Positions 1-64,000 of a DNA stretch of 64,000 nucleotides are shown here, in pieces. Both the position numbers and the translations under genes were made by a program. The stretch lies in assembly GCA_944391115.1 (NCBI GenBank), contig CALXSJ010000002.1, positions 1 to 64,000 of the forward strand. Reading direction: 5' to 3'. Positions within the stretch are counted from its first letter, which is position 1; every line of letters starts with the position of its first letter. The notes under the pieces are model-generated. The model did not search any database and was not told the DNA's origin. It saw only the letters and a list, made by a program, of their open reading frames with translations. Origin of the DNA: an uncultured Victivallales bacterium. Lineage in GTDB: Bacteria; Verrucomicrobiota; Lentisphaeria; Victivallales; UBA1829.

Positions 1-50
1 TGAATAAAAGATTCTCTTTTTACCAGAAATTGGAAGGGGAAAAATAAATG

Positions 51-140
<90 letters not shown>

Positions 141-171
141 GAAATTTCTTCCCTGATGAAAGAAATACCGG

Positions 172-199
172 ACTATAATCCGTTTTTCCATAATTTCAA
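172..199 (-). promoter_or_regulatory. Promoter of tRNA-Ser
   Basis: On the minus strand a -35 box TTGAAA (199-194) and a -10 box TATAGT (177-172) are separated by 16 bases, about 30 bases upstream of the mature tRNA 5' end. This is a good sigma70-type match. No experimental start is known. Confidence 0.65.
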
Positions 200-317
200 A
201 TCAAAATAGAGAAAAGCCCTGATAAAATTTCCATGTTTCCGCATGGATCCTCTGAAGCAATCGTGTAAAAACATGAAAAGAATACAGAGAGTTTTTCCAA
301 ACAGATTGCATTCGTGC

Positions 318-1331
318 TTATTCCATATCTTCCGGCAACTGTTTCCCTTGATCCGTATTCCGCTGATCCATTTGACGCTTGAGATCCCGGACAATGTTTT
401 CGTTGTCGGAACTCATGCGCTCAATGTCGCGCAGAAATTTGAGACGCTCCGCCGCAAATTTCTCCTTCTCAAGCGCCAGCTCGGCATCCTTCATTTTCAG
501 CAATGCGGCATTTTTTTCCTTTTCCGCTGCCAGCTGTGACTGATGAGCCGCAGCCGCTTTTTCAAAATCCCGTCTGACAATTCCAATGTTCCGGTCAAAA
601 ATCTCTTTCTGTTCCTTGAGCTGTTTTTCAAGCAGCGTGATATTGGAACGGAACTTTTCCGTTCCGGCAATCAGTTCAACAGACTGACGCTGAAGTTCCT
701 GCAGCTGCCGGTTCGCGGATGCCGTTTCCTGTTTCAATTCCGTATTTGCCCGGGAAACGGAGAGAAGCTGCCGGTGCGAGCGATAACCGAAGAATGTTCC
801 GAACAGCAGCAGAAGCAGAATGAGTGCCGCAACCGCCATCCAGAGTTTCGCCCTCCGGCCCTGCGCCCGATGCAGACGTTCCAGTTCTTCCATGCGCTGC
901 GCCATGTCACGGAAAGTTTCCCCGATCATTTTGCCGAGTTCCTCGGATTGACGCCGGGCAATCAGCTGAAATTCGTTTTCCTTTGCCGGAAGATCGGATT
1001 TGGATGCGGGCGCCGCCGGACCTGTCGTCCTGTCTCCTGTATTTTCCCCGGTGGAGGAGTCCGCCGCAGTTTCCGGCGATTCCGGCACGGCGCGGACCGG
1101 ATGCCGCTTTGCAAGCTCGATTTCAATGTCTGCGGAAGACATGCCGGAATTCCGCAGCGACGAGATCTCTTTCAGGACCGTGACGGCGGATTCCGGATAG
1201 ACCCGCCTTTTGCCCTGAATCGCATAATCGATGTAGGAGGAGTATTTGGAGAGCCAGTCGTTGATGGTGGTTCTCGGAACGCCGAGCAGCTCGGCAAGTT
1301 CAATGACCGAATATTTTTTCTCATTTTCCAT
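318..1331 (-). CDS. Membrane-spanning protein with N-terminal MerR-like HTH and coiled coils
   Basis: 337 residues. I start it at MENEKKYS, which has GGAAGGAA just upstream, rather than at a codon 36 bases earlier. Residues about 6-70 look like a MerR-type winged helix-turn-helix (ELAELLGVPRTTINDWL, then RRVYPES). A low-complexity acidic/proline linker follows, then a short helix and a single transmembrane segment (AVAALILLLLLFGTFFGY, about residue 170). The C-terminal half is long heptad-like coiled coil. The start lies 11 bases inside the end of ribF, so the two are probably coupled. The layout would place a DNA-binding domain in the cytoplasm and the coiled coil across the membrane. No family name is assigned; a chromosome-anchoring or signalling role is inference. 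Confidence 0.8.
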   Translation of the reverse strand: MENEKKYSVIELAELLGVPRTTINDWLSKYSSYIDYAIQGKRRVYPESAVTVLKEISSLRNSGMSSADIEIELAKRHPVRAVPESPETAADSSTGENTGDRTTGPAAPASKSDLPAKENEFQLIARRQSEELGKMIGETFRDMAQRMEELERLHRAQGRRAKLWMAVAALILLLLLFGTFFGYRSHRQLLSVSRANTELKQETASANRQLQELQRQSVELIAGTEKFRSNITLLEKQLKEQKEIFDRNIGIVRRDFEKAAAAHQSQLAAEKEKNAALLKMKDAELALEKEKFAAERLKFLRDIERMSSDNENIVRDLKRQMDQRNTDQGKQLPEDME

Positions 1332-2301
1332 TGCAGTTTCCTTCCAGCAGGAGATTGATGGTTTCAATATCGTTTCGAATCTGCTCCTTCAAATCCTCCG
1401 GAGTGGCAAACCGTCTTTCCGGCCGGAGAAAGGAGACCAGCTCCGCCTGAAGATATTTTCCGTAAAGCGTTCCCCGGAACCCTCCCAGCAGATGCAGTTC
1501 CAGACGCCTGTCAATTTTCCCGTATTCCGCGCGGAAAGTCGGAGAGACTCCGAGATTCATTGCCGCCGGATATCGGATGCCGTCCACATGGGCATAGCCG
1601 GCATACACTCCGTTTGGAGGCAATATCCCGTCCCGGAGCGCAAGATTTGCGGTTGGCGAATCAAGTTTTCTCGACGCATTGTGATATCCTTCCTCCACTG
1701 TCCCGAACAGAGAGTAATTCCGCCCGAGCATCGAAGCCGCCAGTTTCAGATTGCCTTCCGTCACGGCTTTCCGGATGGCTGTGCTGCTGATGATCGTGCC
1801 GTCCGGAGTCCGGAGTTCCGCAACGGGAACAAAGGCGAAACCTTTTTCCTCCGCCTTCCGTTTCAGAAAGACGGAGTCCCCGCTGGCGCCTGCGCCGAAG
1901 CGCCATTTCTGTCCGACGCAAATTCCCTTGACGGCAACCTCTCCTCCGAAAAGACATGAATCCAGAAACTCATTCGGCGCGAGGGAGGCGAATTCCCGTG
2001 TGAAATGGATGGAAACCACCGCGGCCGCTCCGGACTTCCCCAGCATCCGGATCTTTTCTTCCGTCGGCAGAAGAAGCCGGGGGGCCGAACGCGGGCAGAC
2101 GAGTTCCCGGGGATGCGGGAAAAAAGTCATCGCGACCGGGACGGCATGATGTTTTTCCGCCAGTTTCAGAAGTTCCGTCAGCAGTTTCCGGTGACCGAGG
2201 TGCACCCCGTCAAATACGCCGATGGCAACTGCGGCAGAGGATATCCCGTATCTGGAAAGCGCGGAAATGGAGTCCGCTTCCAGAATCATCTCATTTGTCA
2301 T
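1321..2301 (-). CDS. ribF: Bifunctional riboflavin kinase / FAD synthetase
   Basis: 326 residues, the usual RibF length. The N-terminal nucleotidyltransferase part (about 25-190) has IGVFDGVHLGHRKLL, MTFFPHPRE and the IISSTAIRKAV motif of FAD synthetases. The C-terminal flavokinase part (about 195-320) has PTANLALRDGILPPNGVYAG and MNLGVSPTF. The enzyme phosphorylates riboflavin to FMN and adenylates FMN to FAD in the cytoplasm. It has its own promoter and is followed by the HTH/coiled-coil gene, which starts inside its last codons. No FMN riboswitch-like structure was noticed upstream. Confidence 0.96.
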   Translation of the reverse strand: MTNEMILEADSISALSRYGISSAAVAIGVFDGVHLGHRKLLTELLKLAEKHHAVPVAMTFFPHPRELVCPRSAPRLLLPTEEKIRMLGKSGAAAVVSIHFTREFASLAPNEFLDSCLFGGEVAVKGICVGQKWRFGAGASGDSVFLKRKAEEKGFAFVPVAELRTPDGTIISSTAIRKAVTEGNLKLAASMLGRNYSLFGTVEEGYHNASRKLDSPTANLALRDGILPPNGVYAGYAHVDGIRYPAAMNLGVSPTFRAEYGKIDRRLELHLLGGFRGTLYGKYLQAELVSFLRPERRFATPEDLKEQIRNDIETINLLLEGNCNGK

Positions 2302-2608
2302 AATATTTCATGATCTCCGTCATTTCTTTCAGAAGACGTCAGTAATATAGCAAAAGTGACGGATTTTTCAAGCGTCATATTTCCGTCATTTGAAAAGAGT
2401 GTTTCCAGGAAATGCCGGAAGACGGAAGCCGCGGAACAGGGGCCTGATACGGCCTTTGTCCGTCGTTTCGGGTAAAACAGATGAGTTTTCATTTTGACGG
2501 AAGCGTCGGAAACACATCGGTCAATTCTGCCGGGTGACGCTTTTCATGGGAAAAGGATTTCCGCCGGGGAGAAAGGAGAAGCATCAGGAGCGGATGTCTT
2601 TCTGCCCG
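2302..2608. other. Intergenic region upstream of ribF
   Basis: This 307-base stretch holds the ribF promoter and five CGTCA/TGACG boxes (2318, 2337, 2357 inverted, 2373, 2384). A 64-codon open frame at 2298-2492 has no convincing start signal or recognisable sequence and is not called. The remainder, towards 2608, shows nothing recognisable. Confidence 0.6.
2344..2371 (-). promoter_or_regulatory. Promoter of ribF
   Basis: Minus-strand TTGAAA (2371-2366) and TATATT (2349-2344) with a 16-base spacer, giving a leader of about 35 bases. CGTCA boxes lie on both sides and one inverted box lies in the spacer, so a regulator could act here. Confidence 0.65.
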
Positions 2609-3331
2609 TTACTGTTTCAGGACGCCGGAGGGATTCAGTACGGTTCCCATGGCGCGCAGCGCACCCGGCGCAAAATTCTGTTTTGCCTGATAAGGCCGGT
2701 AGCGGATCCGAAGCTCGCCATTTTCAACGGAGAGAGATTCGACGGCATCCAGAAGACGCTGGTGGCCGGGCGACTGCTGGAATTTCCGCCATGCTTCCTC
2801 CAGTTTGCCGCGCATGGCGGAGGGCATTGCCATGTTGCCCATTTTCGCATTGCCGATCCGCAGGGAGGAGACGCCGTTTTCAATCCGGATGTCAAGATCG
2901 GCCTGAACATTCACCCGGGAGCCGAACGGCGTTTTCATCCCGCTGTCATAGCTGTAAAAGAAGCGGAACGAGTCGTCGTTCAGTTTCAGGGCAGAGTCCC
3001 GGAGGCGCATCCCGCCGATCCGCATGTCGCCTGCAAGCTGTCCGGAAAGATTCAGGAGAGTTTCCGTCATGGCTTCAAACTCCGGTCCGGAAAGGGCGAG
3101 TTCCTGCGGCGGAGTTTCTCTTGAGGCGTTCCGGATTCTTGAGACGGCTTCGGCGGTTTTCATCTGTGCCATCCGGCAGACTGCGGGATCAAGTTCGGAA
3201 AGCGGTGTCCGCGCCGCAGGGGCATCGGTAAAAACGTTTCGCATGACAAGGAAGGCAATGACGCATCCGAGCAGCAGGAATGCAAACAGAACGCATAGAA
3301 CAATTCCGGCAATTTTCCGTCTGGAACTCAT
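2609..3331 (-). CDS. Hypothetical membrane-anchored protein
   Basis: 240 residues. The N-terminus (SSRRKIAGIVLCVLFAF and on to about residue 32) is a single membrane anchor or uncleaved signal. The remainder is a soluble extracytoplasmic domain with alternating strands (LDIRIENGVSSLRIGNAKMG) and no family I recognise. Its ATG overlaps the tsaB stop codon by four bases (ATGA), so it is probably translated by coupling to tsaB. Function is unknown; the layout suggests an envelope protein. Confidence 0.8.
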   Translation of the reverse strand: MSSRRKIAGIVLCVLFAFLLLGCVIAFLVMRNVFTDAPAARTPLSELDPAVCRMAQMKTAEAVSRIRNASRETPPQELALSGPEFEAMTETLLNLSGQLAGDMRIGGMRLRDSALKLNDDSFRFFYSYDSGMKTPFGSRVNVQADLDIRIENGVSSLRIGNAKMGNMAMPSAMRGKLEEAWRKFQQSPGHQRLLDAVESLSVENGELRIRYRPYQAKQNFAPGALRAMGTVLNPSGVLKQ

Positions 3332-3999
3332 AGCGTCCTCGGGATCCGCGGTTCCACAAAAACTGCCGGGCGGAGATAGACCAGATCTTTGAGCGTTGTT
3401 GAAAAATCGCCGGGAGAGGTGAAAATCAGGCTGGACGCCTTCAGATGCTCCAGAGGATGCAGTTTCCCTTCCACGGCACTTCCCGCCACTTTCCGGATTT
3501 GCGCCTCATCGCGGGAGAGGCAGACAAATGCGTCATACTTGTCCAGCAGCTCCAGGGTGGTGTTTCCCAGCACCGCGTGTACGCCGTCCGGCCGATAAAA
3601 GGTTTCCTCGCGCCGGAGTCCGAATGCAAGCAGTTCATCCCGTCTTCCGTCGAACAGCGCCAGGATGCGATCTCCCTCCATCGCCGCCGTCGCCGCCATC
3701 GCCGCGGCGGTTGAAATTCCCCGGCAGCGGACATTGCCGCGGGCGAATGCCAGACCCATCACGAAGGAGGAGGCGAGACGCAGTCCGGTGAAGGATCCCG
3801 GTCCGACTCCGACGCTCCACTCCCCGATGTCCTGAAATGCCGCATTGTGCTGCGTCAGGCATTCCTGCATCCAGGCGGGAAGGCCCGAGGCATTCCGCGG
3901 TGGCAGTGCAATGAACTTGTCGAAAAGAAGAGTTCCGTCCTCTTCCGCCAGAGCGAACGAGGCTTCGCTCCATGAATAATCAAATCCGGCTCTGAGCAT
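3328..3999 (-). CDS. tsaB: tRNA threonylcarbamoyladenosine biosynthesis protein TsaB
   Basis: 223 residues, the normal TsaB size. The key block VGVGPGSFTGLRLA is the TsaB family signature, and GFDYS at the N-terminus sits where AIDTS is usual in this ASKHA-fold family. TsaB is the non-catalytic partner of TsaD in making t6A37 on ANN-decoding tRNAs. TsaD and TsaE are not in the window. It lies 77 bases after the NifU-like gene on the same strand. The Shine-Dalgarno is weak (AGGAAAG, rather far upstream). Confidence 0.9.
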   Translation of the reverse strand: MLRAGFDYSWSEASFALAEEDGTLLFDKFIALPPRNASGLPAWMQECLTQHNAAFQDIGEWSVGVGPGSFTGLRLASSFVMGLAFARGNVRCRGISTAAAMAATAAMEGDRILALFDGRRDELLAFGLRREETFYRPDGVHAVLGNTTLELLDKYDAFVCLSRDEAQIRKVAGSAVEGKLHPLEHLKASSLIFTSPGDFSTTLKDLVYLRPAVFVEPRIPRTL

Positions 4000-4076
4000 C
4001 GTTTTTCACAGACTTTCCTGAATCTTTCCGCGGCGGACCGCCTTTTTTGGAAGAGGTCCGCTGCGGAAATCATGAC

Positions 4077-4304
4077 TTACACGCGCTCGACGACGATTTC
4101 CGGATCGACCTCTTCGCGGAGGATTCTCTGAATGCCGTCCTTGATGGTCATGGTTGCGTGGGGACAGCATCCGCATGCGCCCTTGAGCGCGAGCCTGACT
4201 TCCTTGCCTTCGATGGAGACGATTTCCAGATCGCCGCCGTCATTCTGCAGGTGGACACGGAGTTCTTCAAGTTTTTCCCGTATGGTTTTTTCCAGTTCTT
4301 CCAT
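4077..4304 (-). CDS. NifU-like C-terminal domain Fe-S scaffold protein
   Basis: 75 residues starting at MEELEKTIRE, with AGGAAG upstream. The longer open frame to 4565 is not coding. It is a stand-alone NifU C-terminal domain: LRVHLQNDGGDLEIVSIEG followed by LKGACGCCPHATMTIKDGI. The paired cysteines (CxxC, here with an additional Cys between them) bind a transient Fe-S cluster. It follows the cysteine desulfurase by 67 bases, so the two probably form a minimal sulfur-delivery and scaffold pair. Confidence 0.93.
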   Translation of the reverse strand: MEELEKTIREKLEELRVHLQNDGGDLEIVSIEGKEVRLALKGACGCCPHATMTIKDGIQRILREEVDPEIVVERV

Positions 4305-4371
4305 GAGTGACTTCCTTTCTGTTTTAACGTTGAGGTAATCTAACCGCTGAAGATTTTTTTGCAAGCTTTTT

Positions 4372-5493
4372 TCAGTAATTGCGGATGCATTCCGCCAGAG
4401 CCCGGCTGAAAGTCCGCATTTCCTCCACGGTATTGTCCGCCCATGTTGACACGCGGAGGGCGCAATGGGTTTCTGCGGCGGGATAGCCCATCGCCCGGAG
4501 CGCGGGGGAGCCGTCGCCTTCCGATTCGCATGCGCTTCCCGGCGCAACGGAGATCTCGTAAGCATGCAGTGCGCGTGTCAGAATCGCTCCCTGATACGGG
4601 GGAAGCGTCATGTGGAGGATGTACGGCGACGAACAGGCGGCCTTGACCGTCTGGCGGTAGGTCACTCCTTCCTCGGCCAGGCATGTGCGCAGCGTGTCCT
4701 TGAGTTCCGCTGCGTACATCGCGTTCTCGTCGATTTCGAGTAGAAGTTCCGCCAGGCGGTTTGCCAGTGTCATTGCCGCGGCGGGAACGCAGCGGCCGAT
4801 CCGGTGTTCCAGCGACCGGATGCATGCCATGGACTTGTGCAGAGCAGGGCGGTAGACCAGTGCGCCGCCGCTCGGACAGCCGATCTTCTGTCCGGAAACC
4901 GTCATGATGTCGAGGCGTGCTCCGCTCCATGGAATCCGGATTTTTCCGGCGGACTGAATGGTGTCCGCCAGAAACAGCGCCCGCGGCGCCTTCCTGTCGA
5001 GGATTTCGCGGATTGCCTTCAGATCCTGAATCCGTCCCGTCTCCGACTGCACGTGATGGAGCGCGACAAGCGCCGTTTTCTCATTCAGAAGGGCTTCGAG
5101 CGATTCCAGATTGATTTTCCCGTCCTGTTCCGCCTTGGAGAAATGCAGGGTTCTGCCGTATTGTCCGGCCGCGCGGAAGAGCGCATGCGCCAGAGCCGGG
5201 TGCTCCAGCGGCGAGGTGACGATATCGCCTTTCGGCGCATGAACCATTGCGCCCTGCACCGCGGTCAGCAGAGCTCCTGTTCCGGTGTTTGTCCAGATCA
5301 GATCGCCCGTGTCGGTGCCGCAGAGGGCGGCGGAGAGACGCGCTCCCGACTCTTTCAGCGCATTGGCGCATTCCGCGCCGTGGAAGCCCATGGATTCCTG
5401 ATTGGCGAAGAAGCGGACCATGACGGCGCGGAAGAAATCAATGGTATCCGAATCGCATGGACAGGCGGCGGCATTGTCAAGATAAATCGACAC
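4372..5493 (-). CDS. Cysteine desulfurase (NifS/IscS-like, class V aminotransferase)
   Basis: 373 residues. The start is a GTG giving (M)SIYLDNAAACP, six bases after a perfect AGGAGGT; the open frame further upstream is not coding. It converts cysteine to alanine and a protein persulfide using PLP. Visible features: LDNAA at the N-terminus, HVQSETGRIQD, ADTIQSAGK, the PLP lysine in SGQKIGCPSGG, and the persulfide cysteine in APGSACESEGDG. The NifU-like gene follows directly. Divergence from IscS and the neighbour suggest a NifS-type housekeeping enzyme. Its sulfur acceptors are not shown by the sequence. Confidence 0.93.
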   Translation of the reverse strand: MSIYLDNAAACPCDSDTIDFFRAVMVRFFANQESMGFHGAECANALKESGARLSAALCGTDTGDLIWTNTGTGALLTAVQGAMVHAPKGDIVTSPLEHPALAHALFRAAGQYGRTLHFSKAEQDGKINLESLEALLNEKTALVALHHVQSETGRIQDLKAIREILDRKAPRALFLADTIQSAGKIRIPWSGARLDIMTVSGQKIGCPSGGALVYRPALHKSMACIRSLEHRIGRCVPAAAMTLANRLAELLLEIDENAMYAAELKDTLRTCLAEEGVTYRQTVKAACSSPYILHMTLPPYQGAILTRALHAYEISVAPGSACESEGDGSPALRAMGYPAAETHCALRVSTWADNTVEEMRTFSRALAECIRNY

Positions 5494-5521
5494 GGGCACC
5501 TCCTTTCTTTCAGAAAGAGCT

Positions 5522-5782
5522 CTACTCGTTGCGGACTTTCTCTTTTTCGCGTTCCCACCTGTCGCGGATGGACGCGAGCTCCGTGACGAGCCCGTTCCGG
5601 ATTTCCTCCGCTTTTGCCGGATCGTTCTCCTTTGCCAGACGCTGGTCGGCGGAGAGCTGCGCTTCGGCAAGTTTCGACTGGTAGAGTCTGTCAATTTCGG
5701 CCAGCTTCAGTTTTTTCTCTTCGGAAATCTCCCGGAGTTTTCCGCCCGTGCGTTCCAGGGCAAGTTCAAAGGCGCTTTTCAT
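5522..5782 (-). CDS. Small coiled-coil protein
   Basis: 86 residues, almost entirely charged and helical (SEEKKLKLAEIDRLYQSKLA), with no signal peptide and no cysteine. A GGGAG-like site precedes the ATG. It ends 28 bases before the GTG start of the cysteine desulfurase and is probably co-transcribed. I do not recognise a family. The heptad-rich composition suggests a structural or partner protein. Confidence 0.65.
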   Translation of the reverse strand: MKSAFELALERTGGKLREISEEKKLKLAEIDRLYQSKLAEAQLSADQRLAKENDPAKAEEIRNGLVTELASIRDRWEREKEKVRNE

Positions 5783-5854
5783 TGTCTTTTGTTCTCCCGA
5801 CTCTTAATATGTTGAAGATTTTTCATCCTGCGGTCCGCGGGATTCCGCCTCCCG

Positions 5855-6427
5855 TCAGGCAAAATGTTCCGGTTCGCGTTCCATCCAGTAGAAGAAAAGC
5901 GCATTCAGGACAATTCCGTGCGAAATCGCGCCGGTCCGCAGAAACTCCTTCACTTTTGCGATGGGAACGATTCTGTGTTCGATGTCCTCGGTGTCCTCCA
6001 GACGGGGTTCCGACACCCGCCTGACGTTGTCGATTTTTACGACATAGCAGGTATTGTGCTGGATTGCGGGATTCGGACAGACCTTTCCGATGATGTGCGG
6101 ATTTTCTCCCGCGAAACCCGTTTCCTCGAGCAGTTCCCGCTCCGCCGCTTCCAGCGGGGAAGCGTCCGCGCGGTCGATGCAGCCGCCGGGCACTTCGAGT
6201 TCGATTTTCTGCGTTCCGTGGCGGAACTGGCGGATCATCAGCAGTTCCTTTTCCGGAGTTTCCGGAACAACCACCACCCAGTCGATCAGATCCATTGTGA
6301 TGAAGTCATGCGTTGCGCCGGTCCGGACGCATTCGAATGTTTCCGAAACCATGGTCATGACGCCGGTCCGGCAGAGTTCGCGCCGGTTGCCGCGGGAGAT
6401 CCATTTTGCTGTGCCGTCCGGACTCAT
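5855..6427 (-). CDS. NUDIX hydrolase, ADP-ribose pyrophosphatase type
   Basis: 190 residues. The NUDIX box is GGCID...EAAERELLEETGF, carrying the metal-binding REx2EE core. DWVVVVP...LLMIRQFRHG upstream and LEVPGG immediately before the box are typical of ADP-sugar pyrophosphatases. They hydrolyse ADP-ribose-like nucleoside diphosphates to AMP and a sugar phosphate. The start overlaps the stop of the lipoprotein gene (ATGA), so translation is coupled. Substrate is inferred from family resemblance only. Confidence 0.9.
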   Translation of the reverse strand: MSPDGTAKWISRGNRRELCRTGVMTMVSETFECVRTGATHDFITMDLIDWVVVVPETPEKELLMIRQFRHGTQKIELEVPGGCIDRADASPLEAAERELLEETGFAGENPHIIGKVCPNPAIQHNTCYVVKIDNVRRVSEPRLEDTEDIEHRIVPIAKVKEFLRTGAISHGIVLNALFFYWMEREPEHFA

Positions 6428-7236
6428 TTTGCAGCCGGAGGCGTATGGTTGAACGGAACTGGCGGCATGAATTCCGAGTCGGGAATTTCCGGATTCAGCC
6501 GGAACTCCTTCAGAGTGGAAATGTCGGTCTGGTCCAGGCTGTAGACGACGGAGGTTTCCGCAATCCGGATGTTGTCGATCCAGATGTAACTTGTCGTATT
6601 CGCCGAATAGAGATATTCTCTTCCGTCCACGGCATACATGATTGTCTCAAGCTTTTTGGTCAGGAAGGTTTTTCCGTCGACGTAAATGATGTAAGGCGCA
6701 ATGCCGTCGATTCCGGGATTGCAGATCAGGCGGTAGGTCTTGGAGCCGTCCTTGTAGGAGATGTCGATCGTGATCTGCTTGAAGATTTTCGCCACATTCA
6801 CGCCGGGGGTCGCCATCTGCGTGAAGATGCGCACGAGTGAAAGCGGAAGGCCGGGTTTGATTTTTTCGCTTTTGTTTTTCAGGAGATTCACATTCCAGCC
6901 CTGTTCGCCGTTGAAGATCACGGAAGCGATTGCCTTGCCGTCGCGATAGGTGGTGGTGCGCATTTTATCCGGGGCCTTGAAAATCACTTCGGTGGCGTAA
7001 TACTCTTTTTTCCCGGGTTTGACGGAGGAAAGATCCTGCTTCATCAGATAGGTTTTCGCATTCCGGTAGTTTCCTTTCGGATCGGTTGCCTGATTCATTT
7101 TTGCAACCAGCTGCGCAACGGTCAGGTCGGAGGGATCCTGGGGCTCAAGATCAAGCAGCGCGGGACCGCAGCCCGCAAGGAGGATGCCGCCGGCGGCTGC
7201 CGCGCACAGTGAAAGCAGTTTTCGCATGAGGATCAT
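6424..7236 (-). CDS. Putative lipoprotein, LolA/outer-membrane lipoprotein-sorting-like
   Basis: 270 residues. An N-terminal signal with lipobox LLAGC predicts a lipid-anchored protein. The body (YRNAKTYLMKQDLSS, EVIFKAPDKMRTTTYRDGKA, FNGEQGWNVN) resembles the LolA/LolB-like fold of outer-membrane lipoprotein-sorting proteins, in which strands form an open half-barrel. AAGGAGAG precedes the ATG. It sits 32 bases after gnd and overlaps the NUDIX gene. Real LolA proteins are soluble, so this is more likely a lipid-anchored relative of unknown cargo. Confidence 0.8.
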   Translation of the reverse strand: MILMRKLLSLCAAAAGGILLAGCGPALLDLEPQDPSDLTVAQLVAKMNQATDPKGNYRNAKTYLMKQDLSSVKPGKKEYYATEVIFKAPDKMRTTTYRDGKAIASVIFNGEQGWNVNLLKNKSEKIKPGLPLSLVRIFTQMATPGVNVAKIFKQITIDISYKDGSKTYRLICNPGIDGIAPYIIYVDGKTFLTKKLETIMYAVDGREYLYSANTTSYIWIDNIRIAETSVVYSLDQTDISTLKEFRLNPEIPDSEFMPPVPFNHTPPAAK

Positions 7237-7268
7237 GATGAACTCTCCTTCGTGTTTGGAAAGACTTC

Positions 7269-8729
7269 CTATCTGTTGTAGTTGGTTGAAGTTGCCGAAA
7301 CGTTTCCCGATCCCGTCCAGTCGGTATGGAAGAATTCGCCGCGCGGTCTGTCGATCCGTTCATAGGTATGCGCCCCGAAACAGTCGCGCATCGCCTGAAT
7401 CAGATTGGCGGGAAGGCGTTTCGAGCGGCTCGCGTCGTAATAGGCCAGGGCGCTGGAGAATGCGGGAACGGCAATGCCGCTCATCGCCGCGGCGGCAACC
7501 ACCTTGCGCAGGGATTCCTGCGCTTTCGCCAGCGCGCCGGCGAAGAACGGATCGAGCATCAGGTTTGCCAGATTTCCGTCTGCGGAGAAAGCGCGTTTGA
7601 TGTCATCGAGGAATTTTGCGCGGATGATGCATCCGCCGCGCCACATCAGCGCGATGTCGCCGTAATTCAGATTCCAGTTGAATTCCTGCGATGCGGCCCG
7701 CAGCAGTTGAAATCCCTGTGCATAGGCACAGATTTTTGCCGCGTACAGGGCCTGCCGCACGGATTCGGCGAATGCCGTTTCATCCTGCGCTTTCGGCACG
7801 GGGGGACCGGGCAGGATTTCCGCCGCGCGGAGCCGCTCCTCCCGCAAGGCGGAAAGACAGCGGGCGAACACGGCTTCGGCAATGGTTGCGGCCGGCATCC
7901 CGAGATCCAGCGCGCATTCGGCGGTCCATTTTCCGGTTCCCTTCTGTCCGGCGCTGTCAAGAATGAGGTCCAGCACATAAGCGCCTGTTTCCGGATCTTT
8001 TCTGCGGAGGATTTCCGATGTGATTTCAATCAGATAGCTTTCGAGCTCGCCGCGGTTCCAGTTCTCGAACAGGGCGGCAAGCGTTTCCGGGGTGAAACGG
8101 CAGAGACGGCGCAGGAGTTCCCATGCTTCCGAGATCATCTGCATGTCGCTGTATTCGATGCCGTTGTGAAGCATTTTCACGAAGTGGCCGGATCCGTCCG
8201 GTCCGACCCAGTCGCAGCAGGGCGTTCCGTCGGGAGCCTTGGCGCTGATTGCGCGGAAGATGTCCCGGATATGTTCCCATGCGCGGATGTCTCCGCCCGG
8301 CATGAGGGACGGACCGTGCAGGGCGCCCTCTTCGCCTCCGGAAACTCCCGCTCCGACAAACAGGATTTCCTTTTTCTGCAGTTCCGCCGCCCGGCGCATG
8401 GTGTCCTTGAAGAAGCTGTTTCCTCCGTCGATGATGATGTCTCCCGGTTCCAGATGCGGAAGAAGCTTCCCGATGAGTTCATCCACGGGAGGGCCCGCCT
8501 TGACCATGAGCATGATCCTGCGGGGGCGTTCCAGAGAATCGCAGAGCTCTTCCACTGTGGATGCCGGAAGAATATTCCGGCCTTTTCCGCGGCCGCCGGC
8601 AAAGGCTTCGGTTCTGGCGTTTGTGCGGTTGTAAACGGCGACGGTGAACCCTTTTGATTCCATGTTCAGAACCAGGTTCTCTCCCATGACCGCCAGTCCG
8701 GCGACAGCGATATCAGCCCTGTTTTTCAT
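7269..8729 (-). CDS. gnd: 6-phosphogluconate dehydrogenase, decarboxylating
   Basis: 486 residues, the standard length of the long-chain enzyme. The N-terminal NADP-binding fold begins DIAVAGLAVMGENLVLN, with IIDGGNSFFKDT, VSGGEEGALHGPSLMPGG and HFVKMLHNGIEYSDMQ in the expected order. The C-terminal part has SAGQKGTGKWT and FGAHTYERID...FFHTDWTG. It oxidatively decarboxylates 6-phosphogluconate to ribulose 5-phosphate in the pentose phosphate pathway. It is the first gene of a minus-strand run with its own promoter. Confidence 0.98.
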   Translation of the reverse strand: MKNRADIAVAGLAVMGENLVLNMESKGFTVAVYNRTNARTEAFAGGRGKGRNILPASTVEELCDSLERPRRIMLMVKAGPPVDELIGKLLPHLEPGDIIIDGGNSFFKDTMRRAAELQKKEILFVGAGVSGGEEGALHGPSLMPGGDIRAWEHIRDIFRAISAKAPDGTPCCDWVGPDGSGHFVKMLHNGIEYSDMQMISEAWELLRRLCRFTPETLAALFENWNRGELESYLIEITSEILRRKDPETGAYVLDLILDSAGQKGTGKWTAECALDLGMPAATIAEAVFARCLSALREERLRAAEILPGPPVPKAQDETAFAESVRQALYAAKICAYAQGFQLLRAASQEFNWNLNYGDIALMWRGGCIIRAKFLDDIKRAFSADGNLANLMLDPFFAGALAKAQESLRKVVAAAAMSGIAVPAFSSALAYYDASRSKRLPANLIQAMRDCFGAHTYERIDRPRGEFFHTDWTGSGNVSATSTNYNR

Positions 8730-8765
8730 AAAAATCCGTTCCCCCCTGGTTGGAGTTTCGACGGA

Positions 8766-8794
8766 AATATAGCATCCGATCCGGGAATTCGCAA
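8766..8794 (-). promoter_or_regulatory. Promoter of gnd
   Basis: Minus-strand TTGCGA (8794-8789) and TATATT (8771-8766), spacer 17 bases, about 37 bases upstream of the gnd ATG. The -35 is a partial match and the -10 a good one. Confidence 0.55.
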
Positions 8795-8924
8795 AGAAGG
8801 GAAAGAAAAAATTTGTTTTTCACCGTCTGCGGCATTGGGAATGCGGCGGAAAGGCGCCGTTTCCATTTCGGAGAAAAAAAGACGGCCTCCGCAGGGATTT
8901 TAGCTGAAAATCCCGCTCGGCGGA

Positions 8925-8953
8925 TTGTATCTTGCATCAATGCGGGCTATATT
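8925..8953 (+). promoter_or_regulatory. Promoter of alaS
   Basis: TTGTAT and TATATT separated by 17 bases, about 50 bases before the alaS start codon. It is divergent to the gnd promoter across a 274-base intergenic region. Confidence 0.6.
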
Positions 8954-9003
8954 ACCTGAAACCATTGTAAAATCAGATTCATTAACTTAGAAGATCCTGA
9001 ACC

Positions 9004-10785
9004 ATGAAAGCTTGCGACCTGAGAAAAAAATACCTGAGCTTTTTTCAGAGCAAAGGTCACTCCGTCATCAAGAGTGCGTCCCTGATTCCCGACAACGATC
9101 CAACTGTCCTTTTCACCACGGCGGGCATGCATCCGCTTGTTCCGTATCTGCTCGGCGGCAGGCATCCGCAGGGCACGCGCCTGACCGACGTGCAGAAATG
9201 CATCCGCACAGGCGACATCGACGAAGTGGGGGATCCTGTGCATCTCACCTTCTTTGAGATGCTCGGGAACTGGTCGCTCGGCGATTACTTCAAGCAGGAG
9301 GCGATTGAATTCAGCTTTGAATTTCTGACCTCGAAGGAGTATCTCGGAATTCCTGTGGAAATGCTGGCGGTCACCGTATTCGCCGGCGATGAAAACGCGC
9401 CTTTTGATGAAGAGGCGTTCAGCAAGTGGCGCTCGCTGGGCATTCCCGAAAAGCGTATTGCGAAGTGTCCGAAGGAAGACAACTGGTGGGGCCCCGCCGG
9501 GCAGACCGGCCCCTGCGGTCCTGATACGGAGATGTTCTACTGGACCGGACCGCTGCCAGCGCCCGAGACCTTTGATCCCAAAAACAAGCTCTGGGTCGAA
9601 ATCTGGAACGACGTGTTCATGCAGTACAACAAGAATGCGGAAGGACGTTTTGAGCCTCTCGCACAGAAGAACGTTGATACGGGAATGGGCGTTGAACGTG
9701 TGACGGCGATCCTTCAGGGGAAGAAAAGCTGTTATGAAACTGAGCTGTTCGCCCCGCTGTTCGCGGAACTGGACAATCTGCGCGGCACGGCCCCTCAGAA
9801 TGCATCGGAGCGGAGCCGTTCCGAACGGATTGTCGTTGAACACGCCCGCGCCGCGACCTTCATCATGGCCGACGGCATCACGCCCGGCAAGGTCGATCAG
9901 GCCTATGTGCTCCGCCGCCTGATCCGCAGAATGATCCGCGAAGCGCGCAAGATCGGCGTCAACGGGCTGTTCACGGCGAAACTCGCCGAGGTCGTGATCC
10001 GCGAATACAAGGAATTCTACCCGGAACTTGAGGCGAACTCCCGCCAGATTCTTGAGGAGTTCACGCGCGAAGAGGAGCAGTTCCAGCAGGCGCTGGAAAA
10101 AGGCACCGCCGAATTTGAAAAGCTGATCGCGCGCGTTCCCGCCCACATCCAGAACAAGGTCGTCAGCGGCAAGAACGCCTTTTATCTTTATGAGACGTTC
10201 GGTTTTCCGATTGAGCTCACCGTGGAGATGGCGCAGGAAAAAGGCTTCAAGGTGGATCTGAAAGGTTACGAGGAGGCCTATGCGAAGCATCAGGAGCTCT
10301 CCCGGAAAGGTGCGGAACAGAAGTTCAAGGGCGGCCTTGCGGACCACTCCGAGGAGTCCGCGAAACTGCATACTGCGACGCATCTGCTCCATGCCGCGCT
10401 GCGGAAAGTGCTGGGCGATCACGTCGCGCAGAAGGGGTCCAACATCAACGCGGAGCGTCTGCGTTTCGACTTTTCGCATCCGGACAGGATGACGCCGGAG
10501 CAGCTCGCCGAGGTGGAAAAGCTCGTCAATGAGGCGATTGCGTCGAAAACTCCGATCACCTGCGAGGAAATGGGCGTGGATGAGGCGCGCGCACAGGGCG
10601 CCATCGGTCTCTTCGGCGACAAATACGGGGAAAAGGTCCGTGTCTACACCATGGGTTCTTTCAGCAAGGAGATCTGCGGCGGCCCCCACGCCTCGAATAC
10701 GGGTGATCTTGTCAGTTTTAAAATCCTGAAAGAGGAAAGTTCCAGCCGCGGCGTCCGGCGCATCAAGGCTGTGATCGGAAAATAA
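9004..10785 (+). CDS. alaS: Alanyl-tRNA synthetase lacking the C-terminal C-Ala domain
   Basis: 593 residues, whereas most bacterial AlaRS are about 870. The catalytic class II core is complete (YLSFFQSKGHSVIKSASL, TVLFTTAGMHPLVPYL, HLTFFEMLGNWSLGDYFK, DTGMGVERVTAILQG). The editing domain is present, with zinc ligands H456-TAT-H460 and C558-GGP-H562. The protein stops directly after the editing domain (GVRRIKAVIGK), so the oligomerisation/C-Ala region is absent; there is no remnant downstream, where a STAS gene starts after 19 bases. It charges tRNA-Ala and presumably clears mischarged Ser/Gly. The short form looks intact, not truncated by mutation. Confidence 0.96.
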   Translation: MKACDLRKKYLSFFQSKGHSVIKSASLIPDNDPTVLFTTAGMHPLVPYLLGGRHPQGTRLTDVQKCIRTGDIDEVGDPVHLTFFEMLGNWSLGDYFKQEAIEFSFEFLTSKEYLGIPVEMLAVTVFAGDENAPFDEEAFSKWRSLGIPEKRIAKCPKEDNWWGPAGQTGPCGPDTEMFYWTGPLPAPETFDPKNKLWVEIWNDVFMQYNKNAEGRFEPLAQKNVDTGMGVERVTAILQGKKSCYETELFAPLFAELDNLRGTAPQNASERSRSERIVVEHARAATFIMADGITPGKVDQAYVLRRLIRRMIREARKIGVNGLFTAKLAEVVIREYKEFYPELEANSRQILEEFTREEEQFQQALEKGTAEFEKLIARVPAHIQNKVVSGKNAFYLYETFGFPIELTVEMAQEKGFKVDLKGYEEAYAKHQELSRKGAEQKFKGGLADHSEESAKLHTATHLLHAALRKVLGDHVAQKGSNINAERLRFDFSHPDRMTPEQLAEVEKLVNEAIASKTPITCEEMGVDEARAQGAIGLFGDKYGEKVRVYTMGSFSKEICGGPHASNTGDLVSFKILKEESSSRGVRRIKAVIGK

Positions 10786-10804
10786 CCGGAAAGGACGGTG
10801 CACA

Positions 10805-11302
10805 ATGAAAAATGCTGAGGTTCTGATTGCCAGCAATGACGGGGTTTACAGCATCAAGGTAAACGGACGCGCGACATTCGAATGTGCGCCGCCGCTTCGC
10901 AGCCTGGCAAAGGAACTGGAAAACGTCGTATTCAGAAAAATTGACGTGGATCTCTCCGCCTGCACCGGAATGGACAGCACGTTCATGGGAATTCTTGCCA
11001 TGCTCGGACTGCGCGCGAAAAAAATCGATGCCGTCATGACGATTTTCAACGCCGGTGATCTGAACAAGTCTCTGCTGTTCGGACTCGGACTGAAAAAGCT
11101 GTTCAATTTTTCCGAAGGGGAAATCCGTTTTGAGCCGGAGGCCGGATCGGCGGAAGGGACCGCGGACCGGATTGCCAGCGCCCAGACCGTGCTGGAGGCT
11201 CATAAGACACTGATGGATGTCGATGAGGAAAATGTCGGAAAGTTTGAGAAGGTTGTCGATTTCGTTCAGAAGGACCTTGACAGACTGAATGATAAAAAAT
11301 AA
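10805..11302 (+). CDS. STAS-domain protein (anti-sigma factor antagonist-like)
   Basis: 165 residues. The first 110 or so form a STAS domain: VDLSACTGMDSTFMGILAML contains the loop whose serine (S58 here) is phosphorylated in SpoIIAA-type antagonists. A 50-residue helical C-terminal extension follows (EAHKTLMDVDEENVGKFEKV). Start preceded by AAGGA. It lies 19 bases after alaS and is probably co-transcribed. Partner anti-sigma kinase or phosphatase genes are not adjacent. The role in a partner-switching pathway is inferred from the fold. Confidence 0.85.
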   Translation: MKNAEVLIASNDGVYSIKVNGRATFECAPPLRSLAKELENVVFRKIDVDLSACTGMDSTFMGILAMLGLRAKKIDAVMTIFNAGDLNKSLLFGLGLKKLFNFSEGEIRFEPEAGSAEGTADRIASAQTVLEAHKTLMDVDEENVGKFEKVVDFVQKDLDRLNDKK

Positions 11303-11334
11303 GCGGCCCGGCGCTTTTCCGGCAAAGGCTTCCG

Positions 11335-12087
11335 TCAGGCCGGATCGGAGTCCGTCAGACTTTTCCAGGGCAGGCATGTGACTTGTCCGGTACGGTCCAG
11401 CAGGGCGATTTCTCCGGCGGTTTCCCAGGCGGGGAGAATGCTGACCAGGGTTCCACCCGGGGCCTGGAACTGGTTCCATGTGTGAAAATGTCCCGCCGCG
11501 ACGGATGCGATTCCGCGGGCGGCGCACTGATCCGCCGCCGCCTCCAGTTCGGCATGCGGGAGAAACTTCTTGTGCGCCATATTGGCGTTTTTGAGGGAAA
11601 GGCGGATCCGGTCCGCCACTCCGGGACCGATCGTCCGCGCAAACAGTTTCAGCAGAAATTTTGTCAGCCCGTTGCGGATTGCGCGGCGCAGCAGCAGATA
11701 TTTCCAGTCCCTGCGGTTGACGGTGTCCCCGTGCATCAGCCGGACGGTCCGGTTCAGGTCATGCTGCGTATCCGTAATCCAGGAAAACGCATCGGCGTGC
11801 GTGTCCGAGACGAAGAATTCGTGATTGCCTTCGATAAAGCCGATCTCCAGTTCCGCGGAATGCCGGCGGCACCACTCGGCAAAATGCTTCTGTTCGGGGA
11901 TTTCGTATCCGTCAAGCGCAATCCAGAGCTCGAAAATGTCGCCGAGAAAAATGATTCCCATCGGTTTCCGTTCCGCTAGGGTGTCAAGCATGCGGAAAAA
12001 ACAGGCGGTTTTCTCCGTTCCGCCCTGAAGATGCGAATCCGCAATCAGGATATAACTGTCCTGCCAGAAGTTCACCGGTATTTTCAT
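11335..12087 (-). CDS. LpxH-like metallophosphoesterase (UDP-2,3-diacylglucosamine hydrolase family)
   Basis: 250 residues from MKIPVNFW; upstream in-frame codons lack a ribosome site. The two-metal phosphoesterase motifs occur in order: ADSHL (D-x-H), FLGDIFELW, EGNHE, LMHGDTVNR and GHFHTWN. GDIFELW and HGDTVN resemble LpxH, which cleaves UDP-diacylglucosamine to lipid X in lipid A synthesis at the inner membrane. No other lpx gene is nearby, so the exact substrate is unproven. Convergent with the STAS gene. Confidence 0.8.
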   Translation of the reverse strand: MKIPVNFWQDSYILIADSHLQGGTEKTACFFRMLDTLAERKPMGIIFLGDIFELWIALDGYEIPEQKHFAEWCRRHSAELEIGFIEGNHEFFVSDTHADAFSWITDTQHDLNRTVRLMHGDTVNRRDWKYLLLRRAIRNGLTKFLLKLFARTIGPGVADRIRLSLKNANMAHKKFLPHAELEAAADQCAARGIASVAAGHFHTWNQFQAPGGTLVSILPAWETAGEIALLDRTGQVTCLPWKSLTDSDPA

Positions 12088-13418
<1,331 letters not shown>

Positions 13419-13444
13419 GCCAGTTTGACACTTACCTTTTCAAA

Positions 13445-13477
13445 GGGCGGACGGCATCCATCCGTCCGCCCTTTTTT
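13445..13477 (+). terminator. Intrinsic terminator after gapA
   Basis: A 10-bp perfect stem GGGCGGACGG / CCGTCCGCCC with a 7-base loop, followed by six T. It lies 27 bases after the gapA stop. Confidence 0.9.
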
Positions 13478-13518
13478 CTTATGAAGTGGATCCAAAATAA
13501 AAGAAAAGGGTTTTTACC

Positions 13519-14772
13519 ATGAATAAAAAGACACTGCGCGACGTCGATCTCAAAGGAAAACGCGTCATCATGCGCGTTGACTTCAACGTGCCTCTCAAAG
13601 AGGGCGTCATCAAGGACGACACCAGAATCAAAGGCGCACTTCCCTCCATCAAATACGTGCTTGACCAGGGCGGAAGCCTGGTTCTCATGAGCCATCTCGG
13701 AAGACCCGATGAAAAGGGCATCACCGCCGACACCAGCCTCAAGCCCGTTGCAGAATATCTTTCCAAACTGCTCGGCCGGCCCGTGACCTTCGTTGCGGAC
13801 TGCGGCAAGGCGGACGCCGAAGTCGCGGCCATGAAGCCCGGCGACGTCGTCATGCTGGAAAACACCCGCTACTACAAGGAAGAGCAGGCGAAGGCCAAGC
13901 AGAAGGACGGCGAGTCCGACGAGGATTTCAAGGCGAGAAAAGCCGCGCTCAAGGAGAAGCAGAAAGAGCTGGCGAAGAAACTCGCCTCCTACGGCGACAT
14001 CTACTGCAACGACGCGTTCGGAACGGCGCACCGCGCCCATGCCTCCACGGCGGTCATCACCAAATACATCCCGACCTCCGTTGCCGGCTTCCTGCTTGAG
14101 AAAGAGATCGAATATCTCGGCAACGCGGTGGAGAATCCGGTCCGCCCGTTCGTCGCGATCCTCGGCGGTGCCAAGGTTTCCGACAAGCTTGCGGTTGTCA
14201 GCAATCTTCTGACAAAGGTCAATACATTGATTATCGGCGGCGGCATGGCCTACACGTTCCTCAAGGCGCAGGGCCACAGCGTCGGCAACTCCCTCTGCGA
14301 GCTCGACCAGCTGGATTACGCCAAGGAGATGATTGCCAAGGCGAAAGAACTCGGCGTCAACTTCCTGCTCCCCGTGGACAACGTGGCGGCGGACAAGTTC
14401 GATCCCGAAGCCAATACGCAGATTGTCGGCGACGACATTCCCGACGGCTGGATGGGACTTGACATCGGCCCGAAAACGATCGAGCTTTACAGCAACGCCA
14501 TCAAGGGCGCCAGGACGGTTGTCTGGAACGGCCCGATGGGCTGCTTTGAAATGGAGAAGTTCAGCAAGGGAACCTTCGGCGTCTGCGCGGCGGTTGCCGA
14601 AGTCAAGGCCAACGGCGGAGTTTCCATCATCGGCGGCGGCGATTCCGTTGCGGCTGTCAACAAGAGCGGTCTTGCCGACAAGATGTCGCACATCTCCACC
14701 GGCGGCGGCGCGTCTCTCGAATATCTCGAAGGCAAGCAGCTTCCCGGCGTTGTCGCGCTGAACGACAAATAA
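13519..14772 (+). CDS. pgk: Phosphoglycerate kinase
   Basis: 417 residues. Typical blocks are [57 protein letters not shown] and the nucleotide-binding GGGDSVAAV. It transfers phosphate from 1,3-bisphosphoglycerate to ADP. A charged insertion of some 25 residues ([20 protein letters not shown], about residues 127-150) lies after [11 protein letters not shown]; similar insertions are known in Bacteroidetes enzymes. It is second in the gapA-pgk-tpiA run but separated from gapA by a terminator. Confidence 0.99.
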
Positions 14773-14778
14773 TGCTCT

Positions 14779-14814
14779 GAAAAGAGAGAGGCGGGAATGT
14801 CCCCCTCTCTTTTC
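14779..14814 (+). terminator. Hairpin after pgk
   Basis: A 10-bp stem GAAAAGAGAG / CTCTCTTTTC starting six bases after the pgk stop, with T-rich sequence in the descending arm. It probably ends or attenuates transcription. The 270-base gap to tpiA holds a second GC-rich hairpin (GCCGGG/CCCGGC near 14947-14967) and a possible 27-codon open frame at 14834. Confidence 0.6.
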
Positions 14815-15051
14815 TCGCGGGAGAAATCTTTCATGAATACAGTTCCGGTGATGCTTCCCGCACTCTGCGTTTCCGCTTTGCGTGAAGGAAAGTTTCATCA
14901 GGGACCTGCACTATGACGGCATTCTCCCGCAGATTTCCTTGCAGGCCGGGATTGCATCCCCGGCGTATTTATTCTTCCCGGATGCCATGTCTGTCCCATT
15001 TCTGCATGGTCGGGATGTAACATTTGCCAACTTACAATCAGGAGAAACTCC

Positions 15052-15816
15052 ATGTCCAGAAAAGTATTTATCGCAGGCAACTGGAAGATGAACAAGACTG
15101 CCGCCGAAACCGCGGCTCTCTGCCAGGCGCTCAAGGAAAAATTCGCCGACGTCTGCCCCTGCAAGGCGGATGTGGCGGTCTGCCCGCCGTTCACCAGCAT
15201 TGCGACCGCAATCGCCGAGCTCAAGGGCTCGAACATCAAAGTCGGCGCGCAGAACATCCACTGGGCCGACAACGGCGCATTCACCGGTGAAATTTCCGGC
15301 GCGATGCTGAAAGAGCTCGGCGTCGAGTATGTCATCATCGGCCACAGCGAACGCCGCCAGTATTTCGGCGAAACCGATGAAACGGTCAACAAACGCATTC
15401 AGGCCGCGCTGAAATATGATCTCAAGCCCATCGTCTGCATCGGCGAAACGCTTGAAGAGCGCGAAGGCGACAAGACCGAAGCCGTTCTCGAAAAGCAGAT
15501 CAAAGGCGCGTTCGCCGGAATTTCCGCGGATGATTTCAAGAAAATCGTCATTGCCTACGAGCCCGTCTGGGCGATCGGAACGGGCAGGACCGCGACGCCT
15601 GACATGGCCGAAGCGACTCATGCATTCATCCGCAAGGTGCTTGCCGGACTTTACGGCGCGCTTGCCGAAGAGACCGTCATTCAGTACGGCGGCAGCATGA
15701 AGCCTGAAAATTCCAGGGAACTGGTTGCTCAGCCCGACATTGACGGCGGCCTGATCGGCGGAGCCGCGCTCAAGGCAGACAGCTTCCATGATCTTGTGAA
15801 GAACGCAATCGGCTGA
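15052..15816 (+). CDS. tpiA: Triosephosphate isomerase
   Basis: 254 residues. Family blocks FIAGNWKMNKT, the catalytic histidine in IIGHSERRQYF, the catalytic glutamate in AYEPVWAIGTG, and phosphate-binding QYGGSMKPEN and GGLIGGAALK. It interconverts dihydroxyacetone phosphate and glyceraldehyde 3-phosphate. Start preceded by CAGGAG. Third glycolytic gene of the run, same strand and same codon bias as gapA and pgk. Confidence 0.99.
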   Translation: MSRKVFIAGNWKMNKTAAETAALCQALKEKFADVCPCKADVAVCPPFTSIATAIAELKGSNIKVGAQNIHWADNGAFTGEISGAMLKELGVEYVIIGHSERRQYFGETDETVNKRIQAALKYDLKPIVCIGETLEEREGDKTEAVLEKQIKGAFAGISADDFKKIVIAYEPVWAIGTGRTATPDMAEATHAFIRKVLAGLYGALAEETVIQYGGSMKPENSRELVAQPDIDGGLIGGAALKADSFHDLVKNAIG

Positions 15817-15847
15817 CAGCTGCGTCGATAGACAACGCAAAATGATT

Positions 15848-15884
15848 CAGGGCCGGGCAGAACGGAAAGTTCTGCCCGGCCCTG
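15848..15884. terminator. Strong hairpin between tpiA and hisF
   Basis: A perfect 16-bp stem CAGGGCCGGGCAGAAC / GTTCTGCCCGGCCCTG with a 5-base loop, between two convergent genes. The following T tracts are poor on both strands. It probably serves as a bidirectional transcript 3' end. Confidence 0.65.
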
Positions 15885-15942
15885 GTGTTATCCGGAAACA
15901 GCATCAGCTGTTCTTTGCGGTACGGCAGGAGATGCTTTGCGG

Positions 15943-16707
15943 TTACAATCTGACCGGAACGCCGTTTTCCTTCAGGTAATGTTTCAGCTCCGGAATGTCG
16001 ATCATATGGAAATGGAAGACGGATGCGGCGAGCAGGACATCCGCGCCGGCCTGCACCGCATCAAGAAAGTGTTCCATTTTCCCGGCTCCGCCCGATGCGA
16101 CGATTTTCGCATTGCAGACTTTCGCCATTGCCCGGATGACCGGCAGATCATATCCCGTTTTCGCCCCGTCTCCGGCCTTGCTGGTCGGGAGAATCACCTG
16201 GACGCCGAAGCCGTCCACGCGTTTCGCCCATTCCAGAGCGTCGCATCCGGTGGCGGTGCGCCCGCCGTCAATGTAGACTTCATATCCGGAAGGAAGCGCG
16301 GGATTGACATCCACGTCGATGGCAACGGTCACCGCGCCGGGTCCGAACTCCCGGATCATGGCGGGAATGATTTCCGGTTTGCGGAAGGCCGCACTGCTTG
16401 TGGAAACCTTGTTCGCTCCCGCTTCGAGCACCTGGGAGGCGGATCTGACGTCGGAAATCCCCCCTCCGACGGTAAACGGAACGGTGCAGACCTCCGCGAC
16501 ACGGCGCACCACATCCAGAAGAGTGCCGCGGTTTTCCACGGTGGCGGTAATGTCCAGCAGGGCCAGTTCATCGGCTCCGGCGGCGCAGTAGGCCCGGGCG
16601 CATTCCACCGGATCTCCGGCGTCGGCGATGTCCACAAAGTGCACGCCTTTCACGACACGGCCGTTGCGCATGTCGAGACACGGCATGATGATGACGGGTT
16701 CTTTCAT
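15943..16707 (-). CDS. hisF: Imidazole glycerol phosphate synthase cyclase subunit, divergent HisF
   Basis: 254 residues, a (beta/alpha)8 barrel. Recognisable HisF blocks: IMPCLDMRNGRVVKGVHFVD (catalytic Asp), GDPVECARAY, GADELALLDIT, FTVGGGISD, VAIDVDVN (second catalytic Asp), IVASGGAGKMEHF and ADVLLAASVFH. The usual GAGEILLTSMDRDG loop is instead GFGVQVILPTSKAGDG, with about two additional residues. HisF normally makes imidazole glycerol phosphate and AICAR using ammonia from HisH. No other his gene is in the window, so its partner is unknown. Start preceded by AAGGAA. Confidence 0.85.
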   Translation of the reverse strand: MKEPVIIMPCLDMRNGRVVKGVHFVDIADAGDPVECARAYCAAGADELALLDITATVENRGTLLDVVRRVAEVCTVPFTVGGGISDVRSASQVLEAGANKVSTSSAAFRKPEIIPAMIREFGPGAVTVAIDVDVNPALPSGYEVYIDGGRTATGCDALEWAKRVDGFGVQVILPTSKAGDGAKTGYDLPVIRAMAKVCNAKIVASGGAGKMEHFLDAVQAGADVLLAASVFHFHMIDIPELKHYLKENGVPVRL

Positions 16708-16782
16708 TGATGTTCCTTTTCTTGTCTGGTTCGGAATTCGGTTCCCGTCCCGCCGTTCCGGGGACGGATGGAGTGCATGAAC

Positions 16783-16815
16783 GCGGAAGCGGAAGAGCTT
16801 TGATCCCGCTTCCGC
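16783..16815 (-). terminator. Terminator-like hairpin after nagA
   Basis: A perfect 10-bp inverted repeat GCGGAAGCGG / CCGCTTCCGC with a 13-base loop, 21 bases after the nagA stop on the minus strand. No long T tract follows. Confidence 0.55.
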
Positions 16816-16836
16816 ATTTCCCTTGCGGGAAACGTC

Positions 16837-17988
16837 TCAGGCCTGATATCTGAGCTCGCCTTCGACAAAGACGGATTTGACTTTGAAGTTGCTGTTCAGA
16901 ATCACAATGTCCGCCAGATATCCCGGAGCGAGTTTTCCGATTTTTTCGAGCCCGAGCGCGCAGGCCTGGTTCCAGGATGTCGTCTTGATGAGGTCCTTGA
17001 GCGGCAGTCCGGTGATCTCATGGACATTGCGGAGGGCGTCGCAGATCTGGAGCGTGCTTCCGGCCAGTGCGCCGTTGGAGGCGAGGCGCGCCGCGCCGTC
17101 TTTCACGATCACGGCAAGTCCGCCGAGAGAGGATTCCCCGTCCGGCATTCCCGCCGCGCGCATGGCATCCGTAATCAGCTGGATTTTCTCCACGTTTTTC
17201 AGAGAGAAGACCAGGGAGATCATGTCGGGGCAGATATGCAGTTTGTCGCAGATCAGCTCAATGTAGACATCCTTGCAGGCGAAGCCCGCGCCGACCAGGC
17301 CGATGTCCCGGTGGTGGAGCGGCGTCATCTGATTGCAGAAGTGCGTGAGGTTCCGGAGTCCGTGCTCATGGGCGGCCTGGAACTGCTTGAAGGTAGCCGC
17401 GCTGTGGACGCAGGACGGCGTGATTCCCTCGGCAAGGCATTCCGAGGCGAAACGGTCGCCTCCCGGCATTTCCACGGCGTAGGAAACCTTTTTCACCGGG
17501 AAAATCTTTGCCAGGCGTCTGACCATCTCAATGTCGGGTTCCCTTACAAAATCGGGATTCTGGGCGCCGAGGCATTTCGGATTGATGAAGGGACCTTCCA
17601 GATGCACGCCCGCGAGTTTGACTCCCTTGACGCCTTTCTTCACATACTCCGCCGCGGTGCGGAGGGATGCGGCAAGCTGCTCCTCCGGAAGAGTCAGCGT
17701 GGTGGGGAGGAAGGTTGTGACGCCTTCCTTGAGCTTGTCGATGCCGATTGTCGTCATCGCCTCTTCGGTTGCGTCGCTGAAATCGAAACCGGATTTCCCG
17801 TGGCAGTGGATGTCGACGAATCCCGGAACGGTCATTTCCCCCTTGACGTCGATCACCTTGTCCGCTGCCGGCAGGGGATCTCCCTGGGCGAAAATCTGTT
17901 TGACGGTCCGGTCTTCCACAAGGATGGAGGCGCCTTCCAGCTCCACATCCGGCGAGATGAGATTGCAGTTCTTGAAAAGCATGTTCAT
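16837..17988 (-). CDS. nagA: N-acetylglucosamine-6-phosphate deacetylase
   Basis: 383 residues from MNMLFKNCN, with AGGAG ten bases upstream. Amidohydrolase family: VPGFVDIHCHGKSGFDFSD holds the H-x-H, then GVHLEGPFINP (metal-binding Glu), THFCNQMTPLHHRD, LITDAMRAAGMPDG (catalytic Asp) and NGALAGSTLQICDA. It removes acetate from GlcNAc-6-phosphate, feeding amino sugars from peptidoglycan or host glycans to glycolysis. nagB is not in the window. Confidence 0.95.
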   Translation of the reverse strand: MNMLFKNCNLISPDVELEGASILVEDRTVKQIFAQGDPLPAADKVIDVKGEMTVPGFVDIHCHGKSGFDFSDATEEAMTTIGIDKLKEGVTTFLPTTLTLPEEQLAASLRTAAEYVKKGVKGVKLAGVHLEGPFINPKCLGAQNPDFVREPDIEMVRRLAKIFPVKKVSYAVEMPGGDRFASECLAEGITPSCVHSAATFKQFQAAHEHGLRNLTHFCNQMTPLHHRDIGLVGAGFACKDVYIELICDKLHICPDMISLVFSLKNVEKIQLITDAMRAAGMPDGESSLGGLAVIVKDGAARLASNGALAGSTLQICDALRNVHEITGLPLKDLIKTTSWNQACALGLEKIGKLAPGYLADIVILNSNFKVKSVFVEGELRYQA

Positions 17989-18099
17989 TTGAAATGTACT
18001 CCTGTTGTTTTTCAACCAGACGGAATATAACCAGAAGACTGGACAAAGTCAAGCTTTCTTCCACTGTTTTGACGAATTCGGAATCCGTCTGCGGGAAAT

Positions 18100-19476
18100 T
18101 CAGTTCCGCTGTTTCCGCGGATTGTCCGTCCGCTTGAAGTTCAAGGCATGAAGCGGCCTGTCGATCAGCGGGGGAAACTGACGGAAAAAGGCCTGATCCG
18201 CGTCAAGGTTCAGTGATACGCGGCCGCCGCGGCATTGCAGCGAAGCGATTTTTCTTCCGGTGCGCAGATCATAGACGGCAAACGGTTCCCCGCAGTCCAG
18301 GGGAATGGTTTTCTCCTTCAGGAGGGTCTGCAGCTCCGCCTGCACCATGCCGCAGAAATAGAAGACAATTCCGGTTTTTTCCATCCGTGCGAACAGAATC
18401 TCCTCCCGGTCCGGCGTCATCTCGCGGGCGACTGTGCGGAGACCCCCGAACGGGGTTTCCGGGAAGGCTTCCAGCGTCTTCCCTACGGCGGACGATGCAT
18501 GTGTCGCCAGTCCGAACACCGCCTTGGCGACAGGCCGTCTGTTTTCACCCGCTCTTCCGGAGAATGCGACGGCAATGGAAATCCTGCCGTTCGAAGCGTT
18601 GATGACCTCCCTGTAAAGAGCCTTCTCCGGTCCGGCTGTGCCGCCGCGGAGGTGCGGCAGCAATTTTCCCAGATATGTCCGGAAAACCCGGTCCGCGGGA
18701 ATATTCAGGATAAAGAGTTCCTGCGCATCCGCAAAAACGGAAGCGGCATGCAGAGGCGCAGGATTTTCCAGATACCGCGGCAGGGAGCTGTCCGCGGTCA
18801 GGCGTCCGCCCAGATGCAGTGCAATTCTGTTTTGCGCCGGCATTCCCAGCGTGAAATTCAGCTCCCGGAAAGCCGAGAGGAAATCGTCCGCCGCCGTCGG
18901 CAGTGAACGGGCGTGTCCGGAGGCAAGGGACGCCAGAGTGAACTGTCTGCGCAAAAGGGACGGATTCGCGCGGATTTCCAGCGTGACGCTTTGATCCGCC
19001 CGCGGCGTGAACGGTTCCGGCGGAACGCCCTGAAGATTGAGGGTACGGAAAATCAGACGGCTGCCGGGACCGGGCTCCATGTTCATCTTCACAGAACCGA
19101 AACGGAGCGTTGTTCTTTCCGGTGATCTGACATTTGCCCGGGATTGTGCGGAAATGCAGATGCCCGGCTCCGGTTTCCCTTCATAGAAGATGATGGAAAA
19201 GGGTTTGGTGACATCCATCAGCATGGCGGGCTGTGCCATGCCGAGAAATGCCGTGGCTGCGAATACGGACAGCGGGAATTCCGGAGCGACCGCATCCCCG
19301 AGGCGGGAGAGATTTTCCGCCGCCTTCGGAAGAGAGACAAGATCGATGCGGGCCGTTTCCTGCGGCCGCTGCTCTTCCTCAGCCGTCAGCCCCGGTGGAA
19401 ACATGGTCAGGAATCCGGCGCAGAAAAGACCCTGAAGGAGAGAACGAAAACGCTTCGCCGCAGAACCTTTCCGCAT
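18100..19476 (-). CDS. Hypothetical secreted protein coupled to an SGNH hydrolase
   Basis: 458 residues from MRKGSAAKRF; the ATG overlaps the stop of the preceding SGNH gene by one base (TAATG), so translation is coupled. An N-terminal signal peptide (LLQGLFCAGFLTMFPPGLTA) predicts export. The body has regular short strand blocks (FGSVKMNMEPGPGSRLIFRT) and no motif I recognise. Constant pairing with the hydrolase suggests a shared extracytoplasmic job, but this is inference. Confidence 0.75.
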   Translation of the reverse strand: MRKGSAAKRFRSLLQGLFCAGFLTMFPPGLTAEEEQRPQETARIDLVSLPKAAENLSRLGDAVAPEFPLSVFAATAFLGMAQPAMLMDVTKPFSIIFYEGKPEPGICISAQSRANVRSPERTTLRFGSVKMNMEPGPGSRLIFRTLNLQGVPPEPFTPRADQSVTLEIRANPSLLRRQFTLASLASGHARSLPTAADDFLSAFRELNFTLGMPAQNRIALHLGGRLTADSSLPRYLENPAPLHAASVFADAQELFILNIPADRVFRTYLGKLLPHLRGGTAGPEKALYREVINASNGRISIAVAFSGRAGENRRPVAKAVFGLATHASSAVGKTLEAFPETPFGGLRTVAREMTPDREEILFARMEKTGIVFYFCGMVQAELQTLLKEKTIPLDCGEPFAVYDLRTGRKIASLQCRGGRVSLNLDADQAFFRQFPPLIDRPLHALNFKRTDNPRKQRN

Positions 19477-20633
19477 TATCTTGCCTTGCTGTTCAGCTGA
19501 TATTTCAGCCAGCAGTAGAAGGTGTCGCCGATCTGCCGGTATCCCGGACTTGCGGGATGCACGCCGTTGCACTGGCGCGTGATCTTTGCGGAACTGCCGA
19601 GATTGACCGCCTCGGAAACGACCGGGAAATTGTTTTCGCAATCCAGATTGACATTCGTCGGGATGACGGAAATGTTTTTGTCCGGATGATTCGTGAACTT
19701 CTTCAGATACGCCTCATTCAGGCGGTGCTGGTTTTTCCGGTACTGCCAGCGGGTCTGGCCGCAGGCGTAATTGCTGCCGAAGGCGTCCTGGGAACGGGCG
19801 GACGGAGTCACCAGTCCGATTCCGATTTTCGCCTTGGGGGCGACTCTGCGGAATTCTGCGAGAAGCGTGTCGGCGGACTGCAGGATGTCCTTGATTTTCT
19901 TGTCCGCATTTTCATCCGTTGCGCCGAAAATGTCGTTCACTCCCAGCTGAACCGTAATGAAGTCAGGCGCCTTTCCCCCGTTGTATTTGTCGAGGTAGGC
20001 CTGGAAGTCAAGCTTTCCCTTTCCGTCCTTGACGACCAGGAAACGGCTCGGGACATCCCAGGGTTTCGGATCTTTTTTTGCGGAAGGCTTTGTTTTGGAG
20101 ATGAAGGTTTTCCATGTCCAGCCGCCCCACCCTTCATGGGCGACACCGTTTTTCTGCGGCTGCCGGTTGGGGCCGCTGGACCCGATCATTTTCAGGCGGG
20201 GATTTCCGCCGGGACGGCCCGCCAGTTCAAACAGGCGGATCGGATAAACGTTTGCCGCTGTCAGACTGTCGCCGACCACGAGAATGGAGACGGTTTTTCC
20301 CTTTCCCGCATCGGCGGGCGAAACAATGAGCTTTGTTCTGCCTTCGGCAAGCGTCCCGTTCCCGTCCATGACTTTGACGCTCCAGTCATATTCTCCCACA
20401 TCCTTTTCGGTGGGGACAAAACGCCAGCGTTTCTGATCGTTCCTCCCTTTTTTGCAGGTGACGTCGAATACATAGACATCGGAATTCGGAGTCAGCACGA
20501 TGTTGTCGAAATAAATATTGGATTCAAGGCCGGGAACAGCGTATATTTTTTCCGGGAGCTGCAGCTTCAGGGAATCCGCGCCCAGAGCCAGTGCGAAACA
20601 CGCCAGTGATACAGCCAGAAGCATCCTGCCCAT
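19476..20633 (-). CDS. Secreted SGNH/GDSL-family hydrolase
   Basis: 385 residues from MGRMLLAVSL, with AAAGGA upstream. A signal peptide (LLAVSLACFALALGADS) leads to a beta-rich N-terminal domain of about 110 residues, then the SGNH fold: VVGDSLTAANVYP (block I, catalytic Ser), GWGGWTW (block II), VQLGVNDIFGA (block III) and CNGVHPASPGYRQIG (block V, catalytic His). Such enzymes remove acyl groups from sugars or lipids. Export and the neighbouring secreted protein suggest deacylation of glycans, not proven by sequence. Confidence 0.9.
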   Translation of the reverse strand: MGRMLLAVSLACFALALGADSLKLQLPEKIYAVPGLESNIYFDNIVLTPNSDVYVFDVTCKKGRNDQKRWRFVPTEKDVGEYDWSVKVMDGNGTLAEGRTKLIVSPADAGKGKTVSILVVGDSLTAANVYPIRLFELAGRPGGNPRLKMIGSSGPNRQPQKNGVAHEGWGGWTWKTFISKTKPSAKKDPKPWDVPSRFLVVKDGKGKLDFQAYLDKYNGGKAPDFITVQLGVNDIFGATDENADKKIKDILQSADTLLAEFRRVAPKAKIGIGLVTPSARSQDAFGSNYACGQTRWQYRKNQHRLNEAYLKKFTNHPDKNISVIPTNVNLDCENNFPVVSEAVNLGSSAKITRQCNGVHPASPGYRQIGDTFYCWLKYQLNSKAR

Positions 20634-20790
20634 AATGATCCGTCCTTTCTTGGAGAAGACATTTTTCCTTTCCGGAGATTCCGCTTTCCGTGGCGGCATG
20701 CATCCGTTTTTCACCGGCAAATGCGGCGGCGCCTTTGGCTACGGGGACTGCTTCCTTTCCCTGTCATGGCCGCTGCCCGTGAATGAAGGT

Positions 20791-20821
20791 AAAAAAAGCC
20801 CGGCGCAGTTTCATGCCGGGC
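20791..20821 (-). terminator. Intrinsic terminator of the RAM-domain gene
   Basis: On the minus strand a 7-bp GCCCGGC / GCCGGGC stem is followed by seven T, 18 bases after the stop codon of the RAM-domain gene. Confidence 0.85.
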
Positions 20822-20839
20822 CGGGAACAGTGCCTGTTT

Positions 20840-21124
20840 TTATTTGGATTTTGCTTTCTTGTAAACTTTCTTCTCGTCGTAGTTGTAGTAGGCTCCGAGC
20901 GAGATCAGCGTCTTGGTATGTGCAATGCCTTTGATCTGATGGCACATCTTGTCCGCGAGAATCAGCGAGAGCTCCTGATTGTCTCCGACCCGCGCGATCA
21001 CGGCGAGATCGTATTCTCCGGCAATGGAGTGGACTTCCATGATTCCGTTGATCTTCAGGAGCTCCTCGATGACATCCGAGATGAGTTCACGCTTGACTTT
21101 GACAAGAATAATTGCCGTGACCAT
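20840..21124 (-). CDS. Stand-alone Lrp/AsnC ligand-binding (RAM) domain protein
   Basis: 94 residues. The whole protein matches the RAM domain: AIILVKVKRELISDVIEELL, INGIMEVHSIAGEYDLAVIARV and the GIAHTKTLISL end. The DNA-binding HTH of Lrp/AsnC regulators is absent. Such single-domain proteins bind small ligands (often amino acids) as oligomers and may modulate full-length regulators. GGAGG lies seven bases before the start. It is monocistronic, with its own promoter and terminator. Confidence 0.9.
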   Translation of the reverse strand: MVTAIILVKVKRELISDVIEELLKINGIMEVHSIAGEYDLAVIARVGDNQELSLILADKMCHQIKGIAHTKTLISLGAYYNYDEKKVYKKAKSK

Positions 21125-21155
21125 AAAAAACCTCCGTTTTTAGTGTGTAGTTACA

Positions 21156-21183
21156 AACATAATGTTTTTCTGCCTCTTGTCAA
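21156..21183 (-). promoter_or_regulatory. Promoter of the RAM-domain gene
   Basis: Minus-strand TTGACA (21183-21178) and TATGTT (21161-21156), spacer 16 bases, about 30 bases before the start codon. Confidence 0.7.
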
Positions 21184-21365
21184 GTCCGATTTATAAATTC
21201 TTTCAAAATTGAGTGAGGCGGAACGGATTTCACGGGAAGGCCTCCGTCTTGGGAAACAGAAGTGCATTTCCGTTTGCAAATCATTTTGTCCGGAGTTATC
21301 TTTAGAAAGCGCAGGGGCCGTGGAAAACAGACCGATGCGGATTTTTATGGCGGTTCAACGCCGCG

Positions 21366-21431
21366 ATGTTTTGCATCGCGGAAATTGCCTCGTGCTTTCC
21401 CGTGAATCCTGCCGCGGTCCAGCTGCGCAAG
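21366..21431 (+). repeat. Dispersed intergenic repeat, copy A
   Basis: Shares CCTGCCGCGGTCCAGCTGCG with copies at 24228 and 51362, and is also similar over the preceding 40 bases to the copy at 51320 (ATG...GCATCGC...GC...CG..CTTTCC). The trailing half (AGCTGGTCGCCGGAGGCGAAA) of the other copies is not kept here. Confidence 0.7.
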
Positions 21432-21551
21432 GAAGTCCACGATACGAGCGCGTGTCCTGGCCCTGTGCAGTTCATTGGCGGCTGTTTTGCGGGAGATCTT
21501 TGCGGAATTTCAAATAACACGGCAGTTTGCCGAGAGAAGGAGGCAGTTTTC

Positions 21552-22457
21552 ATGATTATTGACGCCCATGCGCATGTGTATGAATATGTGAGACCCTATG
21601 GCCCCAATGGCGAGGGGCGCGCAATCGGCAAAGGCCGCGTCCGCTGGCCGGACGGGAAGGAAACGCCTTTCTTTCCGGAGCGTTACGGCGATTACGGATT
21701 TCTTCCGGAGACGCTTCTGGGACTGATGGACGAGGCCGGAATCGAAAAGGCTGTTCTCCTCCAGGCTCCGAACTACGGATTTCAGAATGACTTCATCTGC
21801 GAGACGGTCCGGACATACCCGGACCGCTTTGTCGGGGCCTGCGCTTTTGATCCTTATGCCGGCAGGGCTCTGGAGCTTTTCCGGCATTTTACGGAAGTCT
21901 GCAAATTCCACATATTGAAGTTTGAAATCAGTGAATTCTGGGGCCTGACCGGCATTCATCCGGATCTTTCCCTGGACGCTCCGGTGTTCGATGCCGTCTG
22001 GGATCATGCGCAGCAGACGGATACGGTTGTGACCATTGACACAGGAGTGAGAAACTCCGGAAACTGGCGGCTCTATCCCATTGCACGCATCAAAAGAAGA
22101 TTTCCGAAACTGCGTTTCGTCATTGCCCATGTCCTGTTTCCGGGAGACGACGGCTATGATGCGACCCGTCTGGAAATGCTTTCCGAAATCGCCGACGGAA
22201 ATGTCTTCTTTGATATTTCCAACACAATTTCCCGCCCGGAGCCCTATCCCTATCTCAGACATCAGAATTTTCTGCGGGATCTCTGCAGCCGGGTCGGAGC
22301 GGATCATATGATGTGGGGCACGGATATTCCCTCCGTTCTGTTCAACCATACCTGCTGCGAGCTTCTGAATTACCTGCGCGACGGCGGTCTTTTTTCCGGA
22401 GAGGAACTGGAGTGGATTCTCGGGAACACGGCGAAAGAGGCCTACCGGATCCCCTGA
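21552..22457 (+). CDS. Metal-dependent amidohydrolase (TIM-barrel, amidohydrolase_2 type)
   Basis: 301 residues from MIIDAHAHVYEY, with AAGGAGG upstream. The N-terminal D-x-H-x-H (DAHAHV), mid-protein KLRFVIAHVLFPGDD and C-terminal MMWGTDIPSV followed by ILGNTAKEAYRI are the metal-ligand and end motifs of the amidohydrolase_2 (ACMSD/LigJ-like) family. These are decarboxylases or hydrolases of carboxylates and lactones. Substrate cannot be told. Flanked by the dispersed repeat upstream and the Gfo/Idh gene 224 bases downstream on the same strand. Confidence 0.85.
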   Translation: MIIDAHAHVYEYVRPYGPNGEGRAIGKGRVRWPDGKETPFFPERYGDYGFLPETLLGLMDEAGIEKAVLLQAPNYGFQNDFICETVRTYPDRFVGACAFDPYAGRALELFRHFTEVCKFHILKFEISEFWGLTGIHPDLSLDAPVFDAVWDHAQQTDTVVTIDTGVRNSGNWRLYPIARIKRRFPKLRFVIAHVLFPGDDGYDATRLEMLSEIADGNVFFDISNTISRPEPYPYLRHQNFLRDLCSRVGADHMMWGTDIPSVLFNHTCCELLNYLRDGGLFSGEELEWILGNTAKEAYRIP

Positions 22458-22681
22458 ACAGGGAGCCGGCTTCACTCCGCCGCAGTGTTCCGGAATGTTT
22501 TCCTTTCAGCACATATCTGGCGCTTCTGTTTAGGCCAAGGATATGTTTTTCATCCTATCCAGCGCAATGAAAATAATTTGCATAAAATTGGCATTGGGAT
22601 GTTGAAATTTGTGATTTGATGTGTTAACTTTTACAAGTTCTGCGGGAAAACATCAACTTAGGAAAAAAACAAGGAGGCGAG

Positions 22682-24193
22682 ATGGGCGTGCTGAAAGTCG
22701 GATTGGTCGGATGCGGGAAAATCGCGGATGCCAATCATATGCCGGAAATGCTTTCTCTCGGCGGAAATGCCGAGGTGACCGCAATGTTCGACATTCAAAA
22801 AGGCAAAGCGGAAGCACTGGCGGAAAAGCATAAACTTAAGCCGAAATTCTGCAGCTCTCTGGATGAACTCCTCAAATCCGATATTGATGCCGTTATCATC
22901 GCAACGCCGAATCTGTATCATTACGAGCAGACTCTCCAGTGTCTGAACGCGGGAAAACACGTTCTGGTTGAGAAACCGATGGCCTCCAGCGTGGAGGAAG
23001 CCGATGAAATGATTGATCTCGCCGAGAAAAAGGGCCTGATTCTCCAGGTCAATCAGTCGCTCCGGTTCAGTGCGCTTCACAGGAAGCTTGCCGAACTGGT
23101 GGCCTCGGGCGTGATTGGAAAGCCGTTGCATGCCCGCTGTCTGCGCGCGGCAACCTCCAGTCCCGATGTCGGATGGTCCCCAGGAGCGACATGGTTCGTG
23201 CAGAAGAAATACAAAGGCAGCCTTGTCACGGATATCGCGGTGCATATGGCCGATCTTCTGCAGTGGTGTTTCGGACCGGTCGACACGGTGATGTCGCAGA
23301 CGACAAATCTTTCGCATGAGGTGCCGGACAATGTCGTCGCACTGTTCCGTTATAAAAACGGAGCGACAGCCACCCTGGAGCTGAGCTGGACTTTTCCGAT
23401 CGGCGGTAACAAATTTGAAATTTATGGACAGGACGGAGCCATTCTGCTGACAAATGACAGCATTGAAATCTATCAGAAAAATGCAAAGAAGCCAAGGGTG
23501 ATCAAGTTCGCGTCGATCAAGTCGATCCCGAACTCTCATGCCGTTTTTGCGGCTTCCGTAGCGAAAGGCGGCAATGAAAACTGGAAAGTCGGACGCGAGG
23601 CCCTCGCGTTGTGCATGGCTATCATAGAGTCTAACCAACAACAGAAAGCGGTGGAACCGAAGATGCGCAAAACAACTTCCAAAACATCCGTCAAGTCCCC
23701 GGCAGCCAAAAAAGCAATTCCGGCAGCCAAAAAGTCAACCCCTGCCAAGAAGGCTGCACCTGTGAAGAAGGCCGCCCCGGCCAAGGCCGCACCCGTGAAG
23801 AAGGCCGCCCCGGCGAAAGCCGCACCCGTGAAGAAGGCCGCCCCGGCGAAAGTTGCGCCTGCGAAGAAAGCCGCACCTGTAAAGAAGGCCGCTCCTGCGA
23901 AAGTTGCGCCCGCGAAGAAAGCCGCACCTGTAAAGAAGGCCGCTCCGGCGAAAGTTGCGCCTGCGAAGAAAGCCGCGCCCGCGAAGAAAGCCGCGCCTGT
24001 GAAGAAGGCCGCTCCTGCGAAGAAAGCCGCTCCTGCGAAAGTTGCGCCTGCGAAGAAAGCCGCACCCGTGAAGAAGGCCGCTCCTGCGAAAGTTGCGCCC
24101 GCGAAGAAGGCCGCTCCGGCGAAAGTTGCGCCCGTGAAGAAGGCCGCCCCGGTCAAGGCTGCACCCGCGAAGAAGGCCGCTAAGAAGAAATAA
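22682..24193 (+). CDS. Gfo/Idh/MocA-family oxidoreductase with a histone-H1-like C-terminal tail
   Basis: 503 residues, starting five bases after AAGGAGG. Residues 1-325 are a complete Gfo/Idh/MocA enzyme: Rossmann motif KVGLVGCGKIADANH, ATPNLYHYEQTLQCL, catalytic-site HVLVEKPMAS, then the beta-sheet domain (GSLVTDIAVHMADLLQW). These NAD(P)-dependent enzymes oxidise or reduce sugars. From about residue 328 the protein becomes 176 residues of Lys-Lys-Ala-Ala-Pro repeats (KKAAPAKAAPVKKAAPAK), strongly basic and like histone H1 or HupB tails. An in-frame ATG begins the tail. The fusion is unusual; DNA or nucleoid association of the tail is inference. Confidence 0.9.
   Translation: MGVLKVGLVGCGKIADANHMPEMLSLGGNAEVTAMFDIQKGKAEALAEKHKLKPKFCSSLDELLKSDIDAVIIATPNLYHYEQTLQCLNAGKHVLVEKPMASSVEEADEMIDLAEKKGLILQVNQSLRFSALHRKLAELVASGVIGKPLHARCLRAATSSPDVGWSPGATWFVQKKYKGSLVTDIAVHMADLLQWCFGPVDTVMSQTTNLSHEVPDNVVALFRYKNGATATLELSWTFPIGGNKFEIYGQDGAILLTNDSIEIYQKNAKKPRVIKFASIKSIPNSHAVFAASVAKGGNENWKVGREALALCMAIIESNQQQKAVEPKMRKTTSKTSVKSPAAKKAIPAAKKSTPAKKAAPVKKAAPAKAAPVKKAAPAKAAPVKKAAPAKVAPAKKAAPVKKAAPAKVAPAKKAAPVKKAAPAKVAPAKKAAPAKKAAPVKKAAPAKKAAPAKVAPAKKAAPVKKAAPAKVAPAKKAAPAKVAPVKKAAPVKAAPAKKAAKKK
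23663..24190 (+). repeat. Coding repeats: KKAAP/KVAPA tail
   Basis: Imperfect tandem repeats of 15-39 bases encoding (A/V)(P)(A/V)KKAA units, from the internal ATG to the stop codon. The minus strand reads as a phenylalanine/alanine-rich open frame, which is an artefact of the repeat. Confidence 0.85.
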
Positions 24194-24227
24194 ATTTCAT
24201 TAATAGCTTCTTCGTGCTCTCCTTCAG

Positions 24228-24271
24228 TCCTGCCGCGGTCCAGCTGCGTAAGCTGGTCGCCGGAGGCGAAA
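24228..24271 (+). repeat. Dispersed intergenic repeat, copy B
   Basis: Begins 35 bases after the Gfo/Idh stop. Nearly identical over 44 bases to copy C at 51362-51405, with one C/T change in the loop between CCAGCT and AGCTGG, so the core can form a small stem. Confidence 0.85.
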
Positions 24272-24323
24272 TTTCCGATACCCCGTGTGCTCTGCGCCGG
24301 GGTATTTCATTTTTTCTGAATGG

Positions 24324-24364
24324 AAAAAGTACAGGACCGGAAGATTCGGCGCTGTACTTTTTTT
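24324..24364. terminator. Bidirectional terminator hairpin
   Basis: AAAAAGTACAG / CTGTACTTTTT forms an 11-bp stem with an inner CCG/CGG pair. An A tract on the left and T tract on the right allow termination on both strands, fitting the two convergent genes. Confidence 0.8.
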
Positions 24365-24368
24365 ATGG

Positions 24369-24425
24369 ATATTCCTGCATGGTTCAACTTCGGAAAAAGC
24401 TTGCGGATTTTCCATGCAGGAATAT
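24369..24425. repeat. 14-bp perfect inverted repeat
   Basis: ATATTCCTGCATGG (24369-24382) and its exact complement (24412-24425) are separated by 29 bases. It sits immediately after the terminator hairpin and before the lptG stop. Role unknown. Confidence 0.75.
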
Positions 24426-24499
24426 TGCCCTGAAATGCCTGAAGGCATTGTCGGGATCCCGGGGGAGGCAAAGAGAAAACAGACGATGACGATGTTCTG

Positions 24500-25672
24500 T
24501 CAGCCTGCCTTGCGGATTACAAAGAACCAGCCGTAAAGCAGAAATGCCACGGTGGGAGTCAAGCCGCCGACAATGGGAGGGACAATGCCCTGTTTTCCGA
24601 GAACCAGGAAGATTTCCGTCATGACCTGATAGACCACGATCACGACGACGGCTGTGATAATGGAGAGGAAAATCCCGCCGCGCTCGTTTTTCGCCGCCAG
24701 GGGAAGCGCCAGAAAAACGCAGAGGAAGCAGACCGTCGGGAAAGCCAGGCGATAGTAAAGAATGGTCTCATACATGCCGCGCAGAGAAGGCACCATTGCC
24801 TTGTTTTCGGTCAGCATATGCCAGATGGTCCAGGAGGAGAGCTCCTCGGGCGGCTTGACCGCATTGACAATGTCTTCCGGCTTTTCGGGTATGTCTTCCA
24901 TGGAGATTTTGAGTTCGTCAATCTTTTCCGGGCTTCCGGGGAGAAAGAAGCGGCGGTTGTAGGGAGTCCGGACGACATTCCTGAATGTCCATCCCTCGCC
25001 GTCCACGTATTTGGCTTCCGCCGCCCGGATATCCCAGTCGAGCACTTTTCTGCCGTCGTCGCCGATCTCGTATTTCTTCAGGATGACCTCATGCTGCACG
25101 CCGTCCTGGTCAAAATTCTGGAAGAGCCAGTCGCGGAGCTTGTCGCTGCTCCGGTACTGAAGCATCTGATACATCCGCTCATCGTAGTCCGGATTTTTGA
25201 CCTTTTCAATCAGAATGGTCGACTGCTGTTCCGTATAGGGGATCACCTGTTCGTTGAACCAGAAATTGACCAGCATGACGGCGAATCCGACGCAGTAGAT
25301 TGCGAATCCGCAGCGCACCAGGGAAATTCCGGAGGAACGCATGGCTGTGATTTCGCGGTTCCGTCCGAAGTTGGTCAGGGTATACATGCAGGCGAGCAGA
25401 ACGGAGATCGGCAGGACGAAACGAATGTTTCCCGGCATTTTATAGGCGAAATATTTTACGCCGGTCACGAAGGAGGATTTGTGTTCCAGAAAATCCCCCA
25501 GATCGTTGAAGACGTCGCCGATCAGAAAAAGGAAAACAAAGGCAAAGAGCAGAATGGAAAAAGGAATCATGAACTCCCGCAAGATGTACATGTCGAGAAT
25601 CGGAAGGAGGAAAAAGGTTCGCTTCGCCTGTTCGTCCTGCGATTTTTTGATGATGTCGTCAGCTTTGGTCAT
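24500..25672 (-). CDS. lptG: LptF/LptG-family lipopolysaccharide export permease
   Basis: 390 residues. Topology is that of YjgP/YjgQ permeases: three N-terminal membrane segments (MYILREFMIPFSILLFAFVF, LPISVLLACMYTLTNFGRN, FAIYCVGFAVMLVNFWFNE), a periplasmic beta-jellyroll domain of about 150 residues, and three C-terminal segments (PTVCFLCVFLALPLA, IITAVVVIVVYQVM, LTPTVAFLLYGWFF). With LptB and its partner it extracts LPS from the inner membrane. G versus F is uncertain. It follows DAHP synthase by 24 bases. It indicates an outer membrane with LPS. Confidence 0.88.
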   Translation of the reverse strand: MTKADDIIKKSQDEQAKRTFFLLPILDMYILREFMIPFSILLFAFVFLFLIGDVFNDLGDFLEHKSSFVTGVKYFAYKMPGNIRFVLPISVLLACMYTLTNFGRNREITAMRSSGISLVRCGFAIYCVGFAVMLVNFWFNEQVIPYTEQQSTILIEKVKNPDYDERMYQMLQYRSSDKLRDWLFQNFDQDGVQHEVILKKYEIGDDGRKVLDWDIRAAEAKYVDGEGWTFRNVVRTPYNRRFFLPGSPEKIDELKISMEDIPEKPEDIVNAVKPPEELSSWTIWHMLTENKAMVPSLRGMYETILYYRLAFPTVCFLCVFLALPLAAKNERGGIFLSIITAVVVIVVYQVMTEIFLVLGKQGIVPPIVGGLTPTVAFLLYGWFFVIRKAG

Positions 25673-25696
25673 GAGTCCGTTTCCGTTGATGGCGCC

Positions 25697-26743
25697 TTAC
25701 GGCAGGTTTTCATAAGCGTTCAGAATCGCCGCTTCCGTCTCGGCCCATCCGAGGCAGGGGTCGGTGAGGGAGACGCCGGGGATGATCTTGCCTTTCGCAG
25801 TGATATCCTGGCGGCCCGTCTTGATGTAGCTTTCCAGCATGACCCCGCTGATTGCCGTCTGGCCATTTCGGATCTGGTCGACCACGTCGGAGAGGATTTT
25901 CGGCTGATTCAGCGGATTGCGCATGGAATTTGCATGGCTGCAGTCAATGATGATGGACGGCGTGAGCTTGAGTTTTTTCATGAGCTCCACCGCGAAAGCG
26001 ACATTTTCCGAGCCGTAGTTCGGCATATGCTGCCCTCCGCGCAGCACGACATGTCCGAATTTGTTGCCCTTTGTGCTGAACACGCCGGTGCGCCCGTCGT
26101 TGATGATGCCGAGGAAGGAGTGCCGGGCAAGCGCTGTGCGGATTGCGTCGATTGCCACGGTGATGGAACCGTCCGTTGCATTCTTGAATCCGACCGGCAT
26201 CGAAAGGCCGCTGGCGAGCTGACGGTGTGTCTGGGATTCCACGGTTCTGGCGCCGATCGCCGCCCATGTGATGAGGTCGGCGAAATACTGCGGCATGATC
26301 GGATCCAGGAATTCCGTTGCGGCGGGAAGTTCCATGCGGACCAGCTCGAGCAGCAGTTTGCGTGAAATGCGCAATCCTTTTTCGATGTTGAATGAACTGT
26401 CGAGATCGGGGTCGTACACAAGTCCCTTCCACCCGAGTGTTGTCCGCGGCTTTTCAAAATAGGTCCGCATAATCAGAAACATCTTCGAGGCAACCGTCTG
26501 CTGGAGTTTCTTCAGCGCGGAGGCATACTCCAGCGCGGCGGGAATGCTGTCGATCGAACAGGGGCCGGCGATGACGAGAATCCGCCGGTCCTTGCGCAGA
26601 ATGATGTTTTCAATCTCTTTCCTGAAACGGTAAATCGTGTCCGTTTCGACGAAAGTCAGGGGCAGCTCCTCCAGAATCTCCTGCGGCGTGGGCAGCGGAT
26701 ACTGCCTGGAAATGTTGACATTGTAAATCCGGTTCGTTGTCAT
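25697..26743 (-). CDS. 3-deoxy-7-phosphoheptulonate (DAHP) synthase, class I AroFGH type
   Basis: 348 residues, the usual length. Blocks ILVIAGPCSIDS, MRTYFEKPRTTLGWKGL, LLLELVRMELPAATEFLDP, IGARTVESQTHRQLASGLS, PVGFKNATDGSI and IIIDCSHANSMRNP are diagnostic. It condenses phosphoenolpyruvate and erythrose 4-phosphate as the first step of aromatic amino acid synthesis, normally feedback-inhibited by Phe, Tyr or Trp. The start overlaps the hisS stop by four bases. Which isoform is not evident. Confidence 0.97.
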   Translation of the reverse strand: MTTNRIYNVNISRQYPLPTPQEILEELPLTFVETDTIYRFRKEIENIILRKDRRILVIAGPCSIDSIPAALEYASALKKLQQTVASKMFLIMRTYFEKPRTTLGWKGLVYDPDLDSSFNIEKGLRISRKLLLELVRMELPAATEFLDPIMPQYFADLITWAAIGARTVESQTHRQLASGLSMPVGFKNATDGSITVAIDAIRTALARHSFLGIINDGRTGVFSTKGNKFGHVVLRGGQHMPNYGSENVAFAVELMKKLKLTPSIIIDCSHANSMRNPLNQPKILSDVVDQIRNGQTAISGVMLESYIKTGRQDITAKGKIIPGVSLTDPCLGWAETEAAILNAYENLP

Positions 26744-27993
26744 CGGTTCAGTTCTTCCTTTACTGCGTGCAATGCGATTCTGCGCTGGGATCCGTCGGAC
26801 ATTTGCTTGAGATCCGCAGCGCCTTCTTCCAGTTCAGCGTCCCCGACGATCAGAACCTTTGCGGCTTTCAAACGGTCTGCGGAGCGCATCTGGGATTTCA
26901 TGCTTTTCTCCTCCGGTTCGACTGCGGCGTAAATTCCGGCGCGGCGCAGTTCGGATGCGAGCTTCCAGTTGAATGCAAGCGCCTTTGCGCCCAGCGAAAG
27001 AAGATAAATGTCCGGAGTGCGGGCCGGTTCCGGCTTTACTCCCATGGCCTCGCGCGCCATCAGAAGGCGCTCGACGCCTGCCGCGAAACCGACGCCGCGG
27101 ACGGGTTTGCCGAGTCCCGGCAGGTTCAGCTCGTAACGGCCGCCGCCGGCAATCGCGTTCTGCGCGCCGAGCCCGGCATGGGTGAGTTCAAAGACGGTAT
27201 GGACATAGTAGTCGAGTCCGCGCACCAGCCTGGGTTCTATCGTGAATTTGACATCAAGCGAGGCGAGAATGTCGCAGACCTGATTGAAATAGTCGCGGGA
27301 CGGCTGCGCAAACAGCGCGGCGGCGTCCGGGGCGGATGCGATATGCTTCTGGCATTCGGGCTGTTTGCAGTCCAGAATGCGCCAGACATTGCGTTCCAGG
27401 CGGCTTCTGCAGTCCTCGCACATTGAGTCGATGACGGGTTTGAAATGTTCGCGCAGCGCGTCTTCGGCGGGCTTCCGGTCTTCGGGAACGCCGCGCGTAT
27501 TGATCATCAGATTGAATCCGGTGACGCCGATCTCCTCCAGAAACTGCGACAACGCGAGAATGCACTCCGCGTCCAGCGCGGGTGCGACGCGGCCCGCGTT
27601 TTCCACGCCGATCTGGTGAAACTGTCTGCGGCGTCCGGCGGCTGGCTTTTCTCCGCGGAACATCGGGCCGATGTAAAAAACGCGCGTTTCCACGCCGTTC
27701 ACCACATCGGTTCCGGAAAGGGCGCGCATGACGCCCGCGGTTCCCTCCGGACGGAGCGTGAGACTGCGTCCGCCGCGGTCTTCGAAGGTGTACATCTCCT
27801 TTTTCACGACTTCCGTCTCGTCGCCGAGTCCGCGCTGGAATACTTCCGTATATTCAAAAACAGGGGTGCGGATTTCTCCGTATCCGTAAAGGCTGAACAC
27901 ACGGCGCGCCGCATTTTCCACGGCGAGCCACGAATTCACCTCGTCCGGGAAAATATCGCCCGTTCCCGGCGGCGGAGTCGAAATTCTGGACAT
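26740..27993 (-). CDS. hisS: Histidyl-tRNA synthetase
   Basis: 417 residues, near the bacterial norm. Class II motif 1 region (GYGEIRTPVFEYTEVFQRGLG), motif 2 (MFRGEKPAAGRRRQFHQIGVE), the histidine-binding LVRGLDYYVHTVFE and motif 3 (VGFAAGVERLLMA). The C-terminal anticodon-binding domain ends the protein. AAGGGAAG precedes the start. It is first in a hisS-aro-lptG run, separated from HU by a terminator. Confidence 0.98.
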   Translation of the reverse strand: MSRISTPPPGTGDIFPDEVNSWLAVENAARRVFSLYGYGEIRTPVFEYTEVFQRGLGDETEVVKKEMYTFEDRGGRSLTLRPEGTAGVMRALSGTDVVNGVETRVFYIGPMFRGEKPAAGRRRQFHQIGVENAGRVAPALDAECILALSQFLEEIGVTGFNLMINTRGVPEDRKPAEDALREHFKPVIDSMCEDCRSRLERNVWRILDCKQPECQKHIASAPDAAALFAQPSRDYFNQVCDILASLDVKFTIEPRLVRGLDYYVHTVFELTHAGLGAQNAIAGGGRYELNLPGLGKPVRGVGFAAGVERLLMAREAMGVKPEPARTPDIYLLSLGAKALAFNWKLASELRRAGIYAAVEPEEKSMKSQMRSADRLKAAKVLIVGDAELEEGAADLKQMSDGSQRRIALHAVKEELNR

Positions 27994-28034
27994 GATGCAA
28001 CTTCCCTTCTTCAGAGCCAGACGCTTCCGGCGTT

Positions 28035-28071
28035 AAAAAAAAACGCCCTGCGGTACAATCACGGCAAGGCG
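28035..28071 (-). terminator. Intrinsic terminator of the HU gene
   Basis: On the minus strand CGCCTTGCCG pairs with CCGCAGGGCG (8 of 10) across an 8-base loop, followed by nine T, about 25 bases after the HU stop. Confidence 0.8.
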
Positions 28072-28096
28072 CATTCCTTTCAAAACTCAAACAATC

Positions 28097-28387
28097 TTAC
28101 TGGGAAACAAGTTTCGCAATGCGCTCTCTGAGTTCTTTTCCCGCTCTGAACTTGACGACCACCCGTTCCGGGATCGCCACCGTCACCTCGGGCTTGTTGG
28201 GATTGCGTCCCTTGCGGCTTTTGCGCACCTTGATTTCAAACACGCCGAAGTTTCTCAGTTCGATGTTTCTTCCGGAAACCAGTTCTTCGGCAATATAATC
28301 CAGCGTCTTCTGGACGACGCTTGCCACATCGCTCTGAATCAGATTGGTGTCCGCCGCAATTTTCACCACAAGATCTCTTTTTGTCAT
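28097..28387 (-). CDS. HU/IHF-family DNA-binding protein
   Basis: 96 residues, typical of HU. It has the KRDLVVKIAADTNL start, the core NIELRNFGVFEIKVRKSRKGRNP and the DNA-contacting arm NPNKPEVTVAIPERVVVKFRAGKEL. HU dimers bend DNA and organise the nucleoid. TGGAGAA precedes the start. Monocistronic. The 188 bases upstream to mfd show no clear promoter match. Confidence 0.96.
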   Translation of the reverse strand: MTKRDLVVKIAADTNLIQSDVASVVQKTLDYIAEELVSGRNIELRNFGVFEIKVRKSRKGRNPNKPEVTVAIPERVVVKFRAGKELRERIAKLVSQ

Positions 28388-28575
28388 TGACCATTCTCCA
28401 GGCTATTTTGTATTGTTCAGAACTACCCGTTATACTTGGATCGGAAACCGGAACAGCCGACGCCGGCTTCCTGCTTTTCTAACTTCCTCGTCTGCAAATC
28501 GTAAGGAAACTTTTTCGCTCCGCTCCGACTGCCTTTTTAAAATACCGCCTCATTCCGGAAATACAAATTGAAATC

Positions 28576-31500
28576 CTACTTTTTCAGAAAAATTTTCTCC
28601 AGGAGGATTTTCAGGAAGCGGAGCCTGGAATCGGGATTGGTTTCCGCCGGCAGACGCGGGATTTTTCCGTCCGGTTTCAGAATTTCATGCGCCCGCTCCA
28701 GAATGACTTTATTGTCGGTGCAGGAGATTGCATCCAGGTTTGCGAGGACTCCGATGATCCGGATCTGCGCGCAGACAAACAGGTTTTCCGCCATGCGGGG
28801 CAGTCTGCCGAAGCGGTCCCGCAGCTCCTGCCGGAAACTTTCCAGAACGGTCAGATCGTTGATCATGGCGATGCGGCGGTAGGCGTCAAGGCGCAGGCGG
28901 GAGGAGTTGATGTAGTCCTCCGGGAATGCCGCCGGAATTTTTCCCTCGACCGTCTCAAGCGAATAATCCACGAAGTCGATGAACACATTGCACTCTTTCT
29001 TCAGCGTGATTTCCACGCCTTTCAGCTGCGAAGTGACGGTCCGGAGCAGCTGGCAGTAGAGATTGAATCCGATTGCGTTGATGTGCCCGCTCTGCTCCGC
29101 GCCGAGAATGTTTCCCGCGCCGCGGATTTCGAGATCGCGCAGCGCCAGCTTGAAGCCGGAACCCAGGTGCGTGTATTTGCGCATCGCCGCGATCCGCTTG
29201 CGGACATTGCCGGAAAGAATGGAGTTGCGCGGCAGCAGGAGATAGGCGTAGGCCTGGCGGCTCCAGCGTCCTACGCGCCCGCGGAGCTGATAGAGTTCCG
29301 CGAGTCCGAAGCGGTCTGCGCGTTCGATGATGATCGTGTTGGCATTCGGGATGTCGAGTCCGGATTCGATGATGGTGGTGCAGACCAGCACGTCGATCTT
29401 TCCCTCGATGAAGGAACTCATGACATCCTCGAGTTCGTTTTCGTCCATCTGTCCGTGTCCGACCCCGAATTTTGCCTGCGGGACGAGCGTCCGCAGGCGT
29501 TCCGCCGTTTCGTCGATGGTGCCGACCCGGTTGTGAAGATAGTAGACCTGGCCGCCGCGCTGGAGTTCCCGGTTGATGGCCGTCGCCACGATGCTGTCGT
29601 CATACTGCGAAACGACGGTCTGGACGGGAAGGCGCTGAACCGGCGCGCTCATGATCGTGCTCAGGTCGCGCATCCCGGACATGGAAAAATACAGGGTTCG
29701 CGGAATCGGCGTCGCCGTCATGGTCAGGACGTCCACCATGGTCCGGAGGCGTTTGAGCCGCTCCTTGTGCACGACACCGAAACGCTGTTCCTCGTCGACG
29801 ACCACAAGCCCCAGATTCTTGAACTTGACGTCGCTCTGGAGCAGACGGTGCGTGCCGATGACGATATCGACTTTGCCTTCATTCATGCGTTCGACGATCA
29901 TCGCCTGCTCTCCTTTGGTTTTGAAGCGGCTCAGAGTCTCGATGATGAACGGGTATTCAGCGAAACGCTCCAGAAAATTATAGTAATGCTGCTGGGCGAG
30001 AACGGTCGTGGGGACGAGAATCGCCGCCTGCTTCCCCGACATGACGCATTTGAAGATCGCCCGCATGGCGACTTCGGTTTTTCCGTAGCCGACGTCTCCG
30101 CAAAGCAGACGGTCCATCGGGCGTGTCGATTCCATGTCGCGCTTGATTTCCTCGGCCGCGCAGAGCTGATCGCGCGTTTCGGTGAACGGGAACGACTTCT
30201 CAAACAGACGCTGCTGAAGATCGTCCCGAGGAAACGAACAGCCCTCCGCCTGGCAGCGCATCGCATGAATCTTGAGCATGTCAAACGCCAGCGTCCGCAC
30301 GGAACTTGCCGCTTCGCTCTTGATTTTGTTCCATTTCGCGCTGCCGATTTTGCTGAGCTTGACGAGTCCTTTCTGGGAGCCGATGTAGCGCGTGACGCAG
30401 TGCGCCTGCCACACCGGAACGTAGACGCGGGAGTCGTTGTCGAATTCCAGATCGAGCGCTTCGTAGGACCGGTCTTTCTCCCGGATCGTCTTCAGTCCGT
30501 GATAAATGCAGATCCCGTAGTTGATATGGACCGCGTGATCCCCTTCCTCCATGTCTGCTGAAACGGCCTCCTCGATGGCGTCCTGCGCCAGTTCGGGCGC
30601 GCTGTCGGTTTCGGGCACGATGGTTTTGCCGGCGAGCAGACGGCGCGGAGACGAGAAAAGCTCATATTCGGAAAAAAGCGCGAATTTTTCCTCCGGCAGA
30701 AAGATTCCGCAGGGAACTTCCGCCTGAATGCACTCGATCTTTTCCGAAGTTTCCAGCCCTTCGTCCCGGAGCCAGTCCCGGAGACTGGCAAGGTCGCCGT
30801 CGGTCCTGCCAGCAATGGAGATCCGGTAGGATTCCTCCGCAAGCTGGCGGATCAGGCTGGAACTGATCTGACGCACAAGTTCGGAAAGGTTTTCTTCCGC
30901 GCCCTGCGGCACCATCTGGAGGATATGCCGCGCGGACGGAAACGCGGGGCACTGCATGGCGGATCCGGGCGGAAGTTTGGCGCTTTCCGCGACGTCAAGC
31001 AGCCGGACTGCGTCGCGCCAGAGCGGATCGCGGTCCAGTTTTTCCCATTTGTCCAGAACCGGCGCGTCGAAGAACCGTTCGAGGCTTTTCCGGCACTCTT
31101 CCGGAAAGACGCGGAGAATCAAAGGCCGGTAGATCCGGAGGTAATCCGTGAAATCGCTTTCCGATTCGGATTCCCCTTCCTCCTCCGAGCCGGAGCGCAT
31201 GATGATTTTATATTCGGGAATTTCCCCGACCGAGCTCTGCGTTTCCGGCGCGAAGCGGCGGATGGAATCAATCGCATCTCCCCAGTACTCGATGCGTGCC
31301 GGATAGTTCTGCGCCGGAGAAAAAATGTCGATCAGGCCGCCGCGGCGCGAAAATTCTCCGGGCTGGGTAACCTCGGGTTCGTCGTCATAGTCCATTTCCA
31401 CCAGAAGTTCTGCCAGATGTCCGAGCGGCAGTTCCATGTCCTTGCGCAGAACCAGTTCGGAATTACGCATTTTTTCCGGCGGGGGTGCGGGCGACATCAG

Positions 31501-31827
31501 GGCGGCGCCGGAACCGATCAGAATGTCCGGCGGCGTATGAAGCACAGCGTTGAGCAGGGTCGCCCGGGGAATTTCCGCTTCGGCGAGTTTTTTTCCGCAG
31601 GATGCCCCGTCCGGCAGGATGTCGATGGATTTTGCGATTCCCAGGGTTTTGGCCCAGAGTTCCATTTCCGCTTTGACCTTCTCCCCCAGGGCATAGCCGG
31701 GAAGTTCGATGAAAACAGGGCGTTCGCTTTTGCATGCCGCTGCGAGAGAGATCAGGGAAATGATCCCTTCGTCCACAAGAGAAATTGTCTTTTCCGCAGC
31801 CGGAAAGCGTTCCAGCCACTTCTTCAT
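28576..31827 (-). CDS. mfd: Transcription-repair coupling factor Mfd
   Basis: 1083 residues from MKKWLERF; the open frame extends further but has no better start. The order is Mfd-like: UvrB-like N-terminal domains (RRGGLIDIFSPAQNYPARIEYWGD), RNA-polymerase interaction domain (DHAVHINYGICIYHGL), then the RecG-like translocase with Walker A DRLLCGDVGYGKTEVAMRA, DEEQRFGV, TMTATPIPRTLYFSMSG and RGRVGRWSRQAYAYLL, and a C-terminal TRCF domain. It dislodges stalled RNA polymerase and recruits UvrA. The ribosome site is weak. Its promoter overlaps the leader of divergent rpoD. Confidence 0.97.
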   Translation of the reverse strand: MKKWLERFPAAEKTISLVDEGIISLISLAAACKSERPVFIELPGYALGEKVKAEMELWAKTLGIAKSIDILPDGASCGKKLAEAEIPRATLLNAVLHTPPDILIGSGAALMSPAPPPEKMRNSELVLRKDMELPLGHLAELLVEMDYDDEPEVTQPGEFSRRGGLIDIFSPAQNYPARIEYWGDAIDSIRRFAPETQSSVGEIPEYKIIMRSGSEEEGESESESDFTDYLRIYRPLILRVFPEECRKSLERFFDAPVLDKWEKLDRDPLWRDAVRLLDVAESAKLPPGSAMQCPAFPSARHILQMVPQGAEENLSELVRQISSSLIRQLAEESYRISIAGRTDGDLASLRDWLRDEGLETSEKIECIQAEVPCGIFLPEEKFALFSEYELFSSPRRLLAGKTIVPETDSAPELAQDAIEEAVSADMEEGDHAVHINYGICIYHGLKTIREKDRSYEALDLEFDNDSRVYVPVWQAHCVTRYIGSQKGLVKLSKIGSAKWNKIKSEAASSVRTLAFDMLKIHAMRCQAEGCSFPRDDLQQRLFEKSFPFTETRDQLCAAEEIKRDMESTRPMDRLLCGDVGYGKTEVAMRAIFKCVMSGKQAAILVPTTVLAQQHYYNFLERFAEYPFIIETLSRFKTKGEQAMIVERMNEGKVDIVIGTHRLLQSDVKFKNLGLVVVDEEQRFGVVHKERLKRLRTMVDVLTMTATPIPRTLYFSMSGMRDLSTIMSAPVQRLPVQTVVSQYDDSIVATAINRELQRGGQVYYLHNRVGTIDETAERLRTLVPQAKFGVGHGQMDENELEDVMSSFIEGKIDVLVCTTIIESGLDIPNANTIIIERADRFGLAELYQLRGRVGRWSRQAYAYLLLPRNSILSGNVRKRIAAMRKYTHLGSGFKLALRDLEIRGAGNILGAEQSGHINAIGFNLYCQLLRTVTSQLKGVEITLKKECNVFIDFVDYSLETVEGKIPAAFPEDYINSSRLRLDAYRRIAMINDLTVLESFRQELRDRFGRLPRMAENLFVCAQIRIIGVLANLDAISCTDNKVILERAHEILKPDGKIPRLPAETNPDSRLRFLKILLEKIFLKK

Positions 31828-31860
31828 GTGCTTTTCAAAGAATTTATTGCTCTGCGACAC

Positions 31861-31889
31861 TTGACAAACCGCTTCCGGGATGTTATAAT
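31861..31889 (+). promoter_or_regulatory. Consensus promoter of rpoD
   Basis: TTGACA (31861-31866), exactly 17 bases, TATAAT (31884-31889): full match to both sigma70 boxes. The leader to the rpoD start is about 140 bases and contains a 6-bp hairpin CACGGG / CCCGTG near 31933-31957. Confidence 0.85.
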
Positions 31890-31975
31890 ATAAACTTATT
31901 TGCACTGCACCCTGTGCCGTGCCGACCTGTTTCACGGGTGAAACATCGGATCCCGTGAAAGAAAATGCATGAGTT

Positions 31976-32003
31976 ATAATAAACGCAATAATGGAAAAGT
32001 CAA
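31976..32003 (-). promoter_or_regulatory. Promoter of mfd
   Basis: Minus-strand TTGACT (32003-31998) and TATTAT (31981-31976), spacer 16. The mfd transcript would therefore run through the rpoD promoter in antisense orientation before reaching its start at 31827. Confidence 0.6.
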
Positions 32004-32035
32004 TAGTGCCAAATGGCAAGGAGGCTGGTAAGCAG

Positions 32036-33886
32036 ATGAAATCTTCCTCTCTTTCTACGAAGAAGAATGATGTGAAGAAAGTTTCCTCCGCGGGCGCTAA
32101 GACGGGAAAAAAAGTGGTTCCGCAGCTGAAAACGGCAGCTAAGAGCGTTTCTTCCGGTCCGGTGAAAACCTCCGCTGGGAAAGATGCGTCCTCCGGAAAG
32201 AAACCGGAGAAGAAAATGGCAAAATCTTCCGCCGTGCCTCTGCAGACAAAGAAAATACGGCCTCAGGTGAAAACCTCCGTTCCGGATTTGAAGAAAAAAG
32301 TTCCGGCCGGGGCGGCTCCGGAAAAGAAGCCGTCCGTCAAACCGGCGGCGAAACCTGCCGCCAGGCCGGTTGCGGTGGAGAAACCCGCATCGAAATCCTC
32401 CTCCGGCAAGGCTCCGGTGAAGTCCGCAGGCAAGGCGTCGGACAAGAAGGATGCGAAGACTCCGGAAAAGAAGCCGTCCGTCAAACCGGCGGCGAAACCC
32501 GCCGCCAGGCCGGTTGCGGTGGAGAAGCCCGCATCGAAATCTTCCTCCGGCAAGGCTCCGGTGAAGTCCGCAGGCAAGGCGTCGGACAAGAAGGATGTGA
32601 AAGCTCCGGAAAAGAAGCCGTCCGTCAAACCGGCGGTGAAACCCGTTGCCAAGCCTGTGTCGGTGGAGAAGCCCGCATCGAAATCCTCCTCCGGCAAGGC
32701 TCCGGTGAAGTCCGCAGGCAAGGCGTCGGACAAGAAGGATGCGAAAGCTCCGGAAAAGAAGCCGTCCGTCAAACCGGCGGTGAAACCCGTTGCCAAGCCT
32801 GTGTCGGTGGAGAAGCCCGCATCGAAATCCTCCTCCGGCAAGGCTCCGGTGAAGTCCGCAGGCAAGGCGTCGGACAAGAAGGATACGAAGGCTCCGGAGA
32901 AAAAGCCGGAAAAGGTTGATTATACTCCCTCCACCCTGCAGGTCCTTCCCGAACCGGAAGTTCCGGAATCACAGGAAGGCGCGGAAGGCGATTCCGAACT
33001 TGACGATGAGAAGAAAGAGCTTCTGCCGGGGGGAAAGGTCGGTGTCGTTTCCAAAAACGACACGATGAAGGTCTATATGCAGGATATCGGCCAGATTTCT
33101 CTTGTGACGAAAGAGCAGGAGGTGGATCTCGCTGCAAAGATCCATGGCAGTGACAACATTGCGCACGACGAAGCGCGTGCCACGCTGATCAAGGCAAATC
33201 TCCGTCTGGTTGTCAAGATTGCGCATGATTTCAAGGGACTCGGGCTTCCGCTGCTGGATCTGATTTCCGAGGGCAATATCGGTCTGATGCGCGCCGTGGA
33301 GAAATTCGACCCCGCGAAAGGTGCGAAGTTCAGCTCCTATGCCGCGTGGTGGATCAAGCAGTCGATGCGCCGGGCGCTTGCCAATCAGAGCCGCATCATC
33401 CGCATTCCGGTGCAGTCGGCGGGCAAGATCAACAAGATCAAGTCCATCCGCCTGAAACTGGCGGAAAAGCTCGGGCGCGAACCCACCGATGCGGAGATCG
33501 CCAAGGATCTGGACTACAGCGAGAGAACCGTGGCCGGGCTGCGTCTGGCGGATCTGCGGACCTTTTCGCTGCATGATCCGATCCAGCAGGGCGAGGACGG
33601 CGAATTCCAGGACATCATTCCGGACCGCGGTGCGATGACCCCGGACCGGATTCTGAGCGATGTCGAATCCGTCGGCCGTCTGGTCGATCTGCTTGGAGAG
33701 CTGGATGAACGCGAGCGCATGATCCTGAAGATGCGCTTCGGCCTTGACGGGACCCGTTCCAGAACGCTGGAAGAGGTCAGCCAGGAAATCGGAAGAACCC
33801 GGGAACGCGTCCGGCAGATTCAGAATCAGGCGCTCAGCAAACTGCGCGACCTGCTGGTGGACGAGGCCGGTTTTGCAAATGAATGA
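32036..33886 (+). CDS. rpoD: Primary sigma factor RpoD/SigA with basic repeat N-terminal extension
   Basis: 616 residues from MKSSSLSTKK, with CAAGGAGG upstream; an ATG 45 bases earlier has no ribosome site. Residues about 1-300 are lysine/proline/serine/alanine-rich, including four 48-residue repeats. Then region 1.2 (DTMKVYMQDIGQISLVTKEQ), region 2 (LRLVVKIAHDFKGLGLPLLD, KFSSYAAWWIKQSMRRAL), region 3 (EKLGREPTDAEIAKDL) and region 4 (MILKMRFGLDGTRSRTLEEV, GRTRERVRQIQNQAL). No acidic region 1.1 is seen; the basic extension replaces it. It directs RNA polymerase to housekeeping promoters. rpsU follows; dnaG is not adjacent. Confidence 0.95.
   Translation: MKSSSLSTKKNDVKKVSSAGAKTGKKVVPQLKTAAKSVSSGPVKTSAGKDASSGKKPEKKMAKSSAVPLQTKKIRPQVKTSVPDLKKKVPAGAAPEKKPSVKPAAKPAARPVAVEKPASKSSSGKAPVKSAGKASDKKDAKTPEKKPSVKPAAKPAARPVAVEKPASKSSSGKAPVKSAGKASDKKDVKAPEKKPSVKPAVKPVAKPVSVEKPASKSSSGKAPVKSAGKASDKKDAKAPEKKPSVKPAVKPVAKPVSVEKPASKSSSGKAPVKSAGKASDKKDTKAPEKKPEKVDYTPSTLQVLPEPEVPESQEGAEGDSELDDEKKELLPGGKVGVVSKNDTMKVYMQDIGQISLVTKEQEVDLAAKIHGSDNIAHDEARATLIKANLRLVVKIAHDFKGLGLPLLDLISEGNIGLMRAVEKFDPAKGAKFSSYAAWWIKQSMRRALANQSRIIRIPVQSAGKINKIKSIRLKLAEKLGREPTDAEIAKDLDYSERTVAGLRLADLRTFSLHDPIQQGEDGEFQDIIPDRGAMTPDRILSDVESVGRLVDLLGELDERERMILKMRFGLDGTRSRTLEEVSQEIGRTRERVRQIQNQALSKLRDLLVDEAGFANE
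32318..32893 (+). repeat. Four 144-bp in-frame tandem repeats in rpoD
   Basis: Units start at 32318, 32462, 32606 and 32750, each 144 bases and encoding PEKKPSVKPAAKPAARPV followed by VEKPASKSSSGKAPVKSAG and KASDKKD. Units 1-2 and units 3-4 are closest to each other (AAKPAARPVAV versus AVKPVAKPVSV), suggesting stepwise duplication. Spacing is exactly codon-multiple, so the frame is preserved. Confidence 0.95.
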
Positions 33887-33928
33887 AAAAACAGTTCTGA
33901 CACTTAATCGCGAAAGGGGGTGAACACA

Positions 33929-34096
33929 ATGGAAGCAACCGAAATCCGCATGAAGAAAGGCGAACCGATCGACAGAGCGCTCCGCCGTCTCAAGAAGAAG
34001 CTTGACAAGGAAGGCACCCTCAAGGAACTTCGCAACAGGAGACACTTCGAAAAGCCCAGCGAAAAGAAGCGCCGGACGGCGCGCCGCCGCGGCTGA
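33929..34096 (+). CDS. rpsU: 30S ribosomal protein S21
   Basis: 55 residues, typical S21. [20 protein letters not shown], then [20 protein letters not shown] and a basic end ([12 protein letters not shown]). GGGGGTG precedes the ATG. It lies 42 bases after rpoD, probably in the same transcript, with a terminator behind. The rpoD-rpsU neighbourhood recalls the rpsU-dnaG-rpoD macromolecular synthesis operon, in reversed order and without dnaG. Confidence 0.95.
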
Positions 34097-34118
34097 AGTT
34101 CGTTTTCCGAACTTTGCA

Positions 34119-34152
34119 AAGCAGTATCCGGCAGGAGGGATACTGCTTTTTT
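34119..34152 (+). terminator. Intrinsic terminator after rpsU
   Basis: An 11-bp stem AAGCAGTATCC / GGATACTGCTT with an 8-base loop and six T. Confidence 0.9.
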
Positions 34153-34216
34153 CATTCTTTACAGCATGGACGGGAACATCGTCCGGCAGAAACGAATGAT
34201 TTCAGAAGGAGATTTG

Positions 34217-35371
34217 ATGATGAGAAATGATTTTCTCCCGTTTTCCAAGCCATCCATCACGGAAGAGGACATCGCCGCGGTTGCGGATGTCCTTCGTTCC
34301 GGCTGGATTACCACCGGTCCCCGGGCGGCGCAGTTCGAAGAGGCGTTCAAACGTTACACTTCCTGCGGCGAGGCGGTCGCCATGACCTCGGAAACCTCCG
34401 TCATGCACGTCCTTCTGCGCGCCCTTGGAATCGGGCCGGGCGATGAAGTCATCACACCTTCGATGACATGGGTGTCGCTGCCGAACACGGTTCTGCTTTT
34501 CGGCGCGAAGGTGGTGTTTGTCGATGTGGACCGCGATACGCTGATGGTCACTCCGGAGGCGGTTGAGGAGAAAATCACGCCACGTACAAAACTGATCGTT
34601 CCTGTTCATTTTGCCGGCGCCGCCCTGAACATGGGTCCGCTTCGCGCCGTTGCGGAGAAGCACGGCATTCCGCTGGTGGAGGACGCCGCACACGCGCTCG
34701 GAACAGAATGGAATGACGAACGCATCGGCTCGAAAGGCACCTGCATGTTCTCCTTCCATCCGATCAAGAACATCACAACCGGCGAAGGAGGAATGTTCAC
34801 GACGTTCGATCCGGACCTGGCCGCGCGCGTCCGCAGTCTGAAATTCCACGGTCTCGGCGTGGACGCCTATGACCGCCAGACGCACGGGCGCGCCCCCCAG
34901 GCGCAGGTTGTGGAACCCGGATTCAAGTTCAATATGCCGGACATGCAGGCGGTGCTGGGTCTGCGCCAGCTTGCCCGTGTTGATGAACTCAATGCGAAAC
35001 GTGAAGCGCTGGCGCTCCGCTACCGCGAAAAGTTCAGCTCCATTGAGGAGATCCTGCCGCTCCGCGACCCGGATTATAAGATCAGACATTCCTGGCATCT
35101 TTTCGTTGTCCGCGTGACCGAAAAGGCAAAGGTGACGCGCGACGAATTCATGGCGGAACTCAAAAAGCGCAATATCGGGACGGGACTTCATTTCCGCTGC
35201 ACGCACCTGCAGAAATACTACCGCGAGGCGCTCGGGTATCGGGAGGGCATGTATCCGAACACGGAATGGAACTCCGGCAGGATCTGTTCGCTTCCGCTGT
35301 TCCCGGACATGACGGAACGCGACCAGGATGATGTCGTCGATGCCGTCAAGGAGATTCTTGCCCGCCGCTGA
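34217..35371 (+). CDS. arnB: ArnB-like UDP-4-amino-4-deoxy-L-arabinose aminotransferase (DegT/DnrJ/EryC1)
   Basis: 384 residues from MMRNDFLPFSKPS, AAGGAG five bases upstream. From memory it is very close to enterobacterial ArnB along its length: SGWITTGP, VDVDRDTLMVTPEAVEE, the PLP lysine in FSFHPIKNITTGEGG, KFHGLGVDAYDRQTHGRAPQ, GTGLHFRCTHLQKYYREALG and PNTEWNSGRICSLPLFPDMT. ArnB transaminates the 4-keto-pentose nucleotide that becomes the lipid A modification Ara4N. No arnA, arnC or arnT lies next to it. The substrate could be another 4-keto sugar nucleotide. Confidence 0.88.
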   Translation: MMRNDFLPFSKPSITEEDIAAVADVLRSGWITTGPRAAQFEEAFKRYTSCGEAVAMTSETSVMHVLLRALGIGPGDEVITPSMTWVSLPNTVLLFGAKVVFVDVDRDTLMVTPEAVEEKITPRTKLIVPVHFAGAALNMGPLRAVAEKHGIPLVEDAAHALGTEWNDERIGSKGTCMFSFHPIKNITTGEGGMFTTFDPDLAARVRSLKFHGLGVDAYDRQTHGRAPQAQVVEPGFKFNMPDMQAVLGLRQLARVDELNAKREALALRYREKFSSIEEILPLRDPDYKIRHSWHLFVVRVTEKAKVTRDEFMAELKKRNIGTGLHFRCTHLQKYYREALGYREGMYPNTEWNSGRICSLPLFPDMTERDQDDVVDAVKEILARR

Positions 35372-35426
35372 TCCGTCCGGATGGATATACGGGCAAGGCG
35401 GATCTTTTCCGGAATCTGCCGGAGTG

Positions 35427-36218
35427 TTACGGGAGCATGACGGCATCTTTCCGGAAATAGGCGTTCCACGGCTGATGTGTTCCTGTCAGATTTTTATTCA
35501 TCAGCAGTTGAAGGGGAACATTCCGGGCGTTTCCGCCGACCATTAAGGCATTGGCGAAATTCGGATTGTGGTTGGCGCTGATATTGCCGAGTGTGTCCGC
35601 GACACTGTAATAATACGCCAGATAATGACTTCCTCCGGATGAACAGGGCGAGGAAGGAAGCGGCCGGACTTCCGTCGCCAAAAGATGTCCGCCCGGCTGC
35701 GGAACATGATGCAATTTCAGAGGCCACGGCGTATACGTCCAGCTTGTGGGGGATTCCGAGGCAATCAGATTGTTCATTCCGTAGGAGAGGCAGAAGTCGT
35801 AAAAGTTGGGACACTCTTCCTTGTGCAGGTCGGATGGACAGGCGAAGACGCTTTTTTTCCAGCGCTCCGCACGCAGCGCCGGTTGTGCGGTCCGGAACGA
35901 GTCCCCGACATAAATGTAGCAGGAAAGATTGCCGGCCCATGAAAGATTGCCTGTGCGTCCGGCGGGGATGTGATCCTGGTAGTCGCCGCAGTAGCTCAGC
36001 AATGCAATTCCCTGCTGCTTCAGATTGCCGAGGCAGACCACCCCCTTTGCCTTTTCCCGCGCCGACTTCAGCGCCGGCAGCAGAAGAGCCGCAAGAATGG
36101 CAATGACGGCAATGGTGACCAGGAGCTCGATCAGGCTGAATTTCATGCCGTTCGGGTGTGATGCCGCCGTTTCGGATTTTCTTCTTTCAAATCCGGTATT
36201 TTGAAATAAGCGCCTCAT
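35427..36218 (-). CDS. Prepilin-like protein with N-terminal methylation motif
   Basis: 263 residues. The class III-type prepilin start [19 protein letters not shown] is followed by [14 protein letters not shown], then a globular C-terminal domain with cysteines. [18 protein letters not shown] segment corresponds to the H-x9-DG motif, with the Asp lost. Such proteins are numerous in Lentisphaerae/Planctomycetes and are thought to be processed by a PilD peptidase. An upstream start (MRRLFQN) has a plausible ribosome site and is used; MKFSLIE at residue 25 is the alternative. Confidence 0.85.
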
Positions 36219-36249
36219 TTTTCACCGTTTCTTTCCTGTCGGAGGACAA

Positions 36250-38723
36250 TCATTTGATAATCAGTTTGCCGAAGCGTTCGGGCTGTTGGAATGATCCGAA
36301 GGTCGGACTCCAGCAGGTGAGTTCGGCGGGAACCACTGTTCTGCGCGCCCTGCAGAAATTAATGCCCCAGATGTCGCCCCGCAGTTCCGCTTTGTCCGTC
36401 ATGGAGGCGAAAGGAATCCGGACTTCGGCGCTCCAGAAGTTTTTCCCGCGGAAGGTCCGGACCTCGGCATTGGCGTTCCAGGGGCCGGATTCCGGAGTGT
36501 AGTGGAATGTCCGCATGGTCCCCAGCGAATTGAATATCAGCTGATAATAATGGTTATGCCGATTCGGGGGAGCGAAAAAAAGATCAATGCAGTTTTCCTG
36601 CCAGACGGCGCTTTCCGGATCCCGTTTCCGGTCTGCGATTTTTTCCATCAGAGGCTCTTCGCAGTGAATCCCGATGTAAAGATCGTTGTTTACGACGGCG
36701 ATCCGGACATCGGCGCCGACTTTCACGGTTTCGGCATTTGCATTTTTCTCAATCCGCTGGGAAGGAAGCGCCTCCCAGAATTTCTCATTCAGTTTTCCGT
36801 CAAGCACGGGCGGGGCCGCGCAGCGTTCCGCTTTGATATGTCTGCGTGTCTGAGCCGTCATCAGATATTGCAGCGCTTTGCGGTCCAGCAGATGGAAAAA
36901 CTGCAGATTTCTCTTGCTGCGGAGCTTGCAGAAAATATTCGCGGGCGGGTTCGCCTGTTTCAGCAGGATCGCCTCTCGCTGCGCAGCCAGTTTGTCCGCG
37001 AGTGCCGCCTGTGCCGGAGCGGGATTGCGGGAGGCAAGCAGAGATCTGCCGATCCGGTAAAAATCCACCGTGATCTTGCAGTATGCCAGATTGCCCGCAA
37101 TGATTTGCAGCCGGGCTTTCTGTCCGGGATCCGCAGTTTTCCGGATGGCATCGTTCAGCTTCCGGCTCCATGCTTCGGAAAGCCCCTGATAGACCTTCGT
37201 ATAGATGGTCGGATAACGCTTGATGTAGCCGAGAGCAATGTCCTCGTCCGGTCTTGCAAGGGCGAATGCGGCCATGCGTTTTTCCAGATCCGCCGTATAG
37301 GCTTTCATGACCGGCGCCCCGTGTGTTCCGTAGCAGTCGCGCAGGGCTTCCCGGAAGAGCTTTTCCGGATCCGGGGTTCCCCAGGCGAACTTCAGATAAA
37401 GGTAGTTGTTCAGTCCGGATGCGGCGAATCCGGTATTGTTAGTCGTCTGGATGCCCGAGACGTCTGCTGCGTAAAGATTGTCGAAAAGCATTTTGATGTT
37501 TTCATACTGGTGGCAGGGAAGTTCGAGTCCCCCCATTCCTTCCGGCGTGCAGTAATAATAGAGCTTCCGCAGTTTCTTTCTCCATTTTTTCAGATTCTCA
37601 AGGTGAGCTTTCCGTCTTGCCGGATCGTAATAACCGATGCCGGTGTCGTTCAGCACCTCCATGACTGTAATGGAGGGATCGAGTCGGAGGGTTGCCGGCG
37701 CTTCATAATAGAAGGCGTACGCGAGGATTCCGAATTTCTGTTCCGGCAGTTTCCGTCTGACTCTCCGGGCGACCTCGTTGGCATAGGTCATGATTCTGGA
37801 AGTCATGATTCTGGAACCGTCCGGGCGGACTCCGTCATCCAGCGCGGTGCATGCGGCGCATTCGCAGAATCTGTCGCTGTCATTCGGAGTCAGACTCAGC
37901 ATCCACGGTATTTTCATCTTTTCCCTGGAAGCTACCAGATTCGCCGCATACTGATCGAGCGCTCCCGGATTGGTTGTGCACATTTTGAGTCCATAGCCTC
38001 CGGGATCCTCGTCGCTGCGCCGCCCTTTCACCAGAGCGAACCATTCAGGGTGCTTGCGGTAGTATTTGGAAGCGGGGAAATCGTGCCGCCAGCTGTGCCA
38101 TGAGCTCCATGCTTCCGCAGTTCCCTGCCGGTTGCGGCGCAGCCACAGCTGTCCGGCCCGGATATTTTTTCCGGAGTATCGCCCTGCGGGTAGGGAATGA
38201 CTCCCTGCATGATGCGCAGCTCCATCCGGGGGGCTTCGGCATAATCGAGTGGCTCCATGCTCCAGTTTTTCCGCGTCGGGACATATTCTCCCAGTTCTCC
38301 GGGCATGAACCAGCGGATACCGAGCTGTTTTTCCAGAAAATCGCAGACGCCGTACCAGGTTCCGATATGGGCTCCGTTGGGCAGGTGTGGCTCGAAGAGG
38401 GCTCCTTCTGTGTCATATCCGGAAATATGGATTCTGTTCCCGACGGTTTTCACAACAAAGGTTTCCGGTTTCTTCACCGGGAGAAAACCGAGCAGAAAGG
38501 CCGGTTTATCCTCCGCAACCCGGCCGACGACCGGCAGTTCGGCGCCGGTCGCCTTGGCAATGTACTCCCGGAGATCGTCTGCGGCATGCCGCACGCAGGA
38601 CGGACTTTCCGGATTGACGGAGATGCAGTAATCGCTTTTTCCGTTCTTCACGATTTCCAGCGGTTTTCCGGAAAGCGCCGGAAGACAGAAGACGAAAATT
38701 GCAAGGATGATATTTTTTTTCAT
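36250..38723 (-). pseudogene. DUF4838 plus CBM9-like secreted protein, interrupted by a frameshift
   Basis: The gene starts at MKKNIILAIFVFC (signal peptide) or at an upstream GTG at 38741 that overlaps the LamG stop. It reads in frame through GTWYGVCDFLEKQLGIRWFMPGELG to about PEKIS near 38165, then changes frame. The other frame continues as GQLWLRRNRQGTAEAWSSW and on through the DUF4838 domain (SRIMTYANEVARRVRRKLPE, GYYDPARRKAHLENLKKW) to a CBM9-like carbohydrate-binding end (DGKLNEKFWEALP). Adding one base at a run of six T (38165-38170) restores one 824-residue frame. A 15-bp tandem duplication (37787-37816) also lies inside. A mutational lesion, sequencing error or slippage cannot be told apart here. 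Confidence 0.85.
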
Positions 38724-38737
38724 TTCCCTGTTCCCTT

Positions 38738-39883
38738 TCACCGGATTGCTTCCGGAATGGGTTTTCCCGCCGATACGATTTTCCGGACCTCTTCTCCTGT
38801 CAGCGGGCGTTTGAACAGGGCAATGTCGTCCATCTGACCGTTGAGATAATATCCGACGGCATAGCCGACAATAAAATCAATCGGTTCCGGATTGAGTATG
38901 CAGCGGGTTGTTTTTGAATCTGCCAGTTTTCCATCGACAAGGATTTCGGCTTTCAGGATTCCGTCCGCATAGTTCCAGTTGAAGACAAAATGATGCCAGG
39001 CGTCCGCGTTTTTCTGTTCCAGATCCTTGAGCTGGAAAGAGGGCTGGGCGGAACTGTCCTTGCCTCTGTTCGCGTCATAGATTTTTCCATTCCAGAGAGA
39101 GATCCATTTCAGATGGTTTGTGCCGACTTTCCCTTTTGTGGTTTTTGCCCAGCGGACGCTTAAGAGTCCGATTCTGGACACTGTGGAGGATTTGTTCAGC
39201 CAGGGAGCCTTGATCCAGCAGGCAAACGCTCCGGATCTCCGGTCGAACAGCTGAGGGGGGATGACAATCCAGTCGACATTGCGGATTTGTCCGGGAGGCT
39301 GATAGGTGTTTGCAAACGGGATATCCCGGTCAAACATCAGCTGACGCAGTATCACAGGCTGATCCGAGCGGATTCTCAGAGTGGCGCTGTCTCCTTTCGG
39401 TATGACCGTGATGGCCGCATGGCGCTCCTGCCCGGAAGCGGTCAGTTCGGCCAGCGTGGTCTTCTCATTGCCGGAATCAAGTTCCACGGTGATTCTGCCG
39501 CTTCCCTTGTAGAGGAAGGAAAGACAGTTTTCACTGCCGGGTTTTATCTGTGGAAACGGAAGGGCGGCGAAGCCGTTCGGCGGCAGTGTCAGGATGTTGT
39601 CCGTTCCCTGCAGGACCGCTCCGTTTCCGAGGATTGTTTCTCCGGGTGAAGCGGAGTTCTCGGTGCGGCGTTCGATCAGAAAACTCTTTCCGAACTTCCC
39701 AGGACGCAGGCGGATTGAGCTTTGAATTCTGCAGCCGGGAACCGGAGGGGTCATGTCATCGCAGGAAAGATAGAATTTCAGGTCTTCCTGCAGAGTTCCG
39801 GCATGGACGGGAAAGATGCCATACCATGCGGCAATGGAGACGGAGACTCCGGTCAAACTCATTTTCCAAAGTTTTTTCTTCAT
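38738..39883 (-). CDS. Secreted LamG/concanavalin-like domain protein
   Basis: 381 residues. A signal peptide (SLTGVSVSIAAWYGIFPVHAG) is followed by ill-defined beta sequence and, at the C-terminus, a LamG-type jellyroll (NADAWHHFVFNWNYADGILKAEILVDGK, GYYLNGQMDDIALFKRPLTGEEV). LamG domains bind carbohydrate or act as interaction modules. GAGG precedes the start. Its stop overlaps the GTG candidate of the DUF4838 gene, so the two are probably co-expressed in glycan use. Confidence 0.85.
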   Translation of the reverse strand: MKKKLWKMSLTGVSVSIAAWYGIFPVHAGTLQEDLKFYLSCDDMTPPVPGCRIQSSIRLRPGKFGKSFLIERRTENSASPGETILGNGAVLQGTDNILTLPPNGFAALPFPQIKPGSENCLSFLYKGSGRITVELDSGNEKTTLAELTASGQERHAAITVIPKGDSATLRIRSDQPVILRQLMFDRDIPFANTYQPPGQIRNVDWIVIPPQLFDRRSGAFACWIKAPWLNKSSTVSRIGLLSVRWAKTTKGKVGTNHLKWISLWNGKIYDANRGKDSSAQPSFQLKDLEQKNADAWHHFVFNWNYADGILKAEILVDGKLADSKTTRCILNPEPIDFIVGYAVGYYLNGQMDDIALFKRPLTGEEVRKIVSAGKPIPEAIR

Positions 39884-40016
39884 GTATGCCTCATCTTTGT
39901 CCGGGGATTGTGTGTCTTTTTCCGGCAGGGAGTCATGCGCGGTTCATCCCGGCATTCAGGCCGCGGCGGATGGAACCCTGCGTTCCGGCATGCAACGGTT
40001 TTGCGCCGGTTTGTTT

Positions 40017-40844
40017 TTATTCTTCCGCATGCTGTTTTTCCGGGATGCTTTCGTCGGCGTGTTCCGCAATCCAGCGCCGTGTCCATTCCACCGCGGGAAT
40101 TCCGAGGTCCGCGATGCAGTTGGAACAGAAAATGATCCCGTCAATGATTCCGTTTCTCAGATATTTGAGATACAGATCGCATTGATGCGCCATTTGTTCT
40201 TCCGTCAGAGGCCTTGACTCTCCGTAATTCCACATGTAGCATCCGGCGAGCCGTTTCCTGCCCGGAGTCATCGCTGCGAATCTGTCAAGATTCTCCTCCA
40301 GATGTTCCAGCGCGCTGCCGCGCCAGGTCCAGAATGTCACCACGTCGCATTCCGCAAGATACGGTTCGACTTCGGGGGACATTTCATGCGCGTAGAGCAC
40401 GATCCAGAGATCAAGGCGCCGTCCGATCTCGTGATGAAGCCGCTCCCGGAAAAATGCGACATCCGCCGGAGAGAAAAGCGTCCTTCGCCTTGCATTGAGA
40501 AAATCATCGAGAATGCCGCCGGTCACGTTCGGGTACTTTCGCGCCTGATTGAGCACATCGTCCAGATCTCCAAGTTTTGCGTCCGTCCTCGAAGAACCGC
40601 CCGATCCGACCACGGACCAGACTACCTGACTCAGATTCTTCAGCGTCTCGGACTCCGGATCGAACGGCGGAGCCGGAAGGTTTTCCATCACGACGCGGCA
40701 GCAGTTCGGAATCCCGAAGAAGGCGCATCCTTCAGCGGGTGTCATGCGGTTGATCCCCGGAAGACGGTAACGGTTGCCGTTTTCCCTGTGATGCGAGCCG
40801 GGAGACTGTCCCCAGAGCCAGAATCTGCTGCGAAGTGTCGGCAT
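40017..40844 (-). CDS. Hypothetical protein, divergent partner of an AraC regulator
   Basis: 275 residues from MPTLRSRFWLWG, with AAGGAT before the ATG. No signal peptide. It has many tryptophans and aromatic residues (DVVTFWTWRGSALEHLEENL, GCYMWNYGESRPLTEEQM, CSNCIADLGIPAVEWTR), and the predicted alternation of helices and strands suggests an (alpha/beta) barrel like a glycosidase-related protein. No family is claimed. Position at the head of the LamG/DUF4838/pilin group and divergent from the AraC gene suggests AraC-controlled glycan metabolism. Confidence 0.78.
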   Translation of the reverse strand: MPTLRSRFWLWGQSPGSHHRENGNRYRLPGINRMTPAEGCAFFGIPNCCRVVMENLPAPPFDPESETLKNLSQVVWSVVGSGGSSRTDAKLGDLDDVLNQARKYPNVTGGILDDFLNARRRTLFSPADVAFFRERLHHEIGRRLDLWIVLYAHEMSPEVEPYLAECDVVTFWTWRGSALEHLEENLDRFAAMTPGRKRLAGCYMWNYGESRPLTEEQMAHQCDLYLKYLRNGIIDGIIFCSNCIADLGIPAVEWTRRWIAEHADESIPEKQHAEE

Positions 40845-40888
40845 GGAAAAATCCTTTTTTTTTGAGAGATTCCCCTTTGTCTTTTTCA

Positions 40889-40925
40889 ATTATATATGAT
40901 ATTTTATTTTTTGACAATATCATAT
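40889..40925. promoter_or_regulatory. Divergent promoter with inverted-repeat operator candidate
   Basis: On the minus strand TTGTCA (40917-40912) and a perfect TATAAT (40894-40889), spacer 17, drive the hypothetical gene. An exact 10-bp inverted repeat ATATGATATT / AATATCATAT (40894-40903 and 40916-40925) overlaps these boxes. A plus-strand TTGACA lies at 40911. It may be the AraC-type regulator's site, but AT-rich palindromes also arise by chance. Confidence 0.6.
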
Positions 40926-40984
40926 TTTATCTATTTCAAGATCAAAACCAAGAAAAGAAGGCATATTCTACAGATTGCAGAAAA

Positions 40985-41869
40985 ATGATTGATGTCATCA
41001 GAAAAGCAAAAGTTGTCATGGAGGTCGCCCGGAAGCAGGAGCTGGACACCTCCTGGGAGACCAGAAACATCAACCCGGAGCGGCTCATCATTCCGTTTAC
41101 GCGTCTCTATTTCCCGCTGGAGGGGGAGGGATCCATGACATATTCCGGAAAGCAATACCGTCTGCGTCCGGGATACCTGTTTCTGATTCCTCCGTATGCT
41201 CCGGTGGTGGTTTCCTGTCCGGAACGGCTTCTGAAGTACTGGGCGCACTTCAATGTTTTTCTCGCTGACTCCGGGGTTGATCTGTTCAACACCGTGGAGC
41301 CTGTGACTGAGCTGCGGGTTCCGGATATGCATGAGTTCAGCGTGCTCTTTGAACATTTGACGAAATGGTATCCGATTCCCTGTTCCGAAAAGTCTTACAG
41401 GGTTTCTCCGCTTGCCGAATTCGAATCGCAAGCCGTGCTGCATCTTCTACTGGAGCCGTTTTATGAATCCATTCTCTCCCATACCAGAAGTTCGGACGGG
41501 CGCAGCATGCGTCTTGTCAAACTGCTGAATTACATCGAAAAAAATCTGAACCGGGAATTAACCCTCCCGCAGCTTGCGGAGACGACCCATCTGAATCCGA
41601 CCTATCTTTCCAATCTGTTTCGCCGCCGCTTCGGGATCTCCCTGATTCAGTACTGCAACAACCGCAGAATCGTGCGCGCGAAGGATCTTCTGATTCACAC
41701 CGACTATCCGATTGAGGAAATCGCATGGCGGCAGGGAGCGGAAAGCACTGCGGCATTTTCCCGGCTTTTCAAGCGTCATGTGGGCTGTTCTCCGCTTTCT
41801 TACCGCAAAATGAAACGGCAGGGAACGCATCCCCGCGGAAGCGGGAAAAATCCGCCTGCGGAACCGTGA
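40985..41869 (+). CDS. AraC-family transcriptional regulator
   Basis: 294 residues from MIDVIRKAKVV. The N-terminal part is a cupin-like sensor (PFTRLYFPLEGEGSMTYSGK, LRPGYLFLIPPYAPVVV). The C-terminal DNA-binding part has two helix-turn-helices: LTLPQLAETTHLNPTYLSNL and YPIEEIAWRQGAESTAAFSR, ending CSPLSYRKMKR, typical of AraC/XylS. The sensed ligand is presumably a sugar. Divergent from the unknown/LamG/DUF4838/pilin group it probably controls. The ribosome site is weak. Confidence 0.93.
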   Translation: MIDVIRKAKVVMEVARKQELDTSWETRNINPERLIIPFTRLYFPLEGEGSMTYSGKQYRLRPGYLFLIPPYAPVVVSCPERLLKYWAHFNVFLADSGVDLFNTVEPVTELRVPDMHEFSVLFEHLTKWYPIPCSEKSYRVSPLAEFESQAVLHLLLEPFYESILSHTRSSDGRSMRLVKLLNYIEKNLNRELTLPQLAETTHLNPTYLSNLFRRRFGISLIQYCNNRRIVRAKDLLIHTDYPIEEIAWRQGAESTAAFSRLFKRHVGCSPLSYRKMKRQGTHPRGSGKNPPAEP

Positions 41870-41884
41870 TTCCCATGCGATGTT

Positions 41885-42022
41885 TCAGCGCCGTTCCTCC
41901 GCGGCGCTGAGTTCAAGCTCCAGGCATGTCCCGGCGTTATGCAGATCCAGGATGCGCACTTCGCGGCTTCCATTCTTCCAGTGTATGACCGGATTCCGCA
42001 CGCCGGCGTCTTGTTCCCTCAT
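41885..42022 (-). CDS. Possible 45-residue small protein coupled to the GT-C gene
   Basis: The open frame starts at ATG overlapping the GT-C stop codon (ATGA), an arrangement used elsewhere in this window. The sequence (MREQDAGVRNPVIHWKNGSR...ILDLHNAGTCLELELS) is protein-like but not recognised. It could be a coupled small gene or a chance frame. It is too short for compositional tests. Confidence 0.35.
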   Translation of the reverse strand: MREQDAGVRNPVIHWKNGSREVRILDLHNAGTCLELELSAAEERR

Positions 42023-43479
42023 CTGGATGCCAGGTCCAGACGCTGATACGGCCCGGTCCATACCGGAACGGCGCTTGTGAATCCGAATCGGCGCATTGCC
42101 CGTTTCAGGTCTTCCCCGCCCGCCGTGACGAGATAGACGGTTCCCGTGTGATGATTCAGATCCGCGACCGGCGGTCTGTTCGGAAGATCCGCAATAAACG
42201 TGTCTTCCGGCAGCTCCGTGCAGGAGGCGGAAAACAGGACGGACGGGTAATCCGCGTCGAACGTCACGAAAACCAGCGGGCGTTCCCCCGCGCGGGCTTT
42301 TTCCTGAATCAGTGCAACGATCCTCTGCGGATCAAATCCGTTTCTTGCGTAATAGGGCATGGTCAGGTCGTCGTGCCGCCCGCTTCCGAACAGCAAATCA
42401 CTTGCGCGTTCTCCCGCATTTGCCAGAAGCGCCGTGCAGAGCAGCTGCAGAACAAGAGGCAGTGCGCGCAATACCCTCTTCCGTATGGCTGATCGTGTTT
42501 TCTGGCAGGCGGAAAGTGCATAGCCCGCCAGAAGGAGCCAGAGGGGGAACAGGGGGAAAAAAACGCGCGGAAACGCCGGGGCGCGGAAAACGAAAAACGC
42601 AGGAAGCGGAAGAAGGAATATGAGAAGACCCGCAGCAGATGCCGTTCGCAGACGCGGGATCTGTTTCCACAGAAGAATGGCGCCGGCGATGCAGAACGGC
42701 AGCATTCCCGCAAGCAGCAGAGCAAAGGAAAGATAAAGATTTTTCATCGCGCTTTCCGGCGAAAACCAGCCCTCTCCAAGCCTCATGCACCGGAAAAATT
42801 TCTCATGGATGGGCGCATAAAAAAGAAGCAGGGCCGCGGCGGGGGCGGCGAAGAGAAAAAGAATCGAACCGTATCGTTTGCGGCGCATCAGCGCGGGCGC
42901 GTAAAAGAGCGCCACGCCGGTGAGCGCGGCGAGATTGCTCGGCGTTGTGCCGACGGAAAGAAAACAGACAAGGAAAAAGAGCGGATATGCCCATTTTGCC
43001 GGACGCTTCAGGATTTTTTCTCCGAGCGCCAGAAGCAGAACCGTGAACAGGAATCCGAGCATGTAGCCGCGGATTCCGGTCATGAAAACGCCGCATGCAG
43101 AACTTGCCGCAAATGCGAAAGCCGTCAGTCCGCCCGCATACATCCCGCAGGAGCGCACCATGCGTTTCGCCAGAAAAAACACGGCGGACGCGCCGGCGAG
43201 AACGGAGAGTCCGCGGAACAGAAAGAACGGCGTGTTTTCCGAAAAAAGCGCGAGAAAACCGATCCAGATTTTTTCCAGCATCGAAAAGACAATATGGTTG
43301 TTCGGGATCTCATAGAGAAAATAGATGCGCGAAAGCGGCGGATGGAACACGAAGTTGTCCAGCGTGATGACCTCGTCGAACCAGAACGCGCGGAAAAGAT
43401 GCGCAAAGGCGGAAAGCAGGCAGAGCAGCAGCGCGAAATACGCAATGCGTTTTCTCCGGAGCGTCTGCCCGCCGTTCAT
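42019..43479 (-). CDS. GT-C-type membrane glycosyltransferase (family 39-like)
   Basis: 486 residues. Multi-spanning (about ten segments), beginning IAYFALLLCLLSAFAHLFRAFWFDEVITLDNF. The WFDE acidic motif in the first periplasmic loop and later IPNNHIVFSML are typical of GT-C transferases (protein-mannosyltransferase/ArnT/GT83-like), which use polyprenyl-phosphate sugars. The start is two bases after the stop of the solute-binding-protein gene, so it is coupled. The GT2 across the intergenic region may supply the lipid-linked sugar. Confidence 0.78.
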   Translation of the reverse strand: MNGGQTLRRKRIAYFALLLCLLSAFAHLFRAFWFDEVITLDNFVFHPPLSRIYFLYEIPNNHIVFSMLEKIWIGFLALFSENTPFFLFRGLSVLAGASAVFFLAKRMVRSCGMYAGGLTAFAFAASSACGVFMTGIRGYMLGFLFTVLLLALGEKILKRPAKWAYPLFFLVCFLSVGTTPSNLAALTGVALFYAPALMRRKRYGSILFLFAAPAAALLLFYAPIHEKFFRCMRLGEGWFSPESAMKNLYLSFALLLAGMLPFCIAGAILLWKQIPRLRTASAAGLLIFLLPLPAFFVFRAPAFPRVFFPLFPLWLLLAGYALSACQKTRSAIRKRVLRALPLVLQLLCTALLANAGERASDLLFGSGRHDDLTMPYYARNGFDPQRIVALIQEKARAGERPLVFVTFDADYPSVLFSASCTELPEDTFIADLPNRPPVADLNHHTGTVYLVTAGGEDLKRAMRRFGFTSAVPVWTGPYQRLDLASR

Positions 43480-43481
43480 GC

Positions 43482-45341
43482 TCAGTACCCCGGAACGCGC
43501 ATCTGCTGATCGCGTTTCACCCAGAGGATATTGGTCTTGAGCCCGTCATGAAACACTCTGCGGTTGTTGTAGCGCTTGTTGACCGCGACCAGACTGTGCG
43601 GCGCGAAGAGAAAGAGATAAGGCTCCTCCTCATGAATCAGCCGGTGGAATTCATGATAGAGTCTGTTGCGTTCGGCGCTGTCGAAGCAGACGCGGATCTT
43701 TTCAATCAGCTCATCCGCCTTCGGACTGGCGAAGGCAATGTGATTGCTCGAGGCATTCACGTCTGCAAGCGAGGAGTGCCACAGCTGATAGGGATCGGGT
43801 TTCAGCGTGCCGGTCCACGCGAGCGAGCACGCGTCGAACTGCTTTTTCTCCAGACGCTGAACCAGCACGGACCATTCGATTCCCAGAAGTTCCATCTGGA
43901 CGCCCGCCTTCGCCATGTCCTCCTTGATGATCGGAAGCATCTTCTGATAAGTGACGGAGACGTTCGGATAGACCAGCGTGAAACGGAAGGGCTTGCCGTC
44001 CCTGTCCAGAATGCCGTCGCCGTCGGTATCTTTCCATCCCGCTTCGGCAAGAAGCCTTTTCGCCGCCGCGATGTCGAACGCATACGGCTTCACGCTCTGA
44101 TCGTAGGCCGCGCTGGTCTTCGGGAAGGGACCGGAAACCATTTCAGCGAGATTGAAAAACACATCCTTCAGAATCTTCTCCCGGTTGACCAGATGGCTCA
44201 GGGCCTGGCGCACCTTCCTGTCGCGGAAGATCGGGTTGTTCTGATTGAGGCCGATGTAGGAATACATGCCGGTCGGATATTCGATTTTTTCCAGAAAGCC
44301 ATCCGGTTTGAATGCGGCGGAGTTTGTGCGGTTGATCCACTGGTCGGGAGAGAGCGCGTCCAGATCAAGCTCTCCGGAGAGCAGCGCCTGGAGCCGGGTG
44401 TTCGGATGCTGGATGATGTCGAACGAGACCGTTTCGATCGGCGGCTGGATGCCGAGGCGCGCGCCGTAGTAGTTGTCGAACCGGCGGAGGACGATTCTGC
44501 GTCCCTTCTCCCATTTGTCGAAACGGTATGGACCGCAGCCGACGATCATGCGGTTGCGTTCGTGGTCGTCGTTGAACCGTTTGCCGTCGAACGGGCCGTC
44601 GTAGGCGTGGTAGAGGTGCCGCGGAAGCGGAATCAGTCCCAGGGAAATGTCCTCGGCGAGAAAGTAGGGCCTGCTCCAGATCACTTCGAACTCATGGTCA
44701 TTGAGGACATCAATCCGGTCGATGTCCTTGAGGTATCCGCGGAGCGGGGCGCAGTCCACCGCCTCGTTCTTCACGACGTCCAGATAGAATTTGAAGTCGT
44801 GCGCGGTGACTTCGCGGTTTTTCCATTCCTTTCCTGTGACCGGGTCCGTGAAATCGTGCCAGAGAACGCCTTTGCGCAGTCTGACGCGGTATTTCAGCTT
44901 GTCCGGCGAGATTGTCCAGGATTCCGCCAGCATCGGCTTGAGCTCGCCGGATCCGTCGTCGGCATAGTCGCGTTCCGCGAGGGAGTCCATGGTCTTCGCC
45001 CAGATTTCGGAAACGTAGGCGTCGTTTGTAATGAGCATGTTCATGTTGCCGACGTCCGCGCCGAACGCCGTGATGAGCCGTCCGCCGCTCTCCGCGTCCG
45101 GATCGTAATAACGGCGGTTCGCGATCTCCGCGGCGGCATGATTTCCGGCGGGGGACGTGGACGCCTGCACGGGAGAAATGCGCAAATTGGCGATGCGCGA
45201 TTCCAGATTCTTCACGGTGCGGTTCATCTCCTCCATCGAAAAACGCAACTGGTCGAGCGCCTTGACAAAGACAAAGCCGGTCAGCAGCATGACGAGGAAA
45301 ATTCCTGTTGCCAGCACATTGAGATAGGTATTTTTGTTCAT
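43482..45341 (-). CDS. Membrane-anchored peptide/nickel-type ABC substrate-binding protein
   Basis: 619 residues from MNKNTYLNVL, preceded by GGAAGAA. The N-terminus is a transmembrane helix (LATGIFLVMLLTGFVFVKAL), not a lipobox, and a coiled coil (LRFSMEEMNRTVKNLESRIA) links it to an SBP_bac_5 domain: AESWTISPDKLKYRVRLRKG, TAHDFKFYLDVVKN, NPIFRDRKVRQALSHLVNRE and AAKRLLAEAGWKDTDGDGIL. These bind oligopeptides or nickel. No permease or ATPase genes lie beside it. Coupled to the GT-C gene downstream. Confidence 0.88.
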   Translation of the reverse strand: MNKNTYLNVLATGIFLVMLLTGFVFVKALDQLRFSMEEMNRTVKNLESRIANLRISPVQASTSPAGNHAAAEIANRRYYDPDAESGGRLITAFGADVGNMNMLITNDAYVSEIWAKTMDSLAERDYADDGSGELKPMLAESWTISPDKLKYRVRLRKGVLWHDFTDPVTGKEWKNREVTAHDFKFYLDVVKNEAVDCAPLRGYLKDIDRIDVLNDHEFEVIWSRPYFLAEDISLGLIPLPRHLYHAYDGPFDGKRFNDDHERNRMIVGCGPYRFDKWEKGRRIVLRRFDNYYGARLGIQPPIETVSFDIIQHPNTRLQALLSGELDLDALSPDQWINRTNSAAFKPDGFLEKIEYPTGMYSYIGLNQNNPIFRDRKVRQALSHLVNREKILKDVFFNLAEMVSGPFPKTSAAYDQSVKPYAFDIAAAKRLLAEAGWKDTDGDGILDRDGKPFRFTLVYPNVSVTYQKMLPIIKEDMAKAGVQMELLGIEWSVLVQRLEKKQFDACSLAWTGTLKPDPYQLWHSSLADVNASSNHIAFASPKADELIEKIRVCFDSAERNRLYHEFHRLIHEEEPYLFLFAPHSLVAVNKRYNNRRVFHDGLKTNILWVKRDQQMRVPGY

Positions 45342-45497
45342 CGTTCTTCTTCCGTCGTTTCCGTTTTGCGCCGCGCCGCCGGAACGGATTCTTTCCGCGC
45401 CGATGCGCAATTTCGCACAATTCCATTACATTATTACTTGAAAAACAACTTTTCCAGTCGTAATGTTCCCTTTATTCAATGAAAAATGGTGAGAAAC

Positions 45498-46202
45498 ATG
45501 AAACTTTCTATTGTAATTCCGGTTTACAACGAGGAAAAATTCATCGACGCGGTTCTGGAGCGGGTGAGGAACGTCCGTTTTCAGGACGGGGTCGAAGTGG
45601 AACTGGTCGCCGTGGACGACTGTTCGAAGGACGGCACATTCGAGAAGCTCAAAGCCTGGGAGGCGCGCGGCGTGAAGGTCTGCCGCCATGAAAGGAACGG
45701 CGGAAAGGGCGCGGCGCTTCATACCGGATTCAAACTCGCCACGGGTGACGTCATCACAGTGCAGGACTCCGATTTCGAATACAATCCTGACGAGCTGCCG
45801 CGCCTGCTTGCCCCGATTCTGGAAAACAAGGCTGATTTCGTGTTCGGCGCGCGGGAGGCGTTTGTGAAAGGGCTTCCGCACCGTGTCATGTACTTCTGGC
45901 ATCTGAAGATCAATGCCTTTCTGACCTCGTTCTGCAACATGTTCTCGAATCTCGCGCTCAGCGACATGGAGTGCTGCTACAAGATGTTCCGGCGTTCCGT
46001 GCTTGAGAAAATCGAACTGCGCGAGCGGCGTTTCGGATTCGAGCCGGAAATCACGCTGAAGGCGTCGCGGCAGGACATTCTGTTCTATGAAGTGCCGGTC
46101 TCCTATTCCTGCCGGACCTATGCCGAAGGCAAGAAAATCTCCTGGAAAGACGGCGTCTCCGCCCTCCGCTGCATTCTCAAATACGGTCTTTTCCGGATGT
46201 GA
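45498..46202 (+). CDS. Family 2 glycosyltransferase, DPM1-like
   Basis: 234 residues from MKLSIVIPVYNEE, with GGTGAG upstream. The GT-A fold is shown by IVIPVYNEEKFIDAVLE, VAVDDCSKDGTFEKL, RNGGKGAALHTGFKLATGD, the metal-binding VQDSDFEYNPDEL and ERRFGFEPEITLKASR. Members transfer a sugar from a nucleotide to polyprenyl phosphate. No C-terminal membrane segment. Divergent from the peptide-binding/GT-C pair, which could use the lipid-linked sugar. Confidence 0.92.
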   Translation: MKLSIVIPVYNEEKFIDAVLERVRNVRFQDGVEVELVAVDDCSKDGTFEKLKAWEARGVKVCRHERNGGKGAALHTGFKLATGDVITVQDSDFEYNPDELPRLLAPILENKADFVFGAREAFVKGLPHRVMYFWHLKINAFLTSFCNMFSNLALSDMECCYKMFRRSVLEKIELRERRFGFEPEITLKASRQDILFYEVPVSYSCRTYAEGKKISWKDGVSALRCILKYGLFRM

Positions 46203-46225
46203 CGGTTTTTCCCTTTTCGCCGCGC

Positions 46226-47380
46226 TTACGGAATTTCGAGTTCCTTTTCCATCGTATTGAAGTTCCGGCATCCCGTTCCGGTAACCGCGACCAGATCCTC
46301 CAGGCGGATTCCGCCCCAGTCCGGATCGTAGAGTCCGGGTTCGACGCTGACGACGTTTCCTCTGCGGAGGGGGCGCGTATTGAGCGGCGAAACGCGCGGA
46401 CCTTCGTGAATTTCGAGTCCGACCCCGTGGCCGAGGCCGTGAATGAATCCGCACGGCATTCCGCCGCGCTTCCTGCCGGTCCGGAATCCGAGCTCCTCCA
46501 TGGTCTTCGCCGCGGCGATGTGCACTTCGGAGGCGGCGACGCCGGCGCGGATCATGCCAAGCGCCGTTTCAGAGGCTTTCTGCACGGCGCGATAGGCGCG
46601 CAGAACGTGTTTCGGAGCGCGTCCCTTGAGGAAGGTGCGGGTCATGTCGCCCCAGTAGCCTGTCGTGTCGCTGCGCGGGAAAATATCCGCGACCAGCGGT
46701 TCTCCGGCCCGGACGGGGCCGCTTCCGATGTTGTGCGGCGCGGCGCTCTGCACGCCGCAGGCAAGGATCGTCCGCGAGGCCGTGTATCCCATCCGTTTGA
46801 AATTTCCTTCGATTTCCGCGCGGAGAAACTCGCAGGTGACAACCTGTCCGGCGAGTTCAAGACATCCCTGCGCATTGACCTTTGATTCGGCGAGCATCGC
46901 ATGGAGGAGTCTCATCATCTCCTCGGTCGCCTTGACGGATTTTGCGATTGCGGCGATTTCCTCCCTCGTCTTGCACTCCCGCGCGGGAAAGAACGGGGCT
47001 TTCGCGCAGATGACTTCAATTCCGGCATCGGAGAGTTCGATTGCCGCTTTCAGCGGAAAGCGTTCAGGCACGCACCAGCGCGAGACACCGAGATGCCTGC
47101 TGAAAAACGGAAGAAACGGCCGGTCGGGTCCGCATTCGCGCATCAGGGCGGAGCGGTCGATCACCTCAATGCCTTTTTTCACCTCCGCGCAGGCGCGGGA
47201 ATATTCCAGGGGCGAAACTACGATTCCCCTGCGCTGTTCCGTTTCGAAATAAAGGAATTCATCCGGCGCGTGAAATCCGCTCGCATACAGGATGTCCGCA
47301 GACTCGTCCGACGAGGCGCAGATCAGTTTCGGGAGAAAAGTTTCGTGTTTCCTGCTTGAAAAATTGCCGTTTTGACGCAT
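46226..47380 (-). CDS. M24-family Xaa-Pro peptidase
   Basis: 384 residues from MRQNGNFSS, with CTGGAG eight bases upstream. The C-terminal pita-bread domain carries the dinuclear metal ligands: Asp in VADIFPRSDTTGYWGDMTRTF (two Asp), His in HGLGHGVGLEIHEGP, Glu in VSVEPGLYD and Glu in GIRLEDLVAV. The N-terminal part is a shorter creatinase-like domain. It cleaves N-terminal residues before proline. Divergent from plsY. Confidence 0.92.
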   Translation of the reverse strand: MRQNGNFSSRKHETFLPKLICASSDESADILYASGFHAPDEFLYFETEQRRGIVVSPLEYSRACAEVKKGIEVIDRSALMRECGPDRPFLPFFSRHLGVSRWCVPERFPLKAAIELSDAGIEVICAKAPFFPARECKTREEIAAIAKSVKATEEMMRLLHAMLAESKVNAQGCLELAGQVVTCEFLRAEIEGNFKRMGYTASRTILACGVQSAAPHNIGSGPVRAGEPLVADIFPRSDTTGYWGDMTRTFLKGRAPKHVLRAYRAVQKASETALGMIRAGVAASEVHIAAAKTMEELGFRTGRKRGGMPCGFIHGLGHGVGLEIHEGPRVSPLNTRPLRRGNVVSVEPGLYDPDWGGIRLEDLVAVTGTGCRNFNTMEKELEIP

Positions 47381-47462
47381 AATAATACTCCAGTCGTTTT
47401 TTGAGCCGCCGGATGGGAATATAAATCCGGAACGGCGCGGACGCAAATCAAATGGAGAGAAA

Positions 47463-48140
47463 ATGGCAACACCTTTGGAAATGACGCTTTGCTATGGTGC
47501 GGCAGTTGCGCTGCCGTATCTGACCGGTTCGATTCCATTCGGGTTTCTGATCGGGAAGATGAAGGGCGTGGACATCCGGACGCAGGGCAGCGGAAACATC
47601 GGCGCAACGAACGTCACGCGCGTGATCGGGAAAAACTGGGGCAGGCTCTGCTTCGCGCTGGATCTCCTGAAAGGCATTCTTCCCGTTCTGACGGCCGTGC
47701 TCCTTGTGAGGCACGGGCAATGGGAGGATCCGTTCGGAGTGCTGCCGTCGCTTGCCGCGCTGTCCACCGTCTGCGGACACATTTATCCCGTCTATCTGCA
47801 CTTTCACGGCGGGAAGGGGATCTCCACCGCGGCGGGTGCGATCCTTGCCTTGAATCCGCCGTCGCTTCTGTCTGCGGGCGTGGTATGGGCTGCGGTCTTT
47901 CTTCTCTCGCGCTACGTTTCTCTGGCGAGCATTCTCGCGGCAATTTCTCTTCCCGTGTTCGCGTGGATCATGAAATATTCCGGAGTATGGAACTGCTCCG
48001 CGACGGAGATGGTCCTCTTCTGCGTGCTTGCGGCGCTTGCGCTGCTCCGGCATACGTCCAACATCAAACGGCTGCTCAACGGTACGGAAAGCCGTTTCAC
48101 AAAGAAGGGAAAATCCCCGGAAGAAAAGGAGGAAAAATGA
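47463..48140 (+). CDS. plsY: Acyl-phosphate glycerol-3-phosphate acyltransferase PlsY
   Basis: 225 residues with several membrane segments. Signature blocks: PYLTGSIPFGFLIGK, VDIRTQGSGNIGATNVTRVIG, CFALDLLKGILPV, VCGHIYPVYLHFHGGKGIST and ALLRHTSNIKRLLNGTE. It transfers an acyl group from acyl phosphate to G3P, the first step of phospholipid synthesis. The C-terminal tail is longer than usual and highly charged (KKGKSPEEKEEK). It overlaps gpsA by four bases. Confidence 0.97.
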   Translation: MATPLEMTLCYGAAVALPYLTGSIPFGFLIGKMKGVDIRTQGSGNIGATNVTRVIGKNWGRLCFALDLLKGILPVLTAVLLVRHGQWEDPFGVLPSLAALSTVCGHIYPVYLHFHGGKGISTAAGAILALNPPSLLSAGVVWAAVFLLSRYVSLASILAAISLPVFAWIMKYSGVWNCSATEMVLFCVLAALALLRHTSNIKRLLNGTESRFTKKGKSPEEKEEK

Positions 48141-49147
48141 ATCGCGCCATTTCAAAAATCACGGTTCTCGGCGACGGCGCCTGGGGTACTTCTCTTGCGC
48201 TGGTCCTGCTCTGGAACGGGCATGACGTGACCCTCTGGGGGCCGTTTCCGGAAAATATCCGCGCCATCCATGCCACCGGTGCAAACAAATTCCTCAAGGG
48301 CGTGACCCTGCCGAAGGAACTGCATGCGGAAGCGGACATCGCAAAAGCCGTTGCGGACGCCGGTCTTCTGGTTCTTGCCTCGCCGTCGCAGTATATGCGC
48401 GGGACGCTGGAGGCGCTCAAGCCGCATTTCCGGAAGGAGCGGCACTGTCTGCTGGACATTGCCAAGGGAATTGAGACCGCTTCGCTGAAGCGCATGAGCG
48501 AAATCTGTTCGGAGATTCTCGGTGAAAGCCGCTATGCCGCATTGTCGGGTCCGAGCCATGCCGAGGAGGTGTCGCGCAAGGTTCCGACGGCTGTCGTGAT
48601 CGCCTCGCGGGACATCGGGCTTGCCGTCGAACTGCAGAATCTGTTCATGAACGAGTTTTTCCGTGTCTATACTTCGGATGATCTGACCGGCGTCGAACTG
48701 GGAGGGGCGCTGAAGAATGTTTACGCCATCGCCTGCGGCATGATCGACGGCATGGAACTCGGGGACAATCCGAAAGCCGCCCTGATGACCCGGGCGATCG
48801 CCGAGATGAGCCGTCTCGGCGTGACGCTCGGCGGCCGGGCGCAGACCTTTTCCGGCCTGAGCGGCGTCGGGGACCTGATCGTGACCTGCATGAGCCGTCA
48901 CAGCCGCAACCGGTATGTCGGCGAGGAACTCGGAAAGGGAAGGAAAATCGACGAAATCATCCGTTCCATGGGCATGGTGGTCGCCGAAGGGGTGAAAACG
49001 TCCGAATCCATGTATGAGCTGGCGCGGAAATGCGGGGTTGAAACCCCGGTCGCCAATGTCATTTACGGAATTCTCTATCAGGGAAAATCACCGGCGGACG
49101 CCGTGCGGGAGCTCATGACGCGCAGGGCGAAACACGAGAGCGAGTGA
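48137..49147 (+). CDS. gpsA: Glycerol-3-phosphate dehydrogenase [NAD(P)+]
   Basis: 336 residues. NAD-binding start KITVLGDGAWGTSLALVLLW, GIETASLKRMSEI, ALSGPSHAEEVSRKVPTAVV, catalytic lysine in GGALKNVYAIACGMIDG, and GLSGVGDLIVTCMSRHSRN. It reduces dihydroxyacetone phosphate to the G3P used by PlsY. The ATG overlaps the plsY stop (ATGA), with AAGGAGG inside plsY, so the pair is a coupled phospholipid operon. Confidence 0.98.
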   Translation: MNRAISKITVLGDGAWGTSLALVLLWNGHDVTLWGPFPENIRAIHATGANKFLKGVTLPKELHAEADIAKAVADAGLLVLASPSQYMRGTLEALKPHFRKERHCLLDIAKGIETASLKRMSEICSEILGESRYAALSGPSHAEEVSRKVPTAVVIASRDIGLAVELQNLFMNEFFRVYTSDDLTGVELGGALKNVYAIACGMIDGMELGDNPKAALMTRAIAEMSRLGVTLGGRAQTFSGLSGVGDLIVTCMSRHSRNRYVGEELGKGRKIDEIIRSMGMVVAEGVKTSESMYELARKCGVETPVANVIYGILYQGKSPADAVRELMTRRAKHESE

Positions 49148-49161
49148 CCCCGGAGTTCCGC

Positions 49162-49509
49162 TTACGGACGGATCATGACCAGCATCATCCTGAAAGCTGT
49201 TACCGCTTCCAGTGCATGCGGAACGTTCGCAGGCATGACAATGCAGTCTCCGCGTTTCAGATGGTGCGGCCGGCCGCCGATCGCGATTCTGACCTCTCCA
49301 TCCAGCACGGTGACGAGAGCATCAAACGGAGCGGAATGCTCGCTGAGCCCCTGATTCGCATCGAAGGCGAAAAGCGTCACGGTGCCTCCTCCGTTTTCCA
49401 GTATGGTGCGGCTGACGACGGCATTTTCCGCATAAGCGGGTGTTTTTTCCGCGCTGAACATTTCCGCCTTTTCCGGGGTTGTCCGATTGGTGATGGAACA
49501 ATTTGCCAT
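49162..49509 (-). CDS. Cupin-domain protein
   Basis: 115 residues with a strong CAGGAGGATAAA site before the ATG. A single cupin barrel: GLSEHSAPFDALVTVLDGEV matches G(X)5HXH-like motif 1 (with changed residues) and the second motif gives GDCIVMPANVPHALEAV with a conserved His. Small cupins of this type are often metal-dependent or sensing proteins. Convergent with gpsA. Substrate unknown. Confidence 0.88.
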   Translation of the reverse strand: MANCSITNRTTPEKAEMFSAEKTPAYAENAVVSRTILENGGGTVTLFAFDANQGLSEHSAPFDALVTVLDGEVRIAIGGRPHHLKRGDCIVMPANVPHALEAVTAFRMMLVMIRP

Positions 49510-49627
49510 TTTATCCTCCTGATATGATGGTTTTCCGAAGACGCGCAGTCCGGATGGGTTTCCCTTTCCCGCACCGGGAAGAGACTGTCTGCCGGGCAGG
49601 AATGTTCCGGAAGGGGGCGATCTTTTT

Positions 49628-49655
49628 TTGAAATATTCATCCGGAATGGTATATT
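49628..49655 (+). promoter_or_regulatory. Promoter of the DUF1275 gene
   Basis: TTGAAA (49628-49633), 16 bases, TATATT (49650-49655): the same boxes and spacing as the ribF promoter. The start codon follows about 45 bases later. Confidence 0.65.
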
Positions 49656-49700
49656 ACCCGGCCTTTCCCAATCCAGGAAACAACAATTGCGGGATCTTTT

Positions 49701-50432
49701 ATGAATCATACGGACACAGTGCGGAATCCCGGCGCGGAGGAGCGTCTGGGAGCGGCGTGCCTGCTGAGCATGACCGGCGGCTTTCTGGATATTTACACGT
49801 ATCTTTACCGGGGAAAGGTCTTTGCCAACGCCGTGACCGGAAACATGGTTCTATTCGGTTTCAATCTGGCAAATCTGGAATGGTTTTCCGCTGCAAAATA
49901 CCTTCTGGCGATCTGCTCCTATGCGCTGGGGGTGTTTACCGCCGAGGCCATTCACAGGAGTCTTCCCCGCGCAAGGCGGATCGGCTGGCATCAGTCCGTC
50001 CTGATTCTGGAGACGCTCTGTCTGGCGCCGATCGTTCTGATTCCCTTCGGAGAATTCGATTTCGCGGTCAATTCCCTGATCTCTTTCGTCTGCGCGCTTC
50101 AGGTTCAGACATTCCGCCGCGTTCACGGACAGCCTTTTGCCTCCACGATGTGCACGGGCAATCTGAGAAGCGGCACGGAGGCGCTGTTCCGTCATTTCAG
50201 CGGGAAGGATCAGGCGGAACTCAAGAAATTTCTGCATTATTTTCTGGTGATCGGCTGTTTCATCGCAGGCGCGGCGTTCGGCGCGGTTCTGCTCCGGAAA
50301 TTCGGCCATACCGTATTTCTTCTCGCTCCTGCCAGTCTGGCGGCTGTGTTTTTCATGGTCACGACAAAACGGCAGCTAGCCGGAATCCGCGGCTCAATCC
50401 GGAAGATATCCCGGACAGTCCGCGGAAAATGA
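49701..50432 (+). CDS. DUF1275 (YoaK-like) membrane protein
   Basis: 243 residues with about six membrane segments. The first helix and loop match DUF1275 (LLSMTGGFLDIYTYLYRGKVFANAVTGNM), as do LISFVCALQVQTFRRVHGQP, TMCTGNLRSGTEALF and FLVIGCFIAGAAFGAVL. The family's function is not established; members are inner-membrane proteins. The ribosome site is weak. Confidence 0.88.
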   Translation: MNHTDTVRNPGAEERLGAACLLSMTGGFLDIYTYLYRGKVFANAVTGNMVLFGFNLANLEWFSAAKYLLAICSYALGVFTAEAIHRSLPRARRIGWHQSVLILETLCLAPIVLIPFGEFDFAVNSLISFVCALQVQTFRRVHGQPFASTMCTGNLRSGTEALFRHFSGKDQAELKKFLHYFLVIGCFIAGAAFGAVLLRKFGHTVFLLAPASLAAVFFMVTTKRQLAGIRGSIRKISRTVRGK

Positions 50433-50447
50433 TCCGCATCCCGGCAT

Positions 50448-50487
50448 CGTCATTTTACCGTCATTTCTCTTCGTCAATTCTCCGTCA
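50448..50487 (+). promoter_or_regulatory. Four phased CGTCA boxes
   Basis: CGTCA at 50448, 50459, 50472 and 50483 (spacing 11, 13, 11), each followed by A/T-rich bases. About one helical turn apart, which suits a row of regulator molecules on one DNA face. They lie after the DUF1275 gene and about 225 bases before the next gene. Confidence 0.5.
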
Positions 50488-50583
50488 TATCAATCTGCAG
50501 TCAGAATGGATTCCGTTTTTCCGGAGATTCCTTCCCGTGTGCGCAACGGCAGGCGAATCCGAGCGTCTGCGGCAGGTTTGATG

Positions 50584-50644
50584 CCGGAAAACGGAAAAAA
50601 AGCCGGATGCTTCACAATATTTTTTTCTTTTCTCCGTTTTCCGG
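50584..50644. repeat. 12-bp perfect inverted repeat
   Basis: CCGGAAAACGGA (50584-50595) and TCCGTTTTCCGG (50633-50644) enclose 37 bases containing T-rich runs. Located between the DUF1275 gene and the small secreted protein gene; a terminator or leader structure is possible. Confidence 0.6.
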
Positions 50645-50710
50645 TTATGAAAACGACTTCTGCAGAGTCTGCAACAGAAACCTGTATCCGTAAAATGAGG
50701 AGCTGATACA

Positions 50711-51130
50711 ATGAAGGCGAAATATCTGATTACGGCGTTACTGACGGCGGCCATGGCCGCACCTGTGCTCTATGCGGCGGAAGAAGGACCGGAACCCAGG
50801 CCGCCTGTGGAAAAGAAGGAGATGCGCCGCGGACCGCGTCGCGGACCGCGCGAGGCAAACCGGCCGTCCAGGGAACTGCTGGACGCCGTCAGAATCTACC
50901 GGGAACAGCCTACGGAAGAAAACAAAGCCAAGGTCCGTGGCGTTTTGGAAAAGGAGTTTGACGCAAATATCCAGAAGGAAGAAAAGCGTCTTGCCGAAAT
51001 GAAATCCAAAAAAGCCGAACATATTGATAAGCGGCTGGAACGTGTTCTCAAGAGAGGGGAAAAACGGGGGCGGCCCGACCGGAAGCGTCCGGGCGGCCCG
51101 GGACAGCCTCCCCGTCCTTCTGAACAATAA
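50711..51130 (+). CDS. Small secreted basic protein
   Basis: 139 residues, preceded by GAGGAG. A clear signal peptide (KYLITALLTAAMAAPVLYAAE) is followed by an Arg/Pro/Gly-rich segment (RRGPRRGPREANRPSRELL), a helical middle (EKEFDANIQKEEKRLAEMKS) and a basic, proline-rich end. It recalls small periplasmic helical proteins of the CpxP/Spy type, but no LTxxQ motif is seen. Function unknown. Confidence 0.75.
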   Translation: MKAKYLITALLTAAMAAPVLYAAEEGPEPRPPVEKKEMRRGPRRGPREANRPSRELLDAVRIYREQPTEENKAKVRGVLEKEFDANIQKEEKRLAEMKSKKAEHIDKRLERVLKRGEKRGRPDRKRPGGPGQPPRPSEQ

Positions 51131-51439
51131 CCCGTGCTTGAACATCCGCGTTTCCCGGAAGAGAAAGCTTCCGTTCCAAATCGGAAATCCTGCCACGGTT
51201 TGGAAGGGGACGCGGATGCGGAGCCAGGTTTTCCTTTCCGTCGTCCGGTGTCCGCCGGCTCCCATCTCCGGCGGGCATCGGATGACCTCTTTTCCGAGGG
51301 CATGCGAATCTTCGTGAGGGATGCTCCGCATCGCCAAAACGGCTTCGCGCTTTCCGGTGAGTCCTGCCGCGGTCCAGCTGCGCAAGCTGGTCGCCGGAGG
51401 CGAAACCCCCGATTCCGCGCATGCCTGCATTGCGGCAGT
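51131..51439. other. Convergent intergenic region with repeat copy C
   Basis: 309 bases between two convergent genes. It contains repeat copy C; open frames crossing it (for example 51134-51676) have no independent support. Confidence 0.6.
51320..51405 (+). repeat. Dispersed intergenic repeat, copy C (longest)
   Basis: The most complete copy. 51320-51361 resembles the left part of copy A and 51362-51405 matches copy B almost exactly. It includes the CCAGCT/AGCTGG palindrome and CGCCGGAGGCGAAA. All three copies point the same way and sit outside genes. Confidence 0.85.
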
Positions 51440-51901
51440 TTATTTTGCCTTTCCGATTTTCGCGTCGAAGTATTCCAGAAATTTCCGCGGTCCGATTCCC
51501 GGCGGAAATCCTGTTTCCCTTGCAAGAACGCGCCCGCTTGCGGCGTCCAGCACAAGCACGGTCGGATAACTGTATACGCTGTAGCGGCCGGCAAGGGATT
51601 TATTCTGAGATTCCAGCTGCTGTCCGAGCGTTCTGCCGCGGGGAAAATCCGCCTTGAACAGAATATACTTCCTTGATGCTTCCGCGATGAAGCCTCTTTT
51701 GTTCAGAACATTGCGTTCCAGATGGATGCAGGGCTGACACCAGTCCGAACCGGAAAAGACCATCATGAGCGGCATTTTTTTGGCCCGGCCTTCCTGGCGC
51801 GCGTTCTTGAAGTCGGTATTCCATGCGTCCGCGCCCGGCAGAACGGCGGACATGCAGACAAGAAGTCCCGAAATGAAGACTGTTTTCAATGCCTGGCGCA
51901 T
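51440..51901 (-). CDS. Secreted thioredoxin-fold protein
   Basis: 153 residues from MRQALKTVF, with GGAGG upstream. Signal peptide (VFISGLLVCMSAVLPGADA), then a thioredoxin fold: MMVFSGSDWCQPCIHLERNV contains the CxxC (CQPC), the cis-proline region is YPTVLVLDAASGR. It is of the DUF255/thioredoxin_7 type and probably works as a periplasmic disulfide oxidoreductase. It follows CYTH by 19 bases. Confidence 0.9.
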   Translation of the reverse strand: MRQALKTVFISGLLVCMSAVLPGADAWNTDFKNARQEGRAKKMPLMMVFSGSDWCQPCIHLERNVLNKRGFIAEASRKYILFKADFPRGRTLGQQLESQNKSLAGRYSVYSYPTVLVLDAASGRVLARETGFPPGIGPRKFLEYFDAKIGKAK

Positions 51902-51920
51902 CCCGGTTCCTCCAGACAGC

Positions 51921-52406
51921 TTATCCTGATGTTTTCCATGTGCGGTACGGATTGCCGGCAAGATGGGAGTTGCTGTACTTCATGTCGCCCGTGACTTCCA
52001 TTCCCAGCCAGGAGGGACGTTCAAAAAAAGCGGATTCCGATTCCAGTTCCAGCTCCGCAAGAACCAGTCCGCTGTTTTCTCCGAGAAATTCATCAATCTC
52101 CCAGCGGTCCGACCCGTTCATGACAATGTTTCTGTATTTTTCCACAGAAGGGCCCGCACAGAAATTGTCAATCAGTTCATTTGCGTCGGTGACCGGAATC
52201 TCATACTCATATTCGTCCCGTGAACAACCGTGAAGCGCCCCCTTGAGTGTAAGATACCCTTTCCCGCCGGCAATCCGGACCCGGAACACCCCGTGTTCCC
52301 GCTCCATAAAATGAAGATATGCCTGACGGTAAAGCGTCCGGCTGGAGACCCGGCTGCGCCAGGAGTCGTCCCTCAGGAGAAATTTGCGTTCGATTTCAGT
52401 TCCCAT
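51921..52406 (-). CDS. CYTH-domain protein (triphosphate tunnel metalloenzyme)
   Basis: 161 residues. Starts with the CYTH signature EIERKFLL (ExExK), followed by basic substrate-binding strands (FRVRIAGGKGYLTLKG, YEYEIPVTDANELI, WEIDEFLGENSGLVLAELEL). CYTH enzymes hydrolyse or cyclise nucleoside or inorganic triphosphates with Mg/Mn. Bacterial single-domain forms are often inorganic triphosphatases. It lies between a TM2 gene and the thioredoxin gene. Confidence 0.93.
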   Translation of the reverse strand: MGTEIERKFLLRDDSWRSRVSSRTLYRQAYLHFMEREHGVFRVRIAGGKGYLTLKGALHGCSRDEYEYEIPVTDANELIDNFCAGPSVEKYRNIVMNGSDRWEIDEFLGENSGLVLAELELESESAFFERPSWLGMEVTGDMKYSNSHLAGNPYRTWKTSG

Positions 52407-52416
52407 TGCGTCCGGA

Positions 52417-52683
52417 TCAGAACCAGCCCTTCTTGTTCATGATATAGGTCTCATAGAACCTGTCATCCGGTGTGGCAAGGTAAATGATGCCTTCAATCAG
52501 GCCGATGATTCCCATGACGGTGGCGCCGAAGCCGCATGTCAGAAGGGACACGAGGAGCATGATGATCCCTTCGACATTGTAGCCGAGAATGAACTTGTGA
52601 ATCCCCAGAGATCCCAGAATGATGCCGAGAATTCCAGCGATCAGTTTTTTCTGGGCGACATCGGGAGGAACTTGATTTTCCAT
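52417..52683 (-). CDS. TM2-domain membrane protein
   Basis: 88 residues, preceded by AAAGGAG. The sequence LIAGILGIILGSLGIHKFILGYNVEGIIML and its second segment (TCGFGATVMGIIGLIEGIIYL) is the TM2 domain: two membrane helices joined by a short polar turn. Bacterial TM2 proteins are of unknown function. It heads a TM2-CYTH-thioredoxin transcript. Confidence 0.93.
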   Translation of the reverse strand: MENQVPPDVAQKKLIAGILGIILGSLGIHKFILGYNVEGIIMLLVSLLTCGFGATVMGIIGLIEGIIYLATPDDRFYETYIMNKKGWF

Positions 52684-52794
52684 GACAGAGACTCCTTTGG
52701 ATTGCGGGTTTTATGGTAAGATGATGCTGAATGCCGGAAAGTCAATCCCGAATTGTTTTTTTTAATGAAATAATCCGCTCCGGCGGAAAATGTT

Positions 52795-52838
52795 CCGGGC
52801 CTTTCCGGATCAGGCGCCTTCCATCCGGAACGGCCCGG
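52795..52838. repeat. Large inverted repeat after the antiporter gene
   Basis: Two 16-base arms pair at 15 of 16 positions (CCGGGCCTTTCCGGAT with ATCCGGAACGGCCCGG), loop 12. A second 8-bp inverted repeat CCGGAACC / GGTTCCGG lies at 52875-52903. They probably mark the 3' end of the antiporter mRNA. The 52684-52919 gap contains no gene. Confidence 0.6.
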
Positions 52839-52919
52839 CAGCCGGAAGAGGATTCATGAGGGAAATGGAAAACGCCGGAACCCCCGGACTGCGGAGGTTC
52901 CGGACCCGCAGTTCAAAGG

Positions 52920-55049
52920 TTATTTGCGGGCAATCATGATTTTGCGGATTTCCCCGGCACTGGAGGCTTTCAGAATATCCGCAATATTTTCCTTGCTGTT
53001 CAGGACGGCCGCAACCTGCGACATGAACTGGAGGAAAGGCTCGTTGGAATCCTTCGGACAGAGGGAAAGAATAATGATTTTCGTAACTTCTTTGTCCGGC
53101 GCATCGAATGCATAGCCTTCCTTTTTGATGCCGATCGCGCAGGCGAGATCATAGACGCCGTCGGTTCTTCCGTGCGGAAGAGCCAGACCGCCCGGCAGAC
53201 AGGTGGAGACGGTATTTTCCCGCTCCAGAACGGCGGAAAGACATTTTGCGCGGTCTGCAAGGCGTTTGTTCCGGTCGAGCACATCGATCAGCTCCTCGAT
53301 GACGCCTTCCTTGGTTGTGGCGGTCAGTTCCGTGACAATGCAGTCGGAGAGAATGATCCGCTCAATCGGGATCACATATTTTCCGATGTCGTTTTCATCC
53401 AGACGCTTGCCGTCGAAGAGCTGTTTGCGTATTTCCTCGGGACGGGAGAGCTCCTTGAGCTTGTTCAGGCACTGGTGGAGTTCGACGAACGTTTCGTACA
53501 TCACGGCTTTGATCAGAAAAACCTCGTCCGGATTCGAGTCGAAAACGATCTGGCAGTCGTGAACGGTCATGGCGAACACCATGTCATTCCTGCGGAGATG
53601 AATGATGCCGGCCTCCTTGTCAAGCGCGGAATGGCGGAAGCCTTCTCTCCGGAAGTTTTCCATGACTCCCTGCAGGACAAAATCCGCGACCACCTCGGAA
53701 GGAAAACTGAACGCGGTATGCACGGTCGAGGTGTCCTTGACTTCCTGTTTGACGCCTTTGCCTTTCCGGCTCAGCATGATGTTGAGCAGCGGCGGGGCGA
53801 CCAGCGTGGTGATCAGCGTCATGATGATGCCGACGCCGAACAGCCGGGAGTCGAGAATCGGGACTTTCTGCCCGTTGAGCGTCATCATTGTCGTGACGCC
53901 GATGCCGCCGATAATCAGGGCAACCTCGCCGCGGGGAATCATTCCCGTTCCGATGCGCAATGCTCCGAGCATGTTGAAATTCATGAAATAGGCGGGCAGT
54001 GCGCAGCCGATAATCTTGGCGAGAACCGCCACGGCGGAATAGATCAGCCCGAGCGTCAGCACTTCGGTGTCCGCCATGACGCGGACGTCCACAAGCATGC
54101 CCATGACCACAAAGAAGACCGGCACGAGGAAGTTGTAGACAGGATGCAGATTCGACTGGATGGAAAAGGAGATGTCCGTTTTGGAAAGACTCAGTCCCAT
54201 GATGTAAGCCCCGATAATCATGGCAAGTCCGGCCTGCTCGAACAGTCCCGCCAGCAGCAGGGCCAGTCCCAGCGCAAGGATGGAAAAGGTCGCCGCGGAT
54301 TTGAACCATTTCAGAAATGCGGCGATTTTGTGGGCGAGCACCAGTCCGAGCAGCGTGACGCCGAGCCAGATGCCGAAGCTCTTGAAGGCGATCCAGCCGA
54401 TTCCCGCCCAGTCCACATGGCCGCCGGCGGATGCGCTTACGGTCACGATGCCCATTACGATGGCAAGACAGATGATGCCCAGCACGTCGTCGATCACGGC
54501 GGCGGCAAGAATCGTCACGCCTTCCGGAGAATCAATGCTCTTCTTTTCCGAAAGGATGCGCGCCGTGATTCCCACCGAGGTCGCCGTGCAGAGAATGCCG
54601 AGGAACAGGCAGCGCGGATCCATGAAGGAGGCCTTCAGCGCGACCATTCCGATCACGTCGCCGAAGACAAAGGAAAAGATCACGCCGCCCAGTCCGACAA
54701 CGCTTCCGACGACGGAGTATTTGAAGAACATGCGCAGATCGGTTTCCAGTCCCGACATGAACAGCAGGACGATCGATCCGAGAGTCGCGATTGCATAGAG
54801 CGGCGTGGACACCGGAACGGACGCGCCTTCCAGCAGCGGGAACAGCCCGTTGTGGAATCCGTGCATGTCGAACCCGATTCCGCCGAGCAGATACGGCCCG
54901 ATGACAATGCCGGCGACCAGCTCGCCGAGAACCGAGGGAACCTTTAATTTTTTCGCCAGGTCGCCGAAGAAACGTGCGGCAAAGAGAATCACTCCCAGCT
55001 GCAGTGTCAGGATCGCGATCTGCGCCGTCAGAGACAAACTTTCATTCAT
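52920..55049 (-). CDS. CPA2-type cation/proton antiporter fused to a PTS EIIA-like domain
   Basis: 709 residues, with GGAAAGAAG upstream. Residues about 1-430 are a Na+/H+ exchanger of about 12 membrane segments (GVILFAARFFGDLAKKLKVP, VPSVLGELVAGIVIGPYLLG, GSIVLLFMSGLETDLRMF, AAVIDDVLGIICLAIVMGI). A soluble middle region of about 120 residues follows. The C-terminus (from about 560) is an EIIA_2-like domain with the phosphorylatable histidine in GGLALPHGRTDGVYD. Ion exchange may thus be tuned by phosphorylation or nitrogen-PTS-like signals, which is inference. Confidence 0.92.
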   Translation of the reverse strand: MNESLSLTAQIAILTLQLGVILFAARFFGDLAKKLKVPSVLGELVAGIVIGPYLLGGIGFDMHGFHNGLFPLLEGASVPVSTPLYAIATLGSIVLLFMSGLETDLRMFFKYSVVGSVVGLGGVIFSFVFGDVIGMVALKASFMDPRCLFLGILCTATSVGITARILSEKKSIDSPEGVTILAAAVIDDVLGIICLAIVMGIVTVSASAGGHVDWAGIGWIAFKSFGIWLGVTLLGLVLAHKIAAFLKWFKSAATFSILALGLALLLAGLFEQAGLAMIIGAYIMGLSLSKTDISFSIQSNLHPVYNFLVPVFFVVMGMLVDVRVMADTEVLTLGLIYSAVAVLAKIIGCALPAYFMNFNMLGALRIGTGMIPRGEVALIIGGIGVTTMMTLNGQKVPILDSRLFGVGIIMTLITTLVAPPLLNIMLSRKGKGVKQEVKDTSTVHTAFSFPSEVVADFVLQGVMENFRREGFRHSALDKEAGIIHLRRNDMVFAMTVHDCQIVFDSNPDEVFLIKAVMYETFVELHQCLNKLKELSRPEEIRKQLFDGKRLDENDIGKYVIPIERIILSDCIVTELTATTKEGVIEELIDVLDRNKRLADRAKCLSAVLERENTVSTCLPGGLALPHGRTDGVYDLACAIGIKKEGYAFDAPDKEVTKIIILSLCPKDSNEPFLQFMSQVAAVLNSKENIADILKASSAGEIRKIMIARK

Positions 55050-55130
55050 TGGATCAACTTCTTTCCGTCAAAATTGCTTGCATTCACACTTTGCTCCGGG
55101 ATCTCCCGGATGACATCGGTCATTCATGAT

Positions 55131-55712
55131 TTATTTCTGTTCTGGTTCCTCCGGACAACTCCTTCCCTGTTTCTTATTGATTGTTTTGTGCATTTGTGTT
55201 TTTCCTTTCATTTCCGCGCGTCTGGCTTTCAGCTTTTCGCGGAGACTGCGGTAGCGGATCACCGCGAATTTGACGGCGTAGTAGGTCAGCGGCGTCATCA
55301 GGATTGTGAGCAGCAGCCCTCCGATGAAGAAGGCTTCGATCAGATCCCATCCGATGGCAAGCAGCGAATCCATGTCCTGGCGGTGCAGAACATCCCGGAG
55401 CGCCTCCTTGACGCCGGGATAGGTCAGATCACTGCCCATGAGGCGGCTTCCCACATAGCATTGAACCGGATAGATGAAGAAAATCGTAATCTGGTTCGTG
55501 AGAAGCGTCCCGAACGTTGCGCCGATCTTGCTGCCTTTCAGCAGAAAGGCGGCTGGCAGCGAACAGATCAGCTGGAACCCGAACGGAATCAGGCAGCCGA
55601 AGAACATGCCGATCGCCCAGCCTCTCGCGATGTATTCCGGAGAGGCTTTTTCCCGGACGATTTTCATGTAAAGAAAAAGATATTTTCGTTTAAGCCAGTG
55701 TTTCAGTGTCAT
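55131..55712 (-). CDS. DUF2062 membrane protein
   Basis: 193 residues from MTLKHWLKRKYL, with AAGGAATG before the ATG. The DUF2062 core is ASPEYIARGWAIGMFFGCLIPFGFQLICSL and FGTLLTNQITIFFIYPVQCYVGSRL; three or four membrane segments, with a charged C-terminal tail. In other bacteria such proteins sit beside lipid or polysaccharide genes; function unknown. The open frame runs on upstream to 56201 but the ribosome site and family both support the shorter start. Confidence 0.9.
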   Translation of the reverse strand: MTLKHWLKRKYLFLYMKIVREKASPEYIARGWAIGMFFGCLIPFGFQLICSLPAAFLLKGSKIGATFGTLLTNQITIFFIYPVQCYVGSRLMGSDLTYPGVKEALRDVLHRQDMDSLLAIGWDLIEAFFIGGLLLTILMTPLTYYAVKFAVIRYRSLREKLKARRAEMKGKTQMHKTINKKQGRSCPEEPEQK

Positions 55713-55810
55713 CGGACATTCCTTGTTTTGTCGCGGCACGCCGTTCCGGCGGATTTTCCGGACCGGCTGGGGTTCCTGAAGCGCCGTTCTTTCCTGAAGG
55801 CCGGTGCGGT

Positions 55811-56191
55811 TCAGGACAGTCCGGAGGGACCCGCTCTCGTCGGGAAGGCGGAAAACAGGAACCCGCATGTGCGGAAGGAACATTTCCCGCGGTTTGAATG
55901 CCAGGAAGATGACGCGCCGGACGATGAAAAAACCGGAAGAAAAAGCGTGCAGAACAGCGTGTGCTGCCGGGCAAGACGTTTCCAGGCGCAGCTGATCCGG
56001 GAAATGTCGTCCGCCTGAATCATATCCTGCAAAAGGAAATGCGGAGCGGAAACGGCGGCTTTGCCGGCGGCGGGGAGAAAGACGGACGCGGAGGAGTTCC
56101 GGGCCGTGCCGGCAGGAGGAACCCCGCCGGCGGAAGAAACGCCCCACGCCGCTGCCAGAACCAGCATTATTGTTGAAAACCACAGTTTCAT
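55811..56191 (-). CDS. Possible small secreted protein
   Basis: 126 residues. It starts with a good signal peptide (KLWFSTIMLVLAAAWGVSSAGGV), but the second half is serine-rich and less protein-like, and other frames overlap it without clear preference. A GGAG is 12 bases upstream, which is far. It may be a short real gene, or a gene with a frameshift near its middle that continues in the frame leading into DUF2062. Unrecognised. Confidence 0.45.
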   Translation of the reverse strand: MKLWFSTIMLVLAAAWGVSSAGGVPPAGTARNSSASVFLPAAGKAAVSAPHFLLQDMIQADDISRISCAWKRLARQHTLFCTLFLPVFSSSGASSSWHSNRGKCSFRTCGFLFSAFPTRAGPSGLS

Positions 56192-56380
56192 GACAGTCCA
56201 TTCTCCGTAATTCTGAAACTGGTACTATACTTGAAAATTACGTTTTTTACAACCCGCACGGATGTTTTTTCAATCCTTTTTCTCCGGACGCCGCGGAAAA
56301 AGGGCTGTCCTGTGATTCCGCATTTCGCGTTTTTCCGGGTATTCCAGGCCGGGAAAGCGCCGGAAAAGTGCGGCTGCCGA

Positions 56381-56408
56381 TTGTATTTTTTCTCTCTTCC
56401 GCTATATT
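56381..56408 (+). promoter_or_regulatory. Promoter of the kinase gene
   Basis: TTGTAT (56381-56386), 16 bases, TATATT (56403-56408), 29 bases upstream of the ATG. Confidence 0.55.
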
Positions 56409-56437
56409 GAGAAGGATGACATGGGAGCACGCCGCGC

Positions 56438-58138
56438 ATGAAAATTATCTGTCCGCACTGTAAACGCGTTACGGAACTGGAACATGTTTCGCATGGATGC
56501 AACGTGGAATGCGTCTGTTCCCATGAGTTCAAGGTCGATGACTCCAGCATTGTGGAAGAGTATTCCGAAATCGACAGCATCATTCCTGAACGGATCGGAC
56601 AGTATGAAATCACGGAATTCATCGGCTACGGCGGCATGGGAAAACTCTACAAGGGAATCCATCCGAATCTGGGAATTCCGGTCGCGCTCAAGGCGCTGCG
56701 CATGGAATACGTGACTGACACGGCTTCCTGCGACCGTTTTCTCAAATCGGCCAGGATCTGCGCGAAACTGAACCATCCGAACATCGTCCGGGTTTATGAC
56801 TGCGGCTATGACAAGGACAATGTGTATCTCGTCATGGAGTTCATCAGCGGAGGCAGCGCGCAGGATCTGCTGGAACGCGAGGGGGCTCTCGATCCGCACC
56901 GCGCTGCGCAAATCGCCCACGATGTCTGCCTCGGACTCATGGCCGCGGAATACCATGGAATCGTGCATCGGGACATCAAGCCGGAAAACATCATGTTCGC
57001 GGACGACGGCACCGTGAAAGTGCTGGACATGGGGCTCGCCAAGATCAGCGGGGATCCGCGGATCAGTTCCGCTTCTCCGACAATTTCCTTCACTTCGCTC
57101 GGCACCGAACAGTACATGCCGCCGGAGCAGGCGATCGACGCGAGTTCCTGCGATTCCAGAGCCGATGTTTATTCCCTTGGCATTACGCTGTACCAGCTTT
57201 GCACGGGGAGGCTCCCTTTCGAGTCGAACAATCCGCAGGAACTCCGCAGAATGCACGCGCTTGAACCGCCGCGTCCGCCCCGGGAGTTCAAACCGGATCT
57301 GCATCCCGACCTGGAATACATCATTCTGAAATGCATCCGGAAAAACCGGGACGACCGCTACCAGTCGATCGATGAGCTGGAACTGGATCTGGATGCGTTT
57401 CTCAAAGGCCATATCCTGCCGTCCAAGCTTGTGTATGACTCCAGGACGCAAGCTGTTTCCCTTCTGCAGCGCCTGGAACATGTGAAATGGAGACATGCCC
57501 TGCTGTTTCTGGGGGCGGCGGCTCTGCTGTCCGTTTCCACGCTTTATTGTTTTTTCACCTGCCTCAGGGAATGGAAACGGGCAAATTCCAATCTGCATAC
57601 TGCGATGCGGATACGGAACGACCGGGATCGTCTGCATGTCCGGCAGATGTTTTCCGCAATTGCGCCGATGGTTTTCTCCGGACGTTTCTCCATGGCGTTT
57701 GAATATTACAGCCTGCGCAATGGAAGAGAGCTTCTTCCGGATCTGGAAAATGTATTTTCCTCGCTGCAGGATGTCCCGTATTTTTTTGCAAGACAGTGGA
57801 AAAGGCGGATCGGCAAGACCGTTGTCCTCTCTTTCCGGAAGGAGCCGGACCGGCGTCTGACGCTGCGCATCGACGATATCATCGGGAATACGGTTTATGC
57901 GACTGACACGCAGACGCGCAAGGCTTATGCCTTCACCGTTCATGATTTGATTCCCGGGGACCAGCTGCGGTATCTGCGCGGGATCAATCCGATCGCGCTG
58001 TCCGTCTGGATCGGCTGCGAATATGCGGCGTGCGGCAGGAAGAAGGAGGCGGAAACGTTTTTCAAGTCCCTGGATCTCCTCGGCGAATATCTGATTCAGG
58101 AGATGAAAAAACACGGCGAAGCGGAGACCGTTCCTTGA
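56438..58138 (+). CDS. Membrane Ser/Thr protein kinase with N-terminal zinc ribbon
   Basis: 566 residues. The N-terminus has a zinc-ribbon-like CPHC (5-8) and CVC (25-27). The kinase domain (55-330) shows GYGGMGKLYKG, lysine K85 in VALKAL, catalytic HRDIKPEN (D179), DMGLA in place of DFG, and MPPEQA for the APE region. A membrane segment (ALLFLGAAALLSVSTLYCFF, about 355) leads to an extracytoplasmic region of 190 residues of unknown fold. It resembles Pkn-type kinases; the rare DMG motif is seen in other active bacterial kinases. The partner is not known. Confidence 0.93.
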   Translation: MKIICPHCKRVTELEHVSHGCNVECVCSHEFKVDDSSIVEEYSEIDSIIPERIGQYEITEFIGYGGMGKLYKGIHPNLGIPVALKALRMEYVTDTASCDRFLKSARICAKLNHPNIVRVYDCGYDKDNVYLVMEFISGGSAQDLLEREGALDPHRAAQIAHDVCLGLMAAEYHGIVHRDIKPENIMFADDGTVKVLDMGLAKISGDPRISSASPTISFTSLGTEQYMPPEQAIDASSCDSRADVYSLGITLYQLCTGRLPFESNNPQELRRMHALEPPRPPREFKPDLHPDLEYIILKCIRKNRDDRYQSIDELELDLDAFLKGHILPSKLVYDSRTQAVSLLQRLEHVKWRHALLFLGAAALLSVSTLYCFFTCLREWKRANSNLHTAMRIRNDRDRLHVRQMFSAIAPMVFSGRFSMAFEYYSLRNGRELLPDLENVFSSLQDVPYFFARQWKRRIGKTVVLSFRKEPDRRLTLRIDDIIGNTVYATDTQTRKAYAFTVHDLIPGDQLRYLRGINPIALSVWIGCEYAACGRKKEAETFFKSLDLLGEYLIQEMKKHGEAETVP

Positions 58139-58169
58139 ATCCGGGGCGCGTTTCCGCGCATCAGCGTTT

Positions 58170-59141
58170 TCAACGGTGTCTCCCCTGGATCTCAATGATT
58201 TCAGTCGGAGGAATTTCCACAATCCGTTTTTCCTCCCGTTTGTCCTGAAGCATCTTCAGTATGAGTTCCGCGCTTGTTCTGCCGATGGCGGGAAAATCCT
58301 GGAGGCAGAGAAAAATCCGGTCGTAGAAATCCGGCGGGTAATTGTCCCACGGGTCGAACATCGCGCCGATGCAGCGTTTCACTTCCGGCATGCCGGAAAG
58401 AAGCTCGGAAAGGCCGGAAGGAACCCACGGAGAGTCGGCGAATATGGCCAGGGTCCGGATCCTGCGGCGCCGCACAAACGACCGGAGTGTGCCGGGGTTG
58501 TCCGTCCATGGGATGTTCCGTTCCGAGAGCAGGCGGCCGGCCCAGAGAAAGCGCGAACGGCCCACTGTATTGTGCGCGGACTGATACAGCAGGGCTCCGT
58601 CCGCATTTTCCCGCAGCACGCAGTCCAGCAGCCCGCGGATGGAACGCTCCACATCGGTCGTGACTGCCGGCCGGCTGGTGGCTTCCAGCCAGCGGTCCAC
58701 GAAACACAGCGGCATCCGCAGACGGTTCAGCCGGGCGATCATCCGGGTGTCGAACAATTCTTCAGTGGGAGGAATCATGACCGCCGCATCGCAGATTTTC
58801 TGTTCCAGCTTCGCGATGCAGTCCGACAGTGACCGGCGCGTCCCGTTGTGGAGAAGAATCATCAGCGTGTAGCCGTTCGATGCCAGCGTTTCGTTCATGG
58901 CGGCGGCGGGAAGATACTGGTGACGGTTTGCCGGCGAACTCATAAGGAGCGCGACAAGCCCGGTTTTCCCGGCGGCAAGATTGCGCGCGGCGAAATTCAT
59001 GACATAACCGAGCTTTTCGGCGGCCCGGGACACCCGCAGCGCAGTCGGTTCCGAGATGCGGGGATCGCGCCGCAGAGCCCGTGAAACCGTGGAGGCGTTC
59101 AGTCCCGTGAGTTTTGCAATGTCATGGATTGTCGCGCTCAT
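58170..59141 (-). CDS. LacI-family transcriptional repressor
   Basis: 323 residues from MSATIHDIAKL; GGTGA is upstream. The HTH is canonical: TIHDIAKLTGLNASTVSRALRRDPRISEPTALRV, with a KLGYVMNFAARNLA hinge. The rest is a periplasmic-binding-protein-like sensor (GLVALLMSSP, MIPPTEELFDTRM, PLCFVDRWLE). It starts five bases after the mannosidase stop, so it is in the same transcript, and it probably represses that transcript through the palindrome at 62251. Effector presumably a mannose-containing sugar. Confidence 0.95.
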   Translation of the reverse strand: MSATIHDIAKLTGLNASTVSRALRRDPRISEPTALRVSRAAEKLGYVMNFAARNLAAGKTGLVALLMSSPANRHQYLPAAAMNETLASNGYTLMILLHNGTRRSLSDCIAKLEQKICDAAVMIPPTEELFDTRMIARLNRLRMPLCFVDRWLEATSRPAVTTDVERSIRGLLDCVLRENADGALLYQSAHNTVGRSRFLWAGRLLSERNIPWTDNPGTLRSFVRRRRIRTLAIFADSPWVPSGLSELLSGMPEVKRCIGAMFDPWDNYPPDFYDRIFLCLQDFPAIGRTSAELILKMLQDKREEKRIVEIPPTEIIEIQGRHR

Positions 59142-59145
59142 GCCG

Positions 59146-62100
59146 TCACCGTATTCTGCAGGTCCGGATTTCAAACGGTTTCAGTTTCAGCGGATATCTG
59201 CCGTTTCCGTCTTTCATTTCCGGTCCTTCCTCCCATTCGATGAGATTGGTTTCCGAAAGCACGGCATGTTTGTCGCGCAGGATGAGAACTCCTTCGGATT
59301 CCTCTCCTTTGGTCTCGACGATCCGGACAATCAGACTCGTCTCCTTTTCCGCCTTCTTGACGACTTCCAGGGAAAGCCCTTCGGATTCCAGACGGCAGAC
59401 GGGCTCCGCGCCATCCGCCTCATACCCGTCAAACAGGAGCGGCGCGCGGTTGAGTGCGGCGGCTTCCGCCTGAACAGGGGATTCGTTCAGAGAGCCGTTG
59501 TGCGGCAGGAAACTGTAGGTGAATTCATGATGTCCCATGTCCGCATCAAAATCCGGATATTTCGGCGCACGGAGCAGCGCGAGATCCAGCACGCCGTCCT
59601 TGACCTTGTATCCGTATTTGCAGTCGTTGAGAAGCGCGGCGCCGTAATGCGCGTCCGAAAGGTCCGCATAGCGCTGGCCTGCGGTCTCGAATTTCGCAAC
59701 GTCCCAGCTGGTATTGTCATGCGTTGCGCGGCGAACCATTCCATACTGAATGTCGAAAACGGCCTCTGCCGCATGAATTCCCACGGGAAATGCGACCCGG
59801 AGCAGACGGTGCGCCTCGTGCCAGTCGACCTCCGTCGTGAAATCCAGGCGTTTGGAGTTGTGCGCCAGAATGACGGTCTGCCGGAGCGCCGATTTCCCGA
59901 ACGCATATGTGAATTCCAGGCTTGACATGACATCTCCCCGGACGGCGCGCGGGGACTTTTCCGCCTGAAGCGTTTCCACAAGTTCTCTGCTGTAGTAGAG
60001 ATCGATGTCCCAGGCGTCGTAATTGTTCGGCCGGTCATGATAGAGCGAGAGCACGTTGCCGGGCCCGGAGAGCGCCTCGCGCCGCGCTTCCTTGTCAAAG
60101 GCCTTCAGAAGCCTGCCGTCCGGAGCGAATTCGTAACGGATCAGATCGTTTTCCAGGACGGTGCTCCGAACGGTTTTGGCTGCGGGCTTCCGGCATTTCG
60201 TTCCTTTTCTCAGCGTTGTGAAGGAGGTTCCCGGCAATGTCACGGAAGCATACACGCGTCCGCTGCTTTCCTGTGCCGGAATGCGTTGTCCCGAACCGTC
60301 CAGCACATGGTGAGCGCTCCAGGAGGCGGGAAGCTCCACAACGCCCCGCCAGGCACGGGAGAGCGAATTGACAAGCACCATCGAACCGGATTGTTTCCGG
60401 AAGAGGCTTTCCGCCGTTTTCTCCAGGAGCTTCCGGCAGGATTTGTCGATTTCCGCATGTTCTTTTTCGGTCGTTTCATAGACCAGACGGATCGATGAGC
60501 CCGGAATGATGTCGTGAAACTGATTCAGGAGCAGGGTTTTCCAGTTCCTGTCGAGCTCCGCGGCGGGATACTTCTCAAGCGGAAGATGGGAGGCCAGGAA
60601 TTCCGTGGCGGCAAGCAGCTGTTCGTTTTTTCTGTTCCAGCGTTTTGTGCGCGCCTGCGTCGTCAGAGTGCCGCGGTGAAATTCCAGATAGAGTTCCCCG
60701 ACCCATTTTTCGAGGCGGGCGCGGTCCTTTGCCAGATCCCGGAAGAATTCGTCCGCACGGCGGCAGGCGATTTTCGGAGTGAATTCCAGGTTTTTCTGCC
60801 GTGCAATGTATTCCAGATGCTCGGGCGCCGGTCCCCCTCCGCCGTCGCCGACGCCGAAAAGGGAGAGGAATTTATCGAGGAACCCGTTTTCCTTAAACCG
60901 GTTTTCCGCTGCGACAAGCTCGTCGGGAAGGACATTGGAATTGTAGTTGTTTTCCGGCGGGAAGTGTGTCAGGACCTCGCTTCCGTCGATGCCGACCCAG
61001 CGGAAGGTGTTGTGGGGAAAGGTGTTGATCTGGCTCCAGGAAAGTTTCTGCGTCAGGAAGAAGTCGCATCCGGAACGGCGGATGATCTGCGGCATCGCGG
61101 CGGAATAGCCGAACACGTCCGGGAGCCAGAGGTTCTTCACATCGAATCCGAACTCGTCCATGAAAAAATTCTTGCCGTGGAGAAACTGGCGCACCATCGA
61201 TTCCCCGCTGATGATGTTGCAGTCCGCCTCGACCCACATGCCTCCCTGCGGTTCCCAGCGGCCTGCCTTCACCTGTTCCCGGACTTTGGCGTAGAGTTCC
61301 GGGTAGTTGTCTTTGACGAACTGGTAAAGCTGCGGCTGCGAGGCGCCGAAGATGTAGTCCGGATACAGTTCCATCAGTTTGAGCTGGTTCGAAAAGGTCC
61401 GCGCGGCTTTGCGGATGCTCTCCCGGACCGGCCAGAGCCAGCCGACGTCGATATGCGCATGTCCGACTGCATAGACATGGAGCGCGGACGCGGCCGCCGG
61501 AAGGGAGAGAATGTCCCGGAGTTCCGCGCGCGCCACGGAGGCGTTGTCCGGATTGCCCCGGTAGGCGCAGACCGCGTTGTTCAGCGCATAAAGAATCTTC
61601 ATGGCCCGGTAGTCGTTTTCCGGAATTGCGCAAAGTGCCCGGTAGAGAATCCTGATGTCGTTCAGAAGCTGCCAGACCTCCCGGTTGAAGAGGGCCAGGC
61701 GCATGGAATTCGCATGGGCCTCGAAATGCCCGTGCGGGCAGGAGGTGTCCGGCCGCGGTTCCGCGTCCAGGTGAACGCCGAACAGGAGATTTGCAGCCGC
61801 TTCCACCCAGAGCTCCAGACTCTCTCCGCCTTTCGCCGCTTTCGGAAAAACATAGCGTTCCCGGACATACAGGGTATCAAACGCAGATCCGGCGGAAAAT
61901 GCATATACGGGAATGCCCTGCGCGTCAAACAGCATGGCTTCCCCGGAAAGATTGAGGTGCAGGGCGGTTTCACGGCCTTTCCAGGCCTTCGGTACAACAG
62001 CCTGCATGTGAAACCACGCGCTTTCCCACTTGCGGCCCCAGAGTTCTCCCTCCCGGATCTTTTTATAACGGAGTTTCCGGCGGTCCCTGAATTTCACCGG

Positions 62101-62220
62101 CTCTCCGCTGACGGCGTATTCCGCCTCAAGCGGGATGGTCTCCGTGTAAAGATCGTCCCGGAGCCGTCTGAGGAACTTTTCGATGTGAACCTTGTGAATT
62201 CCGAATACCTTCTCATGCAT
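59146..62220 (-). CDS. Alpha-mannosidase, GH38 family
   Basis: 1024 residues from MHEKVFGIHKVH, with AAGGGA nine bases upstream. Catalytic domain about 245-510: zinc ligands in VGHAHIDVGWLWPV, nucleophile Asp in GGMWVEADCNIISGES, KNLWLPDVFGYS, then zinc histidine in NQFHDIIPGSSIRLV. C-terminal beta domains complete the family layout (LENDLIRYEFAPDGRLLKAF, YDRPN-like region). No signal peptide, so it acts on imported mannose oligosaccharides in the cytoplasm. First gene of a mannosidase-LacI operon. Confidence 0.96.
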   Translation of the reverse strand: MHEKVFGIHKVHIEKFLRRLRDDLYTETIPLEAEYAVSGEPVKFRDRRKLRYKKIREGELWGRKWESAWFHMQAVVPKAWKGRETALHLNLSGEAMLFDAQGIPVYAFSAGSAFDTLYVRERYVFPKAAKGGESLELWVEAAANLLFGVHLDAEPRPDTSCPHGHFEAHANSMRLALFNREVWQLLNDIRILYRALCAIPENDYRAMKILYALNNAVCAYRGNPDNASVARAELRDILSLPAAASALHVYAVGHAHIDVGWLWPVRESIRKAARTFSNQLKLMELYPDYIFGASQPQLYQFVKDNYPELYAKVREQVKAGRWEPQGGMWVEADCNIISGESMVRQFLHGKNFFMDEFGFDVKNLWLPDVFGYSAAMPQIIRRSGCDFFLTQKLSWSQINTFPHNTFRWVGIDGSEVLTHFPPENNYNSNVLPDELVAAENRFKENGFLDKFLSLFGVGDGGGGPAPEHLEYIARQKNLEFTPKIACRRADEFFRDLAKDRARLEKWVGELYLEFHRGTLTTQARTKRWNRKNEQLLAATEFLASHLPLEKYPAAELDRNWKTLLLNQFHDIIPGSSIRLVYETTEKEHAEIDKSCRKLLEKTAESLFRKQSGSMVLVNSLSRAWRGVVELPASWSAHHVLDGSGQRIPAQESSGRVYASVTLPGTSFTTLRKGTKCRKPAAKTVRSTVLENDLIRYEFAPDGRLLKAFDKEARREALSGPGNVLSLYHDRPNNYDAWDIDLYYSRELVETLQAEKSPRAVRGDVMSSLEFTYAFGKSALRQTVILAHNSKRLDFTTEVDWHEAHRLLRVAFPVGIHAAEAVFDIQYGMVRRATHDNTSWDVAKFETAGQRYADLSDAHYGAALLNDCKYGYKVKDGVLDLALLRAPKYPDFDADMGHHEFTYSFLPHNGSLNESPVQAEAAALNRAPLLFDGYEADGAEPVCRLESEGLSLEVVKKAEKETSLIVRIVETKGEESEGVLILRDKHAVLSETNLIEWEEGPEMKDGNGRYPLKLKPFEIRTCRIR

Positions 62221-62250
62221 GACAACATCCCTTCCAGAATATGATAACCA

Positions 62251-62266
62251 ATGCAACCGGTTGCAT
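62251..62266. promoter_or_regulatory. LacI-family operator, perfect 16-bp palindrome
   Basis: ATGCAACCGGTTGCAT, exactly symmetric with the central CCGG typical of LacI/PurR/GntR-type operators (central CG). It covers the expected transcription start of the mannosidase promoter, so bound LacI would block initiation. Confidence 0.85.
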
Positions 62267-62271
62267 CCAGC

Positions 62272-62301
62272 ATAATATGCATGATAACAGAGAAAAAGCA
62301 A
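62272..62301 (-). promoter_or_regulatory. Promoter of the mannosidase-lacI operon
   Basis: Minus-strand TTGCTT (62301-62296), 18-base spacer, TATTAT (62277-62272). The palindromic operator begins six bases downstream of the -10. Confidence 0.65.
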
Positions 62302-62408
62302 CTGTTTTTTCCGGAGAAACCGTTTTTTCGATGATTTTTTTCCGGATGCCGCGGAAAGAACCGGCAAGGGAAAATTTCCCGGGATTCCGCTTCCGGCGTG
62401 TGTTCCGG

Positions 62409-63347
62409 TTATTTCCCTTCGGATTGTTCCAGTTCGTGCATCTGGAAGGTCCGGTCCGCCGCTTTGAGTTTCGCATAGGTTTTTTTCATGGAGACAAGTC
62501 CGGCTTCGCGCATGTCCTGGCAGACATCCCGTTCCAGCTGGGCGCGGATGTTTCCGCCCATGAACGACGCCAGCAGCAGATTAAGGTATTTCTTTTCCTT
62601 CGGCGTTCCGTTGACGGTTTTCGGAAGCCAGGGAAAATCCGATTCCCGCACCATGACAAACACATCCCGGCTGTCGTCCGTGAACTTGCGGACCGCCTGC
62701 GCCGCCATGCTGCCGGTTCCGAGCGGATTTTCCTCCAGCGCTTTTACTGCGCGCGCAATGACATCCTTCGTTCTTTGCGGAACCTTTGTTTTCTCTCCGT
62801 GATAAAAGTTGGATTTTGCCTGTTCGAGGAACAGCCGGAACAGTTTCTCCTGCGGGGCGGCCTGCAGCGGAATCTCCGGCGCGAGTTCAATTTTCAGAAG
62901 ATTTCCGCGGTACGGAGCCAGGAAGAGGCAGATGTGGTGTTCCCTGCCGTTTTCCTGACAGGTCAGAAGGGCGAACAGTCCGGTTAATTCCCTCCCCGCC
63001 AGGCAGGAGAGAGTCAGCGTTTCCGTTTTCTTCACGGCAAGATCCTTGCGGTGGCGTTTTTCCGTCTCGACGGCCTGCGTGAAAGCCTGCTTCAGTTCCG
63101 GCGACGAGACACCGTCGGCGATCTCCCCGTGTACGGGATTCAGAACGGATACGGTGAAAAACAACGGGTGCGGTCCCGTGTAGCGGACGGATTTCGTATT
63201 TGCCTTGTCGTTTTTTATTTCAAGCGCGCCTTTCCGGAAAATCGAAATCGATGGGAACATTTTTTCCAGGGTGTCGTGTTCCGCCGCATTCATGCAAAAG
63301 GAAATGCCGCTGAGCAGAACGGCAAGCGCGGCCCGGTATGTTTTCAT
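62409..63347 (-). CDS. Hypothetical secreted protein
   Basis: 312 residues from MKTYRAALAVLL, preceded by GGAGGAAAA. Signal peptide (YRAALAVLLSGISFCMNAAE). The body is mixed strand and helix (LTLSCLAGRELTGLFALLTC, HHICLFLAPYRGNLLKIELA) ending in a helical region. No family is recognised. It follows a TPR gene by 49 bases and is probably co-transcribed with it. Confidence 0.82.
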   Translation of the reverse strand: MKTYRAALAVLLSGISFCMNAAEHDTLEKMFPSISIFRKGALEIKNDKANTKSVRYTGPHPLFFTVSVLNPVHGEIADGVSSPELKQAFTQAVETEKRHRKDLAVKKTETLTLSCLAGRELTGLFALLTCQENGREHHICLFLAPYRGNLLKIELAPEIPLQAAPQEKLFRLFLEQAKSNFYHGEKTKVPQRTKDVIARAVKALEENPLGTGSMAAQAVRKFTDDSRDVFVMVRESDFPWLPKTVNGTPKEKKYLNLLLASFMGGNIRAQLERDVCQDMREAGLVSMKKTYAKLKAADRTFQMHELEQSEGK

Positions 63348-63396
63348 ATTCTTTTCCTCCGTTATTTCCGGAAAGGCGCAAGCTGTTGTTCCAGCG

Positions 63397-64000
63397 TCAC
63401 TGAACCCAGAGCAGACGTTCCGCCGGCTGCGGCAGACGCGAGATTCTGTAAAAGCGGAGCGTATTGATGAGCGTGTTCCGGTAACTGTCATACGGCTCCC
63501 CCTGCGGCAGGCCGGCGGCATGGCGGATCGCATTCTCCTGCGCCCGGATCGCATCCTGCCATTTTCCGTTGACCGCCAGCGCGTAGGCAAGCGTTTCCAG
63601 CGTCACGGCGGAGGGATAGAACTCCGCAGCGCTTTCCGCCATGACAAGAGCCTTGTCCGTATTTTTCCCCGCGTGGGCGAGCAGCCAGGAATAGGTGTCG
63701 AGAACGCGCACGTCGCGGGTGTTCAGCTTGTAGCGGTCGTCGAGCAGGCTCAATGCGGGCTGCTGCTGATTCTTCTTGTAGTAGAGGAGTCTGGCCAGCG
63801 CACAGACGGTTCGGGTCTGGGCAAGATCGGGATTCTTCATTTCAAATTTGAGCTTCAAGGCGCTCTGGTAATCGGCGATGGCGCCGTCATAGTCGCCGGA
63901 CTGTTCCCGGAGCATGCCGCGGATCAGCCTTGCCGCCGCGAGTTCCGGTTCGTTTTTTACCGCCGTGTCCGCATCGGCAAGCGCCTCCTTCTGCCTGCCC
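63397..64000 (-). CDS. TPR-repeat protein, C-terminal part (runs off the window)
   Basis: The gene continues beyond 64000, so its start is not visible. The visible about 200 residues consist of TPR-like helix pairs (SGDYDGAIADYQSALKLKFE, DKALVMAESAAEFYPSAVTL, AVNGKWQDAIRAQENAIRHA) and finish at ERLLWVQ. TPR domains mediate protein interactions. It heads the pair with the secreted hypothetical protein. Confidence 0.85.
   Translation of the reverse strand, partial: GRQKEALADADTAVKNEPELAAARLIRGMLREQSGDYDGAIADYQSALKLKFEMKNPDLAQTRTVCALARLLYYKKNQQQPALSLLDDRYKLNTRDVRVLDTYSWLLAHAGKNTDKALVMAESAAEFYPSAVTLETLAYALAVNGKWQDAIRAQENAIRHAAGLPQGEPYDSYRNTLINTLRFYRISRLPQPAERLLWVQ

Follow-up and report, generated by a model that had tools for sequence, protein, structure and literature searches.

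A DUF4838 gene on the minus strand of the window, i.e., the whole 64,000-nt stretch of DNA analysed here, changes its reading frame at a run of six A (six T on the plus strand) at 38165-38170. This raises the question of whether the gene has been inactivated, is still expressed through the frame change, or is intact in the organism and broken in the assembly. The N-terminal part of the protein and the rest lie in different frames, divided at this run. The N-terminal frame (38028-38723, minus strand) extends for 231 codons from an ATG at 38723 to a TGA at 38028-38030, and it comprises a signal-peptide-like start and N-terminal region (together residues 1-184 by homology) and an out-of-frame tail. 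Judged from sequence, this ATG is the likely start codon; the orthologue described below begins MKK, which makes a GTG at 38741 the less likely choice. The second frame (36250-38163, minus strand) has 637 codons and a stop. It covers the larger part of the DUF4838 domain (about 37294-38121) and ends in a CBM9-like region (about 36256-36804).

An earlier note on this DNA had claimed that the gene is broken at the T run, with the N-terminal frame and the remainder out of frame, and had proposed a comparison with the intact frame in close relatives. Both claims are borne out by the translations, by a codon model and by that comparison. The codon model, trained on the window's own genome, put a one-base shift at 38164; its training set included the long C-terminal frame, and the break position was not supplied to it. 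A DNA search of 100 genomes, the genome itself included, found one syntenic locus, in a same-genus genome (contig CASDPB010000126.1, uncultured Lentisphaeria bacterium; G002). There the orthologue is intact, encodes 824 aa and has seven A at the break site. It aligns in register through the break, with 67% identity to the window pieces before the break and 70% after it, which rules out a chance pairing of two frames; an open frame of 637 codons that is 70% identical to an intact orthologue is not a product of chance. Its locus keeps the gene order of the window, in which the DUF4838 gene is flanked by a downstream prepilin-like gene (35427-36218, minus strand; weak PF07596 match below the cut-off) and upstream by a gene with a laminin-G-like (LamG) domain (PF13385; 38738-39883, minus strand), a further gene with no Pfam match (40017-40889, minus strand) and a divergent AraC-type regulator (40835-41869, plus strand).

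The same orthologous gene, with one base difference in 2475, is carried by CALYAR010000020.1, a contig of 3,144 bases that is assigned to a Clostridia MAG and is probably misplaced there, so the intact version is present in two assemblies. At the orthologous locus the sequences of these two assemblies are almost the same, with about 36 bases of difference at the start of the prepilin-like gene (L043:2637-2672 versus L047:9467-9469). Two further genomes (G041 and G020) have more distant homologues, with 40% and 38% identity to the orthologue; each is open in a single frame and lacks the A-run codons at the break site.

The product of the gene had been described in the earlier note as a surface glycan protein. 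A better description is a DUF4838 protein, probably secreted, with a CBM9-like C-terminus that scores below the curated cut-off. The C-terminal piece matches DUF4838 (PF16126) at 110.3 bits (profile positions 53-324) and the orthologue at 108.8 bits (profile positions 4-324), against a curated cut-off of 26.6 bits. Scores of the CBM9-like end fall short of the curated cut-offs, at 21.2 versus 23.4 for PF06452 and 21.1 versus 25 for PF16011. In a search of solved structures, a five-row profile matched the CBM9 chain of a solved xylanase (E 1e-4). This search returned seven sequences with E up to 1, which were the CBM9-type xylanase module, four alpha-glucuronidase chains (E 0.029 to 0.2, below significance) and two unrelated weak matches. 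Residues 1-184 of the N-terminal frame have no Pfam match, a search of NCBIfam with the two window pieces found no family, and the same search with the orthologue gave one match only, irrelevant and sub-threshold. The AlphaFold model of the intact orthologue, built on a three-row alignment, had a mean pLDDT of 36.

If the break were part of a longer decay, further lesions or relaxed constraint would be expected downstream of it, and the earlier note had counted a 15-bp tandem duplication as a second mutational mark. An exact repeat of 2 x 15 bp does exist at 37787-37816 (minus strand), where it encodes SRIMTSRIMT. It is not a mutational mark, since the orthologue reads SRIMTTRIMT at the same place and at the same length. 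The two distant homologues have TQIMTDRYVT and SRNMSNRIFS in these columns, with no gap. This equal length in all three relatives rules out the repeat as a second lesion; it is inherited, neither insertion nor lesion.

Tandem repetition of another kind is seen elsewhere in the window, at 32315-32908, where a 144-bp unit is repeated in 4.1 copies with 95% matches. It lies inside the N-terminal lysine/alanine/proline-rich part of a 631-codon frame (31991-33886, plus strand), the C-terminal sequence of which looks like a primary sigma factor.

There are no stop codons in the 637 codons after the break. Compared with the orthologue, differences at the three codon positions are 0.237, 0.174 and 0.586 after the break (pN 0.191, pS 0.824) and 0.301, 0.148 and 0.574 before it (pN 0.211, pS 0.782). 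Among the neighbouring genes pN is 0.227 for the LamG gene and 0.245 for the prepilin-like gene, and the other two are more conserved (0.096 and 0.131). As synonymous sites are near saturation, these pN and pS figures show a long shared history and are blind to a recent loss. With the two distant homologues as outgroups, private matches of the window gene and the orthologue after the break numbered 28 versus 32 and 34 versus 27, i.e., there was no relative-rate excess in the window gene. The substitutions downstream of the break have a coding pattern, as in a gene that still functions, so the loss must be very recent or not real. Of the usual signs of a pseudogene, one is found, an intact orthologue elsewhere with the frame lost here; further lesions and relaxed constraint, which only an older loss would be expected to show, were not found downstream of the break. 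The suggestion that two mutational marks point to decay is therefore not upheld, as the repeat is inherited and there is no sign of relaxed evolution in the frame downstream of the break. With no decay after the break, it must be recent or absent from the organism.

Continued coding constraint would also be seen if the gene were still used, and the earlier note had raised slippage and phase variation at the run. Under recoding, some full-length protein would arise by slippage at the A run, either transcriptional or -1 ribosomal. The run lies exactly at the frame change and, according to PMC5574713, the most frequent insertions made during transcription in E. coli and Buchnera are those of one base in A/T runs, insertion being the direction needed. 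The same paper describes an exponential increase of such insertions with run length, so trace in-frame transcripts are likely, but this is silent on their use. Against recoding, the site is not conserved, as the orthologue is in frame and the distant homologues lack the run codons. The run has six A, whereas the used slippage runs in PMC1088944 and PMC3711429 have about nine, or more than seven, A. The codons at the run, GAA AAA ATA, contain no heptamer of the X_XXY_YYZ type. The fold of the 80 bases downstream is not unusually stable (z -1.11), being equalled or bettered in 27 of 200 shuffles. The features of programmed ribosomal frameshifting, i.e., a conserved frame change, a slippery heptamer in phase and a downstream fold, were thus not found at this site; nor was the long, conserved A/T run of productive transcriptional slippage, the run of six being unconserved beyond one orthologue. 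We regard recoding as very unlikely.

Phase variation would require that the run switches length between cells, turning a secreted carbohydrate-related protein on and off. The run does differ by one base between the window gene and the orthologue, and the start of the gene looks secreted. However, these two genes are 68% identical in DNA over their length and come from different species, not from variants of one strain. The run is also short and of a common kind. On the plus strand of the window, 61 A or T runs have a length of exactly six and 29 are longer, and AAAAAA occurs at 126 positions on both strands versus 80 expected in shuffles; this A6 run is an ordinary one, and such runs are somewhat commoner than chance. 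Furthermore, the other 56 DUF4838 matches of the genome have no stop in the matched stretch. Phase variation is less probable still than recoding, and with a short common run, an unconserved site and no canonical heptamer, neither part of the earlier suggestion has positive support. A leaky or switching run, by which a minority of transcripts or cells with another run length make the full-length secreted DUF4838 protein, has a very small chance of being real; if it were, it would maintain the coding constraint seen after the break.

The remaining readings are a base lost from the organism's DNA and a base lost from the assembly, and we scanned the genome for other shifts with the codon model. 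The scan covered 852.6 kb, or 23% of the 3.66 Mb genome; one set of stretches was partly chosen around DUF4838 matches and the other was not. The first codon model separated the frames weakly, and a model with two-base context was used instead. Of the 21 frameshift calls (12 + 9), six at stretch ends were put aside (L083:19996, L089:16, L090:19913, L092:8, C7 stretch:59985 and C11 stretch:39993). The remaining 15, judged by eye, comprised the window gene, one deletion scar on contig C9, two continuing frames (L084:10301 and, less clearly, C13 stretch:2288) and 11 gene ends or overlaps. The window gene is therefore the only clean within-gene one-base shift in the scanned stretches. When one-base losses were simulated in the first 224 kb, the scan recovered 68 of 120 (57%) for runs of at least six within genes and in 86 of 120 for random sites in long genes, so that further shifts may have been missed. 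With only one clean shift at this sensitivity, general homopolymer error across the assembly is unlikely.

An isolated assembly or consensus error, including the collapse of mixed strains, would leave the gene intact and functional in the organism, and is a close rival of a recent inactivating indel. A single lesion at a homopolymer within an otherwise conserved coding frame of 637 codons, with no stop and no relaxed evolution after the break, is what such an error would leave. In addition, the authors of PMC3711429 expect that most singleton frameshifted genes with BLASTP validation reflect sequencing errors, not indel mutations. The counterweights to this expectation are the otherwise clean scan of the same assembly, at its 57% sensitivity, and a sister gene that has really been lost, as described below. 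A run of six is short for a homopolymer error in short-read data, and this too speaks against an error here if the data are of that type. We consider an isolated error quite possible, though not our preferred reading.

The sister genes belong to a large family. The genome has 57 DUF4838 matches. All 56 besides that of the window gene are in open frames of 641-1229 aa and free of stops across the matched stretch, a check that is blind to shifts outside it. Contig C9 carries a remnant (L092:4251-4790, about 34251-34790) that fuses the start of a DUF4838 gene to the 3' part of a prepilin-like gene, and an intact gene of each kind flanks it. The DUF4838 start of the remnant is 85.7% identical over 119 bases to the intact downstream copy, and its prepilin-like end 87.8% over 90 bases to the intact upstream copy. 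From its sequence the remnant looks like a deletion scar between tandem repeated modules, so this lineage is indeed losing DUF4838 members. Of the 24 DUF4838 matches in the 852.6 kb, 17 have a prepilin-type motif on the same strand within 5 kb (28 motifs in all); part of the scanned stretches had been picked around DUF4838 matches.

We therefore lean towards the view that the sequenced strain or population has recently lost one base in the A run, which inactivated one redundant DUF4838 paralogue. This is favoured by the frame offset at the run, the intact syntenic orthologue with seven A in two assemblies, the single open frame of both distant homologues, the lack of any other clean shift in the scanned stretches, the size of the family and the deletion scar; against it, an isolated error in the assembly would give the same picture in one genome of the species. 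The base would have been lost by replication slippage in a short homopolymer. What remains would be a secreted protein cut short at about 231 residues, missing the CBM9-like end and most of the DUF4838 domain; any C-terminal fragment that might be made would have no signal peptide. With so many matches one copy would be redundant, and its loss would be easily tolerated through the dozens of DUF4838 genes in the genome.

One of the two claimed signs of decay is thus removed, and the break stands alone in the scanned 23% of the genome. Of more interest than this lesion is a genome with 57 DUF4838 matches, often beside prepilin-like genes and with at least one deletion scar.

The locus can be compared with three known systems. 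Its match to DUF4838 (PF16126) is well above the cut-off and its architecture is that of the intact orthologue; unlike other DUF4838 proteins, its coding frame is broken inside the N-terminal end of the domain. With the transcriptional slippage of Thermus dnaX and mxiE, as described in PMC1088944, it shares an A/T run at the frame change and a longer product that needs an extra transcript base, but its run is six and not about nine, and the frame change is unconserved in relatives. It is closest to the singleton frameshifted genes of the GeneTack survey, as given in PMC3711429, in that an intact homologue validates the change, the site is not conserved and there is a poly-A at the break. The frame break is an ordinary one, one more singleton frameshift of little import by itself; it differs from those genes in nothing of kind, and what sets it apart is the unusually large paralogue family of its genome.

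Follow-up and report, generated by a model that had tools for sequence, protein, structure and literature searches.

IS200/IS605 elements insert 3' of a short target without duplicating it (PMC8612924), and in IS608 each hairpin is preceded on its 5' side by a tetranucleotide that base-pairs with the site of cleavage, as in AAAG-TTAC and GAAT-TCAA (PMC5934647). Palindrome-associated transposable elements (PATEs) of Haloquadratum are derived from IS605-type transposons (PMC3119063). A dispersed repeat in 64,000 nucleotides of an uncultured Victivallales bacterium, the stretch analysed here as the window, is with high probability a PATE-like, guide-targeted, non-autonomous IS200/IS605 element of the single-strand type, about 150 bp long, and forms a new family within a known kind of element. 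This identity, in preference to a REP/RAYT system, follows from its anatomy, its empty sites in relatives, the complementarity and covariation of guide and target, and the tnpA-bearing relatives with matching ends.

Like the PATEs, the element is short and present in many copies, lacks a transposase and terminal inverted repeats, has near-terminal palindromes resembling IS605-type ends, and produces no target duplication (PMC3119063). The PATEs are haloarchaeal, whereas this element is bacterial (Lentisphaerota), both its guide and its target can be made out, with covariation among three states, and its interior consists of hairpins also found in another repeat type. With ISDra2 and IS608 it shares insertion 3' of a T-rich short target (TTGAT in ISDra2) without duplication (PMC5934647, PMC8612924), hairpin ends with a guide 5' of each, and a Y1 TnpA akin to that of its autonomous relatives, but it carries neither tnpA nor tnpB, and its targets are TTTAT and TTCAT, plus TTGAT in one congener (G003).

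Copies, anatomy and distribution

The initial annotation described three copies on one strand, and the 20-mer CCTGCCGCGGTCCAGCTGCG was indeed found exactly three times in the window, always on the plus strand, at 21408, 24229 and 51363, where shuffled sequence yields 0.03. The stem CCAGCT/AGCTGG, said to be common to two copies, is present in B (24228) as well as C (51320), but broken in copy A. That the left part is kept in A and C and the right part in B and C is also correct, the reason being loss of the left-end hairpin from B and internal divergence of A. The extent first given for copy C, 51320-51405, proved too short, as alignment with 83 other copies of the same genome places it at 51319..51444 (+). 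Its left-end hairpin lies at 51319-51335, the internal hairpin CCAGCT-GCGCA-AGCTGG at 51374..51390 (seen in the sequence and in the fold of the consensus element, and identical with the palindromic core noted initially), the right guide GATT at 51411-51414 and the terminal hexamer TTTATT at 51439-51444, all on the plus strand; in the alignment its left target hexamer and 5' flank are decayed. As a query, copy C gave 49 matches in its own genome.

Sequence and alignment also delimit the other two copies, both on the plus strand. Copy A (21344..21476) consists of a decayed target hexamer TTTATG (21344-21349), a left guide AACG (21357-21360), a left hairpin (21363-21379), a right guide GATA (21441-21444) and a terminal hexamer TTCATT (21471-21476), and has no counterpart at the corresponding place in congener G001. 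Copy B (24196..24311), with its left-end hairpin deleted, retains TTCATT on the left (24196-24201), the right guide GATA (24277-24280), a right hairpin CCCCG/CGGGG and a terminal TTCATT (24306-24311); its right end is nearly identical to that of an autonomous element in genome G020. The sole Rfam match within the window is a tRNA-Ser (GCT) gene at 49-140 (-).

In the genome as a whole (G000, a 3.66-Mb draft of 44 contigs), the core was found 100 times when up to 2 mismatches were allowed and 121 times with up to 3, and a reversed-pattern control gave 0-2; thus the genome holds many further copies, the lack of which would have pointed to a chance or recent local duplication. The congeners G001, G003 and G002 hold 83, 145 and 1 core copies, and most other sampled genomes of the family and order 0 or 1. 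Named records with the repeat are mainly from uncultured Victivallales/Lentisphaeria; the exact core also occurs in records titled Ruminiclostridium sp. (MAG RGIG9238; L070 and L109), possibly through binning contamination or transfer. No exact core match was found in viral contigs, and viral spread as the origin is not supported. Some contigs of G000 (e.g. C23, C24, C35, C37, C43) terminate in or near these repeats, so that the counts given are minimum values and the assembly may lack a mobilising tnpA. Contig C1 has a positive GC skew along its whole length and contains few element copies.

Eighty-four own copies were read as stretches and sorted by simple patterns, which misclassed at least one element copy (C1:243409): about 50 have one or both ends of the ~150-bp element (31 have both), about 30 are of a second, mosaic type with only the interior in common, and four are of neither. 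Nineteen copies ("masters") are nearly identical and, set in unique flanks, end exactly at TTYATT. The element runs from a left hairpin through three internal hairpins to a right hairpin and a terminal TTYATT. Its consensus begins with TTYATT-(Y)CAAAAAAATTTAGGTT-[RATA]-CC-GCGATGC TCT GCATCGC, continues after the left hairpin and a gap with GCAGGACT CTC AGTCCTGC - CGCGGT - CCAGCT GCGTA AGCTGG - TCGCC GGA GGCGA, and then ends with AATCCCC-[RATA]-CCGCGC ATG CTTG CAT CGCGG-TAA-TTYATT. Each isolated end forms a hairpin when folded alone, and the whole element folds well beyond shuffled sequences (z -6.1 as DNA, z -4.2 as RNA of the other strand). It contains no genes; a subterminal hairpin stands at both ends on the same strand, terminal inverted repeats are absent, and some copies form direct tandems at ~147-154 bp.

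The second repeat type is intergenic, 300-700 bp long, and made of numerous short, small-looped hairpins one after another (L003, L016, L161, L171, L185 and L196 in G000; e.g. C1:80384, C4:10254, C5:132241). It shares an interior of ~62 bp with the element, has no guide/hexamer ends, and shows compensatory-looking variation in its stem arms.

Autonomous relatives and the transposase

Elements carrying tnpA and having matching ends occur in other genera of the same family (G020, G045, G049). The one in G020:C42 consists of TTTATT, the left-end guide AATA, a 7-bp hairpin (loop TCT), a 146-aa TnpA, the right-end guide GATA, a CCCCG..CGGGG hairpin and TTCATT; the ends in G045 and G049 agree with it, and G020:C98 is a slightly decayed copy. 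Furthermore, G024 has a tnpA fragment together with a right end resembling type I, TGCATCGCGGTAGTTCATT, which one type I copy matches exactly, and G002:C4 has a decayed tnpA of the G020 kind. Autonomous and non-autonomous elements have the same hairpin architecture. The G020 TnpA matches Pfam Y1_Tnp at 115 bits and, among NCBIfam models, the IS200/IS605 equivalog at 120.6 bits (cut-off 55) and the REP transposase at 26.7 (cut-off 80). Its PDB matches are 2fyx (best) and 2xm3/2xma, which we take to be ISDra2 TnpA, although the PDB names given read only "transposase".

Searches with PF01797 and the G020 TnpA found no G020-type tnpA in G000, G001 or G003, whose drafts are ~95% complete, with contigs that frequently stop in repeats; we therefore infer the enzyme behind the recent copies, and it may have been lost or left unassembled. 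An IS200-like element with CCACCGGCTYAGCCGGTGG ends (G001, G002, G012) was ruled out as the source by its different hairpins; it also accounts for the intact 163-aa PF01797 frame in G002:C2 and for the G001:C3 fragment. In G000, PF01797 revealed a broken relict only, a Y1 (IS200-type) transposase sequence with stops at L277 1917-2363 (G000:C35:25416-25862), downstream of a tRNA-like sequence. Derivation of the interior from a TnpB omega-RNA was rejected, no PF07282 being present in the seven genomes tested.

The repeat had been proposed to be either REP-like or a non-autonomous mobile element. The second proposal is supported: the copies are dispersed and nearly identical, relatives have empty sites, and related autonomous elements have the same ends. 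The REP-like, RAYT-linked part is not supported. REP/REPIN elements moved by RAYT (TnpA-REP) are likewise palindromes scattered in high number outside genes, bear a guide-like motif on the 5' side of the hairpin and rely on Y1-family chemistry (PMC8266576), but REPs measure 20-40 bp, and this element differs in size and anatomy, with ~150 bp, two unlike end hairpins and a defined target. Its guide is NATA and not GTAG; its repeats are direct tandems, with none of the pairs in opposite orientation anticipated at first; no RAYT was found in G000, G001 or G003, and the related TnpA scores as an IS200 equivalog and stays under the REP cut-off. An origin by RAYT is thus very improbable.

Insertion sites and guide-target pairing

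Since G001 is ~92-94% identical to G000 over many aligned stretches, the sites before insertion can be read. At C34:18591, comparison of G000 with G001/G003 gave the empty site GCTTCATTCGAATTC and the filled arrangement GCTTCATT-element-TTTATTCGAATTC, in which TTCATT has become TTCATT...TTTATT, and C9:106940 shows the same pattern. The same comparison at C10:44112 found TTTATT in the empty site and on both sides when filled, and at C1:243409 TTCATT likewise. One hexamer is present before insertion and two after, the left being the target's and the right borne by the element; therefore the element inserts 3' of a single TTYATT hexamer without target duplication.

The guide 5' of each end hairpin is RATA or CATA, and when the IS608 linear and cross rule is applied to RATA and T[TYAT]|T, all four of four positions are complementary. 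Among the 19 masters of G000, those with a GATA guide have TTCATT as the left hexamer nine times and TTTATT and TTGATT once each, whereas all eight with AATA have TTTATT (Fisher p 0.0007 for the guide-hexamer association). Of 54 solo left ends from all genomes, 41 have a guide base 1 that complements target base 3, CATA at TTGATT included; permutation leads one to expect 19.7, and 0 of 20,000 permutations reached the observed count. The matches fall into three covarying states (A-T 22, C-G 10, G-C 9), and the remaining 13 of the 54 depart from the rule. When left ends were collapsed to distinct linker/guide/hexamer combinations, the excess was weak (13/23 against 7.8 expected, p 0.02), but each insertion is nevertheless a separate event. 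At right ends the tendency is the same (A-T 33, G-C 26, G-T 14, others 5) but is not significant after identical ends are collapsed (p 0.21), and junctions within tandems do not share the complementarity (6/14). In conclusion, guide and target covary in this element.

A short hairpin stands at each end, with a NATA tetranucleotide guide just before it. In the probable mechanism the single-stranded guide would pair with T[TNAT]|T, the cleavage site next to it (g1:c-3, g2:c-4, g3:c-2, g4:c-1), a Y1 (HUH) transposase acting in trans would excise the strand, and the strand would be reinserted 3' of a TTNAT|T target picked by the left guide. We infer in this scheme where exactly the hexamer is cut, that the intermediate is a single-stranded circle, that such a TnpA mobilises the element in trans, and that the lagging strand is used. 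A circular element recombining at the 6-bp TTYATT site through a tyrosine recombinase, or as an integron-like cassette, would equally give a single hexamer when empty, two when filled, and direct tandem arrays, but leaves unexplained why the base in NATA varies with that of the target, why the motifs stand 5' of a hairpin each, and why tnpA-bearing elements have the same ends; such recombination is very improbable.

Insertion at gene ends

On the opposite strand the hexamer reads AATRAA and holds the stop TRA and, when the variable base is G, the start ATG; insertion at a stop or a stop/start overlap is therefore tolerated, as the terminus of the element would restore the stop and the start would be retained. 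Of 42 copies, 20 have a right-hand hexamer in which an open frame of 100 codons or more exactly ends, where 72 of 483 AATRAA sites (15%) in 452 kb sampled end such frames (binomial p 5e-7). Within the window, a thioredoxin-like protein gene (51440..51961, minus strand; Pfam Thioredoxin_7, E 2e-10), a 179-codon open frame, ends in the terminal hexamer of copy C, inside which lies its stop codon (51440-51442, minus strand). The empty site at C34 is an overlapping stop/start; after insertion, by inspection of the frames and an open-frame check, the upstream gene stops at the element's own TAA and the ATG of the downstream gene is intact. Selection against insertions within genes suffices to account for the excess at stop codons, and a role of the element in mRNA 3' ends is possible. 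That the repeat is instead a conserved structured RNA or transcription terminator, duplicated and selected for a 3' untranslated role, agrees with its strong folding and with the 20 of 42 copies lying directly after stop codons, but it has no Rfam match, and its sharply defined ends, together with the empty sites and the target hexamer, show transposition, so that this explanation has hardly any likelihood.

For the PATE-like element, chances are even that it has been re-aimed several times in one genus (TTTAT, TTCAT, TTGAT) through single-base changes of the guide, with AATRAA-type targets making stop codons and stop/start overlaps self-repairing sites, a natural case of guide-programmed insertion into operon junctions. 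Guide-target pairing was already known from IS608, ISDra2 and engineered guides; here it is recorded as covariation across many natural insertions in close genomes, in which subfamilies one guide base apart choose targets differing at the paired base. The copies thus provide a natural data set on target change by such elements and an example of a mobile element landing harmlessly at gene ends, and they help to explain the repeat-associated breaks in draft genomes of the genus.
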